Source: Secundilactobacillus malefermentans DSM 5705 = KCTC 3548
GTDB taxonomy: Bacteria; Bacillota; Bacilli; Lactobacillales; Lactobacillaceae
Reading direction: 5' to 3'
Assembly (NCBI RefSeq): GCF_001436395.1
Contig: NZ_AZGJ01000001.1
Span: 1-64,000, forward strand
Length of the DNA stretch: 64,000 bases
This document shows, one piece after another, positions 1 through 64,000 of this stretch; positions within the stretch are counted from its first letter, which is position 1; every line of letters starts with the position of its first letter. A program made the translations under genes and the position numbers. The notes beneath the pieces were generated by a model, which ran no database searches, was not told where the DNA came from, and saw only the letters and a program-made list of their open reading frames with translations.

Positions 1-1
1 T

Positions 2-157
2 CCAATATTTGGGGTTCACTTCACAGCAAAAAATGCTGAGGAGCTTTTTAATGTCGGCAGTCTTGTAAGCGCTACTATTTCAGGTTACAATCTAAGCGGA
101 AAGACTAATAAAGACCCTTATTGGGGTCAAAAGGTGTGTGAAAGTCATGGCAGATGA
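2..157 (+). CDS. C-terminal fragment of an unrecognised protein (5' end outside window)
   Basis: An open frame runs in from the left edge for 51 codons and stops at TGA 155-157. In sequence this AT-rich, so long an open run with a mixed, protein-like composition suggests a real gene end. The peptide starts PIFGVHFTAKNAEEL and ends near NKDPYWGQKV. I do not recognise the family. Its last codons overlap the start of the lysine permease, which would fit translational coupling in one operon. Confidence 0.45.
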   Translation, partial: PIFGVHFTAKNAEELFNVGSLVSATISGYNLSGKTNKDPYWGQKVCESHGR

Positions 158-1598
158 CCAGGAAAGTCATCAGGTAAAACGCGAGCTTAAAACCCGTCAC
201 GTTTCAATGATTGCACTTGGCGGTAGTATTGGGACTGGCCTTTTTGTGGCTAGTGGGTCTGCAATATCAACTGCGGGACCAGGAGGCGCACTTGTCGCGT
301 ACATTGCGATGGGGATTATGGTTTTCTTTCTAATGACCAGCTTAGGTGAAATGGCAACCTATATGCCAGTTTCTGGGTCGTTTGCGGCGTATTCGACTAA
401 GTACATTGATCCAGCGATGGGATTTGCGATGGGTTGGAACTATTGGTTCAACTGGGCAATTACCTTGGCGGTAGATACGTCTACGGCCGCACTGGTAATG
501 AAGTTTTGGCTACCAGATGTTCCGGGCTGGATTTGGAGCATCATCGTTTTAATCATTATTTTTCTGTTAAATGCGTTAACCGTCAAAGCGTTTGGAGAGT
601 CAGAATTTTGGATGGCAATGATCAAAGTGGTTACCGTCATCATTTTTCTGATCATTGGATTTGCAACAATCTTAGGAATCATGAGTGGTCACGCAACGGG
701 GCTAGAAAATTTAACCTATAAGAAGGCTCCGTTTGTCGGTGGTGTTCCCGCTATCTTGAGTGTGTTTGTCGTCGCTGGATTTTCATTTCAGGGAACTGAA
801 TTGGTGGGGATTACAGCTGGCGAGTCGGAAGATCCTGAGAAAAGTATTCCAAAGGCAATTAACCAGGTATTCTGGCGAATTGTTCTCTTTTACATTCTCT
901 CAATCTTTGTGATTGCTTGCATCATTCCGTACACGAGTCCTGATTTGTTAGGTTCGTCGGCATCGGACGTTGCAATTAGTCCGTTTACGTTAGTCTTTAG
1001 ACGAGCAGGTTTGGCAACGGCAGCCAGCGTCATGAATGCGGTTATTTTGACGTCCGTCATTTCTGCAGCAAACTCGGGAATGTACGCTTCCACCAGAATG
1101 TTGTATTCGTTGTCAGTTCAAGGATACGCGCCGTCAAGTTTTATGAAAACAACACGAAATGGCGTTCCACTCCGAGCACAAATTGTGACAACCATTGTTG
1201 GGGCGCTTACCTTTATCGCAAGTATCGCAGGCCCACAGATCTATATTTGGCTAGTATCGGCTTCAGGATTAACTGGCTTCATTGCGTGGTTAGGCATTGC
1301 GTTGTCCCACTATCGGTTCAGAAGAGCATTCGTTAAGCAGGGCCATCAGCTTAGCGAACTGAAGTATCACGCAAAGTGGTTCCCATTTGGCCCGATATTT
1401 GCGTTAATTCTTTGCGTGTTAATTATTGTTGGCCAGGACCTAAGCGCGTTTAAAAATTTTGATTGGCAACAAATATTAGTGACCTATTTGAGCGTTCCAT
1501 TGTTTATTGGTCTATATAGCTATTACAAGATTAAACATCATACGAAATTAATTTCATTAGAAAAAATAAACCTCTCTCATATCTTTGAAAGAGACTGA
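147..1598 (+). CDS. lysP: Lysine-specific amino acid permease (LysP type)
   Basis: Amino acid-proton symporter of the APC superfamily (amino acid transporter family), predicted to import lysine across the membrane. The 483-residue protein has about 12 hydrophobic segments. It carries the APC opening motif GGSIGTGLFVASG, then MTSLGEMATYMPVSGSF and GFSFQGTELVGITAGESEDP, all very close to E. coli LysP as I recall it; this supports the lysine assignment rather than a general permease label. I chose ATG 147 because AAGGTG at 131-136 lies about 10 bases upstream; a GTG at 138 would sit on that ribosome site. The gene overlaps the end of the upstream partial frame and is followed by a terminator. 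Confidence 0.88.
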   Translation: MADDQESHQVKRELKTRHVSMIALGGSIGTGLFVASGSAISTAGPGGALVAYIAMGIMVFFLMTSLGEMATYMPVSGSFAAYSTKYIDPAMGFAMGWNYWFNWAITLAVDTSTAALVMKFWLPDVPGWIWSIIVLIIIFLLNALTVKAFGESEFWMAMIKVVTVIIFLIIGFATILGIMSGHATGLENLTYKKAPFVGGVPAILSVFVVAGFSFQGTELVGITAGESEDPEKSIPKAINQVFWRIVLFYILSIFVIACIIPYTSPDLLGSSASDVAISPFTLVFRRAGLATAASVMNAVILTSVISAANSGMYASTRMLYSLSVQGYAPSSFMKTTRNGVPLRAQIVTTIVGALTFIASIAGPQIYIWLVSASGLTGFIAWLGIALSHYRFRRAFVKQGHQLSELKYHAKWFPFGPIFALILCVLIIVGQDLSAFKNFDWQQILVTYLSVPLFIGLYSYYKIKHHTKLISLEKINLSHIFERD

Positions 1599-1614
1599 TA
1601 TATAAGGAACTGTC

Positions 1615-1650
1615 GCACACCTTTATTTTAGATGAGGTGTGCTATTTTTG
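1615..1650 (+). terminator. Rho-independent terminator after lysP
   Basis: GCACACCT (1615-1622) pairs perfectly with AGGTGTGC (1635-1642), followed by a short T-rich run. It lies just after the permease stop. Confidence 0.8.
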
Positions 1651-1669
1651 CTATTTCTATTTAATATTC

Positions 1670-1698
1670 TTGCTTTTTTAAAGGACTATATCCATAAT
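1670..1698 (+). promoter_or_regulatory. Promoter of the LacD-type aldolase gene
   Basis: TTGCTT (1670-1675), a 17-base spacer, then CATAAT (1693-1698). Transcription would start near 1705, which excludes the upstream ATG at 1697 as start and supports ATG 1733. Confidence 0.55.
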
Positions 1699-1732
1699 GG
1701 TATACATATTAATAACCTACAGGAGTGAGACT

Positions 1733-2785
1733 ATGACAATGAAGCGAATTTCCAAAGGTAAATTTGAACGCATGAATCGATTAAGTACGGAAAATGGCAT
1801 TATTAATGCACTGGCACTTGATCAACGAGGCTCAATCGTTAAAATGATCAAATCTGGTACGGAGCGAAACGGCAAACGATTTAATATGGATTTGGTTTAT
1901 GACTTTAAAAAATTAGTTGCGCAAGAATTAAGTACTGAAGCGTCAGCAATGTTGATTGACGAAGAGATGGGTTTTAAAGCAATCGAAGCTAAGGATTCAA
2001 ACACCGGCCTTATCATGTCGTACGAGCAAACTGGGTATGACGTTGATACACCTGGCAGGTTGCCCCGATTTATTGAAAATCAATCTGCTCAAATGATGGT
2101 TCGGAAGGGTGCGGATGCATTAAAAGTGCTTTTGTACTTTAATCCTAACGATCCGGCAGAAATTCAAGCCACCAAGAAAGCGTTTGTCGAGCGGTATGGA
2201 ACCGAAGCTGCGGCTGCGGACATTCCAACCTTTTTGGAAATTATTACCTATGACGATAAGATTGGTGGCAGCAAGTCTCGCGAATTTGCAAAAGCAAAGC
2301 CAGAGCTTGTTTTACGTTCCATCTCTGAATTCACAAAGCCACAGTATCACGTCGACGTTTTGAAGCTGGAAGTGCCGTTCAATCCAGATTATGTTGCTGG
2401 TTTAACGGATGCTAACGTTGACCCGGTCTATGAAGAAAAGGACGCAAAGGACTACCTCCATCAAATGAAGGGACTCGTCACTCGGCCATACATTTTCTTA
2501 AGTGCCGGTGTGCCAACGCCCGTTTTCCAAAAGGAATTACAACTTGCGTCAGAAGCTGATTCAGGATTTTCAGGAGTGCTCAGTGGGCGAGCAACCTGGA
2601 TTGAAGGAATTGATGTTTACTTAAATGAGGGCGCTGACGGACTGACAAAGTGGTTGGATTCCAAAGGGAAGCAGAATATTCACGATTTAGCTTCCATTCT
2701 TAGTGAAGGTGCAAAGCCTTGGTACAGCGTCTATGGTGGCTTAGAAAATATTGATGTATTTGATGCTAAAACGGTAATCGATTAA
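1733..2785 (+). CDS. lacD: Tagatose-1,6-bisphosphate aldolase (LacD family)
   Basis: Class I Schiff-base aldolase of the LacD/DeoC-like family, which splits tagatose 1,6-bisphosphate into dihydroxyacetone phosphate and glyceraldehyde 3-phosphate; family members also accept related ketose bisphosphates. The 350-residue protein opens with the family signature ISKGKFERM and ALALDQRGS. Lys in DALKVLLYFNP and Lys in VDVLKLEVPFN match the two conserved lysines of streptococcal LacD, the second being the Schiff-base residue by family knowledge. Start ATG 1733 has AGGAG at 1721-1725. No other lac or gat genes (lacA, lacB, lacC, PTS) are adjacent, so the pathway role is uncertain; the gene stands alone with its own promoter. 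Confidence 0.82.
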   Translation: MTMKRISKGKFERMNRLSTENGIINALALDQRGSIVKMIKSGTERNGKRFNMDLVYDFKKLVAQELSTEASAMLIDEEMGFKAIEAKDSNTGLIMSYEQTGYDVDTPGRLPRFIENQSAQMMVRKGADALKVLLYFNPNDPAEIQATKKAFVERYGTEAAAADIPTFLEIITYDDKIGGSKSREFAKAKPELVLRSISEFTKPQYHVDVLKLEVPFNPDYVAGLTDANVDPVYEEKDAKDYLHQMKGLVTRPYIFLSAGVPTPVFQKELQLASEADSGFSGVLSGRATWIEGIDVYLNEGADGLTKWLDSKGKQNIHDLASILSEGAKPWYSVYGGLENIDVFDAKTVID

Positions 2786-2813
2786 AAATGTTTGGGGGAT
2801 TTGCCACGATATA

Positions 2814-2841
2814 TTGCATTTTGCCACTCGGATGGTACAAT
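2814..2841 (+). promoter_or_regulatory. Promoter of the deoxynucleoside kinase gene
   Basis: TTGCAT (2814-2819), a 16-base spacer, TACAAT (2836-2841), in the 92-base gap before the kinase gene. AAAGGAGAG follows just before its ATG. Confidence 0.5.
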
Positions 2842-2877
2842 ATATTGTGTTGAATTTAATCTAAAGGAGAGACCCCC

Positions 2878-3510
2878 ATGCTTGTATTATCTGGAACGAT
2901 CGGGGCTGGTAAAACCAGTCTTACTAATTTATTAGCGACACATTTACACAAACCTGCATTTTATGAATCCGTAGATGACAATGAAATTTTGCCATTATTT
3001 TACAAGGATCCGAAAAAATACGCCTTTTTGCTACAAATTTACTTTTTAAATAAGCGATTGGATAGCATTAAGAAAGCCGCTTCTGATGACCGCAGCATCT
3101 TAGATCGTTCTATTTTTGAGGATTCACTCCTGTTCCATTTGAATGCAGACTTAGGTCGGGCAACTAACACTGAAGTATCAATCTATGATTCACTCCTAAG
3201 CAACATGATGGAGGAATTACCGGAAGATACCCATAAGAAAAATCCTGATTTATTGATTCACATCAACATCTCGTTTGATACCATGTTGAAGAGAATTAAA
3301 AAGCGCGGACGTTCTTATGAGCAAGTTGACCAAGATCCCAGCTTATTCGAATATTATAAAGAATTAGATGAACGCTATAGTGACTGGTACGAAAACTACG
3401 ATAAGTCAGATAAAATTCAAATTGATGGCGATAAGTATGATTTCGTGGAAAATCCAGGCGCACGTGGGCAAGTGCTTCAGCTAATCGATCAAAAAATTGC
3501 AACTCTGTAA
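2878..3510 (+). CDS. Deoxynucleoside kinase (deoxyadenosine/deoxyguanosine kinase family)
   Basis: Cytosolic P-loop kinase of the dNK family that phosphorylates deoxynucleosides for nucleotide salvage. The 210-residue protein has Walker A GTIGAGKT at residues 6-13, the DRS element in ILDRSIFED typical of dNK and thymidine kinase 2-like enzymes, and an arginine-rich lid near KRIKKRGR. Length matches the bacterial dAK/dGK/dCK subunits. Which base is preferred cannot be read from the sequence; lactobacilli often have paired dAK and dGK genes, but here there is a single copy. AAAGGAGAG precedes ATG 2878. The serS T-box follows directly. Confidence 0.85.
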   Translation: MLVLSGTIGAGKTSLTNLLATHLHKPAFYESVDDNEILPLFYKDPKKYAFLLQIYFLNKRLDSIKKAASDDRSILDRSIFEDSLLFHLNADLGRATNTEVSIYDSLLSNMMEELPEDTHKKNPDLLIHINISFDTMLKRIKKRGRSYEQVDQDPSLFEYYKELDERYSDWYENYDKSDKIQIDGDKYDFVENPGARGQVLQLIDQKIATL

Positions 3511-3514
3511 TTAT

Positions 3515-3543
3515 TTGAGAAAAATTATTAAATAGCGTATGAT
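3515..3543 (+). promoter_or_regulatory. Promoter of the serS T-box transcript
   Basis: TTGAGA (3515-3520), an exact 17-base spacer, TATGAT (3538-3543), immediately upstream of the T-box leader. Confidence 0.7.
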
Positions 3544-3554
3544 ACAGGTAATTA

Positions 3555-3760
3555 TTAAACGCGATGTACCTAAGTAGAGTGTTAAGAGAGATAGTGGCCG
3601 GTGTGAACTATTAGACTCGAATTCCAGTACGTTAATGCGGGCAGGTAATGCTGCACGGTGAAAGCCGTTATTTTCATGAGTGTATAGGTAAGCTTTATCT
3701 ATGAACTTGGGTGGTACCGCGAAGACCTTCGTCCCAATATCTGGGAGAAGGTCTTTTTTG
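3555..3760 (+). promoter_or_regulatory. T-box riboswitch controlling serS (tRNA-Ser)
   Basis: The leader holds the invariant T-box sequence TGGTACCGCG (3712-3721), an AGAGA-type stem I element near 3585-3591, and a terminator made of AAGACCTTC (3722-3730) pairing with GAAGGTCTT (3747-3755), with CCC/GGG inside and a six-T run. By family knowledge, uncharged tRNA pairs with the T-box and prevents the terminator. GAA at 3619-3621 is followed by T and TCC (3623-3625), a Ser codon that fits the specifier; the exact specifier is inferred. The downstream gene is serS, as expected. Confidence 0.93.
3722..3760 (+). terminator. Conditional terminator of the serS T-box
   Basis: Nine-base stem AAGACCTTC/GAAGGTCTT followed by TTTTTT. 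The T-box sequence overlaps the 5' arm, as in other T-box attenuators. Confidence 0.9.
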
Positions 3761-3793
3761 ATACCTAAAAATAAATGAAAAGAGGAAATAAGG

Positions 3794-5071
3794 ATGTTAG
3801 ATTTAAAAATGATTCGTCAAGAAACGGACTTTGTAAAAGAAAAGTTGGCTACTCGTGGGATTAAGGCAGAGGAAATTGATGAGCTCTTAGCTTTGGACCA
3901 GCAGCGTCGGGACCTTATCGTCAAGAGTGAGGGCATGAAGGCGACCAGAAATCAGGTTTCTGATGAAATTTCACAACTTAAACGCAACAAGGAAAGTGCA
4001 AACGACAAGATTGCTGAGATGCAAAAAGTCAGCAAAGATATTAAAGCGCTGGATGAAGAACTTGTTGAATTGGAAGTGAAGGTTCAAGACAAGACGTCGC
4101 GCTTACCAAATATTCCAAACGACAACGTTCCGATTGGATTGACTGAAGAGGGTAGTGTTGAACTTCGTAAATGGGGCGATATTCGTCACTTTGATTTCAA
4201 ACCAAAATCTCACTGGGAGATTGGTGAAGATCTGGGAATCCTGGATTTTGAACGGGGTGCTAAGGTTTCTGGTAGTCGATTCCTGTACTACGTTGGCCAA
4301 GGAGCAAGACTTGAACGAGCACTCTACAACTTCTTCCTTGATCAAAATCAGGAGGCAGGCTTTAAAGAAGTTTTGCCGCCTTATATGGTAAATGCCGCCT
4401 CAATGTACGGAACTGGCCAATTTCCAAAATTTACCGAGGACGTTTATAAGCTTGAGGATGAGGATGAAATTTTAATTCCAACGGCTGAGGTTCCTTTGGT
4501 AAACTACTATCGCGATGAAGTGATACCAGCAGAAAAATTACCCGTGCGGTTTACAGCTTTGAGCCCAGCGTTTCGTTCAGAGGCTGGTAGTGCCGGCAAG
4601 GACACTCGAGGCCTTATTCGGTTACATCAATTTAACAAGGTCGAAATGGTTCAGTTTACGAAGCCAGAAGATTCATGGGAAGCACTTGAGATGATGACAA
4701 ATCATGCTGAAGAACTTCTCAAATTATTGGGAATTCCGTATCACGTTATCACACTGACAACGAGCGACATGAGCTTCACCGCCGCAATGACTCATGACTT
4801 GGAGGTTTGGTTACCATTCCAAGATCGTTATCGTGAGATTTCAAGCTGTTCAAATACGACCGATTTTCAGGCTCGTCGTGCCCATATTCAATATCGAGAT
4901 GAAAATGGTAAGCTACAATACGTAAATGCCTTAAACGGCTCAGGATTGGCAGTAGGAAGAGCAGTTGCTGCTATCTTGGAGAATTACCAGAATGAAGATG
5001 GAACTGTTACGATTCCTGAAGTACTCCGTCCATACATGGGTGGCGCAGAAATTATTACTAAGGAAGACTAA
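3794..5071 (+). CDS. serS: Seryl-tRNA synthetase
   Basis: Class II aminoacyl-tRNA synthetase that charges tRNA-Ser with serine. The 425-residue protein has an N-terminal coiled-coil tRNA-binding arm (about residues 25-105, rich in Lys, Glu and Gln), then the catalytic core with motif 2 at [15 protein letters not shown] and motif 3 at [20 protein letters not shown]. Length is normal for bacterial SerRS. AGAGGAAAT precedes ATG 3794. Expression is controlled by the T-box upstream; a strong terminator follows the stop. Confidence 0.98.
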
Positions 5072-5092
5072 GTTATAAAATTGAATTTTGTG

Positions 5093-5128
5093 AGGCCCCG
5101 TTTGATTCAACAAACGGGGCCTTTTTTA
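5093..5128 (+). terminator. Rho-independent terminator after serS
   Basis: AGGCCCCGTTTG (5093-5104) pairs with CAAACGGGGCCT (5111-5122), a perfect 12-base stem, followed by a T run. Confidence 0.95.
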
Positions 5129-5298
5129 GTGGGCGGAATGCTGTTAAGAAAGGCGTTTATGAATAAAAGTAACGTTTCAGTAAATCAATTTAAAAAAAGA
5201 CTAGCGTTTTAAATTCAAAAAGTGTAATATATTTATTGCTGGAAGAAATGGTTTTCATTTATTGACTGAATATCTATTCAAAAAAGATTGAAAGTTTG

Positions 5299-5327
5299 TT
5301 GACAAGCTTTTTCCTAGATGATAAACT
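5299..5327 (+). promoter_or_regulatory. Promoter of the tRNA cluster
   Basis: Perfect TTGACA (5299-5304), 17-base spacer, TAAACT (5322-5327), about 60 bases before the first tRNA. The rest of the 5129-5387 gap is AT-rich and I see no gene in it. The box strength suits a stable-RNA promoter. Confidence 0.8.
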
Positions 5328-5387
5328 AGGATAGTTGTTTCGGAGATGTCGATCGTAATGTTCACCATTTTTGAGGCGTATGTACAT

Positions 5388-5460
5388 GGAGGATTAGCTC
5401 AGTTGGGAGAGCGTCTGCCTTACAAGCAGAGGGTCACAGGTTCGAGCCCTGTATCCTCCA
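5388..5460 (+). tRNA. tRNA-Val (anticodon TAC)
   Basis: Acceptor GGAGGAT pairs with ATCCTCC; the anticodon loop CTTACAA gives TAC. D and T arms are regular. CCA is not encoded: the discriminator A is followed by CTT. First of eight tRNA genes. Confidence 0.97.
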
Positions 5461-5463
5461 CTT

Positions 5464-5536
5464 GAGCCGTTAGCTCAGTTGGTAGAGCATCTGACTTTTA
5501 ATCAGAGGGTCGACAGTTCGAGACTGTCACGGCTCA
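5464..5536 (+). tRNA. tRNA-Lys (anticodon TTT)
   Basis: Acceptor GAGCCGT pairs with ACGGCTC; anticodon loop CTTTTAA gives TTT. It starts only three bases after the tRNA-Val gene. CCA is not encoded. Confidence 0.97.
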
Positions 5537-5556
5537 TTCCCAGTTTATAACACCAT

Positions 5557-5640
5557 GCGGGTGTGGCGGAACTGGCAGACGCGCTAGATTTAGGTTCTAG
5601 TGTCTTTAATGACGTGGGGGTTCGAGTCCCTTCACCCGCA
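5557..5640 (+). tRNA. tRNA-Leu (anticodon TAG)
   Basis: Acceptor GCGGGTG pairs with CACCCGC; loop TTTAGGT gives TAG. The long variable arm is typical of a class II tRNA. CCA is not encoded. Confidence 0.97.
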
Positions 5641-5675
5641 CTTATACCTTATAGTTTATAATTAGGTATGCATAT

Positions 5676-5749
5676 GCCGACTTAGCTCAGTTGGTTAGAG
5701 CGCTTCACTAGTAATGAAGAGGTCGGGCGTTCGAATCGTCTAGTCGGCA
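5676..5749 (+). tRNA. tRNA-Thr (anticodon AGT)
   Basis: Acceptor GCCGACT pairs with AGTCGGC; loop CTAGTAA gives AGT. CCA is not encoded. Confidence 0.96.
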
Positions 5750-5755
5750 TCATAT

Positions 5756-5827
5756 GCGGAAGTAGTTCAGTGGTAGAACATCACCTTGCCATGGTGGGGG
5801 TCGCGGGTTCGAATCCCGTCTTCCGCT
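5756..5827 (+). tRNA. tRNA-Gly (anticodon GCC)
   Basis: Acceptor GCGGAAG pairs with CTTCCGC; loop TTGCCAT gives GCC; discriminator T as usual for Gly. CCA is not encoded. Confidence 0.97.
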
Positions 5828-5840
5828 TTATACCAACCCT

Positions 5841-5926
5841 GCCGGGGTGGCGGAATTGGCAGACGCACAGGACTTAAAATCCTGCGGTCAGTGATGACCG
5901 TACCGGTTCGATCCCGGTCCTCGGCA
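5841..5926 (+). tRNA. tRNA-Leu (anticodon TAA)
   Basis: Acceptor GCCGGGG pairs with CCTCGGC with one G-T pair; loop CTTAAAA gives TAA. Long variable arm. CCA is not encoded. Confidence 0.97.
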
Positions 5927-5955
5927 TTTTTACAATTTAATATTTTTATTATTAT

Positions 5956-6029
5956 GCACCCATAGCGCAACTGGATAGAGTGTCTGACTACGAATCAGAA
6001 GGTTGTAGGTTCGACTCCTACTGGGTGCA
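5956..6029 (+). tRNA. tRNA-Arg (anticodon ACG)
   Basis: Acceptor GCACCCA pairs with TGGGTGC; loop CTACGAA gives ACG, whose A34 is normally deaminated to inosine. CCA is not encoded. Confidence 0.97.
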
Positions 6030-6056
6030 TTTTTTGTTGTATTCAGATAACAAAAG

Positions 6057-6130
6057 CGGGAAGTAGCTCAGCTTGGTAGAGCACCACGTTCGGGGCGTGG
6101 GGGTCGCAGGTTCAAATCCTGTTTTCCCGA
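6057..6130 (+). tRNA. tRNA-Pro (anticodon CGG)
   Basis: Acceptor CGGGAAG pairs with TTTCCCG with one G-T pair; anticodon stem CCACG/CGTGG closes the loop TTCGGGG, giving CGG. This reads only CCG codons; the Pro gene at the end of such clusters in related bacteria usually carries TGG, as far as I recall. CCA is not encoded. Last gene of the cluster. Confidence 0.93.
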
Positions 6131-6147
6131 TAATGATAAAAAGTTAG

Positions 6148-6178
6148 AAAGCACTGGTCTTTTAGGCCGGTGCTTTTT
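6148..6178 (+). terminator. Rho-independent terminator after the tRNA cluster
   Basis: AAAGCACTGGTC pairs with GGCCGGTGCTTT with two G-T pairs, followed by a T run, 17 bases after the tRNA-Pro gene. Confidence 0.9.
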
Positions 6179-6209
6179 GATTGTCCAGAAATGAACAGGT
6201 AAAACAAAT

Positions 6210-6223
6210 TGAAAACGCTTTAT
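6210..6223 (+). promoter_or_regulatory. cre-like site (CcpA) upstream of pyruvate oxidase
   Basis: TGAAAACGCTTTAT matches 12 of 14 positions of the consensus TGWAANCGNTNWCA. It lies about 175 bases upstream of the inferred promoter, so its activity is uncertain. Confidence 0.4.
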
Positions 6224-6251
6224 TAACGGTATTTTGAATCTAAAACCGATT

Positions 6252-6273
6252 TTTGTGAAAAAATAATCACAAA
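6252..6273 (+). repeat. Inverted repeat, possible operator upstream of pyruvate oxidase
   Basis: TTTGTGA (6252-6258) and TCACAAA (6267-6273) form a perfect 7-base inverted repeat with an 8-base AT-only spacer. It resembles the half-sites of Rex or CRP/FNR-type regulators but the spacing is two bases too long for the textbook sites. Function unknown. Confidence 0.55.
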
Positions 6274-6383
6274 GGGAAACCTAAAGTTACACTAGCCAAC
6301 CAATTTGCTTACAATTTGGTGTGAAGTGGTGAAACCCTTATATATCATGCCTTATTAGCCTACTTATTTGGTCAAATAGTGAT

Positions 6384-6411
6384 TTGACTTTGAAATATTG
6401 AGAACTATACT
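6384..6411 (+). promoter_or_regulatory. Promoter of the pyruvate oxidase locus
   Basis: TTGACT (6384-6389), 16-base spacer, TATACT (6406-6411). Transcription from about 6418 would give a leader of roughly 180 bases. The 6131-6595 gap otherwise holds only the terminator, inverted repeat and cre-like sites listed separately. Confidence 0.6.
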
Positions 6412-6437
6412 AAGATTTGTAATTGAGTTTGTGAAAG

Positions 6438-6451
6438 TTAAACCGCTTTCA
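6438..6451 (+). promoter_or_regulatory. cre site (CcpA) overlapping the early pox transcript
   Basis: TTAAACCGCTTTCA matches 13 of 14 positions of TGWAANCGNTNWCA. It lies about 20-33 bases downstream of the inferred transcription start, a position where CcpA usually blocks transcription. Pyruvate oxidase genes of lactobacilli are known CcpA targets. Confidence 0.65.
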
Positions 6452-6543
6452 AAACGGTTGCTCTTTACAATTCGACGAACTAATTAACAATGTTTGAAAC
6501 GATCCACAACAAACCCCACCTTCAGTATTTTTAAAACAAATTA

Positions 6544-6557
6544 TGAAAGCGATTTAA
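6544..6557 (+). promoter_or_regulatory. cre-like site (CcpA) near the pox ribosome site
   Basis: TGAAAGCGATTTAA matches 13 of 14 consensus positions, 39 bases before the ATG. Together with 6438-6451 it makes catabolite control of this locus likely. Confidence 0.5.
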
Positions 6558-6595
6558 TTGTCCACGTTTTAAATAATTGCAAGGAGGAAATTTTC

Positions 6596-8341
6596 ATGGC
6601 AGATAAAATTAGTGGCTCAGATGCAGTCCTCAAAGTCATTTAAGACTGGGGCGTTAATCACATTTACGGGTTACCAGGTGGCTCATTTGATTCAACAATG
6701 AACGCTATCCATAATCAAAAAGATCATTTCAATTATATCCAGGTACGTCACGAAGAGGCTGGTGCTATTGCAGCTTCTGCAGATTATAAGTACACAGGCA
6801 AAATTGGTGTCTGCTTCGGTTCAGCTGGCCCTGGTGCCGTTCATTTGATGAATGGTTTATACGATGCAAAGATTGACCGTATTCCATTATTGGCAATCGT
6901 TGCTCAAGTTCCTACATCTCGCATGAACATGGATTTCTTCCAAGCTACTGATGAAGAGCCAATGTTTGATGATGTTTCTGTTTGGAACAGAACCGCTATG
7001 ACTGCAGAAAGTCTTCCACAAATGGCTGACGAAGCAATTCGTCAAGCATATGAGAAGAAGGGTGTCGCTGTTTTGACCATTCCTAAGGACTTAGGCTGGG
7101 CAGAAATTGATGATACTTACGTTTCAAATGCTAAGTCACAAGTTACGCCTCTTTATCCAGACCCAACTCCAGAAAGTGTTTCTGAAGCAACTAAGTTAAT
7201 CAAAGATGCAAAATCACCAATGATTTACTTTGGTTTAGGTGCCAAAGATTCAGAAGAAGAATTAAAGGCTGTTTCAGAAAAATTCCACATGCCTCTTGTT
7301 TCTTCAGTACTAGCAAAGGGTATCTTGGATGAAGATTATCCAGCATACTTAGGGTCAACCGGACGTGTTGCTCCTAAACCAGGTTCAGAAGCTGGATTCA
7401 GTACTGACTTAATTCTTTGGGTTGGTAACGATTCTCCATTTAGTATCTTCCTATTCAATAAGAAAGCTAAAGTTATTCAAATTGATATTGAAAGCGAAAA
7501 ATTAGGCAAACGTCGCTCAGCTGATGTTGCTATGTTGACTGACTCAAAGAAGGCCTTGAAGGCAATTCTTGATGCCGGTGAAGACAAACCAGCTTCAGAC
7601 TTCTACAATGCATATATTGCTAACAAGAAGAACTGGACTGAATGGCAAGACAGCTTCAAAGACAGCGATGAGAGTCCTGTTCGTCCAGAACCAATCTTTG
7701 ACGTTATTAACAAGACTGCTAGCGATAAGGCCGTATTCAGTGTTGATGTCGGTAACGTTAACATCAACTTCGAACGTCTAATTGATATGCACAGTGACCA
7801 AAAGTGGAGTACTTCAGGTAAGTACGCAACTATGGGCTGGGGTGTTCCAGCATCTATTGCTGCCAAAGTTAACTATCCAGACCGCGACGTTTACAGTCTA
7901 AGTGGTGATGGTGGTTTCGCAATGCTTACGGAAGAAATCTTAACTCAGGTTAAGTATAATTTACACATCGTGAACGTTGTCTTCAGTAACTCAACTTTAG
8001 GTTACATTGAAGCAGAACAACGTGACGATACTCACCAACCACAATCAGGTACTGAAATTGCTGATACCGACTGGGCAAAGGTTGCTGAAGGTTTAGGTGC
8101 CGTTAGCTTTACTGCTCGCAACAAGGCTGAGTTCCAGAAGGCTATTGATGAAGCTGCTAAGACTGACAAGCCAGTTGTTATTGACGTCAAATTAACACAC
8201 AAGATGCCATTTACTACTGAGCACATGTTTATCGACCCATCATGGCAAGATAAGAAACAAGTCGATGAGTTTGTTAAAACATATGATGCACAAGCTTTGA
8301 AGCCATTAAGCTACTTCTTGAAGCAAGCTGCAGCTAAATAA
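6596..8341 (+). pseudogene. Pyruvate oxidase gene interrupted by in-frame TAA at codon 16
   Basis: Pyruvate oxidase (ThDP- and FAD-dependent) turns pyruvate, phosphate and O2 into acetyl phosphate, CO2 and H2O2. The frame from ATG 6596, behind a strong AAGGAGG, reads MADKISGSDAVLKVI, then TAA (6641-6643), then DWGVNHIYGLPGGSF and on without further damage to 8341. The stop sits where the aligned Glu of L. plantarum pyruvate oxidase is (IKVLEAWGV), so one G-to-T change of GAA explains it. Catalytic Glu (residue 53 in RHEEAGA) and the ThDP motif LSGDGGF...FSN are intact. Restart is possible only at ATG 6698 (547 residues), which has no Shine-Dalgarno sequence and would lose the first 34 residues of the pyrimidine-binding domain. 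Readthrough or a sequencing error remain possible. Confidence 0.85.
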
Positions 8342-8370
8342 CAATCGATTAAAATGATGATTGTACCCGG

Positions 8371-8410
8371 GAAAGTTGAATTTTCGTTTTGGAAATTCAG
8401 CTTTTCTATT
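8371..8410 (+). terminator. Probable terminator after pyruvate oxidase
   Basis: AAAGTTGAATTT (8372-8383) pairs with AAATTCAGCTTT (8393-8404) with one G-T pair, followed by TTCTATT. The T run is short, so readthrough into the downstream FAD synthase gene is possible. Confidence 0.6.
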
Positions 8411-8438
8411 ACATAAAATTAATTTGGGAGGGATAAAG

Positions 8439-9311
8439 ATGCAAGTTGACTACTTGAGTGATGATGAAACCTTAAAAGGTCAAACTAAACCAGAGACAGT
8501 TCTCGTACTTGGCTTTTTTGACGGCGTCCATCGTGGCCATCAACACGTTATTCAAACAGCACGCAAATTGGCCAATAAATATCACTTACCGTTATCCGTG
8601 ATGACGTTTGATCAGCATCCTTCCCAAATTTTTAAAACAGCATCTTCCGAAAACTTTAGGTATCTGAATACGGTCGACCAAAAAGTTACGCAAATGGAAA
8701 AGAACAAGGTTGATTGCTTATACATTACGAAGTTCACGAAAAAATTTGCAAGCCTATCACCCCAGCAATTTGTTGATCAATACATTGTGCAGTTAAATGC
8801 CAAACTGGTCGTGGTTGGATTTGATTACACGTTTGGGGCGGGTGCTAGCGCAACGGGCGATGACTTAAGAGGCTATTCTCATCAGCAGTTTGATGTGAAA
8901 GTGGTGCATAAATTGACGCATACGGATGTGAAAGTGAGCTCAACTCGAATTAGAGCGTTGATCAAGGCTGGTAAAGTTGAACTGGCAAACACCTTGTTAG
9001 GATATAAATATGAGACAAATGGTCGGCTAATCAAGACTCCAGATGGTCAATATGGCATTGAATTAACGAACTCATTGCAGCAAATTCCGACCGCTGGTAG
9101 GTTTGAGTGTCAGATGCTGTACGGCAAACGACCGCTGTCGGTGTTTGTGGAAATTAGCGCTAAGGACGGCCTCCTAATCATTAAGAATCAAAAAATGGTA
9201 GACGCCATCAACGTGAAGCAAAATCAATTAGTGAGTCTTAAATGGTTGAAATTAATTTCTGAAAGTTCAGCGATGACTCGTCGTCAGCATTTGTTTGAAA
9301 TATCAAATTAA
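8439..9311 (+). CDS. FAD synthase (RibF-like paralogue with degenerate riboflavin kinase domain)
   Basis: RibF-family protein. The N-terminal nucleotidyltransferase domain is well kept: GFFDGVHRGHQHVI holds the HxGH-like adenylation motif, and VSSTRIRALI is the conserved RibF segment. This domain adenylates FMN to FAD. The C-terminal part lacks the flavokinase signature (normally a GDxxGRxxGFPTAN element): here the matching stretch reads NGRLIKTPDGQYGIELTN. So the protein is probably an FAD synthetase only, or a paralogue with another role. Start ATG 8439 is set by GGGAGGG at 8426-8432. At 290 residues it is shorter than usual RibF. It lies just downstream of an FAD-dependent pyruvate oxidase, suggesting FAD supply; a separate full-length ribF is expected elsewhere. 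Confidence 0.78.
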   Translation: MQVDYLSDDETLKGQTKPETVLVLGFFDGVHRGHQHVIQTARKLANKYHLPLSVMTFDQHPSQIFKTASSENFRYLNTVDQKVTQMEKNKVDCLYITKFTKKFASLSPQQFVDQYIVQLNAKLVVVGFDYTFGAGASATGDDLRGYSHQQFDVKVVHKLTHTDVKVSSTRIRALIKAGKVELANTLLGYKYETNGRLIKTPDGQYGIELTNSLQQIPTAGRFECQMLYGKRPLSVFVEISAKDGLLIIKNQKMVDAINVKQNQLVSLKWLKLISESSAMTRRQHLFEISN

Positions 9312-9330
9312 GACGATTATATATAGAAGA

Positions 9331-9375
9331 AAGACAAACTTTTTTGGGTTCACTCAAGAAATGGTTTGTCTTTTT
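9331..9375 (+). terminator. Rho-independent terminator after the FAD synthase gene
   Basis: AAAGACAAAC (9331-9340) pairs with GTTTGTCTTT (9364-9373), followed by Ts. Confidence 0.85.
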
Positions 9376-9405
9376 AATTGTCGGTTAAATTTCAGTCCTA
9401 TTTCT

Positions 9406-9433
9406 TTGCATTTTTGGAAAACATTCGTATAAT
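9406..9433 (+). promoter_or_regulatory. Promoter of ctsR-clpC
   Basis: TTGCAT (9406-9411), 16-base spacer, perfect TATAAT (9428-9433). The CtsR box lies just downstream. Confidence 0.75.
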
Positions 9434-9436
9434 AAT

Positions 9437-9453
9437 AGTCAACATTAGTCAAA
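9437..9453 (+). promoter_or_regulatory. CtsR operator
   Basis: AGTCAACATTAGTCAAA contains the direct heptad repeat of the CtsR consensus GGTCAAANANRGTCAAA. It sits over the expected transcription start, so CtsR would repress its own operon and release it during heat stress. Confidence 0.85.
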
Positions 9454-9474
9454 CAAAAGTTGGGAGGGAATAAC

Positions 9475-9942
9475 GTGCAGGGTCAGAACATTTCCGATAT
9501 TATCGAAAAGTATCTGAAGCAAATTTTGGCGGATTCCGAGCAGGTTGAGATTAGTCGTTCCGAAATTGCTAATCTATTCAATGTTGTTCCATCTCAGATT
9601 AACTATGTTATGAAGACTCGTTTTACGATTCAAAATGGGTACATCGTTGAAAGTAAACGAGGCGGTGGCGGTTACATCCGTATCGAAAAAGTGAATTTGC
9701 TGGATGATGTAGGTGTAATCGATTCCTTAATTGGGACGATTGGGGAATCCATTTCTCAGAGAGATGGGCTCGCAATTGTGCAAAATTTGTACAATAATGA
9801 AGTTGTAAACAGGCGAGAGGCCAATTTAATTTTAGCGGCTATTGATAAGCAAACTTTGGCAGCGGACGATCGCATGCAGGAAAATAGTTTTAGAGCGCGA
9901 ATTTTGATTGGAATTTTGAATCATTTACGTTACGAGAGCTAA
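9475..9942 (+). CDS. ctsR: Class III heat-shock repressor CtsR
   Basis: Dimeric winged-helix transcription repressor of clp genes. The 155-residue protein shows the CtsR N-terminal domain (ISDIIEKYLKQIL, RSEIANLFNVVPSQINYVM) and the glycine-rich wing RGGGGYIRI that reads the operator; this glycine loop is the temperature sensor in B. subtilis CtsR. Start GTG 9475 has GGGAGGG just upstream; a TTG at 9460 would sit in that ribosome site. It directly precedes clpC; the mcsA and mcsB genes found between them in Bacillus are absent, as is usual for lactobacilli. Confidence 0.95.
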   Translation: MQGQNISDIIEKYLKQILADSEQVEISRSEIANLFNVVPSQINYVMKTRFTIQNGYIVESKRGGGGYIRIEKVNLLDDVGVIDSLIGTIGESISQRDGLAIVQNLYNNEVVNRREANLILAAIDKQTLAADDRMQENSFRARILIGILNHLRYES

Positions 9943-9959
9943 GGAAGAGAGGATTTTAT

Positions 9960-12458
9960 ATGGATAATTTATTTACTCCCAGCGCTAAAAGCGTTTTGGT
10001 ATTGGCTCAAGAACAAGCAAAGTACTTTAAGCATCAAGCAGTTGGGACAGAACACCTCTTACTTGCCCTGACAATTGAAAAAAATGGGATTGCAAATCGG
10101 GTCCTAGATCAGTTTTCCATTACCGAAGATGATGTGAGAGAAGAGATTGAACGGTTTACTGGCTATGGAACAATGACCAGCGTCAGCAAGGAATCTTACT
10201 TACCATATTCACCAAAGGCCAAGGATATTCTTGCTCTTGCTGGAGAAGAAGCTAAACGATTGGGAGCAACAAAAATTGGAACAGAACACCTTTTGCTGGC
10301 CCTCTTAAGCGATGAAACAATTTTGTCGTCTCGAATTTTAATGAATTTAAACTTAGATTTGACTCAGACTCGTCGGGTCATTTTACGTAAATTGGGTGTT
10401 AGCGAAACACAAGCAAAACGAAAGAGCAATCAGCGTCAGCGCAAGCAACAGGGTGGAACACCAACCTTGGACTCTTTGGCACGTGATTTAACCCAAATGG
10501 CCAAAGAGGATCGAATGGATCCAACGGTTGGCCGTGCTAAGGAAGTTAAGCGGGTCATCCAGATTCTAAGTCGCCGAACCAAGAACAACCCCGTTTTAAT
10601 TGGGGAACCTGGTGTTGGTAAAACAGCGATTGCTGAAGGACTTGCGCAAAAGATTATTGCGGGCGACGTTCCGGAAGACATGCAGCAAAAACGATTAATG
10701 ATGCTTGATATGGGATCATTGGTTGCTGGAACTAAGTATCGTGGTGAGTTTGAGGATCGCCTCAAGAAGGTCATTGATGAAATTTACAATGATGGCCAAG
10801 TCATTCTATTTATTGATGAATTACACACGTTAATTGGTGCTGGTGGGGCTGAAGGTGCAATTGATGCCTCGAACATTCTGAAGCCGGCGTTAGCGCGAGG
10901 CGAACTTCAAACTATTGGTGCAACAACACTTGATGAATATCAAAAGTACATTGAGTCTGATGCTGCCTTGGAGCGTCGTTTTGCGACGGTTCAGGTGGAT
11001 GAGCCAACGGAAGATGAAACGGTTGAAATTTTGCACGGGCTAAGACCAAGATATGAGGATCATCATCACGTCAACATTTCTGACGATGCCTTGAATCAAG
11101 CTGTTAAACTCTCTAGCCGCTATATTAGTGACCGATTCCTGCCTGATAAAGCAATCGATTTAATGGACGAAGCAGCTGCAAAGGTTCGTATTGACCATAT
11201 GGGACAACCAAGTAAGCTGTCTAAACAAGAAGATGAATTAAGCGATTTGCACGATAAGCGCGAGGCTGCTATCTTAGATCAAGCTTTTGAAAAGGCTGCT
11301 GAAATTCGTGATCAAGAAGTGAAACTCGAAGCTAAGATTCAAAAGAAGCAAGAACGAGCAGCAAAACAAAATGATGAAGGCCAAAACTACTCACTGACTG
11401 TCAGTGCTGAGGATGTGGCCGAAGTCGTTGCTGAATGGACAGGAGTTCCAATTACGCAACTTCAGAAGAGCGAAAGCGACAGACTCATTAATTTGGAATC
11501 AGTTCTCCACAAACGAGTGATTGGACAAGAAGAGGCTGTTTCGGCGGTTTCTCGTGCCATTCGACGTGCGCGAAGTGGTCTGAAGGATCCGAATCGTCCA
11601 ATTGGGTCATTTATGTTCCTTGGCCCCACTGGTGTCGGAAAAACGGAACTTGCCAAAGCCTTGGCTGAAGCAATGTTTGGTTCAGAAGACAACATGATTC
11701 GAGTTGATATGAGTGAATATATGGAAAAGTATTCAACTAGTCGATTGATTGGCTCAGCGCCAGGATACGTTGGGTATGATGAGGGTGGACAATTAACGGA
11801 AAAAGTTCGCCAAAAGCCATACTCAGTTGTGCTATTTGATGAAGTTGAAAAGGCTCATCCTGATGTCTTCAACATTTTGCTCCAAGTTCTTGATGATGGA
11901 TTCCTAACTGATTCAAAGGGTCGCCGTGTTGATTTCCGGAACACGATTTTAATCATGACGTCTAATCTCGGGGCAACGTTGCTACGAGACGAAAAGACAG
12001 TTGGATTTGGTGCTGAGGATAAGGCTGGCGATTATAAGGCAATGGCTGATACCATTAAGCAACAATTGAAACAGTCATTCCGTCCCGAGTTCTTAAACCG
12101 AATTGATGAAACAGTTATTTTCCATTCATTGAACAAAAAAGAACTTCACCAGATTGTGAAGTTGATGACCAAGAACATTATTAACCGCATCACGAATCAA
12201 GGAATTGCAGTTAAGATTACGCCCGCTGCAATTGATGTCATTGCGGGGGCTGGGTTTGACCCAGAGTACGGTGCCCGTCCAATTCGACGTGCATTACAAA
12301 CGAAGCTGGAAGATAAGCTTAGTGAGGAATTGTTAAGTGGCCGATTGAAGGCGACTGATCAAGTCACAATCGGAGCTAGACAGGGCGACATTACCATTAC
12401 GGTAAAGGAACCAAAGGCTAAAACCGATAAAGGGAATCAACCAGTGACAAGCAAATAA
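9960..12458 (+). CDS. clpC: ATP-dependent Clp protease ATPase subunit ClpC
   Basis: Hsp100 AAA+ unfoldase that feeds proteins to ClpP and acts in heat-shock protein quality control. The 832-residue protein has two Clp N-terminal repeats (each with GTEHLLLAL), AAA1 with Walker A GEPGVGKT near residue 214, a UVR/middle coiled domain (around [20 protein letters not shown]) typical of ClpC rather than ClpB, and AAA2 with Walker A GPTGVGKT near residue 555. It follows ctsR by 17 bases with AGAGAGG ahead of ATG 9960. Because McsB is not next door, activation by an adaptor must differ from the Bacillus arrangement or use genes elsewhere. Confidence 0.96.
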
Positions 12459-12464
12459 TAGGAG

Positions 12465-12492
12465 GGCTGAGACAATTGTCTCGGCCTTTTTT
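12465..12492 (+). terminator. Rho-independent terminator after clpC
   Basis: GGCTGAGACAA pairs with TTGTCTCGGCC (12465-12486), followed by six Ts. The first in-frame ATG of the next gene begins within the trailing T run. Confidence 0.9.
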
Positions 12493-13878
12493 ATGGAGGA
12501 AATTAGGATACAAACTAAAAAAGTAGACTATATTGTAATCGGCGGGGGATCTGGAGGCATTGCGTCAGCTAATCGTGCAGCTGAACGAGGCGCAAGCGTT
12601 CTGCTTTTTGAACCAAACCAAATTGGTGGGACCTGCGTCAACGTTGGGTGTGTTCCTAAGAAAGTTATGTGGCAGGCGGCCAATCTAATCTTGGATGAAA
12701 AATTAGCCCCAGATTATGGCTTTAGTGAACCTGCAATGACGCTTAATTTTGACCAATTTGTGGCAAACCGATCAGCTTATATTGACCGGATACACACTAG
12801 CTACTTTAACGGATTGGACCATAATGGGGTTATTCATTTAAAGCAGGCAGCAACCTTTGTGGATGGCCATACTGTGGAGTCGAATGGTGAACGATATACA
12901 GCTTCTCACATATTGATTGCGACTGGGAGCCGACCAAATCGTCCTGATATTGTTGGTGGCAACTTAGGAATCACTTCTGAAGACTTCTTTAGTCTAACCA
13001 AATTACCAAAACGGATTACCGTTGTGGGTAGCGGCTATATTGCAACTGAATTTGCTGGACTGCTTCATTTACTAGGAAGCGATGTGACAATTCTTTCCCG
13101 CCATCAAAGCCTACTGCCGACATTTGATCAAATCATTTCTGAAAATATTACGGCCCAATATCGAGATTCTGTGTCACTGCTAACGGGAGATGAGGCCGTC
13201 TCTGTTAATAAAGCAAACGGGGCGTTAGAAATCAAAACACAATCGGGTCGAACAGTTGAAACAGATCAAATCATTTGGGCAATTGGTCGAACACCGTATA
13301 CTGCAAGCTTAAATTTAGAGAAGACGAATGTGCAGGTTGACGAAGCGGGCGCCATTACCGTTGATAAATATCAGAAAACGACGGCTGATGGAATTTATGC
13401 GGTCGGGGATGTCGTTAATTTAAAGAACCTGACGCCAGCTGCCATCGCGGCAGGTCGACGATTATCTGAAAGACTGTTTAACCAACAAACTGACAGTTAC
13501 TTAGACTATTCGCAGATTCCAACGGTTGTGTTTACGCATCCAGAGATTGGAAGCGTGGGCTTAACGGAGGCGGAAGCGGTACACCAATTTGGTGCCAAAC
13601 AGGTTCGAGTTTATGAGTCAAACTTTACGCCAATGAGGGATGCACTATCTGAGTCCAGTCAAAAAAGTCATTTCAAACTAGTGTGTGCTGGCGCTGACGA
13701 GCGAGTTGTTGGCTTACACGGGATTGGTGAAGGGATGAGTGAATTATTGCAGGGATTCAGCGTTGCAATCAGAATGGGTGCGACGAAACAGGATTTTGAC
13801 CAAACGGTTGCAATCCATCCCACTCAGGCTGAAGAATTTGTCACGATGCGTGGCGGTCGAGCTGGCAAGGGGTCGTAG
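12493..13878 (+). CDS. gor: Glutathione-disulfide reductase
   Basis: FAD-dependent pyridine nucleotide-disulfide oxidoreductase that reduces oxidised glutathione with NADPH. The 461-residue protein has the FAD dinucleotide fold (IVIGGGSGGIASA), the redox cysteine pair in GGTCVNVGCVPKK, the NADPH-binding fold (VVGSGYIATEFAGL followed by SRHQSLL), GIYAVGDV, and the C-terminal active-site base in IHPTQAEEF. The start is odd: ATG 12493 lies at the end of the clpC terminator and has no ribosome site, while GGAGGA at 12495-12500 points to ATA at 12508, where a start would be expected by family length. No promoter separates it from clpC, so it may be expressed by terminator readthrough. Function sure; start unsure. 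Confidence 0.88.
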   Translation: MEEIRIQTKKVDYIVIGGGSGGIASANRAAERGASVLLFEPNQIGGTCVNVGCVPKKVMWQAANLILDEKLAPDYGFSEPAMTLNFDQFVANRSAYIDRIHTSYFNGLDHNGVIHLKQAATFVDGHTVESNGERYTASHILIATGSRPNRPDIVGGNLGITSEDFFSLTKLPKRITVVGSGYIATEFAGLLHLLGSDVTILSRHQSLLPTFDQIISENITAQYRDSVSLLTGDEAVSVNKANGALEIKTQSGRTVETDQIIWAIGRTPYTASLNLEKTNVQVDEAGAITVDKYQKTTADGIYAVGDVVNLKNLTPAAIAAGRRLSERLFNQQTDSYLDYSQIPTVVFTHPEIGSVGLTEAEAVHQFGAKQVRVYESNFTPMRDALSESSQKSHFKLVCAGADERVVGLHGIGEGMSELLQGFSVAIRMGATKQDFDQTVAIHPTQAEEFVTMRGGRAGKGS

Positions 13879-13886
13879 TTAAATGC

Positions 13887-13915
13887 TTGACAGTTAATGA
13901 TTGAACGAGTATTAT
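13887..13915 (+). promoter_or_regulatory. Promoter of rpoB-rpoC
   Basis: Perfect TTGACA (13887-13892), 17-base spacer, TATTAT (13910-13915). It leaves a leader of about 190 bases before rpoB. Confidence 0.85.
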
Positions 13916-14111
13916 ATCGTCTGTATGTAACTGTGACTGAAATTAACATCAACGATCTATTGTCCGTTGGCGTTACTATAAAGACCAAAAGTAAGAGAGA
14001 TCTTATTTTTGGATTTTTTTTGCCCATTTTTGGGTCAAATATGCATTTGTAATCAAAATGTAATATTTGATTGGGGGTTTCGTCGCAGAATAATTTGGAG
14101 AGGTGAACAAC

Positions 14112-17100
14112 TTGGCAGGACACTTAGTTAAATACGGGAAACACCGTACCCGTCGTAGTTATGCCCGAATCAAGGAAGTCCTTGATTTACCTAACCTAAT
14201 CGAAATTCAAACCAATTCTTATAATTGGTTCTTGGATGAAGGTTTGCGGGAAATGTTTGAAGACATCATGCCAATCGATGATTTCCAAGGAAATCTTTCG
14301 TTAGAATTCGTTGATTATCAATTGTTGGAACCGAAGTACACTGCTGATGAAGCGCGGGAACATGACGCTAATTACTCAGCACCACTTCATGTCACTTTAC
14401 GTTTAACAAACCACGAAACCGGCGAAATCAAGTCTCAAGATGTTTTCTTTGGCGATTTTCCATTAATGAGGGAACAAGGAACTTTCATTATTAATGGTGC
14501 CGAACGAGTCATCGTTTCTCAATTAGTCCGTTCTCCAGGTGTTTATTTTAATGAAGATAAAGATAAAAATGGTCGTACTATTTTTGGTACAACCTTAATT
14601 CCTAACCGTGGTGCATGGCTCGAATTTGAGACAGATGCCAAGGATATTTCGTATGTCCGAATTGATCGAACTCGTAAGATTCCAATGACTGAATTGGTTC
14701 GTGCGTTAGGATTCGGCTCAGATGACGAAATTATCTCAATGTTGGGCGATAATGAAAGTCTTGGCTTAACACTTGAAAAAGATGTTCATAAGAATACTGA
14801 TGATTCACGAGTTGAAGAGTCTCTAAAAGATATTTATGAGCGTCTACGTCCTGGCGAGCCCAAGACTGCTGACTCATCACGTAGTCTTTTGACTGCACGT
14901 TTCTTTGATCCAAAGCGTTACGATATGGCTCCTGTTGGTCGTTATAAGACAAACAAGAAGTTAGCATTGAAGAATCGTTTATTGGGCTTAACTTTAGCTG
15001 AAACATTGGCTGATCCAGATACTGGTGAAGTATTGGCTCAAAGTGGCACATTAATTGATAAGGACTTGTTGAAGACGTTAACGCCATATTTGGAACGTGA
15101 CGACTTTAAGACAGTTACTTATACGCCTTCAGATCAAGCTGTTGTGACAGCACCTATGGATCTTCAGATTATTAAAGTTCAATCACCTGATGATCCAGAA
15201 CGTGCTATTCCAGTTATTGGAAATGGCAACATTGACTTGAAATACAAACATGTGACCCCAGCTGATATTATTGCTGCCATCAATTACTTCTTTGATTTAC
15301 AAGAAGGCATTGGTAACACAGATGATATTGATCACTTGGGTAATCGTCGAATTCGTTCTGTTGGTGAATTACTACAGAACCAATTTAGAATTGGTCTTTC
15401 TCGTATGGAACGTGTTGTTCGTGAGAGAATGTCAATTCAAGATGCTTCTACTGTGACCCCACAACAATTGATTAATATTCGACCTGTTGTGGCTTCAATC
15501 AAAGAATTCTTTGGTTCATCACAATTGTCTCAATTCATGGACCAAACGAATCCGCTTGGAGAATTGACTCATAAGCGTCGTTTGTCTGCCTTAGGACCTG
15601 GTGGTTTAACTCGTGATCGTGCCGGATATGAAGTTCGAGACGTTCACTACACTCATTATGGTCGTATGTGTCCAATTGAAACTCCTGAAGGTCCTAACAT
15701 TGGTTTGATTAACAGTCTTTCCAGTTATGCCCGAATTAACAAGTATGGTTTTATTGAAACACCATACCGTCGTGTCAGTTGGGATACCCATAAAGTTACT
15801 GACCGAATCGATTATTTAACTGCTGATGAAGAAGATAACTTCGTTGTTGCACAGGCGAACTCTCCATTAAATGATGATGGTTCATTTGTTAACGACGTCG
15901 TTATGGCGCGTGCAAAGTCAGAAAACATTGAAACTACTCTTGATAACATTGATTACATGGATGTTTCGCCTAAGCAAGTTGTTTCTGTTGCGACTGCATG
16001 TATTCCTTTCTTGGAAAACGATGATTCAAACCGTGCCTTAATGGGTGCTAATATGATGCGTCAGGCCGTTCCATTGGTTGACCCACATTCACCTTTAGTT
16101 GGTACTGGTATTGAATATAAGGCTGCTCATGATTCCGGTGTTGCTTTAATTGGTAAACATGACGGAACTGTTGAATATGTCGATGCACGAGAAATTCGTG
16201 TTCGTCGTGAAGATGGCGTCCTAGATAAATACAAGCTAATGAAATTCCAACGTTCAAACGGTGGTAAGAACTATAACCAACGTCCAATCGTTAAAGTTGG
16301 AGACCACGTTGATGCTGATGAAGTGTTAGCAGATGGTCCTTCAATGGAGGGCGGCGAACTTGCTTTAGGTCAAAACCCATTAGTTGCCTTTATGACTTGG
16401 CAAGGATATAACTTTGAAGATGCCATTGCCATTAACGAACGTCTTGTTAAAGATGATGTTTATACTTCAATTCATATTGAAGAATATGAATCAGAAGCTC
16501 GTGATACAAAGCTCGGACCTGAGGAAATGACCCGTGAAATTCCTAACGTTGGTGAAGATGCACTTAAGAACCTTGATGAAGAGGGAATTATCCGCATTGG
16601 CGCCGAGGTTCAGGACGGTGATATCCTAGTTGGTAAAGTAACGCCTAAGGGTGTGACCGAGTTATCAGCTGAGGAACGTCTTCTTCATGCAATCTTTGGT
16701 GAAAAAGCCCGCGAAGTCCGTGATACATCACTTCGGGTTCCTCATGGTGGTGGCGGTATTATTCAAAACGTCCGAATTTTCACTCGTGAAAATGGTGATG
16801 AACTATCACCTGGCGTTAACATGATGGTTCGTGTCTACATCGCTCAAAAGCGTAAGCTTCAAGTTGGTGACAAGATGGCCGGACGTCATGGTAATAAAGG
16901 AACTGTTTCGGTTGTAATTCCTGAAGAGGATATGCCTTATATGCCAGATGGAACGCCAATTGATATCATGTTGAGCCCAATGGGTGTTCCTTCACGTATG
17001 AATATCGGACAAGTTCTTGAAATTCATTTAGGTATGGCCGCTCGTAAGCTTGGCGTTCATATGGCAACCCCCGTCTTTGATGGTGCCCAAGATTCTGATA

Positions 17101-17729
17101 TTTGGGGCGCTGTTAAGGAAGCTGGAATGGCTGATGATGCTAAGACAGTTCTCTACGATGGTCGTACTGGTGAAGCCTTTGACAAACGAGTTGCCGTTGG
17201 TGTTATGCACTATATGAAACTCGCTCACATGGTTGACGATAAGATTCATGCTCGTTCAATCGGACCTTACTCATTAGTGACACAACAACCATTAGGTGGT
17301 AAAGCACAATTTGGTGGACAGCGTTTCGGTGAAATGGAAGTTTGGGCACTTGAAGCTTATGGTGCTGCTTACACACTCCAAGAAATCTTGACTTACAAGT
17401 CTGATGATGTTGTTGGTCGTGTGAAGACTTATGAAGCAATCGTCAAGGGTGAACCAATTCCTAAGCCAGGTGTTCCAGAATCATTCCGAGTGCTTGTCAA
17501 AGAATTACAATCCCTAGGTCTTGATATGAAAGTTCTAGATGCTGATGATAAAGAAATTGAACTTCGTGATATGGATGATGACGATGATGATGTTGTGAAC
17601 GTAGATGCTTTAAGCAAATATGCCGAACAACAAGCTGAACAAAAACAGCAAGCTGCTGATACTGAGGCCGCAACTAAAGCCAGTGCAGAGCAAGCTACTA
17701 ACGAATCCAACACGAATACTAAAGACTAA
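14112..17729 (+). CDS. rpoB: RNA polymerase subunit beta
   Basis: Second largest subunit of RNA polymerase, forming with beta-prime the catalytic channel. The 1205-residue protein has the N-terminal [17 protein letters not shown], the rifampicin region ([20 protein letters not shown]), [20 protein letters not shown] and [13 protein letters not shown]. The rifampicin region looks wild type (Asp, His and Ser at the usual positions). Start TTG 14112 is set by GGAGAGGTG at 14097-14105; GTG 14103 is inside that site. The C-terminus carries a low-complexity acidic and Gln-rich tail ([10 protein letters not shown], then QQAEQKQQ). rpoC follows after 17 bases. Confidence 0.98.
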
Positions 17730-17746
17730 AAAGGGAGGTCGATTCT

Positions 17747-20700
17747 TTGGTCGATGTAAATAAGTTCGAAAGCATGCAAATTGGCCTTGCTTCTCCAGAT
17801 AAGATCCGTAGTTGGTCTTATGGCGAAGTGAAGAAGCCTGAAACTATCAACTATCGAACGTTGAAACCTGAAAAAGATGGACTATTCGATGAACGAATCT
17901 TTGGTCCAACTAAAGATTGGGAATGTGCCTGTGGTAAGTACAAACGGATCCGTTATAAGGGTGTTGTTTGTGATCGCTGTGGTGTAGAAGTTACTCGTTC
18001 TAAAGTTCGTCGTGAACGAATGGGACATATTGAGCTTGCTGCCCCAGTTACTCACATCTGGTACTTCAAGGGTATCCCAAGTCGAATGGGACTTGTCTTG
18101 GATATGAGCCCAAGAGCACTAGAAGAGATTATCTACTTTGCATCATACGTTGTTATTAATCCTGGTAACACGCCATTAGAGAAGAAACAACTTCTTTCTG
18201 AACGTGATTATCGTGATAAGAAACTTGAGTATGGTAACAAGTTTGAAGCCGAAATGGGTGCAAACGCCATTCGTAAGCTTCTTAATGATGTTGATTTGGA
18301 AAAAGAAGTTACCGAACTTAAGGAAGAGCTTAAAGAAGCTACTGGACAAAAACGGACTCGTGCCGTTCGTCGTTTGGACATCCTTGAAGCCTTCGTTACA
18401 TCAGGTAACAAGCCGGAGTGGATGGTCATGGATACTGTTCCAGTTATCCCACCGGATCTTCGACCAATGGTTCAATTGGAGGGTGGCCGTTTTGCCACTT
18501 CTGACCTGAATGACTTGTACCGTCGAGTTATTAACCGTAACAACCGACTCAAACGTTTATTAGACTTGCATGCTCCTGGAATTATCGTTCAAAATGAAAA
18601 ACGGATGCTCCAAGAAGCCGTTGATGCTTTGATTGATAATGGTCGTCGTGGCCGTCCAGTTGCTGGTCCAGGTAACCGTCCATTGAAGTCTCTTTCACAT
18701 ATGTTGAAAGGGAAGCAAGGACGATTCCGTCAAAACCTTCTTGGAAAGCGGGTTGACTACTCAGGCCGTTCAGTTATTGATGTGGGACCTTCACTTCGTA
18801 TGAACCAAATGGGTCTACCCGTTCCAATGGCAATGGAATTATTCAAACCATTTATCATGAAGGAACTTGTTAAACGTAACTTAGCTTCAAACATCAAGAA
18901 TGCTAAACGCAAAATTGATCATGAAGATGAGGATGTCTTTACGGTTCTAGAAGATGTGATTAAGGAACATCCAGTGTTACTTAACCGAGCACCTACTCTT
19001 CACCGTTTGGGTATTCAAGCTTTCGAACCCGTTTTAGTTAGTGGTAAGTCTATGCGTCTTCATCCATTGGCTTGTGAAGCTTACAATGCCGATTTTGATG
19101 GGGATCAAATGGCTATTCACGTTCCTTTATCTGATGAAGCTCAAGCAGAAGCTCGTTTGCTAATGCTTGCCGCACATCATATTTTGGCACCTAAAGACGG
19201 AAAGCCAGTTGTGACGCCTTCTCAAGATATGGTTATTGGTAACTACTACCTAACTATGGAAGAAGCCGGTCGTGAAGGCGAAGGAATGATTTTCAAGGAT
19301 GGTAATGAAGCTGTTCTTGCCTATCGCAATGGTTTGGTTCACTGGCATTCACGTGTTGGTATTCAAACTTCTGCGCTTGAAACAAAACCATTTACAGACG
19401 AACAACGTTCAAAGATCTTGATGACAACCGTTGGTAAGATTATTTTTAATAATATTCTTCCTGGTTCATTCCCATATTTGAACGAACCAACAAACACTAA
19501 CTTGAATGGTTATGTACCTGATAAGTATTTCTTAGATAAGGGTGAAGACATTCATGATTATCTAAAGAACGCTGAAATCGTCTTACCATTTAAGAAGGGA
19601 TTCTTGAGTGACATCATTGCTGAAGTCTACAAGCAGTACAAGGTGACTGAAACGTCATTACTATTGGACCGCATGAAAGACTTAGGCTATGACGAATCGA
19701 CGCAATCTGGTTTGACAGTTGGTATTTCAGATATTACCGAAGTTAAAGAAAAGCCAGCAATCATTGAGGCAGCTCATAAACAGGTTTCTACTGTAACGAA
19801 GCAATTCCGTCGTGGCTTGATCACAAACCAAGAACGTTATGAACGTGTTATTGGAATTTGGAATGACGCCAAGGATGATTTGCAAGATAAGTTAATTCAT
19901 AATTTCGATCAACAGAACCCAATCTTTATGATGAGTGACTCTGGTGCTCGTGGTAACATTTCAAACTTTACTCAGCTTGCCGGTATGCGTGGCTTAATGG
20001 CCGCTCCTAACGGTGAAATCATGGAACTTCCTATTACTGCGAACTTCCGTGAGGGTCTCTCTGTGTTGGAAATGTTTATCTCAACCCATGGTGCCCGTAA
20101 AGGTATGACCGATACGGCCTTGAAGACTGCTAACTCAGGTTACTTAACCCGACGTTTAGTCGATGTTGCGCAAGACGTCATTGTTCGTGAAGTTGACTGT
20201 GGTACTGACAGAGGTTTGAAGATTAGTGCTGTTCTTGATGGAAATGAATTAATTGAACCACTTTATGACCGTATGTTGGGTCGTTATACGATGAAGTCAG
20301 TCGTAGATCCTAAGAGTGGCGACATTATTATTGGTAAGAACGAAATGATTGATGAAGACATTGCACAAAAGATTGTCGATGCCGGAATTGAAGAAGTAAC
20401 AATTCGTTCAGCCTTTACTTGTAACACTGTCCATGGTGTTTGTGAGCATTGTTATGGCCGTAACATGGCTACTGGTGACGAGGTTGAAGTTGGAGAAGCA
20501 GTTGGTACTGTTGCTGCTCAATCAATCGGTGAACCCGGTACTCAATTAACCATGCGTAACTTCCATACCGGTGGTGTTGCCGGAAACGAAGATATTACCC
20601 AAGGACTTCCCCGAATTCAAGAAATTTTTGAATCACGTAATCCAAAAGGTAAGGCTGAGATTACTGAAGTTACTGGTGTGGTTGAATCTATCGAGGAAAA

Positions 20701-21400
20701 CCCAGCAGAACGAACAAAGGACGTTACCATTAAGGGTGAATCAGATACTCGTTCATACACATTACCAATTAACGCTCGTTTACGAGTTGCTGAGGGCGAT
20801 ACCATTCGTCGTGGTTATGCGTTAAACGAAGGTTCAATTGATCCTAAGGAATTAATCCGAGTTCGTGATGTTCTTTCAACGGAAAATTACTTGCTTCATG
20901 AAGTTCAAAAGGTTTACCGTATGCAAGGTGTGACTATCTTAGATAAGCACGTTGAGATTATGGTTCGTCAGATGCTTCGTAAGGTAAGAATTATGGATCC
21001 CGGTGATACTGATGTATTACCTGGTACGTTGATGGATATTGCAGATTTCAAAGACGATAACTACAAGACTTTGATTTCTGGTGGCATTCCAGCAACTGCT
21101 CGTCCAGTTATTCTAGGAATTACTAAGGCTGCTCTTGAAACGAATAGTTTCTTGTCAGCTGCATCATTCCAGGAAACAACCCGAGTACTTACTGATGCTG
21201 CTATTCGCGGTAAGAATGATCCACTTGTTGGATTGAAAGAAAATGTTATTATCGGTAAGATTATTCCTGCAGGTACTGGTATGCCAGCCTACAGAAATAT
21301 CGAGCCTAAAGAAGCTGGTGACTCGTCTACGGAAGGTGTTTATTCAATTAATGAATTAGAACGCCGGATGAAGGCTGAGGAAGCAGAACAAAATAAATAA
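17747..21400 (+). CDS. rpoC: RNA polymerase subunit beta-prime
   Basis: Largest subunit of RNA polymerase. The 1217-residue protein has the N-terminal zinc ribbon ([20 protein letters not shown]), the catalytic Mg-binding motif NADFDGDQM near residue 447, and the second zinc site ([13 protein letters not shown]), then the trigger-loop region ([20 protein letters not shown]). TTG start with GGGAGGTCG upstream. Co-transcribed with rpoB and closed by a strong bidirectional terminator. Confidence 0.98.
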
Positions 21401-21405
21401 TTTCG

Positions 21406-21442
21406 AAAAAGCATCTAGGAAATTTTCCTAGATGCTTTTTTT
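21406..21442. terminator. Bidirectional terminator between rpoC and the prepilin peptidase gene
   Basis: AAAAAGCATCTAGGAAA and its near-perfect complement (TTTTCCTAGATGCTTTTTTT) form a long symmetrical hairpin with A and T runs on both sides, serving both convergent genes. Confidence 0.92.
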
Positions 21443-22133
21443 AGTGGAGAAAAATATTGAACAAAATATATGAAGCCGTCAAATGAGGGATAAACGGAAT
21501 TTTTGGATTAGTGGAATAGAATTTGAAATGAACGAGGGCAGATAAACAAGCGATTAAGATAATGCTCGTTGTTAACGTTAGTCCGTCAATCCAAAAGATG
21601 ATGAACATGATGTCGATATCAGCTCCACCCATTTGAGAGATATACTTGCCAAATGGCTGAAAGATGAGCCAAGCAATGAGGAGAGCGAGAAATAGGCCTA
21701 GCTGGAATGACGTGAAAAGATTGTAAAGAGATGAGTTAATAAATAATATCGCGAGTAACCAAGTTGGAACCATCATCGAATCACAATCAAAGAGACTAAG
21801 CGCTAGCAGTAGAAACATGGAACTAGTTAAAAATAAGTTAGCAAGACTAAACGGAAAAGTTATCATTGCAGATGAAATAACGCCACCAGAGAACTCGATA
21901 AGGAACGATCGGAATCCAATTGGGTTGTAGCAGCTTCGACAACGGCCATGACAGTAGAGATACCCGAAGATTGGAGTGAGTTCCAACGGTGTTAACTTCT
22001 TTAAGCATGCGACACAATGAGATGGTGGGAAAACGATGGATTCTTGGCGGGAAAGTCTGTCTACTGTTGCATATATAAAAGAAGACATGGCGCTTCCAAA
22101 AATAAAAAGCAAAAAACGTAAATAGAATATCAA
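21441..22133 (-). CDS. comC: Type IV prepilin peptidase (ComC-like, A24 family)
   Basis: Membrane aspartyl peptidase that cleaves and N-methylates ComG-type pseudopilins, needed for the DNA-uptake pseudopilus. The 230-residue protein has the N-terminal A24 domain with two CxxC pairs (CVACLKK and CRSCYNP), about seven hydrophobic segments, one catalytic Asp in LFDCDSMMVP and the second in GGADIDIM. Family members usually have GxGD at the second site; here GAD. TTG start at 22133 with GAGGTG upstream on the minus strand. Lactobacilli usually carry a full late-competence set but natural transformation is seldom shown. The only large leftward gene here besides the DUF2187 gene. Confidence 0.88.
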   Translation of the reverse strand: MIFYLRFLLFIFGSAMSSFIYATVDRLSRQESIVFPPSHCVACLKKLTPLELTPIFGYLYCHGRCRSCYNPIGFRSFLIEFSGGVISSAMITFPFSLANLFLTSSMFLLLALSLFDCDSMMVPTWLLAILFINSSLYNLFTSFQLGLFLALLIAWLIFQPFGKYISQMGGADIDIMFIIFWIDGLTLTTSIILIACLSALVHFKFYSTNPKIPFIPHLTASYILFNIFLH

Positions 22134-22180
22134 ATAATCACCTCATTGATAAAATACGAAAAGGAATCGTTGATGTATTA

Positions 22181-22209
22181 TTGACACACTTTAAATGCCG
22201 TGGTATTCT
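22181..22209 (+). promoter_or_regulatory. Promoter of rpsL-rpsG-fusA
   Basis: Perfect TTGACA (22181-22186), 17-base spacer, TATTCT (22204-22209). The leader of about 160 bases includes a small hairpin, CTGCA/TGCAG at 22238-22250. Confidence 0.85.
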
Positions 22210-22373
22210 TTTAAAGGTGCTTTTTGTAGATAGGTTCCTGCATTATGCAGTCATGCTGACTGAAAACATTGCACATTAATTGAAACACGCAGGTCTTTTA
22301 TTTTTGTTTTGAAATGAACCGCCTGGATGTGTGGACTTAAAATCATATACGGAAAAGAAAGGAGGACTCTTAG

Positions 22374-22787
22374 ATGCCTACAATTAACCAATTGGTTCGT
22401 AAAGGTCGTAAATCTAGAAGTTCTAAATCAAATGCCCCAGCTTTAAACTTTGGGTATAACAGTTACAAGAAGAAGCAAGTTTCAAATCCAGCCCCACAAA
22501 AACGTGGTGTTGCTACTCGTGTTGGAACGATGACACCAAAGAAGCCTAACTCAGCTTTACGTAAGTATGCTCGTGTCCGTCTTTCTAACTTAATTGAAGT
22601 AACTGCATATATTCCTGGTATTGGTCACAACTTGCAAGAACATAGTGTTGTTTTAATTCGTGGTGGCCGTGTTAAGGATTTACCTGGTGTACGTTATCAC
22701 GTTATCCGTGGTGCTTTAGATACTGCCGGTGTTGAAGATCGTCGTCAAAGCCGTTCTAAGTATGGTACCAAGAAGCCTAAGGAATAA
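22374..22787 (+). CDS. rpsL: 30S ribosomal protein S12
   Basis: Decoding-centre protein of the small subunit. The 137-residue sequence contains TPKKPNSAL and [14 protein letters not shown], the two segments where streptomycin-resistance changes occur; both lysines are wild type. The strong AAAGGAGG lies just before ATG 22374. First gene of the str operon, followed by rpsG. Confidence 0.98.
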
Positions 22788-22860
22788 ATTAAATTAAAAT
22801 GACCTGAAGTGCATTGCGAAGACGATGACTTCAGTCGATTGATACGAGGAGGATATATAG

Positions 22861-23331
22861 ATGCCAAGAAAAGGAAACGTACAAAAACGTGAAGTCCTTC
22901 CTGATCCAATTTACAATTCAAAGATGGTTACTCGTTTGATTAACCACTTGATGATGGATGGACGTCGTGGAACTGCATCACAAATTTTATATGGTGCATT
23001 TGACTTAATCAAGAAGGAAACAAACAATGACCCCGTTGAAGTGTTCGATGAGGCTATGAAGAATGTTATGCCAGTATTGGAAGTTAAAGCTCGCCGTGTT
23101 GGTGGTTCTAACTACCAAGTTCCTATTGAAGTTCGACCGGATCGTCGTTCAACATTGGCTTTACGTTGGATTGTTAACTACTCACGTTCACGTGGAGAGC
23201 ATACAATGACTGAACGTTTAGGTCGCGAAATCATGGATGCTGCAAATAACACAGGTGCTTCTGTTAAGAAGCGTGAAGACACGCATAAAATGGCAGATGC
23301 TAACCGTGCCTTTGCTCACTATCGTTGGTAA
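22861..23331 (+). CDS. rpsG: 30S ribosomal protein S7
   Basis: Primary 16S rRNA-binding protein that nucleates the 30S head and, in E. coli, is the translational repressor of its operon. 156 residues, with the conserved [16 protein letters not shown] start and [16 protein letters not shown]. The 73-base gap from rpsL contains a hairpin (TGAAGT/ACTTCA) that could be a regulatory or processing site. GAGGAGG precedes ATG 22861. Confidence 0.98.
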
Positions 23332-23418
23332 AATCAGCCTCGATGTCGTAGTAAAGTACCAGGGATGTTTCTTCATTTAATGCAATAAGCATAACTGGAA
23401 GATTACGAAAATTGAGGG

Positions 23419-23456
23419 AGATGGCTATAGCAATCATGGTATGGCCATCTTTTTTA
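23419..23456 (+). terminator. Terminator-like hairpin between rpsG and fusA
   Basis: AGATGGCTATA (23419-23429) pairs with TATGGCCATCT (23440-23450) with one G-T pair, followed by TTTTTTAA. It may only reduce transcription into fusA, since no separate fusA promoter is clear in the 162-base gap. Confidence 0.75.
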
Positions 23457-23493
23457 ACAAAGTTAATTAATTGAGAGGAGTTACACACTTAAC

Positions 23494-25593
23494 ATGGCTA
23501 ATACACGAGCATTTCCGCTAGAAAAAACACGGAATATCGGAATTATGGCACATATCGATGCCGGTAAGACGACAACTACTGAACGTATTTTGTACTACAC
23601 TGGTAAAATTCATAAAATTGGTGAAACCCATGATGGTGCTTCACAAATGGACTGGATGGCCCAAGAACAAGAACGTGGTATTACGATCACCTCAGCTGCT
23701 ACAACAGCTGAATGGAAGGGTCACCGAGTTAACATTATCGATACCCCAGGTCACGTTGACTTTACTGTTGAAGTTGAACGTTCACTTCGAGTATTAGATG
23801 GTGCTATCGCCGTTCTTGATGCGCAAGCAGGTGTTGAACCTCAAACTGAAACAGTTTGGCGTCAGGCTTCTGACTACAACGTTCCCCGTATCGTTTTCGT
23901 TAACAAGATGGATAAGATTGGTGCAGACTTTGACTTTTCTGTAAGATCAATTGGTGACCGTTTACAAGCTAATGCACATGCTGTGCAAATGCCAATCGGT
24001 GCCGAAGATAACTTCGAAGGTGTCATTGATCTTATCGAAATGAAGGCTGACCTTTATGACGAAGATGAATTAGGAACTGAATGGGACACAGTTGATGTTC
24101 CTGATGACTATAAAGAAGAAGCACAAAAACGTCGCGATTCACTTGTTGAAGCAGTTGCTGACGTTGATGATGACATCATGGAGAAGTATCTTGAAGGTAC
24201 TGAAATTACAAATGATGAACTCAAAGCTGCTATTCGTAAGGCAACACTTGATCTTGAATTCTTCCCAGTGTTAGCTGGTTCAGCATTCAAGAACAAAGGT
24301 GTTCAAATGATGATGGATGCGGTTATTGATTACTTACCATCACCATTGGATGTTCGTCCATACAATGCCACTGATCCAGCAACTGACGAAGCAATCGAGC
24401 TTCGTGCTGATGATGATGCTAGCTTTGCTGCATTAGCATTTAAGGTTGCAACCGACCCATTCGTTGGTCGTTTAACTTATATTCGTGTTTACCAAGGTTC
24501 ACTAGAATCTGGTTCATACGTTTTAAACGCAACCAAGGACAAGCGTGAGCGTGTTGGTCGTTTACTTCAAATGCATTCAAATCACCGTCAAGAGATTCCT
24601 GAAGTATTCTCAGGTGATATTGCAGCTGCTATTGGTTTGAAGAACACAACAACTGGTGACTCACTTACTAGTGTTGACCGTCCTCTTCATCTTGAATCAA
24701 TGGAATTCCCTGACCCAGTTATTCAGGTTGCCGTTGAACCTAAGACGAAAGCCGATCAGGATAAGATGAACAACGCTTTACAAAAGCTATCTGAAGAAGA
24801 TCCTACATTTAAAGCTGAAACTAACCCTGAAACTGGCGAAACTTTGATTGCTGGTATGGGAGAACTTCATTTGGACATTATCATTGACCGTATGAAACGT
24901 GAATTTAAGGTTGAAGCGACTGTTGGTGCTCCTCAAGTTGCCTATCGTGAAGCATTTACGAAAGCTGCTTCTGCACAAGGTAAATTCGTTCGTCAATCAG
25001 GTGGTAAAGGTCAATATGGTGACGTTTGGATTGAATTTACACCAAATGAAGCTGGTAAAGGATTTGAATTCGAAGACGCTATTGTCGGTGGTGTTGTGCC
25101 ACGTGAATTTATTCCATCAGTTGAACAAGGTTTGAAGGAGTCATTGGCAAATGGTGTTCTTGCTGGATATCCAGTTGTTGATGTTAAGGCTAAGCTATAT
25201 GATGGTAGTTACCATGATGTCGATTCAAGTGAAGCAGCGTTTAAGGTTGCTGCATCAATGTCATTACGTAACGCATCTAAAAAGGCTGCACCAGTTATCT
25301 TGGAACCAATCATGAAAGTTGATATCGTCGTTCCTGAAGAGTACATGGGTGACATTATGGGTCAAGTTACCGCTCGTCGTGGACGTGTTGAAGGTATGGA
25401 AGATCGTGGAAATGCTAAGCAAATCCATTCATATGTTCCTCTATCTGAAATGTTCGGTTACGCAACGACTCTTCGTTCAGCATCACAAGGACGTGGTACA
25501 TTTACCATGGCCTTCGATCACTACGAAGCAGTACCAAAGAGTATCCAAGCTGATATTATTAAGAAAAATGGTGGCACACCAGCTGCTGAATAA
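23494..25593 (+). CDS. fusA: Translation elongation factor G
   Basis: Translocation GTPase. The 699-residue protein has G1 [10 protein letters not shown]2/G3 with [11 protein letters not shown] and DTPGHVDF, and G4 NKMDKIGAD, then the four ribosome-binding domains with normal length. No tuf gene follows, unlike in E. coli. GAGAGGAG precedes the start. A terminator follows. Confidence 0.98.
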
Positions 25594-25645
25594 TAAAATA
25601 ATCTAGAAAAATTTTGAATATTAAAATTAATAGTAGATTATAGCG

Positions 25646-25675
25646 AAAAGTCCTTGCATAAAGGGCTTTTTTTTT
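25646..25675 (+). terminator. Rho-independent terminator after fusA
   Basis: AAAAGTCCTT (25646-25655) pairs with AAGGGCTTTT (25661-25670) with one G-T pair, followed by a long T run. Confidence 0.88.
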
Positions 25676-25724
25676 GTACCATGTACTAGTGCTGGTTTTT
25701 ACAGGATAATACTATCTGTCGGCA

Positions 25725-25835
25725 TATTCATAGCGTTGATGTGGAAGGTTGCGACACACCCGGCCGCTTTGCCATAGGGTGTGGCGGTAATTTTCACGGA
25801 GTTAGTCTTATTTTTCAAAATAGACGAAGGAGGGA
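25725..25835 (+). promoter_or_regulatory. Structured leader of the S10 ribosomal operon
   Basis: Before rpsJ, CACACCC (25755-25761) pairs with GGGTGTG (25777-25783) around a GC-rich loop, flanked by more complementary short segments. The GC-rich block stands out in AT-rich surroundings, as expected for a conserved r-protein leader. That it is autoregulatory is inferred. A possible -10 box (GATAAT, 25705-25710) lies upstream without a good -35. Confidence 0.5.
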
Positions 25836-25840
25836 ACACA

Positions 25841-26149
25841 ATGGCAAAACAAAAAATTCGTATTCGTTTGAAAGCGTACGAACACCGTATTTTGGATCAA
25901 TCAGCGGATAAAATCGTTGAAACAGCAAAGAGAACTGGTGCCACAATTTCTGGCCCAATTCCATTGCCAACTGAGAGAACCATTTATACCGTTTTACGTT
26001 CACCACATAAGTTTAAGAAGTCACGTGAACAGTTCGAAATGCGTACTCACAAGCGTTTAATCGATATTGTTAATCCAACACCAAAGACAGTTGACTCATT
26101 AATGAAGCTCGACTTGCCAAGTGGTGTAGATATCGAAATCAAATTATAA
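25841..26149 (+). CDS. rpsJ: 30S ribosomal protein S10
   Basis: Head protein of the 30S subunit, also NusE in transcription antitermination complexes. 102 residues starting [22 protein letters not shown] 25841 is preceded by GAAGGAGGG; longer upstream frames lack this. It opens the S10-spc-alpha superoperon, which runs without a clear terminator to adk. Confidence 0.98.
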
Positions 26150-26188
26150 TTTTCAAAAAAATAAATACAATATATCGGAGGTGTACTC

Positions 26189-26824
26189 ATGACCAGAAAA
26201 GGAATCTTAGGTAGAAAAGTCGGTATGACGCAAGTGTTTACTCAAAACGGAGAGTTAGTTCCAGTTACAGTAGTTGAAGCAACTCCAAACGTTGTTTTAC
26301 AAGTTAAGACAATGGAAAACGATGGCTACGAAGCTGTACAACTTGGTTTCTCAGACAAACGCGATGTGTTAAGCAACAAACCGGAACAAGGTCATGTAGC
26401 AAAAGCAAAAACGGCTCCTAAGCGCTTCATTCGTGAAATCAAAAATGTTGAGCTGGGAGATTACAAGGTAGCAGATGAAATTAAAGTTGATATCTTCAAC
26501 GAAGGCGAATATGTTGACGTAACGGGTACAACTAAGGGTCATGGATACCAAGGTAACGTTCATAAGGATGGACAAAGCCGTGGACCAGAAACCCACGGTT
26601 CTCGTTATCACCGTCGTCCAGGTTCATTAGGTGCCATCATTAACCGTGTATTCCCAGGAATGAAGTTACCAGGTCGTATGGGTAACAACACAGTTACTGT
26701 TCAAAACTTAAAGATTGTTCGTGCAGACACAGATAACAACGTATTGTTAATTAAGGGTAACGTCCCCGGTGCTAACAAGTCGTTTGTTGAAGTGAAGAGT
26801 GCGATTCGCGCACCAAAAAAATAA
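26189..26824 (+). CDS. rplC: 50S ribosomal protein L3
   Basis: Binds near the peptidyl transferase centre and starts 50S assembly. 211 residues with the [17 protein letters not shown] start and the conserved [18 protein letters not shown] region. CGGAGGTG precedes ATG 26189. Confidence 0.98.
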
Positions 26825-26842
26825 GAAAGGAGGAGAATATAA

Positions 26843-27466
26843 ATGACTAGCGTAACCTTATTCAAGCAGAATGGTTCTGAAAATGGCAACATTGATTTGA
26901 GTGATGCAATTTTCGGAATAGAACCAAATGACAACGTCGTATTCGATGCCGTTTTGATGCAACGTGCTTCACTCCGTCAAGGAACTCATGCAGTTAAAAA
27001 CCGTAGTGCAGTTCGTGGTGGTGGTAAGAAGCCATGGCGTCAAAAGGGAACCGGCCGAGCTCGTCAAGGCTCAACAAGATCGCCACAATGGGTTGGTGGT
27101 GGTACAGTCTTCGGACCTACTCCTCGCTCATACCGTTATCACTTACCACGTAAAGTTTCTCGTTTAGCTTTGAAGTCAGTATTATCACAAAAGGTCTTGG
27201 ATTCAAGCTTTGTGGTTGTTGATGAATTAAGCTTCAAGGAACCAAAAACAAAGGAATTTTCAAATGTTTTAGCAGGTCTTAAATTAGACACTAAGACATT
27301 AGTAGTACTTGAGGATGGCAATGATAATGCCGCACTTGCAGCTCGTAATTTAAGCAACGTAAAGGTAATTGGCGCCGATGGCGTTAATGTTCTTGACGTA
27401 ATAAATAGCGACAAAGTGGTCATTACTAAAACTGCCCTCTCTCAAGTAGAGGAGGTGCTCGCATAA
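26843..27466 (+). CDS. rplD: 50S ribosomal protein L4
   Basis: Lines the peptide exit tunnel; in E. coli it also represses the S10 operon. 207 residues with the tunnel-loop region [20 protein letters not shown], where macrolide-resistance changes occur; it looks wild type. Its stop overlaps the rplW start by one base (TAATG). Confidence 0.98.
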
Positions 27467-27753
27467 TGGAATCACGCGATATTATTTTACGCCCAGTTGT
27501 TACTGAAGCATCTACTGCTTTATTTGATGACAAGCGTTATACGTTCGACGTTGATGTACGGGCAACCAAAACACAAGTCAAAAAAGCCGTTGAGGATATT
27601 TTTGATGTTAAAGTTGTCAAAGTTAATATTATGAATGTTAAAGGCAAGTTAAAGCGCCAAGGTCGTTACGAAGGCTATACTAAGAAGCGTCGTAAGGCTA
27701 TTGTCACTTTATCTTCCGATTCAAAAGAAATTCAATTATTCGCCGAAGAATAA
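27466..27753 (+). CDS. rplW: 50S ribosomal protein L23
   Basis: Sits at the tunnel exit and docks trigger factor and SRP. 95 residues starting [19 protein letters not shown] 27466 shares a base with the rplD stop, indicating translational coupling; GGAGGTG lies in the end of rplD. Confidence 0.98.
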
Positions 27754-27782
27754 GCGAAAATTTATTTTAGGAGGAAAACAAC

Positions 27783-28619
27783 GTGGCGCTAAAAGTATAT
27801 AAACCAACTAGTAATGGCCGTCGAAATATGACTAGTCTTGATTACAGTCAAGTAATCACTAAGTCAAAGCCCGAAAAGTCATTATTAGAGTCAAAGAGCC
27901 ATACTGCAGGACGTAACAATTATGGTCACATGACTGTTCGTCACCGTGGTGGCGGTAACAAAACGAAGTACCGTATTATTGATTTCAAGCGTACCAAGGA
28001 TAACGTGCCAGCAACAGTAAAGGGAATTGAGTATGACCCAAATCGTACTGCAAATATCGCCTTACTTGTTTATGCTGATGGTATCAAGACATACATCCTC
28101 GCTCCAAAGGGCTTAAAGGTTGGAGATAAGGTTGCATCAGGTACTGATGTTGATATTAAGATTGGTAATGCATTGCCATTGCAAAACATTCCAGTTGGTA
28201 CAACGATCCATAATATCGAATTGAAGCCTGGTAAGGGTGGACAACTTGTTCGTTCTGCTGGTGCATCTGCACAGCTATTAGGTAAGGAAGGCAAATATGC
28301 CCTTGTACGTTTAACTTCTGGCGAAGTTCGTATGATCTTATCTGTTAACCGTGCAACAATCGGTGTTGTTGGAAATGAAGAACATGAGCTAGTTAACATA
28401 GGTAAAGCTGGACGTAACCGTTGGGTTGGTAAGAGACCACATACTCGTGGATCTGTAATGAACCCTAATGATCACCCTCATGGTGGTGGTGAAGGTAAAG
28501 CTCCAATCGGTCGTCCATCACCTCTTTCTCCATGGGGTAAGAAGACCATTGGTAAGAAGACGCGTTCTAAGAGAGCTCGTTCAGAGAACTTCATTGTGCG
28601 TCATCGTAAGAGTAAATAA
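27783..28619 (+). CDS. rplB: 50S ribosomal protein L2
   Basis: Supports subunit joining and peptidyl transfer. 278 residues with GTG start behind AGGAGG; the conserved histidine is in [18 protein letters not shown]. Length normal. Confidence 0.98.
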
Positions 28620-28668
28620 AGCAACCGCCTATTGAATGAATAACCATAAATGAAGAGGAGGTTTCATA

Positions 28669-28947
28669 ATGGGTCGTAGTTTAAAAAAGGGACCTTTTGC
28701 CGATCAACATCTTTTAAAGAAGATTGAGGCGCAAAAGGACCAAGATAAAAAGTCTGTTATAAAGACTTGGTCTCGTCGTTCTACTATCTTCCCAAGCTTC
28801 ATTGGCTATACGATCGCCGTTTACGATGGTCGTAAAAATGTCCCTGTCTTCATTCAAGAAGACATGGTCGGTCATAAGCTTGGCGAATTCGTACCAACTC
28901 GTACATTCCGAGGACATGGTACCGATGATAAGAAGACGCAGGTATAA
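28669..28947 (+). CDS. rpsS: 30S ribosomal protein S19
   Basis: 30S head protein paired with S13. 92 residues starting [23 protein letters not shown] precedes ATG 28669. Confidence 0.98.
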
Positions 28948-28963
28948 ATAAGGAGGATAACCA

Positions 28964-29311
28964 ATGGCTGAACAAGTTACATCAGCAAAAGCAACGGCGA
29001 AAACAGTTCGTATTGCCGCTCGTAAGGTCCGCCTTGTAGTTGATCTTATCAGAGGTAAAAGCGTAGCTGAAGCAATTTCAATTTTGAAATTCACACCACG
29101 TGGTGGCTCGCCAATTGTAGAAAAAGTATTAATGTCAGCAGTAGCAAATGCTGAAAATAATTTCGACTTAGATCGCCAAGATTTAGTTGTTAGTGAAGTT
29201 TTTGTAAATGAAGGTCCTACTCTTAAGAGATTCCGTCCTAGAGCAAAGGGTTCTGCTTCACCAATCAACAAGCGGACAAGTCATATCACTGTAGTCGTAT
29301 CTGAAAAATAG
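28964..29311 (+). CDS. rplV: 50S ribosomal protein L22
   Basis: Exit-tunnel protein. 115 residues with [17 protein letters not shown] and the tunnel hairpin [20 protein letters not shown]; no insertion or deletion of the kind seen in macrolide-resistant mutants. Spaced 16 bases from rpsS. Confidence 0.97.
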
Positions 29312-29323
29312 GAGGGATAACGC

Positions 29324-29998
29324 GTGGGTCAGAAGATTAATCCTACCGGATTACGAGTTGGAATCATCCGTGACTGGGAAGCAAAATGGTACGCTGAAAA
29401 AGATTTTGCTACTTATTTACGTGAAGATCTCAGAATCCGAAAATATATCGAAAAAAGACTTGCCGATGCATCCGTCTCAACAGTTGAAATTGAACGTGCT
29501 GCAAATCGCGTAAACGTTTCAATTCATACTGCAAAACCAGGAATGGTTATCGGTAAGGGTGGATCAGAAGTTGAAAATCTCCGTAAGGAATTAAACAACT
29601 TAACTGGTAAAAAAGTTCATATCAATATTATTGAAATCAAGAAGCCTGATTTGGATGCTAAATTAGTTGGAGAAAACATTGCTCGTCAACTTGAGGGTCG
29701 TGTTGCTTTCCGTCGTGCTATGAAACAATCAATGCAAAGAAGTATGCGTTCTGGTGCTAAAGGAATTAAGACACAGGTTGCTGGCCGTTTAAATGGTGCA
29801 GATATGTCTCGTGTCGAATCATATTCAGATGGTACTGTTCCGTTGCATACTCTTCGTGCTGATATTGATTACGCATGGGTAGAGGCACATACAACCTACG
29901 GTGCTTTGGGTGTAAAGACCTGGATTTATCGTGGTGAAATTCTTCCTGAAAAGCGTCATGCAGATCAAGGAAATACTTCAGAAAAAGGAGGGAAATAG
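29324..29998 (+). CDS. rpsC: 30S ribosomal protein S3
   Basis: mRNA-entry protein with a KH domain ([16 protein letters not shown]). 224 residues, GTG start behind GGAGGG. The gene ends a single base before rplP begins. Confidence 0.98.
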
Positions 29999-29999
29999 C

Positions 30000-30434
30000 A
30001 TGCTAGTACCTAAGCGAGTTAAACACCGTCGTGAACATCGCGGAAAGCTTCGTGGTCGTGCGAAGGGTGGCCGTTCGGTTGCTTTTGGTGATTACGGTTT
30101 GCAGTCATTAGATTCAAGTTGGATTACCAACCGACAAATTGAAGCTGCCCGTGTTGCTATGACGCGTTACATGAAGCGTGGTGGGAAAGTTTGGATTAAG
30201 ATTTTCCCTCATAAGTCTTACACTGAAAAAGGTGTTGGAGTACGTATGGGTAATGGTAAAGGTACTCCAGCAGGTTGGGTTGCTCCAGTTAAGTATGGTA
30301 AGGTATTGTTTGAAGTGGGCGGCGTCTCTGAAGAGGTTGCACATGAAGCATTACGCTTAGCTGCTATGAAGCTTCCCGTTCGTACTAAAGTTATTGCACG
30401 TGAGGAAGTAGGTGGCGAATTAAATGAAGGCTAA
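30000..30434 (+). CDS. rplP: 50S ribosomal protein L16
   Basis: Organises the A-site region of 23S rRNA. 144 residues starting [22 protein letters not shown] 30000 follows AAAGGAGGG within the end of rpsC; longer readings overlap rpsC. It overlaps rpmC by 11 bases. Confidence 0.98.
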
Positions 30435-30618
30435 AGAGATTAATGAATTAACCACTGCTGAAATGATTGACAAAGAAAAGTCATACAAGGATGAGTTGTT
30501 CAACCTTCGATTCCAATTGGCTACTGGTCAACTAGAAAATACAGCTAGACTAAAGCAAGTACGTAAGAACATTGCACGTATCAAAACTGCTTTACGTCAA
30601 CAAGAATTAAGTAAGTAG
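30424..30618 (+). CDS. rpmC: 50S ribosomal protein L29
   Basis: Small helical protein at the tunnel exit beside L23. 64 residues starting [14 protein letters not shown]. Start lies inside rplP (11-base overlap), so translation is likely coupled. Confidence 0.97.
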
Positions 30619-30645
30619 AATACGATAAAAAGGAGGTACTAATAC

Positions 30646-30912
30646 ATGAGTGAAGCTCGTAATGATCGTAAGGTATATAGAGGCCGTGTTGTTTCTGACA
30701 AGATGGATAAAACCATTTCGGTAGCTGTTGAAACTACAAAAACACATGCTACCTATGGCAAACGTATTAAATATACCAAAAAGTATAAAGCTCACGATGA
30801 GAATAACGAAGCTAAAACAGGTGATATCGTGGAAATTATGGAGACTCGTCCATTATCTGCAACAAAGCGTTTCCGCCTTATTAACATTGTTGAAAAATCA
30901 GTTATTATCTAA
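30646..30912 (+). CDS. rpsQ: 30S ribosomal protein S17
   Basis: Primary 16S rRNA-binding protein with an OB fold. 88 residues; [17 protein letters not shown] is the family signature. AAAGGAGGT precedes ATG 30646. Confidence 0.98.
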
Positions 30913-30960
30913 GTGTCGTTTATCGTATTCTGATTTGGAAATGAAAGGAGGACACTAGCT

Positions 30961-31329
30961 GTGATCCAACAAGAGAGTCGTTTAAAGGTTGCTGATAACT
31001 CAGGTGCCCGTGAAATCTTAACTATTAAAGTTCTCGGTGGTTCAAAGCGTCGTTACGCCGGAATTGGTGATGTAATTGTTGCAACTGTTAAACAAGCAAC
31101 ACCAGGTGGCGTTGTAAAGAAGGGTGACGTTGTTAAAGCGGTCATCGTTCGTACTAAGTCACGTGTAAGACGTGTCGATGGATCTTATATCCGTTTCGAC
31201 GAAAATGCTGCTGTTTTAATTCGTGACGATAAGAGCCCTCAAGGTACTCGTATCTTTGGCCCTGTCGCTCGTGAATTACGTGATAACGATTATATGAAGA
31301 TCGTTTCCTTAGCCCCAGAAGTGCTATAA
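30961..31329 (+). CDS. rplN: 50S ribosomal protein L14
   Basis: Part of an intersubunit bridge. 122 residues; GTG start behind [27 protein letters not shown] is the conserved opening. Confidence 0.98.
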
Positions 31330-31362
31330 ATCACCATTGGAAGACAGGAGGTGCTCAATAGA

Positions 31363-31671
31363 ATGTTCATTAAAACTGGTGACAAAGTTCGTGTAATCAG
31401 CGGAAAAGATAAGGGTAAAGAAGGTACTGTTACCAAGACTCTATCTGCAAAGAATCGTGTTGTCGTTGAAGGTATTAACAAAATTAAGAAACATCAAAAG
31501 GCTACCCAATCAACTCCACAAGGTGGAATTATTGAAAAGGAAGCACCTATTCAAGTTTCTAACGTTATGTTAATTGATCCATCAAACAATGAACCAACAA
31601 AGGTTGGATTTAGAGTTGAAGATGGTAATAAAGTTAGATTTGGTAAAAAATCAGGAAAGACAATCGATTAA
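31363..31671 (+). CDS. rplX: 50S ribosomal protein L24
   Basis: Assembly-initiating protein with a KOW motif ([20 protein letters not shown]). 102 residues from ATG 31363; AGGAGGTG at 31347-31354 fixes this start, and the GTG within that site is not the start. Confidence 0.97.
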
Positions 31672-31699
31672 TTTCTACTGAAAGGAGGATATTTTATCC

Positions 31700-32242
31700 A
31701 TGCCAAGCAGATTGGAAGAAAAGTACAAAAATGAAATCACACCAGCAATGGTTGAAAAGTTCAGTTATAAGTCAATTATGCAAGCACCTAAGATTGATAA
31801 AATCGTTTTAAACATGGGTGTCGGTGACGCTGTTACAAATGCAAAAAATTTGGATGAAGCAGTTGCCGAGCTTACTTTGATTTCAGGTCAAAAGCCATTA
31901 GTTACAAAAGCAAAGAAGTCTATTGCTGGTTTCCGTCTTCGTGAAGGAAATGCTATTGGTGCTAAAGTTACCTTACGTGGTCAACGTATGTATGAATTCT
32001 TGGACAAGTTGGTAAATGTATCATTACCTCGAGTTAGAGATTTTCATGGTGTAAGCAACCGCGCCTTCGACGGCCGTGGTAACTATACATTAGGTGTTAG
32101 GGAACAATTGATTTTCCCTGAAATTGATTACGATAATGTTAACCGAGTTCGTGGCTTAGACATCGTTATTGTTACAACTGCACAAAGTGACGAAGAGTCC
32201 CGTGAACTATTAACACAATTCGGAATGCCATTTGCTAAATAA
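31700..32242 (+). CDS. rplE: 50S ribosomal protein L5
   Basis: Binds 5S rRNA and contacts the P-site tRNA. 180 residues with [11 protein letters not shown] and [18 protein letters not shown] precedes ATG 31700. Confidence 0.98.
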
Positions 32243-32258
32243 ATAAGGAGGTTCCACA

Positions 32259-32444
32259 TTGGCTAAAAAATCATTGATTGTAAAAAGTCAGCGTCCTGCT
32301 AAGTTCTCGACACAGAATTATACCCGTTGTGAACGATGTGGACGTCCACATTCAGTTTATCAAAAATTCCATTTATGCCGTATTTGCTTACGAGAATTAG
32401 CTCACAAGGGCCAAATTCCTGGTATGAAGAAAGCTAGTTGGTAA
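32259..32444 (+). CDS. rpsN: 30S ribosomal protein S14, zinc-binding type
   Basis: 30S head protein. 61 residues, TTG start behind AAGGAGG. Two CxxC pairs (CERC and CRIC) show the short zinc-binding form; the zinc-free long paralogue is not in this window. Confidence 0.97.
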
Positions 32445-32476
32445 AAAAAACCTACTAAAAAGGAGGGTAAAACTAA

Positions 32477-32875
32477 ATGTCAATGACTGACCCAATTGCA
32501 GATTTCTTGACTAGAATTCGTAACGCGAACATGGTTCGCCACGAATCACTTGAAGTTCCTGCATCAAAAATTAAAAAAGATATTGCTGAAATCTTGAAAC
32601 GTGAAGGTTTTGTACGCGATGTTGAATATATCGATGATGACAAACAAGGTCTCATTCGTGTATTCCTTAAATACGGTCGTGAAAACGATCGAGTAATTTC
32701 TGGATTAAAGAGAATCTCAAAGCCTGGTTTACGTTCATATGTCAAAGCTGACGCTGTTCCACGTGTGCTTAATGGTTTAGGTATCGCAATCATTTCAACT
32801 TCTGAAGGTGTAATGACCGATAAAGAAGCACGTGCAAAGAAGATCGGTGGAGAAGTATTAGCTTACATCTGGTAA
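32477..32875 (+). CDS. rpsH: 30S ribosomal protein S8
   Basis: Binds the central domain of 16S rRNA; represses the spc operon in E. coli. 132 residues, [18 protein letters not shown] opening. AAGGAGGG precedes ATG 32477. Confidence 0.98.
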
Positions 32876-32905
32876 AAATTTTAGAAGATAGGAGGTGCCC
32901 CTTAA

Positions 32906-33442
32906 ATGAGTCGTATTGGATATAAAACAGTTGTTGTTCCAGCTGGCGTTGAAGTAAAACGTGATGGTGATGATGTAACAGTTAAAGGACCAAAAGGTTC
33001 ACTTACAAGAACATTTTCTCCAGTTATCGAAATGAAAATTGGCGATGGCGAAGTTAACTTTGATCGTAGTGATAACAACAATAAAACTCGTGCTCTTCAC
33101 GGAACGATGCGCGCAAACCTTAACAACATGGTTGAGGGTGTTACACAAGGTTTTAGTAAGAATCTAAAACTTGTTGGTGTTGGTTACCGTGCTCAGTTAA
33201 AGGGTAAAACGTTAACGTTAAGTGTCGGTTATTCAAATCCTGTCGAAATGACAGTTAGCGACAACTTAAAAGTTGAAGTTCCCGATAACACAACTATTAA
33301 TATTAGTGGTATCAGTAAACAAGAAGTTGGTGACTTTGCTGCCGAAGTTCGTGCAGTTCGTTCACCAGAACCATATAAGGGTAAGGGTATTCGTTATGCA
33401 AACGAACACATTACACTTAAAGAAGGTAAAACAGGTAAATAA
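32906..33442 (+). CDS. rplF: 50S ribosomal protein L6
   Basis: Near the factor-binding site of 50S. 178 residues; [17 protein letters not shown] opening and [14 protein letters not shown] signature. AGGAGGTG precedes the start. Confidence 0.98.
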
Positions 33443-33480
33443 AGCAGCTTAGCTGTTAATTAATTAAAGAGGTGACTATT

Positions 33481-33837
33481 TTGATTACTAAACCAGATAA
33501 GAATAAAACACGTCAAAAGCGTCATATGCGTGTTCGAAATAAAATTTCTGGTACTGCAGAGCGCCCACGCTTAAATGTATTCCGCTCAAACAAAAACATC
33601 TACGCTCAAATTATTGATGACGTAGCGGGTGTGACGCTAGTCAGTGCCTCTACTCTAGACGACGAAGTTAAAGATGGTAATAAGTCAGAACAAGCCGCAA
33701 CGGTTGGTTCACTTATTGCAAAACGAGCTTCAGAGAAGAAGATTAAGAATGTCGTTTTCGATCGTGGCGGATATTTATATCATGGCCGTGTTAAAGAATT
33801 GGCTGAACAAGCTAGAGAAAACGGATTAGAATTTTAA
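33481..33837 (+). CDS. rplR: 50S ribosomal protein L18
   Basis: Binds 5S rRNA with L5. 118 residues from TTG 33481, starting [25 protein letters not shown] at 33470-33474 is the ribosome site, so the GTG inside it is not the start. Confidence 0.96.
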
Positions 33838-33857
33838 AAAAGGAGGAATACCCGCAC

Positions 33858-34361
33858 ATGGCTAAGTTTATCGATCCCGAAAAATTGGATCTTGAAGATA
33901 ATGTCGTTTCAATCAACCGAATTACAAAGGTTGTTAAAGGTGGACGTCGTTTGCGCTTTGCTGCTTTAGTTGTCGTCGGCGATCATAAAGGTCACGTTGG
34001 CTTTGGTACTGGAAAAGCTCAAGAAGTTCCAGAAGCTATTCGTAAGGCTGTTGAAGCTGCAAACAAGAACCTTATTGAAGTACCAATCGTTGGTACAACA
34101 ATTCCTCATGAAATCATTGGAACTTATGATGGTGGCCGAATTCTTTTGAAGCCAGCTGAAGAAGGTTCTGGTGTTGCTGCAGGTGGTGCAGTTCGTGCCG
34201 TCATGGAACTTGCAGGAGTTGATGATGTAACTAGTAAGCGACTTGGTTCTGATACACCAATCAACGCTGTTCGTGCTACCTTTGAAGGACTTAAAAATTT
34301 AAAGAGTGCTGCAGAAGTCGCAGAGTTGCGTGGCGTTTCAGTTCAGCATCTAGCTGAGTAA
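33858..34361 (+). CDS. rpsE: 30S ribosomal protein S5
   Basis: Accuracy protein near the mRNA channel. 167 residues with [18 protein letters not shown], the segment changed in spectinomycin-resistant mutants; it appears wild type. AAGGAGG precedes ATG 33858. Confidence 0.98.
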
Positions 34362-34375
34362 GGAGGAGTTAAAGG

Positions 34376-34558
34376 ATGGCAGATTTAAAAGTAACTTTAA
34401 TTCATAGTGTTGCCCACCGTCTCCCCAAGCAACGAAAAATCGTTGAAGCTCTTGGTTTAAAACGTGTAAACCACACCGTTGTTTTAAAAAATAATGATGC
34501 AGTACGTGGTGCACTATTCAAGGTTGCACACTTAATTAAAGTAGAAGAAATTAAATAA
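34376..34558 (+). CDS. rpmD: 50S ribosomal protein L30
   Basis: Small 50S protein, 60 residues, with [25 protein letters not shown] lies in the 14-base gap from rpsE. Confidence 0.97.
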
Positions 34559-34588
34559 TAATTTATCAAGTTAGGAGGTGCTAAATTC

Positions 34589-35026
34589 ATGAAATTGAAC
34601 GAATTGCAAGCATCTGAGGGATCTAGAACTTTACGAACTCGTAAGGGTCGCGGTCGTTCAGCAGGCAAAGGTAAGACTTCAGGTCGTGGCCAAAAAGGGC
34701 AAAAAGCTCGTAGCAAGACACGTTTAGGTTTTGAAGGTGGACAAATGCCACTTTACCGTCGTATTCCAAAACGTGGATTTACTAACATTGGTCGTAAAGA
34801 ATATGCGATTGTCAACGTTGCTACTTTAGAGGAACGTTTTGATGATGGTGCAGAAATTACACCAACTGTATTAGTTGAATCAGGCGTTATTAAGAATGAA
34901 TTAAATGGTATTAAGATCTTGGGTGAAGGTGAATTAACCAAGAAGTTCACTGTTAAAGCAAGTAAATTTTCAAAGACTGCTGTTACAGCAATCGAGTCTG
35001 CTGGCGGTAAAACTGAGGTGATTTAA
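34589..35026 (+). CDS. rplO: 50S ribosomal protein L15
   Basis: Late-assembly 50S protein. 145 residues with the Gly- and Arg-rich extension ([20 protein letters not shown]). The stop overlaps the secY start by one base (TAATG), so secY translation is likely coupled. Confidence 0.98.
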
Positions 35027-36339
35027 TGCTTTCAACACTTGGAAACGCATTTAAAGTTAAGGATATTCGTAAGAAAATTCTCTTTACACTATTTGTTTTG
35101 ATAGTATTTCGAATTGGTGCATATATTACTGTACCAGGAATTAATGCGAAAGCACTTCAAAGCGTCGCGTCTTCTGGATTAGTGAGCATTCTAAATACCT
35201 TTAGTGGTGGCGGATTAACCAATTATTCCATTTTTGCAATGGGAGTTTCACCTTATATTACTGCCCAAATTGTTATTCAATTACTTCAAATGGATATTGT
35301 TCCAAGATTTGTCGAATGGAGTAAGCAAGGTGAAGTTGGCCGTCGAAAGCTAAATCAAGCAACGAGATATTTAACAATTGTGCTTGCGTTTGTGCAGTCT
35401 ATTGGTATTACTGCAGGGTTTAATACTTTAAGTAGTTTGAATCTTGTTGAAAATCCAGGTGTAAGAACGTACGCAACCATTGGTTTAATCTTAACGGGTG
35501 GAACCATGTTAACAACTTGGCTTGGTGACATGATCACTGATAAGGGATTAGGCAATGGTGTTTCAATGATCATTTTTGCTGGTATTATTGCTCGTATTCC
35601 AACTGGGGTACATCAAGTCTATCAACAATATTTCGTAAATGCTTCAAAGGGAACAATGTGGCAAAGTGTCATTTTTGTGATTGCTTTGATTATCATTGTT
35701 CTACTTATAGTTACTTTCGTAACCTGGGTTCAACAAGCGGATAGAAAGATACCGATTCAATATACTAGGCGTGTTTCTGGATCACCGGATAGTAGTTATC
35801 TACCGTTGAAGGTTAACGTTGCTGGAGTTATTCCGGTTATCTTTGCCAGTTCGTTTATAGCAACTCCACAAGCAGTTTTAGGAGTCTTTGCTAATAATCA
35901 TTCTGAAGATACCTGGTATAAAGTCTTGACAAGTGTTTTCAATATGCAATCGACTGATGGAGCTATACTTTATACGGTTCTCATTATCTTGTTTACATTC
36001 TTTTATGCATTCGTTCAGGTTAACCCTGAAAAATTGTCTGAGAATTTACAAAAGCAGGGTAGTTATATTCCCGGCGTTTGGCCAGGAAAAGAAACGCAAA
36101 GTTACGTTTCAAGTCTGTTGATGCGACTGAGTACTGTGGGTTCGTTATTCTTAGGGTTGGTTGCTTTAATTCCTTTATTAGCACAAAACATCTGGGGTCT
36201 TGATGAATCGATTGGCTTGGGAGGCACGAGCCTACTAATTGTTGTAGGTGTCGCTATCCAAACCATTCAACAAATCGAAGGTTTAATGATGAAGCGTCAA
36301 TATGTTGGATTTATCCAAGGCAGCCGTCCTACTGAATAA
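35026..36339 (+). CDS. secY: Preprotein translocase channel subunit SecY
   Basis: Forms the protein-conducting channel in the membrane with SecE and SecG. 437 residues with ten hydrophobic segments and the plug region; TYRRVSG-like cytosolic loop present as IQYTRRVSGSP. Coupled to rplO. Followed by adk. Confidence 0.98.
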   Translation: MLSTLGNAFKVKDIRKKILFTLFVLIVFRIGAYITVPGINAKALQSVASSGLVSILNTFSGGGLTNYSIFAMGVSPYITAQIVIQLLQMDIVPRFVEWSKQGEVGRRKLNQATRYLTIVLAFVQSIGITAGFNTLSSLNLVENPGVRTYATIGLILTGGTMLTTWLGDMITDKGLGNGVSMIIFAGIIARIPTGVHQVYQQYFVNASKGTMWQSVIFVIALIIIVLLIVTFVTWVQQADRKIPIQYTRRVSGSPDSSYLPLKVNVAGVIPVIFASSFIATPQAVLGVFANNHSEDTWYKVLTSVFNMQSTDGAILYTVLIILFTFFYAFVQVNPEKLSENLQKQGSYIPGVWPGKETQSYVSSLLMRLSTVGSLFLGLVALIPLLAQNIWGLDESIGLGGTSLLIVVGVAIQTIQQIEGLMMKRQYVGFIQGSRPTE

Positions 36340-36399
36340 ATAGTATTCAGTACGTAAATGCTTTAATTGCAATTTGAAATATTAGTTAGGAGAATTCTT

Positions 36400-37059
36400 A
36401 TGGCAACTCTTAATCTCGTTTTGATGGGTCTTCCTGGCGCCGGTAAAGGCACGCAAGCTCAAAAAATTGTTGATGATTTTAACATTGTTCATATTTCCAC
36501 CGGAGATATTTTTAGAAGCGCAATGAAGAATAAAACGACAATGGGTTTGAAAGCTCAAGCTTTTATTGACAAAGGTGAATTGGTTCCGGATGAAGTTACT
36601 GATGGCATTGTTAAAGAACGATTAAGTAAAGATGATGTAAATGATGGCTATATGTTGGATGGCTATCCAAGAAATTTGGAACAAGCCGACGCATTAGAAT
36701 CGATTTCATCCGAACTGAAACGTGATGTGAATGCTGTTATTAACATCCATGTTGATCCAGAAGTTTTAGTTAAAAGGCTTTCTGGTAGATTTATCTGTAA
36801 GACTTGTGGTGCGACTTATCACAAGATTTACCATCTTCCTAAAGTCGAAGGCACTTGTGATGTCTGTGGTGGTCATGATTTCTACCAACGTGATGATGAT
36901 AAACCCGAAACTGTTAAAAATCGCATGAATGTGAATGTCAAAATGAACACTCCGTTAGTTGATTTTTATGAAGAAAAAGGTTTGTTGTACACAGTAAATG
37001 GTGAACAATATATCGATAAAGTCTACAAAGAAATAAAACAGATTTTGAGTAACCTGTAA
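36400..37059 (+). CDS. adk: Adenylate kinase
   Basis: Interconverts AMP, ADP and ATP. 219 residues with P-loop GLPGAGKGT (residues 10-18), AMP site DGYPRN, and a zinc-binding LID with four cysteines (CKTC and CDVC), the Gram-positive form. ATG 36400 is set by TTAGGAG; an upstream TTG reading has none. Confidence 0.98.
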
Positions 37060-37094
37060 TTTGTAGTCCGTTCTGTTACTATAGAGCTGGAATC

Positions 37095-37123
37095 TTGCTT
37101 CATAGCAGGAGTTATGGTATTAT
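37095..37123 (+). promoter_or_regulatory. Promoter of infA-rpmJ-rpsM-rpsK-rpoA-rplQ
   Basis: TTGCTT (37095-37100), 17-base spacer, TATTAT (37118-37123), with TG one base before the -10 (extended form). It allows the translation-initiation/alpha part to be transcribed apart from the S10-spc genes. Confidence 0.65.
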
Positions 37124-37214
37124 TACTCGGATTATTGTTTATTTATTGACTCGCAAGAGTTCAATTTAAATAACGACACAGCGTACCAAGGTATCAATGA
37201 AGGAGGTACATTTT

Positions 37215-37430
37215 GTGGCTAAAGATGTCATCGAAGTTGAAGGCAAAGTCACTGAAACGTTACCTAATGCGATGTTTAGAGTTGAATTAGAAAATGGACA
37301 TGAGATATTAGCACATGTTTCAGGTAAAATACGTATGCATTACATCCGTATTTTACCTGGAGATCGTGTGACTGTTGAAATGTCTCCATATGATTTAACA
37401 AAGGGCCGTATTACTTATCGTTTCAAGTAA
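37215..37430 (+). CDS. infA: Translation initiation factor IF-1
   Basis: Binds the 30S A site during initiation. 71 residues, an S1-type OB fold ([19 protein letters not shown]). GTG 37215 has AAGGAGGT at 37200-37207; the ATG at 37197 lies upstream of that site and is not likely used. Confidence 0.97.
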
Positions 37431-37470
37431 TTTTTAGACCTCGTACTGTTTAATTTAGGAGGAATTTTTC

Positions 37471-37590
37471 ATGAAAGTAAGACCATCTGTTAAAAAGATG
37501 TGTGATCATTGCAAAGTGATCAAACGACATGGTCGAGTTATGGTAATTTGCTCAGCCAATCCAAAGCATAAGCAACGACAAGGTAAATAA
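37471..37590 (+). CDS. rpmJ: 50S ribosomal protein L36, zinc-binding type
   Basis: 39-residue protein starting [19 protein letters not shown]. Three cysteines and a histidine (CDHC, then C and H before KQRQGK) form the zinc ribbon of the C+ form. TTAGGAGG precedes ATG 37471. It lies between infA and rpsM as in most Firmicutes. Confidence 0.96.
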
Positions 37591-37616
37591 TTTATTAAAT
37601 TGGAGGTGTATGTTTA

Positions 37617-37982
37617 ATGGCTCGTATTGCTGGAGTTGACTTACCACGAGATAAGCGAATTGTTATTGGCTTAACTTATATTTTTGGTATCGGTCAAAAA
37701 ACCTCAGAAAAGATTCTTACTGAGGCTGGAGTTTCAGAAGATGTTCGTGTTCGCGATTTAACTCCCGATCAAGAGGATAAGATTCGTACTGCTATTGACA
37801 GTTATCCTGTCGAAGGTGACTTACGTCGAGAAGTTAGTATGAATATCAAACGTCTCCAAGAAATTGGATCTTATCGTGGAATGAGGCATCGTCGTGGTTT
37901 GCCAGTTCGTGGACAACACACGAAGAATAATGCCAGAACCCGTAAAGGTAAATCCGTTTCTGTTGCAGGACGTAAGAAATAA
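37617..37982 (+). CDS. rpsM: 30S ribosomal protein S13
   Basis: 30S head protein bridging to 50S. 121 residues with the C-terminal [19 protein letters not shown] tail that contacts P-site tRNA. GGAGGTG precedes ATG 37617. Confidence 0.98.
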
Positions 37983-38012
37983 TAAAACTATAGAAGGAGG
38001 TTTAGACTTTTT

Positions 38013-38402
38013 ATGCCTACGAAGAAAAATTCACGTAAACGTCGTACAAAAAAGAATATTGAGTCTGGTGTAGCACATATCCACTCAACTTTTAATAATA
38101 CGTTAGTTATGATTACTGATGTTCAAGGGAATGCTGTTGCATGGTCATCAGCTGGTGCCCTTGGATTTAAAGGTAGTCGAAAATCTACTCCATTTGCTGC
38201 TCAAATGGCTGCTGAGGCAGCTACAAAGGCTTCAATGGAGCATGGTATGAAGTCTGTAGAAGTTGCAGTTAAAGGTCCTGGTTCTGGTCGTGAAGCTGCA
38301 ATTCGTGCACTTCAAGCTACTGGACTAGAAGTTACTGCAATTCGTGACGTTACTCCAGTTCCTCATAATGGTTCTCGTCCTCCGAAGCGCCGTCGAGTTT
38401 AG
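38013..38402 (+). CDS. rpsK: 30S ribosomal protein S11
   Basis: 30S platform protein. 129 residues with [18 protein letters not shown] and [23 protein letters not shown] precedes ATG 38013. Confidence 0.98.
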
Positions 38403-38437
38403 CATGAAGTTATTCTTTGATGGGGGTAAACTTCATG
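38403..38437 (+). other. Hairpin between rpsK and rpoA
   Basis: CATGAAGTT (38403-38411) pairs perfectly with AACTTCATG (38429-38437) right after the rpsK stop. There is no T run, so it is not a terminator; it could be a processing or regulatory structure ahead of rpoA. Confidence 0.55.
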
Positions 38438-38491
38438 AGGAGATTGACTTTATTGTTACTAAACGCGGTTTGAAAGGGGTAAAAGATAAGA

Positions 38492-39442
38492 ATGATTGAA
38501 TTTGAAAAGCCTAATATTCACAAGATTGATGAATCCGATAATTACGGTAAGTTTGTCGTTGAACCTTTAGAGAGGGGATACGGTACAACACTTGGCAACT
38601 CACTACGTCGTATTTTATTATCTTCCTTACCAGGAGCAGCAGTGACTAGTATTCAAATTGATGGTGTTTTACATGAATTCTCCTCAATTGAGGGAATTGT
38701 GGAAGACGTTACTCAGATTATTTTGAATGTAAAGAAGATTTCATTGAAGCTCGAAGGTGCGGATGACGAAGTTGAAACGCTTGAGGTTAACGTAAAGGGT
38801 CCAGCACAAGTAACCGCTGGTGATATCACAGCTGATAGTGATGTAACTGTTTTAAATCCAGATCTTTACATTGCAACAGTTGCAGAAGGCGCTACTTTCC
38901 ATATGCGAATGACTGCAAATAAGGGTCGCGGGTATGTTTCCGCTGATCAAAATAAGGTCAGAGATGAGGATATGCCAATTGGTGTCTTACCGATTGATTC
39001 AATCTATACCCCAATTGAACGTGTTAACTACCAAGTAGAAAATACACGTGTTGGACACAAATCAGATTATGATAAGTTAACGCTTGATGTTTGGACTGAT
39101 GGTTCAATTAATCCTAGTGAGTCTATTAGTTTAGCTGCCAAGATTTTAATGGAACATCTAGACATGTTTGTCAACTTAACTGATGAAGCCAAGAATGCGG
39201 AAATTATGGTTGAAAAAGAAGAGACACACAAAGAGAAAATGCTTGAGATGACTATTGAAGAGCTTGATCTTTCTGTTCGTTCTTACAACTGTTTGAAACG
39301 TGCTGGAATTAACACTGTCCAGGAATTAAATGATAAATCTGAGGCAGATATGATGAAGGTTCGTAATCTTGGTCGTAAATCATTAGAAGAAGTAAAAGCA
39401 AAGTTGGCAGATCTAGGTTTGTCTTTGCGTAAAGAAGACTAA
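38492..39442 (+). CDS. rpoA: RNA polymerase subunit alpha
   Basis: Scaffolds RNA polymerase assembly and contacts activators. 316 residues: N-terminal dimer domain ([18 protein letters not shown]) and C-terminal DNA/activator domain ([19 protein letters not shown]). AAAGGGG precedes ATG 38492. In the usual place between rpsK and rplQ. Confidence 0.98.
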
Positions 39443-39465
39443 CAAATAAAGGAGGGTATCTATTC

Positions 39466-39849
39466 ATGAGTTACCGGAAATTACAACGTACTAGTTCACA
39501 ACGGCGTGCATTGCTTCGTGATCTTACTACTGATCTTTTAGTTAATGGTCAAATTAAGACCACAGAAGCTCGCGCTAAAGAAGTTCGTTCAACTACCGAT
39601 AAAATGATTACACTTGGCAAGCGTGGCGATTTACACGCACGTAGACAAGCTGCTTCATTTGTACGCGATGTTGTTGCGGATGTAAACGAAGATGGCGATG
39701 ATATTAAAGTAACGACTGCATTACAAAAGCTTTTTGGTGAATTAGCACCAAAATATGCAGACCGTAATGGTGGTTATACACGTATCTTGAAGACCATGCC
39801 TCGTCGTGGAGACGGAGCACAAATGGTTGTTTTACAACTGGTTGATTAA
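39466..39849 (+). CDS. rplQ: 50S ribosomal protein L17
   Basis: Tunnel-exit region protein. 127 residues, [20 protein letters not shown] opening. AAAGGAGGG precedes ATG 39466. Last r-protein gene of the alpha operon, followed by the L17 downstream element. Confidence 0.98.
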
Positions 39850-39885
39850 TTAGTTAAACAGCTTACTTGTAATACGGTTATTTAT

Positions 39886-39995
39886 GAAATCACTCAAATT
39901 TAGGTATAGAGCGTTATGATGATGGAATCTTCTTCCGAGTCTAGCTTGAATGGGGATCATCCTCGCACCTACTTTTGTAAGTGATTTTTTTTTGC
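39886..39995 (+). ncRNA. L17 downstream element (3' UTR structured RNA) with terminator
   Basis: Directly after rplQ, AAATCACT (39887-39894) pairs with AGTGATTT (39980-39987), and TAGGT (39901-39905) with ACCTA (39967-39971), giving a long interrupted stem that encloses about 60 bases with further pairing potential and ends in nine Ts. Position and shape fit the L17DE motif described for lactic acid bacteria and Listeria, whose function is unknown. The last stem with its T run would act as terminator of the alpha operon. Identification is by place and structure, not by a covariance search. Confidence 0.7.
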
Positions 39996-40033
39996 AATTA
40001 TACGAATTAATAGGTTTGCACTTAAAATATTGG

Positions 40034-40039
40034 TATAAT
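40034..40039 (+). promoter_or_regulatory. Extended -10 promoter of ecfA1-ecfA2-ecfT
   Basis: TGGTATAAT: perfect TATAAT (40034-40039) with TG one base upstream. No good -35 is visible, as usual for extended -10 promoters. It lies 26 bases before ecfA1. Confidence 0.6.
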
Positions 40040-40064
40040 TGCAAAAGAATATATTCATACTTTC

Positions 40065-40916
40065 ATGAACGGACTTGGTGACATGGGAATTATTGACGTG
40101 AATCATTTAAAATTTAAATATTCAGAGGAACTACCTGAAATATTAAAAGATATTACATTTAATGTGCAACAGGGAGAATGGCTAGCTATTGTTGGTCATA
40201 ACGGCAGTGGTAAAAGTACTTTAGCTAAACTTGTTGATGGTCTGCTGGAACCTGAGAGTGGCGAAATTAAAATTTTGGGTGAAACATTAACTGATAATAA
40301 TGTTTGGCAGTTACGTGAAAATATTGGCTTAGTATTTCAAAATCCCGACAATCAATTTGTTGGAGCAACAGTTGCAGATGATGTTGCATTTGGTATGGAA
40401 AATCGAGCCTTTAAGAGAGAAACTATGCAGAGTCGGGTCAAAGATGCATTAAGTCAGGTTGGTATGACTGGGTTTGAAGCTAGAGAGCCAGGCTCATTAT
40501 CTGGTGGTCAAAAACAACGAGTCGCTATTGCTGGTATAATTGCGGTTTTACCAAAAATCCTTATATTGGATGAGGCAACCAGTATGTTAGATCCAAAGGG
40601 CAGAGAAGAAATTTTAAAAATCATTCGGAAACTTAAAGACGAACATGATCTAACGGTTATTTCGATAACTCACGATATTGAAGAGGCTTCTCATGCAAAT
40701 CGGGTTCTTGTCATTAATGATGGAGTCATAGTTGAAGAGGGCACACCGGAAAATATTTTTGAAAAAGAAAATGAATTACTGAATATTGGTTTAGATATTC
40801 CGTATTCAGCACGGCTAAAGCGTTCTCTCAAGGCATTAGGGGTGAGCGTACCGGATGGCTACTTGAATGATAAGGAGATGTCAGACTGGCTATGTCAATC
40901 ACGTTTAACAAAGTAA
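40065..40916 (+). CDS. ecfA1: Energy-coupling factor transporter ATPase EcfA1
   Basis: One of two ATPases of the group II ECF transporter module for vitamins and cofactors. 283 residues with Walker [10 protein letters not shown] (44-52), Q-loop, signature LSGGQKQRV and Walker [13 protein letters not shown]. Start is uncertain: ATG 40065 has no clear ribosome site, and ATG 40083 (MGIIDVNHL) has a weak GGTGA ahead. Overlaps ecfA2 by 25 bases. Confidence 0.93.
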
Positions 40917-41770
40917 ATTACTTTTATCAAATGAACTCACCGTTTCAGCATCAAGCCTTACATGATATTAACCTTGAAATTAAAGATCATTCATTTACTG
41001 CAATCATTGGTCATACTGGAAGTGGAAAATCGACACTTGTACAACAAATGAATGCACTATTGAAGCCAAGCACAGGTTTCATTGATGTTGATGGGAGACA
41101 AATTACAGCTGATACAAGTAATAAAAATTTAAAAGTATTGCGACAGCACGTGGGAATGGTTTTTCAATTTCCAGAAAATAAACTTTTCGAAGAAACTGTC
41201 AAAAAAGACGTGATGTTTGGTCCATTAAATTTTGGAATGGGCGAAGCGAAGGCTGAAGCTCAGGCAATCAAATTAGTGAAAGAAGTAGGGCTAGACAGCG
41301 ATATTTTGGAGAGATCGCCATTCGAATTATCCGGAGGTCAAATGAGGAGGGTTGCAATAGCAGGTGTTTTAGCTTCTGATCCTCAAACCCTCATTTTAGA
41401 CGAACCAACGGCTGGTTTAGATCCTCGTGGTCGAAATGAAATTATGGAACTGGTGCAGAAACTACATCAGGAACAGGGAAAAACAATTATTTTGGTAACC
41501 CATCAAATGGAAGATGTCGCTAAATACGCTGATCAAGTCATTGTGATGGATGAGGGTCAAGTTGAAAAGATTGGATCACCACAAGAAGTATTTAGTAATA
41601 TTGAATGGCTTCAGAAACATCATTTGGAATTACCGCAAACAACTCAATTTGCAATTTCTATGCAAAAAAAGGGGTTCTCTTTTCCTGATCACTTGCCTTT
41701 AAATGAAGATGAACTTGCAATTGAGTTGGCAAAACAGATTGACGTAGAGGGGAGCGGCGAGCTTGGATAA
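40892..41770 (+). CDS. ecfA2: Energy-coupling factor transporter ATPase EcfA2
   Basis: Second ATPase of the ECF module. 292 residues with Walker [10 protein letters not shown] (40-48), signature LSGGQMRRV and Walker [13 protein letters not shown]. Begins inside ecfA1 with AAGGAGATG upstream and overlaps ecfT by eight bases, so the three are made as a unit. Confidence 0.95.
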
Positions 41771-42557
41771 ATTTATTTTTGGTCGCTTCATTCCTGGAGA
41801 ATCCTGGGTTCACAAAATGGATCCGCGCGCTAAACTATTAATTAGTTTTTTCTTTATATTGTTGGTTTTTTTTGCTAACAATGTGATGAGTTATGTGCTA
41901 GTTTTCGCCGTTTTGATTTCTTCAATTTTACTGTCAGGAGTCTCCCTTGGATTTTTTATCAAGGGAATTCGCCCACTACTCTGGCTAATGGTGTTCACCG
42001 TTATTATTCAGATTTTATTTGGCGCTGGTGGCCATGTTTATTGGTCGTGGGGGTGGATATCAATCACGCAGCAAGGTGTTATCAGCGCGGTTTATATTCT
42101 TTTGAGGTTTTTAGCAATTATTATGATGTCTACCCTTTTAACTTTAACGACGCAGCCGCTACAAATTGCAGATGGGGTGGAAGAGTTACTGAAGCCACTA
42201 AAAAAGATTCATTTTCCTGTTGAAACGCTGGCGCTAATGCTTTCTTTAGCATTAAGATTTGTGCCAACCTTAATGGATGAAGCGACTAAAATTATGGATG
42301 CACAGCGCGCTCGAGGCGTGGATTTTGGAAGCGGTGGAGTAAAGCAACAAGTAAAAACGGTGGTTCCACTATTAATTCCATTATTTGTGAGTGCCTTTAA
42401 TCGTGCCTCTGACATTGCCATTGCAATGGAGGCCCGAGGCTATAAGGACGGACTAAATCGAACAAAATATAGAGAATTAAGATGGCGAAAACAAGATTCA
42501 ATCAGTGGGCTCATTTATGTTGTGGCAGGTGTCGTTTTACTATTTATTAGAAATTAG
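41763..42557 (+). CDS. ecfT: Energy-coupling factor transporter membrane protein EcfT
   Basis: Membrane scaffold joining the two ATPases to exchangeable S components. 264 residues, several hydrophobic segments, and the two Ala-Arg-Gly coupling-helix motifs ([10 protein letters not shown] and [10 protein letters not shown]) that dock on the ATPases. TTG start with GAGGGGAG upstream. S components are encoded apart; one is at 47.4 kb. Confidence 0.95.
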
Positions 42558-42571
42558 AAACGAGGAAGTTC

Positions 42572-43372
42572 ATGGGAGTACGTTACAAAATAATATTGGC
42601 ATATGATGGTACAAACTTTGCTGGTTTTCAACGGCAACCGAATACTAGAACCGTTGAAGGTGAATTAACTAAAGTAGTAAATATGATGGCAAAAAAGCCT
42701 CAGCCACCACTTCAAGTGTATGGTTCAGGTAGAACAGATGCAGGAGTCCATGCATTGGGGCAGGTCGTCCATTTTGATTTTCCATTTGATATTGAAGCTG
42801 ATAATATGAGAAAAGGCTTGAATAGCATGTTAGCAGTCGATATGGAAGTGTTACGTGTCGAAAAGGTTTCAAGCACTTTTCATGCTCGATATGATGTCTC
42901 GGGAAAACGATATATGTATCGGATTGATTTGGGCGAATTTAGAAATCCGTTTAAACGAAATTATTGTGGTCATTGGAAATTTCCATTTGATATTGAAAAG
43001 ATTGAATTAGCATTGGGGGATCTCATTGGCGAACACGATTTTACAAGTTTTGTCGCCTCTGGGTCAACGACTAGAAGCAATGTTAGGACAATTTATGAAG
43101 CGACAGTTAAGCAAAATAAAGATGATAATGAACTTATTTTTGAGTTCTATGGAAACGGGTTTTTATATAACCAAATCCGAATCATGGTTGGGGTCCTAAT
43201 TGAAATTGGATCTGGAACTAGACCGGTGCATGATATTCAGCGACTTTATGAGCTTGGCGACAGAAGAAATGCCAGACGAACGGTTTCTGCGAGTGGATTA
43301 TATTTAAAGCATGTTTATTATGAGGGAGAAGATCCTGAGCATCCGACCAAGTTACCAAAATATCAAAGGTAG
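42572..43372 (+). CDS. truA: tRNA pseudouridine(38-40) synthase TruA
   Basis: Converts uridines 38-40 of the anticodon arm to pseudouridine. 266 residues with YDGTNFAGFQRQPN and the catalytic Asp in SGRTDAGVHALGQ. Fourteen bases after ecfT with GAGGAAG upstream; this order is conserved in Firmicutes. Confidence 0.97.
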   Translation: MGVRYKIILAYDGTNFAGFQRQPNTRTVEGELTKVVNMMAKKPQPPLQVYGSGRTDAGVHALGQVVHFDFPFDIEADNMRKGLNSMLAVDMEVLRVEKVSSTFHARYDVSGKRYMYRIDLGEFRNPFKRNYCGHWKFPFDIEKIELALGDLIGEHDFTSFVASGSTTRSNVRTIYEATVKQNKDDNELIFEFYGNGFLYNQIRIMVGVLIEIGSGTRPVHDIQRLYELGDRRNARRTVSASGLYLKHVYYEGEDPEHPTKLPKYQR

Positions 43373-43399
43373 ATTGAGCTAAAATGTTAGAAATTTTCA

Positions 43400-43428
43400 T
43401 TGACTTTATGGTGAATTATTTGTATCAT
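43400..43428 (+). promoter_or_regulatory. Promoter of rplM-rpsI
   Basis: TTGACT (43400-43405), 17-base spacer, TATCAT (43423-43428), just upstream of the L13 leader. Confidence 0.7.
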
Positions 43429-43433
43429 TGTAG

Positions 43434-43492
43434 CTGGTATTGTTTGCCCCACGATAAGCCCCGGAAACTTGTTAGGTGTCAAACAAACACAG
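43434..43492 (+). promoter_or_regulatory. Ribosomal protein L13 leader RNA
   Basis: TTGTTTG (43440-43446) pairs with CAAACAA (43480-43486), enclosing a C-rich and G-rich core, between the promoter and rplM. Place and form fit the L13 leader known in Bacillus and relatives, thought to be bound by L13 for feedback control. Assigned by position and structure only. Confidence 0.65.
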
Positions 43493-43510
43493 AATATGGA
43501 GGAATTTAAC

Positions 43511-43954
43511 GTGCGTACAACATATATGGCTAAATCAGGTGACGTAGATCGCAAATGGTATGTAGTAGACGCAACAGATATCCCATTGGGACGTCTTTCA
43601 ACAGTTGTGGCTTCTATCTTACGCGGCAAAAATAAACCAACGTTCACCCCTAATGTGGATACAGGTGATAACGTAATAGTTATTAATGCAGAAAAGGTGG
43701 CTTTAACTGGTAAGAAAGCTACTGGTAAGATTTACTACCATCATACGAACCATCCTGGTGGTTTAAAGCAACGCACCGCTGGTGATTTTAGAGCAAAGGA
43801 ACCTGAGAAGTTAATTGAAACTTCTGTTAAGGGAATGCTTCCTCATACTTCATTAGGTCACCAAATCGGCATGAAGCTTCACGTTTATGCAGGAACTGAA
43901 CATAAGCATGAAGCACAAAAACCAGAAGCTTTGGACATTACGAACCTAATCTAA
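43511..43954 (+). CDS. rplM: 50S ribosomal protein L13
   Basis: Early 50S assembly protein. 147 residues from GTG 43511 behind GGAGGA, starting [20 protein letters not shown]. An upstream ATG at 43469 falls in the leader RNA and is not the start. Followed by rpsI after 13 bases. Confidence 0.97.
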
Positions 43955-43967
43955 GGAGGAAACTGAA

Positions 43968-44360
43968 TTGGCTCAAGTACAATATCGCGGCACAGGCCGT
44001 CGTAAAAACTCAGTAGCACGAGTACGTTTAGTACCTGGTACTGGTAAAATCATCATGAACAACAAAGATATCACTGAATACATCCCATTCGGTAACTTGC
44101 GTGAAGTTGTCGTTCAACCATTTAACGTTACTGAAACGTTAGGTAACTACGACACACTTGTTAACGTCAATGGTGGTGGATTCTCAGGTCAAGCTGGCGC
44201 TACCCGTCATGGTATCGCCCGTGCATTACTTGAAGTAGATCCAGATTTTCGTGGACCACTAAAGCGTGCAGGTCTCTTGACTCGTGATGCTCGTATGAAA
44301 GAACGTAAGAAGCCGGGTCTTAAGAAAGCTCGTAAGGCAGGACAATTCTCAAAGCGTTAA
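43968..44360 (+). CDS. rpsI: 30S ribosomal protein S9
   Basis: 30S head protein whose C-terminal KR tail (GQFSKR) contacts the P-site tRNA. 130 residues, TTG start behind [27 protein letters not shown] is the family opening. Confidence 0.98.
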
Positions 44361-44385
44361 TATTAATAATCTATCAATGCTTGAA

Positions 44386-44416
44386 AGCACTTCACAAATT
44401 TGTGGAGTGTTTTTTG
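44386..44416 (+). terminator. Rho-independent terminator after rpsI
   Basis: CACTTCACAA (44388-44397) pairs with TTGTGGAGTG (44400-44409), followed by a run of Ts. Confidence 0.88.
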
Positions 44417-44441
44417 GTTTCAGTCAGAAACTTACTATCAG

Positions 44442-44475
44442 CTTACTTTGAAAAGATTAAGTTTTTCAAAGTAAG
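44442..44475. repeat. Perfect 13-base inverted repeat in the rpsI-NlpC gap
   Basis: CTTACTTTGAAAA (44442-44454) and TTTTCAAAGTAAG (44463-44475) are perfect complements around an 8-base loop. There is no following T run. The surrounding 339-base gap contains no credible gene; besides this repeat and the terminators I see only AT-rich sequence. Confidence 0.6.
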
Positions 44476-44529
44476 GATAATATCGAAAGAAATGTTACAT
44501 TTGGTCATTTTCGGTAATACTTTAAGAAA

Positions 44530-44575
44530 GCGTCAATCCTGTTTGTATAAAGGGCTGACGTCTTTTCTTTAATGT
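44530..44575 (+). terminator. Second terminator-like hairpin downstream of rpsI
   Basis: AAAGCGTCAATCCT pairs imperfectly with AGGGCTGACGTCTTT, followed by TCTTT. It may be a backup terminator insulating the cell-wall genes. Confidence 0.5.
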
Positions 44576-44702
44576 CAATTTACAATTTTCCGAGAATCAT
44601 GTGACAAATAACACTATTTTCAAAATTTGACATTTTTAGGTAAATATTCTGACACTCTTTAAGCGTAATATGATCTGCATAAACTAAAAGAGGAAGTGCT
44701 TG

Positions 44703-45437
44703 ATGATGCATCACATAAGTAAGTTGAAATTAAGTATTATTGCAATCCTAAGTGTCCTATTTTTTATGGTAAGCATGACGGTTAAGGCGGACGCCGCCAC
44801 CACTGAAGTTAGTGAAAGTAGCATGACTGCAACCGCCTATGTTCGTCGTTCAAGTACCGGATGGATGTATGATCTTTCAGTAAAAGATAAACAGGTGACA
44901 TTTGGCGCCAAAACGCATTATTTATCAAATTATCCAAACACGACTTGGATGGTTACCAAAAAGATGTACGTAAAGAAATCTGACGGAGTGACATATCTCT
45001 ATTATTACGTGACAAACGTGTCAGGAAGCGTGCATGGTTGGATTTGGCATGGCTATTTGAAGGCTGGAGCTTCCTATGAAACCCTGTACGGTGTAGCAAA
45101 AGCTCAATTAGGCAAACCATATAGTTATGGTGGAAATGGACCGAGTGCTTTTGATTGCTCTGGACTTACCTCGTACGTTTTTAAGAAGGCCATGAATAAG
45201 ACGCTAGTACGAACTGCTCAGTCTCAATATAATACGTATCAGCATGTAAGTAGTTCGAATATTAAAAAGGGTGATTTAGTTTTCTTCGGCTCTTCTAAGT
45301 CAAGCGTGACCCATACAGGTATTTACATAGGAAGTGGGAAGATGCTAGATGCGCAAAATAATGGCGTTATCACTGAAAAAATTGCAGCACCTTGGTGGAA
45401 CCTTGTGGGATACGCGAGACCAGCAACCATTTCGTAA
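44703..45437 (+). CDS. Secreted NlpC/P60 peptidoglycan endopeptidase
   Basis: Predicted secreted cell-wall hydrolase. The 244-residue protein starts with a signal peptide (hydrophobic LSIIAILSVLFFMVSM, cleavage likely at KADAA). Next comes a GW/SH3-like wall-binding region (about residues 45-115, ending GWIWHGYLKAG). Last is an NlpC/P60 domain with catalytic Cys in FDCSGL (about residue 152) and His in THTGIYIG (about 204). Such enzymes cut D-Glu-diaminopimelate or D-Glu-Lys bonds in stem peptides. AGAGGAAG lies before TTG 44700, ATG 44703 and ATG 44706; one of the two ATGs is likely. It heads a run of three envelope genes. Confidence 0.88.
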   Translation: MMHHISKLKLSIIAILSVLFFMVSMTVKADAATTEVSESSMTATAYVRRSSTGWMYDLSVKDKQVTFGAKTHYLSNYPNTTWMVTKKMYVKKSDGVTYLYYYVTNVSGSVHGWIWHGYLKAGASYETLYGVAKAQLGKPYSYGGNGPSAFDCSGLTSYVFKKAMNKTLVRTAQSQYNTYQHVSSSNIKKGDLVFFGSSKSSVTHTGIYIGSGKMLDAQNNGVITEKIAAPWWNLVGYARPATIS

Positions 45438-45461
45438 TTAAAATAGAAAGCGTGATAATTT

Positions 45462-46604
45462 ATGATATCCAGTGTAAAAATTGCGGGGGAAAAACGCATA
45501 CTTTGGAGGTTATTCATTATTATCGCTTTATGTTTCAGCTTTATTCAATTGAAGAGCGTTGTGGCTGAGGCCAGTGTTGGAACTTCCATTCCAGATTTGT
45601 CCGAATGGCAGGGAAAATTGACAGCAACGGAAGTACAGAACCTAAAAAAGACCGTTCCGTTTATCATTTTACGGGTACAGTATGGTAGTGATTATAAGGA
45701 CGTTGATTTTGCAAATAACGCGGCACTTTGTGAGAAGTACGGTTTGAAATATGGCGTGTACTCTTTTAGTCAATACTTAAGTACAGCCGACGCTAAAACA
45801 GAGGCAAAGGATTTGTATAGTCGGGCGCCAGATGCTGCTTTCTATGTAAATGATTATGAAGATCAAACAGTCACTAGTGGGACGACCAACAGTGCGACCT
45901 CTGCTTGGTACACTGCGTTGAGGGCCAAGGTTCCGCACAAACGAATTCTTTTCTATTCATATGCAAGTTTTACAAATTCATATGCTGCAACGGCGATGAA
46001 AAAATATGATGGGTACTGGTTGGCTGCATACACGAGTAGTCAACCGACTGTTGCCCATGATCTATGGCAGTATACGGATGATTGGTATGCTTCTGCGCTT
46101 AGTCAAGATGTTGATGCTAGTGTTAAGCACTCGCAAAATACAAGCTGGTTTTTATCCTCACGTGCAATCAGCTATAACAAAATTGTAACGACAGCCAAAA
46201 AAGGATATACAATTTGGAAATCATTGGCTTTCACTTCTAAAAATGGGACAACTGTCGTTGGAAAAAATTACACCGCAAAGTATTACTATGACCACTACAA
46301 TGGGTCTACTTACTATTCTCTTTATGGTAAGAATGGTAAATGGGTTGGTTATGCTAATAAGAGCGCGATGAGCGTTATGTCTGCAACATCATATGGTCAC
46401 CAGGCTACGATTGAAAAATTGGGATACAGTCTTTGGAATAATTTCTTGTGGGCGAAGGCTAAGTATAGCTCAACGGCGCTAATAGGAAAGACGTACACCA
46501 TTAAGTATAAGTATACTTGTGGTAACGGTCGCGTCTATTATTCCTTGTACGATGGGAATACCTGGATGGGCTATATTAACGCCAATGCAGTCTCAGTAAG
46601 CTAG
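45462..46604 (+). CDS. Secreted GH25 lysozyme (muramidase) with two C-terminal wall-binding repeats
   Basis: Predicted autolysin cleaving the MurNAc-GlcNAc bond. The 380-residue protein has a long N-terminal signal peptide or anchor (hydrophobic about residues 14-31, A-rich end near residue 38). The GH25 barrel carries Asp45 in SIPDLSEWQG and the catalytic pair in NDYEDQ (Asp131, Glu133). Two tandem repeats of about 70 residues follow from about 241 and 312; both contain GYTIW or GYSLW and YYSLY...GY(A/I)N, resembling GW modules. The ribosome site before ATG 45462 is weak. Twenty-four bases after the NlpC gene, so probably one operon. Confidence 0.88.
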   Translation: MISSVKIAGEKRILWRLFIIIALCFSFIQLKSVVAEASVGTSIPDLSEWQGKLTATEVQNLKKTVPFIILRVQYGSDYKDVDFANNAALCEKYGLKYGVYSFSQYLSTADAKTEAKDLYSRAPDAAFYVNDYEDQTVTSGTTNSATSAWYTALRAKVPHKRILFYSYASFTNSYAATAMKKYDGYWLAAYTSSQPTVAHDLWQYTDDWYASALSQDVDASVKHSQNTSWFLSSRAISYNKIVTTAKKGYTIWKSLAFTSKNGTTVVGKNYTAKYYYDHYNGSTYYSLYGKNGKWVGYANKSAMSVMSATSYGHQATIEKLGYSLWNNFLWAKAKYSSTALIGKTYTIKYKYTCGNGRVYYSLYDGNTWMGYINANAVSVS

Positions 46605-46619
46605 AAAGGATTGGCAAAG

Positions 46620-47288
46620 ATGAAAAAAGTTAATAAATGGCGAGTATTATCTATCCTTGGAACGCTAATAGGGTTATTGGTGGTTGGGTTGTTATTTATC
46701 CAACTAAATCAGTTAACTGCTGTCAGTGGAAGTTCCGCTACTTCTACCAAACAGTTGTCCATCCCGAATGCCATTTCTACTGGACATGATACTGCTAAGG
46801 CGGTAAAGGTTTCTGGGAGTGCCAAGAATGCAAAAGTTTCGTATCGGCAAACGGGCTCTTCAGCCAATGTTGCAACGTATCAGGTTAAGACGGCTAACTC
46901 GACACAGGCTGCAAATGCTGTTTTACCTTCACAATCAAGCGAAGGAGAACCGGTTACGTTGAGTGATGGGACGACGGCTACTGAACAAGGGGTAATGGGC
47001 CATATCATGGTGACCTGGAAACAAAAGAATTGGCAGGTTACCTCTATTAGTGATACAGCGCAACTGAGTGGGACAACGCCCACCGCCAATGCGTTGAAAT
47101 CAAAGAACCAGTTAAAGCAACAAAAAATAACGACCCAACCAGTGTCAAAGGGTTCTGCTGTTATCTACGCTTCAGGGCAAGATGCGCCTATGAATAATAT
47201 TAGCTGGAGAATAAAGACGAAAGTTCAATCGGTTAAAGCACAAGAAGCTGATCAAACAGTCAAAATTGCAAAAGAGGCACTTGGTTAG
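46620..47288 (+). CDS. Membrane-anchored or secreted protein of unknown function
   Basis: I do not recognise a family. The 222-residue protein begins with a positive patch and one hydrophobic segment (VLSILGTLIGLLVVGLLFI, about residues 9-27) that would be a signal anchor. The rest is Ser/Thr/Ala/Gln-rich, lacks cysteine and any visible catalytic motif, and includes GHIMVTWKQKNWQVTSI, which looks like a small beta domain. ATG 46620 is about nine bases after GAAAGGA; an upstream TTG has no spacing for it. It follows the GH25 gene by 15 bases, so it may help or regulate the two hydrolases (inference). Confidence 0.7.
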   Translation: MKKVNKWRVLSILGTLIGLLVVGLLFIQLNQLTAVSGSSATSTKQLSIPNAISTGHDTAKAVKVSGSAKNAKVSYRQTGSSANVATYQVKTANSTQAANAVLPSQSSEGEPVTLSDGTTATEQGVMGHIMVTWKQKNWQVTSISDTAQLSGTTPTANALKSKNQLKQQKITTQPVSKGSAVIYASGQDAPMNNISWRIKTKVQSVKAQEADQTVKIAKEALG

Positions 47289-47292
47289 AATG

Positions 47293-47322
47293 AAGCCCTG
47301 GGAAAACTCCCAGGGCTTTTTA
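47293..47322 (+). terminator. Rho-independent terminator after the envelope operon
   Basis: AAGCCCTGGG (47293-47302) pairs with CCCAGGGCTT (47309-47318), followed by Ts. It closes the three-gene unit. Confidence 0.93.
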
Positions 47323-47357
47323 TGATGATTCTTAAAAAATATAAACTAGGGAGAATA

Positions 47358-47366
47358 TGCTATAAT
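47358..47366 (+). promoter_or_regulatory. Extended -10 promoter of the ECF S component gene
   Basis: TGCTATAAT: perfect TATAAT at 47361-47366 with TG one base before. No clear -35. Confidence 0.6.
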
Positions 47367-47391
47367 CTAGGCACATAACTTATCCTAGTAG

Positions 47392-47991
47392 GTGATTATT
47401 ATTAAGCAAAATCGGGCATATGAAATCAGTATCTTAGCGTTGTTCATCGCAATTGTTATTATTCAGAATGTGGTTCCAATTCTTGGCTATATTCCAATTG
47501 GACCATTAAGCCTAGTTACGATTCACGTGACAGTTTCTATTGCTGCAATTATTTTAGGAACGAAAAATGGTGCGATTGTCGGCGGTGTTTGGGGATTAAC
47601 GGCATGGGTACGCGCATTTGCCTGGCCAACTAGTCCAATGGCGGTTTACGTGATGGTCAACCCGCTGATTTCAGTTCTACCAAGAATTATGGTAGGCGTC
47701 GTCGCTGGCCTCTTATTCCACTATTTATATAAACGATTTAATAATCAATTAGCGATGGCACTGTCAGGACTGGCAGGTGCACTGGTTAACACAATTTTAG
47801 TGCTCGGTTTTATTTTTATTTTTTATCAATTTGGGGGTATTCCACTAACCAAATTACACATTAATGCGTTAATGCCCTATTTGTTAGGCGTAATTGCGAC
47901 AAATGGAATTCCGGAAGCTATTATGGCAGCCGTATTGGTGCCGTTAATTGCAACTCCTCTAATGCGTTTTAGAAAAAGTGTTAAGAAATAA
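47392..47991 (+). CDS. ECF transporter S component (possibly pantothenate, PanT-like)
   Basis: Substrate-binding membrane protein of an ECF transporter, working with the EcfA1A2T module at 40-42.6 kb. About 199 residues, six hydrophobic segments, AxxxA-like small-residue patterns in the first helix region, and strong likeness to the ECF_trnsprt (PF12822) family. The substrate cannot be proved; PanT is the nearest family I recall. The start is odd: AGGTG at 47390-47394 overlaps the GTG at 47392, and the expected start by family pattern (KQNRAYEISILALF) is ATT at 47401, 5-7 bases after that ribosome site. Confidence 0.8.
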   Translation: MIIIKQNRAYEISILALFIAIVIIQNVVPILGYIPIGPLSLVTIHVTVSIAAIILGTKNGAIVGGVWGLTAWVRAFAWPTSPMAVYVMVNPLISVLPRIMVGVVAGLLFHYLYKRFNNQLAMALSGLAGALVNTILVLGFIFIFYQFGGIPLTKLHINALMPYLLGVIATNGIPEAIMAAVLVPLIATPLMRFRKSVKK

Positions 47992-48084
47992 GGAAATTTC
48001 TGTGAGGATTTTTGGTATTAATTGAAATCGCTGAAATTCCATGATAAGCTTAAGTTTCTAAAACAATTCGGAGGATTTGAGACT

Positions 48085-49137
48085 ATGAAGATTGTAGTTT
48101 TAGCTGGAGGACGCAGCTCAGAACGAAACGTTTCTTTGTCATCAAGCGCAAAAGTCGCTAACGCTTTAAGAAGTAAGGGACATCAAGTTGCAATGATTGA
48201 TTTATTCTTAGGAATTGATCTTGATTACGTGAGGGATGTAGAGGACTTATTTACGGACCAGCAACAAGATGTTGATTTAGATATCAGCGATGAGGTATTA
48301 ACGGATGACGATATTAATGCGTTACGTTCAGATGGTTCTAAACAATTATTTGGACCAAACGTGTTGAAAGTTATCTCCCATGCAAACATGGTCTACATTG
48401 GCCTGCACGGTGAAGACGGCGAAAATGGGAAAGTTCAAGCAGTTCTAGATTTAAATAACATTCCATATGCAGGAAGCGGTCCATTAGCTTCTGGAATTGC
48501 AATGGATAAGAATATTTCTAAACAAGTAATGATGTATAACCATATTCAAACTGCAAAATTCATCACGATTTATAAGGATCATCCCAAGTACGAAATACCA
48601 TTTGATTTTCCAGTAGTTGTGAAGCCCTCTAACGGCGGCTCAAGCATTGGAACTCGAATTGTTGAATCTCAAGATGAGATTGAAGAAGCAGTTAATGACG
48701 GGTTTCGATTTGATACTGAAGTTATCGTTGAGGAATTCATAAAGGGTCGCGAATTCTCGCTGGGAGTTGTGAACGGGAAGGCATTACCAGCAATTGAAAT
48801 TAGCGTCAATGATGGTTGGTATGATTTCAAGCATAAGTTCCAAAGTGACACCACAACGCAATTCCAGACGCCACCTGACATTCCTGAAGAAGTTCACGAT
48901 GAGATGAAGGCAATTGCACTAAAGACCTTTAGAGTGCTTAAAATGGCTAATTACGGACGGGTCGACTTTTTATGGAACGATAATGGTCTCTATGTGATTG
49001 AGGCGAATTCTCTACCAGGGATGACACCACTATCCTTATTACCACAAGAAGCCGAAGCGGCTGGTATTAGCTACGAAGATTTGTGTAACGATATCATCAT
49101 GGGGCAAGTTAAAGCGCTTGGATTAAATTTTAAATAA
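48085..49137 (+). CDS. ddl: D-alanine--D-alanine/D-lactate ligase
   Basis: ATP-grasp ligase that makes the D-Ala-D-Ala or D-Ala-D-Lac end of peptidoglycan precursors. The 350-residue protein has GGRSSERNVSL at the N-terminus, the ATP-grasp lid region (KPSNGGSSIG) and VIEANSLPGMT. The specificity residue is Phe252 in GWYDFKHKF, aligning with E. coli DdlB Tyr216 (FYDYEAKY). By family knowledge Phe here marks D-Ala-D-Lac ligases of intrinsically vancomycin-resistant lactobacilli and Leuconostoc. ATG 48085 is preceded by CGGAGGA; the frame continues upstream without a better start. Ends at a bidirectional terminator. Confidence 0.93.
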   Translation: MKIVVLAGGRSSERNVSLSSSAKVANALRSKGHQVAMIDLFLGIDLDYVRDVEDLFTDQQQDVDLDISDEVLTDDDINALRSDGSKQLFGPNVLKVISHANMVYIGLHGEDGENGKVQAVLDLNNIPYAGSGPLASGIAMDKNISKQVMMYNHIQTAKFITIYKDHPKYEIPFDFPVVVKPSNGGSSIGTRIVESQDEIEEAVNDGFRFDTEVIVEEFIKGREFSLGVVNGKALPAIEISVNDGWYDFKHKFQSDTTTQFQTPPDIPEEVHDEMKAIALKTFRVLKMANYGRVDFLWNDNGLYVIEANSLPGMTPLSLLPQEAEAAGISYEDLCNDIIMGQVKALGLNFK

Positions 49138-49187
49138 AAAAACACTTGGTAAATGGGGGAATTACCCTAATTTACCAAGTGTTTTTA
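49138..49187. terminator. Bidirectional terminator between ddl and the DUF2187 gene
   Basis: AAAAACACTTGGTAAAT (49138-49154) pairs perfectly with ATTTACCAAGTGTTTTT (49170-49186), with an inner GGG/CCC pair. It serves both convergent genes. Confidence 0.93.
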
Positions 49188-49188
49188 A

Positions 49189-49425
49189 TTACTTTTCTTC
49201 ATCTTCGGAAGAATCGTCAGCTTCTGGATCAACCTCTGGCTGAGGAGCGGCCTTGATGAGTGTTAGCTTTTTATTGTTGATTACGACACGGTCGTGATAC
49301 TTATCCACGATTTCTGGATTGTCTGCTTTAAATGTGACCATATAAGAGTTTTGATAAGCTTTATCGATAAATCCAGTAAATGATTCACCATCAAGCTTAA
49401 AAGAAACTTCATCACCAATGTTCAT
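49189..49425 (-). CDS. DUF2187 family protein (small KOW-like protein)
   Basis: 78-residue protein MNIGDEVSFKLDGESFTG with a YHDRVVINNKKLTLI segment, matching the DUF2187 (KOW-like) family of Firmicutes; function unknown. The tail is very acidic (PEADDSSEDEEK). GGGAGATG precedes its ATG on the minus strand. It is a convergent neighbour of ddl and divergent from the GH73 gene. Confidence 0.8.
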   Translation of the reverse strand: MNIGDEVSFKLDGESFTGFIDKAYQNSYMVTFKADNPEIVDKYHDRVVINNKKLTLIKAAPQPEVDPEADDSSEDEEK

Positions 49426-49590
49426 TCAATTCCATCTCCCAATTTTTAATCATCGCTCTGTAATGTAACTGAATTGGCGATTTTTGTCAATTAATGTGCT
49501 GCAAATTTTTGGTAAAAATAAAAAGGGCATTGTCAATGACTTCGGTTATCGGTTAAACTGAAGAAAACAATGAGGAAGGATCAATCATTC

Positions 49591-50208
49591 TTGACCAAAA
49601 AACGAAAACGTCGGCAAGATAAGACGTGGCAGAAGCTGCTACTACTCATCATTTTCCTGGGCATGGTTGCTCTTTTTGGAAACCACTTACTCTCGCTTCG
49701 TGAACCGCACGTGCAGGTTACATCAGTGAAAACAACAAGCCAACACCAGCGATTTATTGAAGAAAAGGCGAAGCAAGCTCAAAAATTGCAGAAGCAATAC
49801 AATGTTTTAGCAAGCATTACCCTGAGCCAGGCAATTTTAGAATCGGATTGGGGTAATAGTACCCTGGCATCGCAATACCATAATCTGTTTGGAATTAAAG
49901 CAAGTTCAAAACAGGTTGGAAAAGTTTTGGCAACGCAAGAGTATTACGATGGCAAATGGGTCACCATTAAAGCCAAATTTCGTCGCTTCAGCAGTGATGA
50001 GGAGTCAATGGTTGCTCACGCCAAGCTTTTTGTTAATGGAACGGATTGGAATTCCAGTCAGTATCATTCAGTATTAGAGGCTACAAACTATAAGCAAGCT
50101 GCAAAGGCGTTATATAAGGACGGTTACGCAACAGATCCAAATTATCCTGAAAAGTTGATAACGCTAATAAAACGCTATCGACTGGATCGCTACGATCAAA
50201 GTTACTAA
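49591..50208 (+). CDS. Membrane-anchored GH73 glucosaminidase
   Basis: Predicted peptidoglycan N-acetylglucosaminidase. The 205-residue protein has a basic N-terminus, one membrane anchor (about residues 16-35) and a GH73 domain with the catalytic Glu in [12 protein letters not shown] (Glu84) and YHNLFGIK. It lacks LysM or SH3 repeats. TTG 49591 is preferred because GGAAGGA ends ten bases upstream; ATG 49570, giving seven extra residues, has no ribosome site. A hairpin (CTTCGGTT/AACTGAAG, 49540-49563) precedes it. xpt follows 19 bases later. Confidence 0.85.
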
Positions 50209-50227
50209 AATTTATGGAGGTATTTCA

Positions 50228-50803
50228 ATGAAGCTGCTCGAAGATATGATTCGCAAAAATGGGACTGTCCTACCCGGGGAAGTTCTAAAGGTGGATAATT
50301 TTTTAAATCATCAAGTTGATCCAAAATTAATGTACGAATTAGGTGGCGAATTTAAACGTCTCTTTAAGGATGAAGGAATTACCCGAATTTTAACGGTTGA
50401 ATCGTCAGGAATTGCGCCCGCAGTCATGACCGGCTTACAGATGGATGTTCCAGTTGTGTTTGCCCGAAAGCATAAATCATTAACGCTCATTGATAATCTG
50501 TATACAGCAACCGTGTACTCGTATACGAAACAAGTTAGCAACAAAATTAGCGTTGACAAGCGTTTCATTTTACCAAATGATCGCGTCCTAATTATCGACG
50601 ACTTTTTGGCAAACGGACAAGCGGTCCAAGGACTTTTAGAAATTGCATCAGCTGCTAAAGTTGAAGTTGCCGGTGTCGGTGTCGTTATTGAAAAGAGTTT
50701 TCAAAAGGGCCGTAAAATGCTTGAAAAAACAGGTATTCATGTTGAAGCTCTTGCAAGAATAGCATCACTTGCGAATAATGAAGTGACGTTTGTTCAGGAC
50801 TAA
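50228..50803 (+). CDS. xpt: Xanthine phosphoribosyltransferase
   Basis: Purine salvage enzyme turning xanthine and PRPP into XMP. 191 residues with the PRPP motif [13 protein letters not shown] and the Xpt-type opening [35 protein letters not shown] precedes ATG 50228. No guanine riboswitch is visible upstream, unlike B. subtilis xpt; it probably shares the GH73 transcript. Confidence 0.95.
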
Positions 50804-50828
50804 GTCATTTATAGAAGGGATGTAGAAT

Positions 50829-51356
50829 ATGGCAATTCATTGGCCGATAGTACTACTCATTTTCTTCGTTAATTTAGTGTACATTACGTTAAACACGCTT
50901 CGATTTTTACTGACAATGAAAGGGTATCGAAATTTAGCGCCACTAGTAAGTGTTGTAGAAATCACCGTTTACGTCATCGGATTATCACTTGTTTTAGATC
51001 GATTGACCAATTACTGGAACATTCTGGCATACGCCCTAGGATATGGTGTTGGTGTTTGGGTCGGAATCATCATTGAAGATAAGCTAGCATTAGGCTACAT
51101 GATGGTTACCGTAATCCTACCCGAAACGGACACCCAGCTACCCGGAATTTTACGAGAAAACGGATTTGGGGTGACTCAAAGTGCCGCATCCGGCTTGGAA
51201 GGTCAGCGGTTGGTGCTGGAAATTTTGACACCTCGTAAGCTGGAGCGTCATTTATACGCAATAGTGAAAGAGGCGGAGCCCAAAGCCTTTACAATTTCCT
51301 ATGAACCAAAATTTGTTTCTGGAGGATTCTGGGTCAAAAGGATAAGGAATCGGTAA
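50829..51356 (+). CDS. UPF0316 family membrane protein (DUF5698/DUF2179)
   Basis: 175-residue protein with three hydrophobic segments in the first 100 residues, then a soluble DUF2179-like domain (GVTQSAASGLEGQRLVLEIL). The layout matches UPF0316 proteins such as B. subtilis YebE; function unknown. AGAAGGGATG precedes ATG 50829. Just downstream of xpt. Confidence 0.85.
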   Translation: MAIHWPIVLLIFFVNLVYITLNTLRFLLTMKGYRNLAPLVSVVEITVYVIGLSLVLDRLTNYWNILAYALGYGVGVWVGIIIEDKLALGYMMVTVILPETDTQLPGILRENGFGVTQSAASGLEGQRLVLEILTPRKLERHLYAIVKEAEPKAFTISYEPKFVSGGFWVKRIRNR

Positions 51357-51435
51357 AGACTGGGCGTAACGCTTGAAATATTACAAAGCGACCCTTAAGA
51401 TTAGGATTAATATTATAAGAAAGTAGTGAGTTGAG

Positions 51436-52593
51436 GTGAATAAGGCTATTTTATATCCTAATGACACAATTGGAATAATTGGTGACAATATTAGTGGACC
51501 TAGGTTAGTCACAGCTGCAAGAAAAATCGGCTTTCAAGTTGGTGCCTATGGTTCCGATGAAGCCAGTGAAACGTTGCAATTGGCTGATTTTAAAGTTGTT
51601 GGAGAGCTAAATGACAAGGAGAAACTACGTCAATTTGCAGAACGGTGTCAGGTTGTAACCTTTACCTCTACGCACGTTAGTTCCGATGTCATTAGCTATT
51701 TGGAACAATTTACGAGTGTTCCTCAAGGTTCTGAGATGCTTGAGATGTCTCAAGATCGGCTATTGGAACGCGCATTTTTTGAACAACTAAACGTCAACAT
51801 CGCGCCGTATGCAACGATTGTAAGTTTGGATGATGTTTATCAAGCCATCAATTCAATTGGGTATCCAAGCGTTTTGAAGCCAATTCAAAAGGATTTAGTT
51901 AATGGAAAGGAACTCATCATCAATACCCAGACTGACATTGCGAAAGCGTCTGGACTACTTGATTTTGGGACCTACATTCTAGAGTCAATCGTACCGAACT
52001 CGCGTGAACTGTCCATTACAATGGCCAGGGGGCAGGATGGACAAACGGTTCTTTTCCCAATTGTTGAAACGGTTCGAAATAAGGGCATTGTACAGTGGAC
52101 ATTTATTCCGACTCAATTAGATGTTGGAATCGCTCAGGAATTGCGTCGAATTTCAAATGAAGTGACCCAAAACATTCAATATACGGGACTATTTGAAGTT
52201 AGCTTTACAATTACGCAAAATGACAATATTTACGTTAAAAGGATTTTACCAGCTGTCAGCCAAACGGGGCAGATATTTGATCGTGGCACAACGGTTAATC
52301 AATATGAACAACATCTACGAGCAATTGCTGGTCTACCATTAAGTGAGCCACAAACGTTGATGCCAACTGTTTTGGCACCCTTTACGACTAAGCAGTTAGC
52401 TGCGATTAATACCCAATGGGTTCTTAAAAATAACTGGCATTTTACTTTCTATCGGAATGTTAAAGCTGATGGTCAATTGGATAGCCATTCAGCTGGAAAC
52501 GTTATTTTACAGGCGGTTGACCTAAATGAAGCATTGGATCAGCTAGACGATACTGGAATCTGGAATCAATCAAAAGCAACGGATAATCAATAA
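51436..52593 (+). CDS. PurK-like ATP-grasp protein, divergent
   Basis: 385-residue ATP-grasp protein of the PurK (N5-carboxyaminoimidazole ribonucleotide synthase) family. PurK fold features are visible: GIIGDNISGPRLVTAARKIG, YPSVLKPI, ENV-like VETVRNKGIV and EQHLRAIAGLPL. But the metal/substrate segment usually read NEIAPRPHNSGH is VKRILPAVSQTGQIF, so the key residues are changed. No purE or other pur gene is adjacent. The same neighbour order (PurK-like before pcrA) occurs in other lactobacilli, so it is a conserved paralogue rather than a decaying gene. GTG 51436 is preceded by GAGTTGAGG. Catalysis unproven. Confidence 0.7.
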   Translation: MNKAILYPNDTIGIIGDNISGPRLVTAARKIGFQVGAYGSDEASETLQLADFKVVGELNDKEKLRQFAERCQVVTFTSTHVSSDVISYLEQFTSVPQGSEMLEMSQDRLLERAFFEQLNVNIAPYATIVSLDDVYQAINSIGYPSVLKPIQKDLVNGKELIINTQTDIAKASGLLDFGTYILESIVPNSRELSITMARGQDGQTVLFPIVETVRNKGIVQWTFIPTQLDVGIAQELRRISNEVTQNIQYTGLFEVSFTITQNDNIYVKRILPAVSQTGQIFDRGTTVNQYEQHLRAIAGLPLSEPQTLMPTVLAPFTTKQLAAINTQWVLKNNWHFTFYRNVKADGQLDSHSAGNVILQAVDLNEALDQLDDTGIWNQSKATDNQ

Positions 52594-52600
52594 AACTAAT

Positions 52601-52628
52601 GGGCTGACATTTGTCAGCTTATTTTTTT
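52601..52628 (+). terminator. Rho-independent terminator after the PurK-like gene
   Basis: GCTGACA (52603-52609) pairs with TGTCAGC (52612-52618), then TTATTTTTTT. Confidence 0.85.
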
Positions 52629-52669
52629 AGAATGACTGCAATGAAATCTCAGCAGTTAACATGAAATTT

Positions 52670-52678
52670 TGCTATAAT
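52670..52678 (+). promoter_or_regulatory. Extended -10 promoter of pcrA-ligA
   Basis: TGCTATAAT: TATAAT at 52673-52678 with TG one base upstream; no clear -35. Confidence 0.6.
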
Positions 52679-52714
52679 TGAAACGACTATTTTCAAGAGA
52701 GGGTTGAATTTTGC

Positions 52715-56999
<4,285 letters not shown>

Positions 57000-57034
57000 T
57001 TAAATGTTGCAGCAAATTAGGAGGAAAATTAGCC

Positions 57035-58180
57035 GTGAAGCGAATAAGATTAATTGTTAGTTTGCTAGGAATCATCTTGTTTTTGAGCGCCTGTGGAAAT
57101 TTAGATAGTTCTTCTATGTCTTCAGGAGGTGGAACGTCAACTTCAAAGGGGACTCAATTAACGGGTCAGTCAGATGATTCCCAATACGAAGGCGTTATTA
57201 AGAATGGAAAATATGTGACGAGCAAGTCTAGAGGGGTTAGCAACACCCAAAATGCTGACAACCAATTGAACTTGAAGAGCTTTGAAACCGGACTATTGAA
57301 TGTCTCGAAAAATGAGTTTTCAACGAGTAAGTATGCGTTTCGAGAAGGTCAATATCTTAGCAAGTCAACCGTCAGTAATTGGTTAGATCGCGAGTCAAAA
57401 TCGAACCCTGATGGTTTAAATCCTAAAAGTAATGGGTCAACTAGCCCAACAAAGAGAAATCCCATATATTTGCAACAGATTGAAGAACAAGACTACATGA
57501 TTCAAAAGGACAGTAAGCTCACGCTGGGTGGCATTACGATAGGAATTGGTATTAATTCTGTCGATTATTACAAGAAAGCACAGTACGGTGCAACGTATGA
57601 AACTGATATTAGTAATGCGCAAGTTAAAGCACAGGGTAGGAAAATTGCCAATGAAGTATTAAGTAGATTACGTAAAAAATCAGCATTGAAAAATGTGCCA
57701 ATCGTTATTGCTCTTTATAAACAGGCTTCTAACGATAGTTTAGTCGGTGGGAATTTCTTCTCCTACTCTGTTAATAAAAATGAATCGACATCTGTTAGTT
57801 CTTGGAAGTCAATTAATCAGAAGAGTTACGTTTTTCCACTTTCTGATAGCCAATCCTCTCCAAACACAAATGACACAACTTCGTTCACTAATTTTAAATC
57901 TCAAGTAGAAGATTTCTTTCCTAATTTAAGTGGGGTTACTGCCCAAGCACAGTACACGGATAAGCAACTTGATGGAATGAATATCAAGATAACGACCCAA
58001 TTTTATAGTCAGACTGAAATCATTAATTTTACGCAATACCTACAATCAGCGGCGCAAAAGTATCTGCCGTCTAATGTCCCAATCGACATTACAGTTAGTT
58101 CTACGGACGGTGTTCAGAGCTTCTTGAGTAGAACGGCTAAAGCCAAGAAATTTACGTCTCACGTTTTTAATAGCTATTAA
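57035..58180 (+). CDS. camS: CamS family lipoprotein (sex-pheromone precursor type)
   Basis: Secreted lipoprotein of the CamS family, whose signal peptide in enterococci yields pheromone cAM373. The 381-residue protein has a signal peptide with lipobox LSAC, lipid-modified Cys20, a Ser/Thr-rich linker, then the CamS domain. The physiological role is unknown. GTG 57035 is preceded by TTAGGAGG. Between ligA and gatC as in other lactobacilli. Confidence 0.9.
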   Translation: MKRIRLIVSLLGIILFLSACGNLDSSSMSSGGGTSTSKGTQLTGQSDDSQYEGVIKNGKYVTSKSRGVSNTQNADNQLNLKSFETGLLNVSKNEFSTSKYAFREGQYLSKSTVSNWLDRESKSNPDGLNPKSNGSTSPTKRNPIYLQQIEEQDYMIQKDSKLTLGGITIGIGINSVDYYKKAQYGATYETDISNAQVKAQGRKIANEVLSRLRKKSALKNVPIVIALYKQASNDSLVGGNFFSYSVNKNESTSVSSWKSINQKSYVFPLSDSQSSPNTNDTTSFTNFKSQVEDFFPNLSGVTAQAQYTDKQLDGMNIKITTQFYSQTEIINFTQYLQSAAQKYLPSNVPIDITVSSTDGVQSFLSRTAKAKKFTSHVFNSY

Positions 58181-58264
58181 GATGATGAATCAATATTTCG
58201 TTGTGGTAAACTAGTTAGATGAGCTTTTAATGATTAAATGTGAATTAAGAAAGAAGGATCTATA

Positions 58265-58570
58265 ATGGCAAATAACATTTCGCAGGACCAAGTTAAACAC
58301 GTTGCTGAGTTAGCAAAGCTTGAGCTAAATGACAAACAATTAGACTATTTCACTGATCAATTGGGTGATATTATTGGGCTATTTGAAACATTGAATGAAG
58401 TTGATACAACTGATGTCCCAGTCACAACGAGTGTTAGTGACCAGTTAAACGTTATGCGGGAAGATGTTGCTGACAATTGGAATCAAAAGGAAGCCCTATT
58501 AGCAAACGCCCCAGAAACTGAAAATGGTTATATTAAAGTGCCAACCATTATTGATGAAAGTGAGGATTAA
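58265..58570 (+). CDS. gatC: Asp-tRNA(Asn)/Glu-tRNA(Gln) amidotransferase subunit C
   Basis: Small scaffold subunit of GatCAB, which makes Gln-tRNA (and Asn-tRNA) from mischarged tRNAs. 101 residues; [13 protein letters not shown] opening. AAGAAGGA precedes ATG 58265. An extended -10 (TGGTAAACT, TAAACT at 58207-58212) lies upstream. First gene of the gatCAB operon. Confidence 0.96.
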
Positions 58571-58572
58571 GC

Positions 58573-60042
58573 ATGAATTATTTTGATAAAGATTTAACTA
58601 GTCTTCACGATGATTTGGTGAATAAAAAAATAACTGCTGAAGAATTGACGAAACAGACATTTGCCAATATGAAGCAAACGGACCAAACGACCCAAGCCTT
58701 CTTAAATTTAAACGAAGACGAAGCCGTTAGGACCGCCCAAGAAATTGATAAGGCAGGGATTGATCCAGAAAACCTTCTTTCAGGGATTCCGGTCGCAATT
58801 AAGGATAATTTAGTAACAAAAGGCTTAACGACAACGGCCGCCTCAAAGATGCTTGAAAACTTTAAGCCAATCTATAGCGCAACTGCAGTTGAGAAGTTAG
58901 CTGCTAAGCAAACGATTAATGTTGGTAAAACCAACATGGATGAATTTGCCATGGGTGGTTCAACTGAAAACTCAGCGTTTAAAGTGACGACAAACGCTTG
59001 GGATAAGACGAAAGTTCCTGGCGGTTCGTCCGGTGGATCTGCTGCTGCAGTGGCTTCTGGTCAAGTTCCATTGGCACTTGGTTCAGATACGGGTGGTTCA
59101 ATTCGCCAACCAGCATCATTTAATGGTGTTGTGGGAATGAAGCCTACATATGGACGAGTTTCTCGTTGGGGCTTAATTGCCTTTGGTTCAAGTTTGGATG
59201 AAATTGGACCAATTACTCGTTCAGTTAAAGATAATGCGGTCGCACTTTCTGCTATTGCTGGGCATGATGATCATGATTTGACAACATCAACCAAAGAAGT
59301 CCCAGACTTTGCAGCTGAATTGAATGAAAAAACGACTGTTAAAGGGATGAAGATTGGCTTACCAAAGGAATTTATTGGTGAGGGTGTCGATGAGGACGTT
59401 AAGAACGCTGTTCTTGCAGCGGCAGATAAATACCGTGAGCTAGGTGCAACCGTTGATGAGGTATCTCTTCCTCACAACAAGTACGGTGTTGCTGCTTACT
59501 ATATTATCGCCTCTTCAGAAGCATCATCTAATCTACAGCGATTTGATGGTATCCGTTATGGCTATCGTGCTGATGACGTAAAGAACTTAGAAGATGTCTA
59601 CGTTAAATCTCGCTCTGAGGGCTTTGGAGATGAAGTAAAGCGTCGAATTATGCTGGGAACCTATTCACTTTCAGCAGGATTTTATGATGCATACTTCAAG
59701 AAGGCCGCAAAAGTTAGAACGTTAATTATTCGTGATTTCCAAAAGGTCATGGAAGATCATGACTTCATCATGGGTCCAGTTGCACCTACAGTTGCCTTTA
59801 GTATTGGTGCTGAAATTTCAGATCCAATGACGATGTACATGAACGACATCTTGACGATTCCAGTTAACCTTGCTGGACTTCCAGGAATGTCAATTCCTGC
59901 AGGATTTAGTAATGGAATGCCAATTGGGTTACAACTGATAGGGAAACCATTTGATGAAGAAACACTATACAAAGCTGGATACGTATTCGAACAAAATACT
60001 GATTTCCATAAGAAAACACCTGAGTTAGGGGGCCAAGCTTAA
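58573..60042 (+). CDS. gatA: Asp-tRNA(Asn)/Glu-tRNA(Gln) amidotransferase subunit A
   Basis: Amidase subunit that frees ammonia from glutamine. 489 residues with the amidase Ser-cisSer-Lys triad: Lys in AIKDNL and serines in [15 protein letters not shown]. Starts two bases after gatC and its stop overlaps the gatB ATG by one base. Confidence 0.98.
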
Positions 60043-61463
60043 TGAACTTTGAAACGACAATTGGACTTGAGGTCCACGTTGAATTAAAAACAAACTCAAA
60101 AATATTTAGTCCATCACCCGTAGAATTTGGTGATCAGCCTAACGCTAATACCAACGTAATTGATTGGGGTTATCCTGGGGTATTACCAACGACTAATAAA
60201 GGCGTTGTAGCTTCAGGTATTATGGCAGCACTTGCACTTCATGCCGATATCGAAAAGCATAACCACTTTGATCGTAAAAACTACTTCTATCCAGATAATC
60301 CAAAGGCTTACCAGATTACTCAGGCTGAAAAGCCGATCGCTCATGATGGCTGGATTGAAGTCGAAGTTGAAGGCAATAAAAAGAAAATCGGAATTGCCGA
60401 AATGCATATTGAAGAAGATGCCGGTAAAAACACACATGAACGGGACCACTCGTACGTTGATTTGAACCGTCAAGGGACACCATTGATTGAAATTGTTTCG
60501 AAGCCAGATATTAGTTCTCCAGATGAGGCATACGCTTACCTGGAAGCTCTGCGCCAACGAATTCAATTTACCGGAGTTTCCGACGTTAAGATGGAAGAGG
60601 GCTCTATGCGGGTCGATGTTAATATTTCTGTACGACCAATCGGTCAAAAGGAATATGGGACAAAGACTGAGTTGAAGAACCTGAACTCATTTAATTACGT
60701 TCGAAAAGGTCTTGCGTTTGAAGAGCAACGTCAGCAACGAGTATTGATGTCTGGCGGAACAATTCAGCAAGAAACTCGCCGTTTTGACGAAAATAGCGGT
60801 AAAACTATTTTGATGCGAGTTAAGGAAGGTTCCGATGATTATCGTTACTTCCCTGAACCTGATCTTCCAGCTTTAGAGATTTCTGACGACTGGATTAAAG
60901 AGGTTCGTGATTCAATGCCAGAAATGCCAGCTAACCGTCGTGATCGATATGTGAATGACTTAGGCGTTACGGACTATGACGCAATGGTTTTAACCCAAAC
61001 AAAGGAAATGTCAGACTTTTTTGATGCGACGGTTAATGCGGGTGCCGATGCTAAAATGGCAGCCAATTATCTCCAAGGAGACGTAAACGCCTTTTTAAAT
61101 GACAATCATTTAGATTTGCAAGATACAAAACTAACTCCTGATAACCTTGCCGGAATGGTAAAGCTTATCTCTGACGGAACTATTTCATCAAAGATGGCTA
61201 AAAAGGTTTTCAAAGGAATCACTGAAGGAAATGAACCAAAGCAATTCGTTGAGGCTCACGGATTGGTTCAATTGTCTGATCCAGCAAAGCTTCAACCGAT
61301 TATTGATGCAATCTTAGCAGATAATCAACAATCAATTGAGGACTTTAATAATGGTAAGGATAGAGCCGTTGGATACTTAGTTGGACAAATCATGAAACAA
61401 ACTCATGGTAAGGCCAACCCACAAGTCGTCAACAAATTACTCATAGCCTCGTTGAAAGGTTAA
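60042..61463 (+). CDS. gatB: Asp-tRNA(Asn)/Glu-tRNA(Gln) amidotransferase subunit B
   Basis: Kinase/transamidase and tRNA-binding subunit. 473 residues with [33 protein letters not shown] and a C-terminal YqeY-like tail. Coupled to gatA through a TAATG overlap. Confidence 0.98.
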
Positions 61464-61481
61464 ACTCACTGGAGGAAAATT

Positions 61482-62504
61482 ATGCGTAAACGGGCACGAA
61501 TCATCTATAATCCATCATCAGGTAGGGAAGCGTTAAAGAACGATCTCGTTGATATACTAGCGGTATTTGAACAGGCTGGGTACGAGACTAGCGCATACGC
61601 AACGACACCAAAGCCAAATTCAGCAAAAGATGAAGCAAATCGAGCTGCAAAAGAGGGCTTTGAGTTAATCGTTGCTGCCGGAGGAGATGGCACCATAAAC
61701 GAGGTCGTTAACGGACTTGCCGGTTTGAAAAAGCGACCGAAAATGGCAATTATTCCGGCTGGAACAACGAATGATTTTGCCCGTGCCCTGCATATTCCTC
61801 GAGAGGATCCACTAGCTGCTGCCAAAATTGTACTGAAGAAACAGACCATTAACATGGATATTGGCATGGCTGGTGATAATTATTTCATCAATATTGCGGG
61901 CGGCGGACTTTTAACCGAACTCACTTACGACGTTCCATCCAATTTGAAGTCAATATTTGGTTATCTCGCTTACTTAGTAAAGGGAGCGGAATTACTTCCC
62001 CAAATGAAATCAATTGAAATGGATTTGAAATATGATGGTGGTGAATATAAAGGAAAGGCGTCAATGTTCCTTTTGGCACTCACGAACTCCATTGGTGGGT
62101 TTGAACAAATTGTTCCAGATGCATCTTTGGATGACGGCAAGTTTACAATGATTATCGTTAAGACAAGTAACCTGGCTGAAATGCTTCATCTAATGGTTCT
62201 TGTGTTAACTGGCGGTAAGCATGTCGATGATCCAAGAATCATTTATAAGAAGACGAACAAGTTGGTTGCGAAACCCGTAAACTCTAAAATGATGATCAAT
62301 TTGGATGGCGAGTATGGTGGGGATGCACCTATGAAATTTATCGATTTACCTCGTCATATTGAAATGTTTGCCAACGTTGACGACATGCCAAACAGTTTGT
62401 TGACTACCGAAACACCAGACATGATTGAGGCTGAACGAAAATTTGTTGAGAAGGTAAAAGGGCTTCCTGATGAGTTGCCTGAAACAAAAAAGAAGGCCGA
62501 ATAG
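61482..62504 (+). CDS. dagK: Diacylglycerol kinase (DgkB/YegS family)
   Basis: Soluble lipid kinase that phosphorylates diacylglycerol released by lipoteichoic acid synthesis. 340 residues with the phosphate-binding GGDGTINEVVNG and PAGTTNDFARAL. GGAGGA precedes ATG 61482. Directly after gatB as in many Firmicutes. Confidence 0.95.
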   Translation: MRKRARIIYNPSSGREALKNDLVDILAVFEQAGYETSAYATTPKPNSAKDEANRAAKEGFELIVAAGGDGTINEVVNGLAGLKKRPKMAIIPAGTTNDFARALHIPREDPLAAAKIVLKKQTINMDIGMAGDNYFINIAGGGLLTELTYDVPSNLKSIFGYLAYLVKGAELLPQMKSIEMDLKYDGGEYKGKASMFLLALTNSIGGFEQIVPDASLDDGKFTMIIVKTSNLAEMLHLMVLVLTGGKHVDDPRIIYKKTNKLVAKPVNSKMMINLDGEYGGDAPMKFIDLPRHIEMFANVDDMPNSLLTTETPDMIEAERKFVEKVKGLPDELPETKKKAE

Positions 62505-62523
62505 CTTCGGTTACTTTGAAAAT

Positions 62524-62570
62524 AAGGGATTTTGCTGTATTATGTCACAAGTACAGTAAAATCCCTTTTA
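62524..62570 (+). terminator. Rho-independent terminator after dagK
   Basis: AAGGGATTTTGCTGTA (62524-62539) pairs with TACAGTAAAATCCCTT (62552-62567) with one G-T pair, followed by Ts. Confidence 0.9.
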
Positions 62571-62590
62571 ATAGATAGAACGGAGAAAAC

Positions 62591-63958
62591 ATGAAAATTA
62601 AAGCACCAGTTGAGAAAAATAGTACGTATGAAGTAACCATTGAAGATTTAACCTACCAAGGAATGGGCGTTGCCAAAATTGAAGATTTTCCAATCTTTAT
62701 TGCGGAAGCACTTCCTGGCGAGAAAGTAACCGTTAAGGTCACAAAAGTTCAGAAGAGCTTTAGCTTTGGTCGAGTTGAGAAATGGCTGTCAAAATCTGCA
62801 GATCGGGTAGAAACTGGCGATAAAAAGCTAACGCAGACTGGAATTGCGCCCTTACAACATCTAGCCTATGATGCACAATTAAAATTCAAGCATGACCAAA
62901 TTCAAAATTTACTAAATAAAACTGATTTAAATATCGATGTCCTACCAACAATTGGGATGGATGATCCTACTCACTACCGTAACAAGGCCCAAGTGCCAGT
63001 TCGAATGGTGAATGGTCAGTTGGAGACGGGTTTCTACCGTCAACATTCTCACGACTTAGTCCCAATTGAAGACTATTATATTCAAGATCCTAAGATTGAT
63101 GAAGCCATCGTTGTGGTTCGAGACTTACTTCGAAAATATCATATTGAACCATTTAATGAAGCATCACACACTGGGGTTGTTCGTAATCTGATGATTCGTC
63201 GTGGCTATTATTCAAACGAAACGATGATTTGTTTCATAACCAGAACCCAAAAATTACCAATGGTTGATGAATTGGTAAAGGAAATTACTGCCCAACTACC
63301 AGAAGTAACTAGTATCGTTCAGAATATTAACCAAGCTAAGACAAACGTTATTATGGGTAAGAAGAACAAGGTGTTATTTGGTAAAGAAACCATCAGCGAC
63401 AAGCTCCTTGGTTTAACATTCGCTATTTCACCAACCTCTTTCTACCAGGTTAATCCGGTTCAAACTGAAAAGTTATATAAACTAGCGATCGAGCAAGTCG
63501 GTTTAAGTGGTAAGGAAACGGTTATTGATGCCTACTGTGGAATCGGAACGATTTCTTTGGCAATGGCTGAACACGCCAAGCAAGTTTATGGTGTGGAAAT
63601 TGTTGCGGATGCTATTGAAGATGCAAAAGTGAACGCTCAAAAGAACCATTTGAATAATATTCAGTTTGAGGTTGGCAAGGCTGAAGATAAGATGGCAGAA
63701 TGGCAACAAGCTGGTCTTAAACCGGATGTGATTGTGGTAGATCCTCCACGTAAGGGGTTAGCAGCTTCTCTAATTGAGAGTGCCACTAAGATGCAACCCA
63801 AGAAGGTTGTCTATGTTAGCTGTAATCCCGCTACTTTAGTTCGTGATGTTCAATTATTTGCTGATCAAGGTTACAAAGTTAATCAACCGATTCAGCCAGT
63901 TGATCAATTCCCACAGACGACTCATGTTGAGTCGGTAACTGTACTTGAGCGAGCATAG
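62591..63958 (+). CDS. rlmCD: 23S rRNA (uracil-C5)-methyltransferase, RlmCD type
   Basis: SAM-dependent methyltransferase of the RlmD/TrmA family. 455 residues: N-terminal TRAM domain (YQGMGVAKIEDFPIFIAEAL), SAM motif VIDAYCGIGTISL, and catalytic Cys in VVYVSCNPATLVRD. The iron-sulfur cysteines of E. coli RlmD are missing (here IAPLQHLAY), as in the Bacillus RlmCD that methylates both U747 and U1939. ACGGAG precedes ATG 62591. The window ends 42 bases later with nothing recognised. Confidence 0.93.
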   Translation: MKIKAPVEKNSTYEVTIEDLTYQGMGVAKIEDFPIFIAEALPGEKVTVKVTKVQKSFSFGRVEKWLSKSADRVETGDKKLTQTGIAPLQHLAYDAQLKFKHDQIQNLLNKTDLNIDVLPTIGMDDPTHYRNKAQVPVRMVNGQLETGFYRQHSHDLVPIEDYYIQDPKIDEAIVVVRDLLRKYHIEPFNEASHTGVVRNLMIRRGYYSNETMICFITRTQKLPMVDELVKEITAQLPEVTSIVQNINQAKTNVIMGKKNKVLFGKETISDKLLGLTFAISPTSFYQVNPVQTEKLYKLAIEQVGLSGKETVIDAYCGIGTISLAMAEHAKQVYGVEIVADAIEDAKVNAQKNHLNNIQFEVGKAEDKMAEWQQAGLKPDVIVVDPPRKGLAASLIESATKMQPKKVVYVSCNPATLVRDVQLFADQGYKVNQPIQPVDQFPQTTHVESVTVLERA

Positions 63959-64000
63959 GTCTCATTCACCAAATTGGAACGGCAATAGATAATAACCGGG

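Follow-up and report, generated by a model that had tools for sequence, protein, structure and literature searches.

The window, which is the whole 64,000-nucleotide stretch of DNA that was analyzed, comes from a food-type relative of Lactobacillus and carries an array of eight tRNA genes and, between the tRNA-Pro gene of that array and ctsR, a 3.3-kb segment containing an interrupted pyruvate oxidase frame and an intact FAD-synthetase-like gene (Table 1). The oxidase frame runs from its ATG to a terminal TAA at positions 8339-8341 and comprises 582 codons including that stop, with AAGGAGGAAATTTTCATG lying just 5' of the start at position 6596. A preliminary description of the locus had taken this ATG, behind AAGGAGG, as the start of a frame that is whole except for one TAA, and the translation, which contains a single internal stop, bears this out.

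Table 1. Features of the interrupted pyruvate oxidase locus (positions in the window)
Feature	Position	Strand	Basis or remark
tRNA-Pro(cgg), last of the eight-tRNA array, left edge of the segment	6057..6130	+	ARAGORN, Rfam
3.3-kb segment with oxidase frame and FAD-synthetase-like gene	6135..9403	+	blastn collinearity breaks relative to G008
cre-like site ATGAAAGCGATTTAA	6543..6557	+	motif scan, consensus matched at 14/15; candidate regulatory site only
Shine-Dalgarno AGGAGG and start codon ATG 6596	6584..6598	+	sequence
Interrupted pyruvate oxidase (pox/spxB) frame	6596..8341	+	581 codons plus stop; translation and profile matches
Premature stop TAA, codon 16	6641..6643	+	CAA/CAG or GAA/GAG in relatives
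First in-frame start codon after the premature stop, ATG, codon 35	6698..6700	+	nearest Shine-Dalgarno-like string about 16 nt upstream
FAD-synthetase-like gene (RibF N-terminal domain), intact	8439..9311	+	PF06574, E 2.9e-48

The 565 sense codons that follow the premature stop match the TIGR02720 pyruvate oxidase profile (pyruv_oxi_spxB) over the length of the family with 857 bits, against a curated equivalog cutoff of 638 bits. The N-terminal (PF02776), central (PF00205), and C-terminal (PF02775) domains of ThDP enzymes occur in order and all exceed their gathering cutoffs, and the nearest solved structures are those of the Lactiplantibacillus plantarum pyruvate oxidase (1POW and 1POX; E of about 4e-158). 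By profile and domains, the frame is of the TIGR02720 pyruvate oxidase type, and an FAD- and ThDP-dependent oxidation of pyruvate that forms acetyl phosphate and H2O2 is predicted. Similarity to the L. plantarum enzyme and to TIGR02720 extends in full from codon 17 to the end, whereas the frame itself is not uninterrupted, and the TAA at codon 16 should block protein synthesis here. At the composition of the window, 565 codons free of stops would occur by chance with a probability of about 7e-18.

Codon use in the frame is that of a highly expressed gene, in agreement with the preliminary description. When the window's presumed genes for ribosomal proteins and EF-G are taken as the reference, the oxidase frame has a codon adaptation of 0.73, within the 0.60 to 0.78 that the reference genes themselves score; most other genes in the window score 0.38 to 0.61, and rpoB and rpoC score 0.67 to 0.68. 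In the motif scan that located the cre-like site, most relatives of the oxidase gene also had cre-like sites upstream.

Three members of the same genus (G008, G005, and G007) have the same tRNA array, but in all three the slot is empty and tRNA-Pro is followed directly by ctsR. Relative to G008, whose CtsR is 93% identical to that of the window, blastn collinearity is lost at about position 6134 and regained at about position 9404. G007 has its own oxidase copy on a different contig. With the slot empty in these genomes, the oxidase gene is classed, from sequence comparison, as accessory, and the simplest reading is that the oxidase and FAD-synthetase-like pair was acquired at the tRNA-Pro/ctsR slot in the lineage of the window. 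Integration by duplication of the tRNA end was rejected because a repeat of the tRNA-Pro 3' end was looked for beyond the segment and not found, and a phage or viral context was rejected because no related contig was present among the viral contigs searched. In G008 (C75), the same array is split between tRNA-Arg and tRNA-Pro by an insert of about 1.8 kb (about 1790 to 3640 of the fetched stretch) that by eye contains seemingly truncated carA/carB-like carbamoyl-phosphate synthetase genes. The stretch from 3530 to 3780 of the window, before serS, resembles a T-box leader by eye (GGGTGGTACCGCG plus a terminator); Rfam reported no T-box there at the gathering threshold.

The FAD-synthetase-like gene encodes a RibF N-terminal domain and no recognizable flavokinase domain. 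Genes of this kind adjoin this pyruvate oxidase clade in several genera and on plasmid NZ_CP113927.1 and were detected near 23 of 34 other oxidase loci within the fetched flanks, which were mostly 1.5 kb; in G002 (C121) and G009 (C5), the gene lies downstream of the oxidase on the same strand. The plasmid, from Ligilactobacillus acidipiscis, carries a pyruvate oxidase followed on one strand by a gene annotated as an "FAD synthetase family protein", and it also bears riboflavin genes. In contrast, the pair in the window is chromosomal and located beside a tRNA array, and its oxidase is broken. The FAD-synthetase-like protein is possibly a dedicated cofactor supplier for pyruvate oxidase, an FAD enzyme; a literature search for such a pair in lactobacilli found no relevant paper.

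At the position of the premature stop, all 32 intact relatives have a sense codon, which specifies Glu in 23 of them and Gln in the other 9. Among intact copies within the genus, the one with the highest identity (G002, 80%) has CAA, as does G122, a copy from outside the genus that is 79% identical, and GAA is found in G007, another member of the genus. Because the protein tree places the gene in a polytomy, the ancestral codon could have specified either residue. The Glu that had been expected here is a possible ancestral state, but the occurrence of Gln, including CAA in G002 and G122, makes a change from GAA to TAA, which is a transversion, just one of two options, the other being CAA to TAA, a C-to-T transition.

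The frame contains no second stop and no frameshift. Stops alone place an upper bound of about 0.04 to 0.05 substitutions per site on neutral divergence since the loss, and the bound drops to about 0.012 if the indel rate is taken as 10% of that of substitutions. Because one stop and zero frameshifts limit neutral divergence in this way, either the loss would be recent or the base is wrong. Comparison of the oxidase of the window's genome (G000) with its relatives gave pN of 0.13 to 0.16 and pS of 0.61 to 0.74, which resembles pairs of intact genes, a coarse comparison in that synonymous sites are near saturation. This uniform purifying pattern and the lack of further disruption support the earlier proposal of a recent single-base change in an otherwise whole gene.

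Broken oxidase frames are found in 4 of the 58 family genomes with an oxidase copy at least 64% identical; one is G000, and the others (G363, G371, and G279) have frameshifts, some of which could be sequencing errors, that of G363 lying in a run of A. G009 (C5) has lost the promoter and the first 209 codons of the oxidase: about 700 bases are deleted at a short homology resembling TTTAC, and near position 52841 the cre/promoter region is joined directly to codon 210. Independent breaks occur in at least four relatives, and the oxidase gene appears to be prone to loss. Elsewhere in G000, of which about 477 kb was read in stretches, one in-frame TAG (C61:37502) interrupts a ThrE-type threonine/serine exporter gene at a codon that specifies Asp or Asn in relatives; both halves match PF06738. 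This second interruption is better explained by ordinary decay of genes, or by base errors scattered over the assembly, than by tolerance of UAA.

The genome contains two more intact pyruvate-oxidase-type genes, one a TIGR02720 pyruvate oxidase of 583 amino acids (787 bits; C76) and the other a related gene of 575 amino acids that is 39% identical (C61). The paralogues are diverged from the interrupted copy (47% protein identity), the site is single copy, and no second intact copy of the interrupted gene was found. Because of the intact paralogues, loss of the interrupted copy would be tolerable, and the pathway to H2O2 and acetyl phosphate would not necessarily be removed by it. The preliminary description had held that the loss takes away a main route to these products, which does not follow given the two paralogues.

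The interrupted frame is likely to reflect a recent nonsense inactivation of the accessory pyruvate oxidase, in nature or in culture. The starting state would have been a functional, probably highly expressed accessory oxidase, with the FAD-synthetase-like gene in the segment beside tRNA-Pro. One base substitution would then recently have turned codon 16 into TAA, such that ribosomes starting at position 6596 should halt after 15 residues and the interrupted copy should yield no functional oxidase, with the remaining pyruvate-oxidase-type genes of the genome staying intact. Against inactivation, a gene so strongly adapted in its codons would usually be kept. Nothing suggests a new mechanism beyond ordinary gene loss.

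The main rival to nonsense inactivation is a sequencing or assembly error, in which the true base would give a sense codon and the gene would be intact. The assembly is a draft of 152 contigs, all other features of the oxidase gene look functional, and the second single-stop gene in the same assembly, that of the ThrE type, would also fit scattered base errors. However, consensus errors in finished sequence are more rarely substitutions than indels, and no frameshift is present in the frame or obvious among its neighbors. Cross-assembly is unlikely at a single-copy site whose paralogues are so diverged. Bacterial genomes commonly carry genuine nonsense losses, and an error at this base is judged improbable, if still worth serious consideration.

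Some active enzyme could also be made despite the stop if translation reinitiated at the ATG of codon 35, giving a shortened product of 547 residues. The Met at this codon is invariant in all relatives compared, termination would occur 54 nt upstream, and the 547-residue product scores 817 bits with TIGR02720. However, the nearest Shine-Dalgarno-like string, AGGTGG, is too far upstream for an efficient start, and the product would lack codons 1 to 34, including the motif G25-x-P27-G28-G29-S30-x-D32-S33, which is invariant in 33 of 33 rows. The stretch with GxPGGSxDS belongs to the N-terminal ThDP-binding domain (PF02776) and has a conservation of 0.88, compared with 0.80 for the rest of the protein. 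Reinitiation, which the preliminary description had offered as a way of tolerating the change, is very unlikely to yield an active enzyme without a well-spaced Shine-Dalgarno sequence and this invariant part of the domain.

Readthrough, the other form of tolerance suggested earlier, would produce the full-length enzyme by means of a suppressor tRNA or a leaky context and would fit the perfectly kept downstream frame. It is just as hard to credit. None of the 25 tRNA loci recovered from the draft has a UUA, CUA, or UCA anticodon, in a set that is incomplete and from which such a tRNA could be missing. The window is filled with standard table-11 genes, and the ThrE-type gene is interrupted by TAG, so that an ochre suppressor would not explain both stops and nothing ochre-specific is indicated. 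Conserved recoding was rejected, as position 16 is a sense codon in all relatives compared; the TAA codons of the G007 copy and of the C76 paralogue are their normal terminal stops. That the stop is real and tolerated, with some full-length oxidase made by readthrough and H2O2 formation naturally attenuated by the TAA, is scarcely credible.

Inactivation of the oxidase by a nonsense change resembles losses of spxB in Streptococcus pneumoniae, in which the gene for an H2O2-forming pyruvate oxidase is inactivated by one substitution and the cell tolerates the loss. Pneumococci selected under levofloxacin acquired spxB mutations at the start codon (M1T) and at Q456, and the evolved populations no longer produced H2O2 (PMC10865975); a missense change in spxB is common to pneumococcal laboratory stocks (PMC9927508). 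The pneumococcal cases differ in genus and in arising under experimental selection, whereas paralogues exist in the genome described here. A literature search for this oxidase pseudogene found no relevant paper. If the strain is the species reference, automated annotation will show a truncated or pseudo pox. The interrupted frame would add another case to the independent losses of H2O2-forming pyruvate oxidases among lactobacilli, a group in which the presence of the gene would be an unsafe predictor of peroxide formation.
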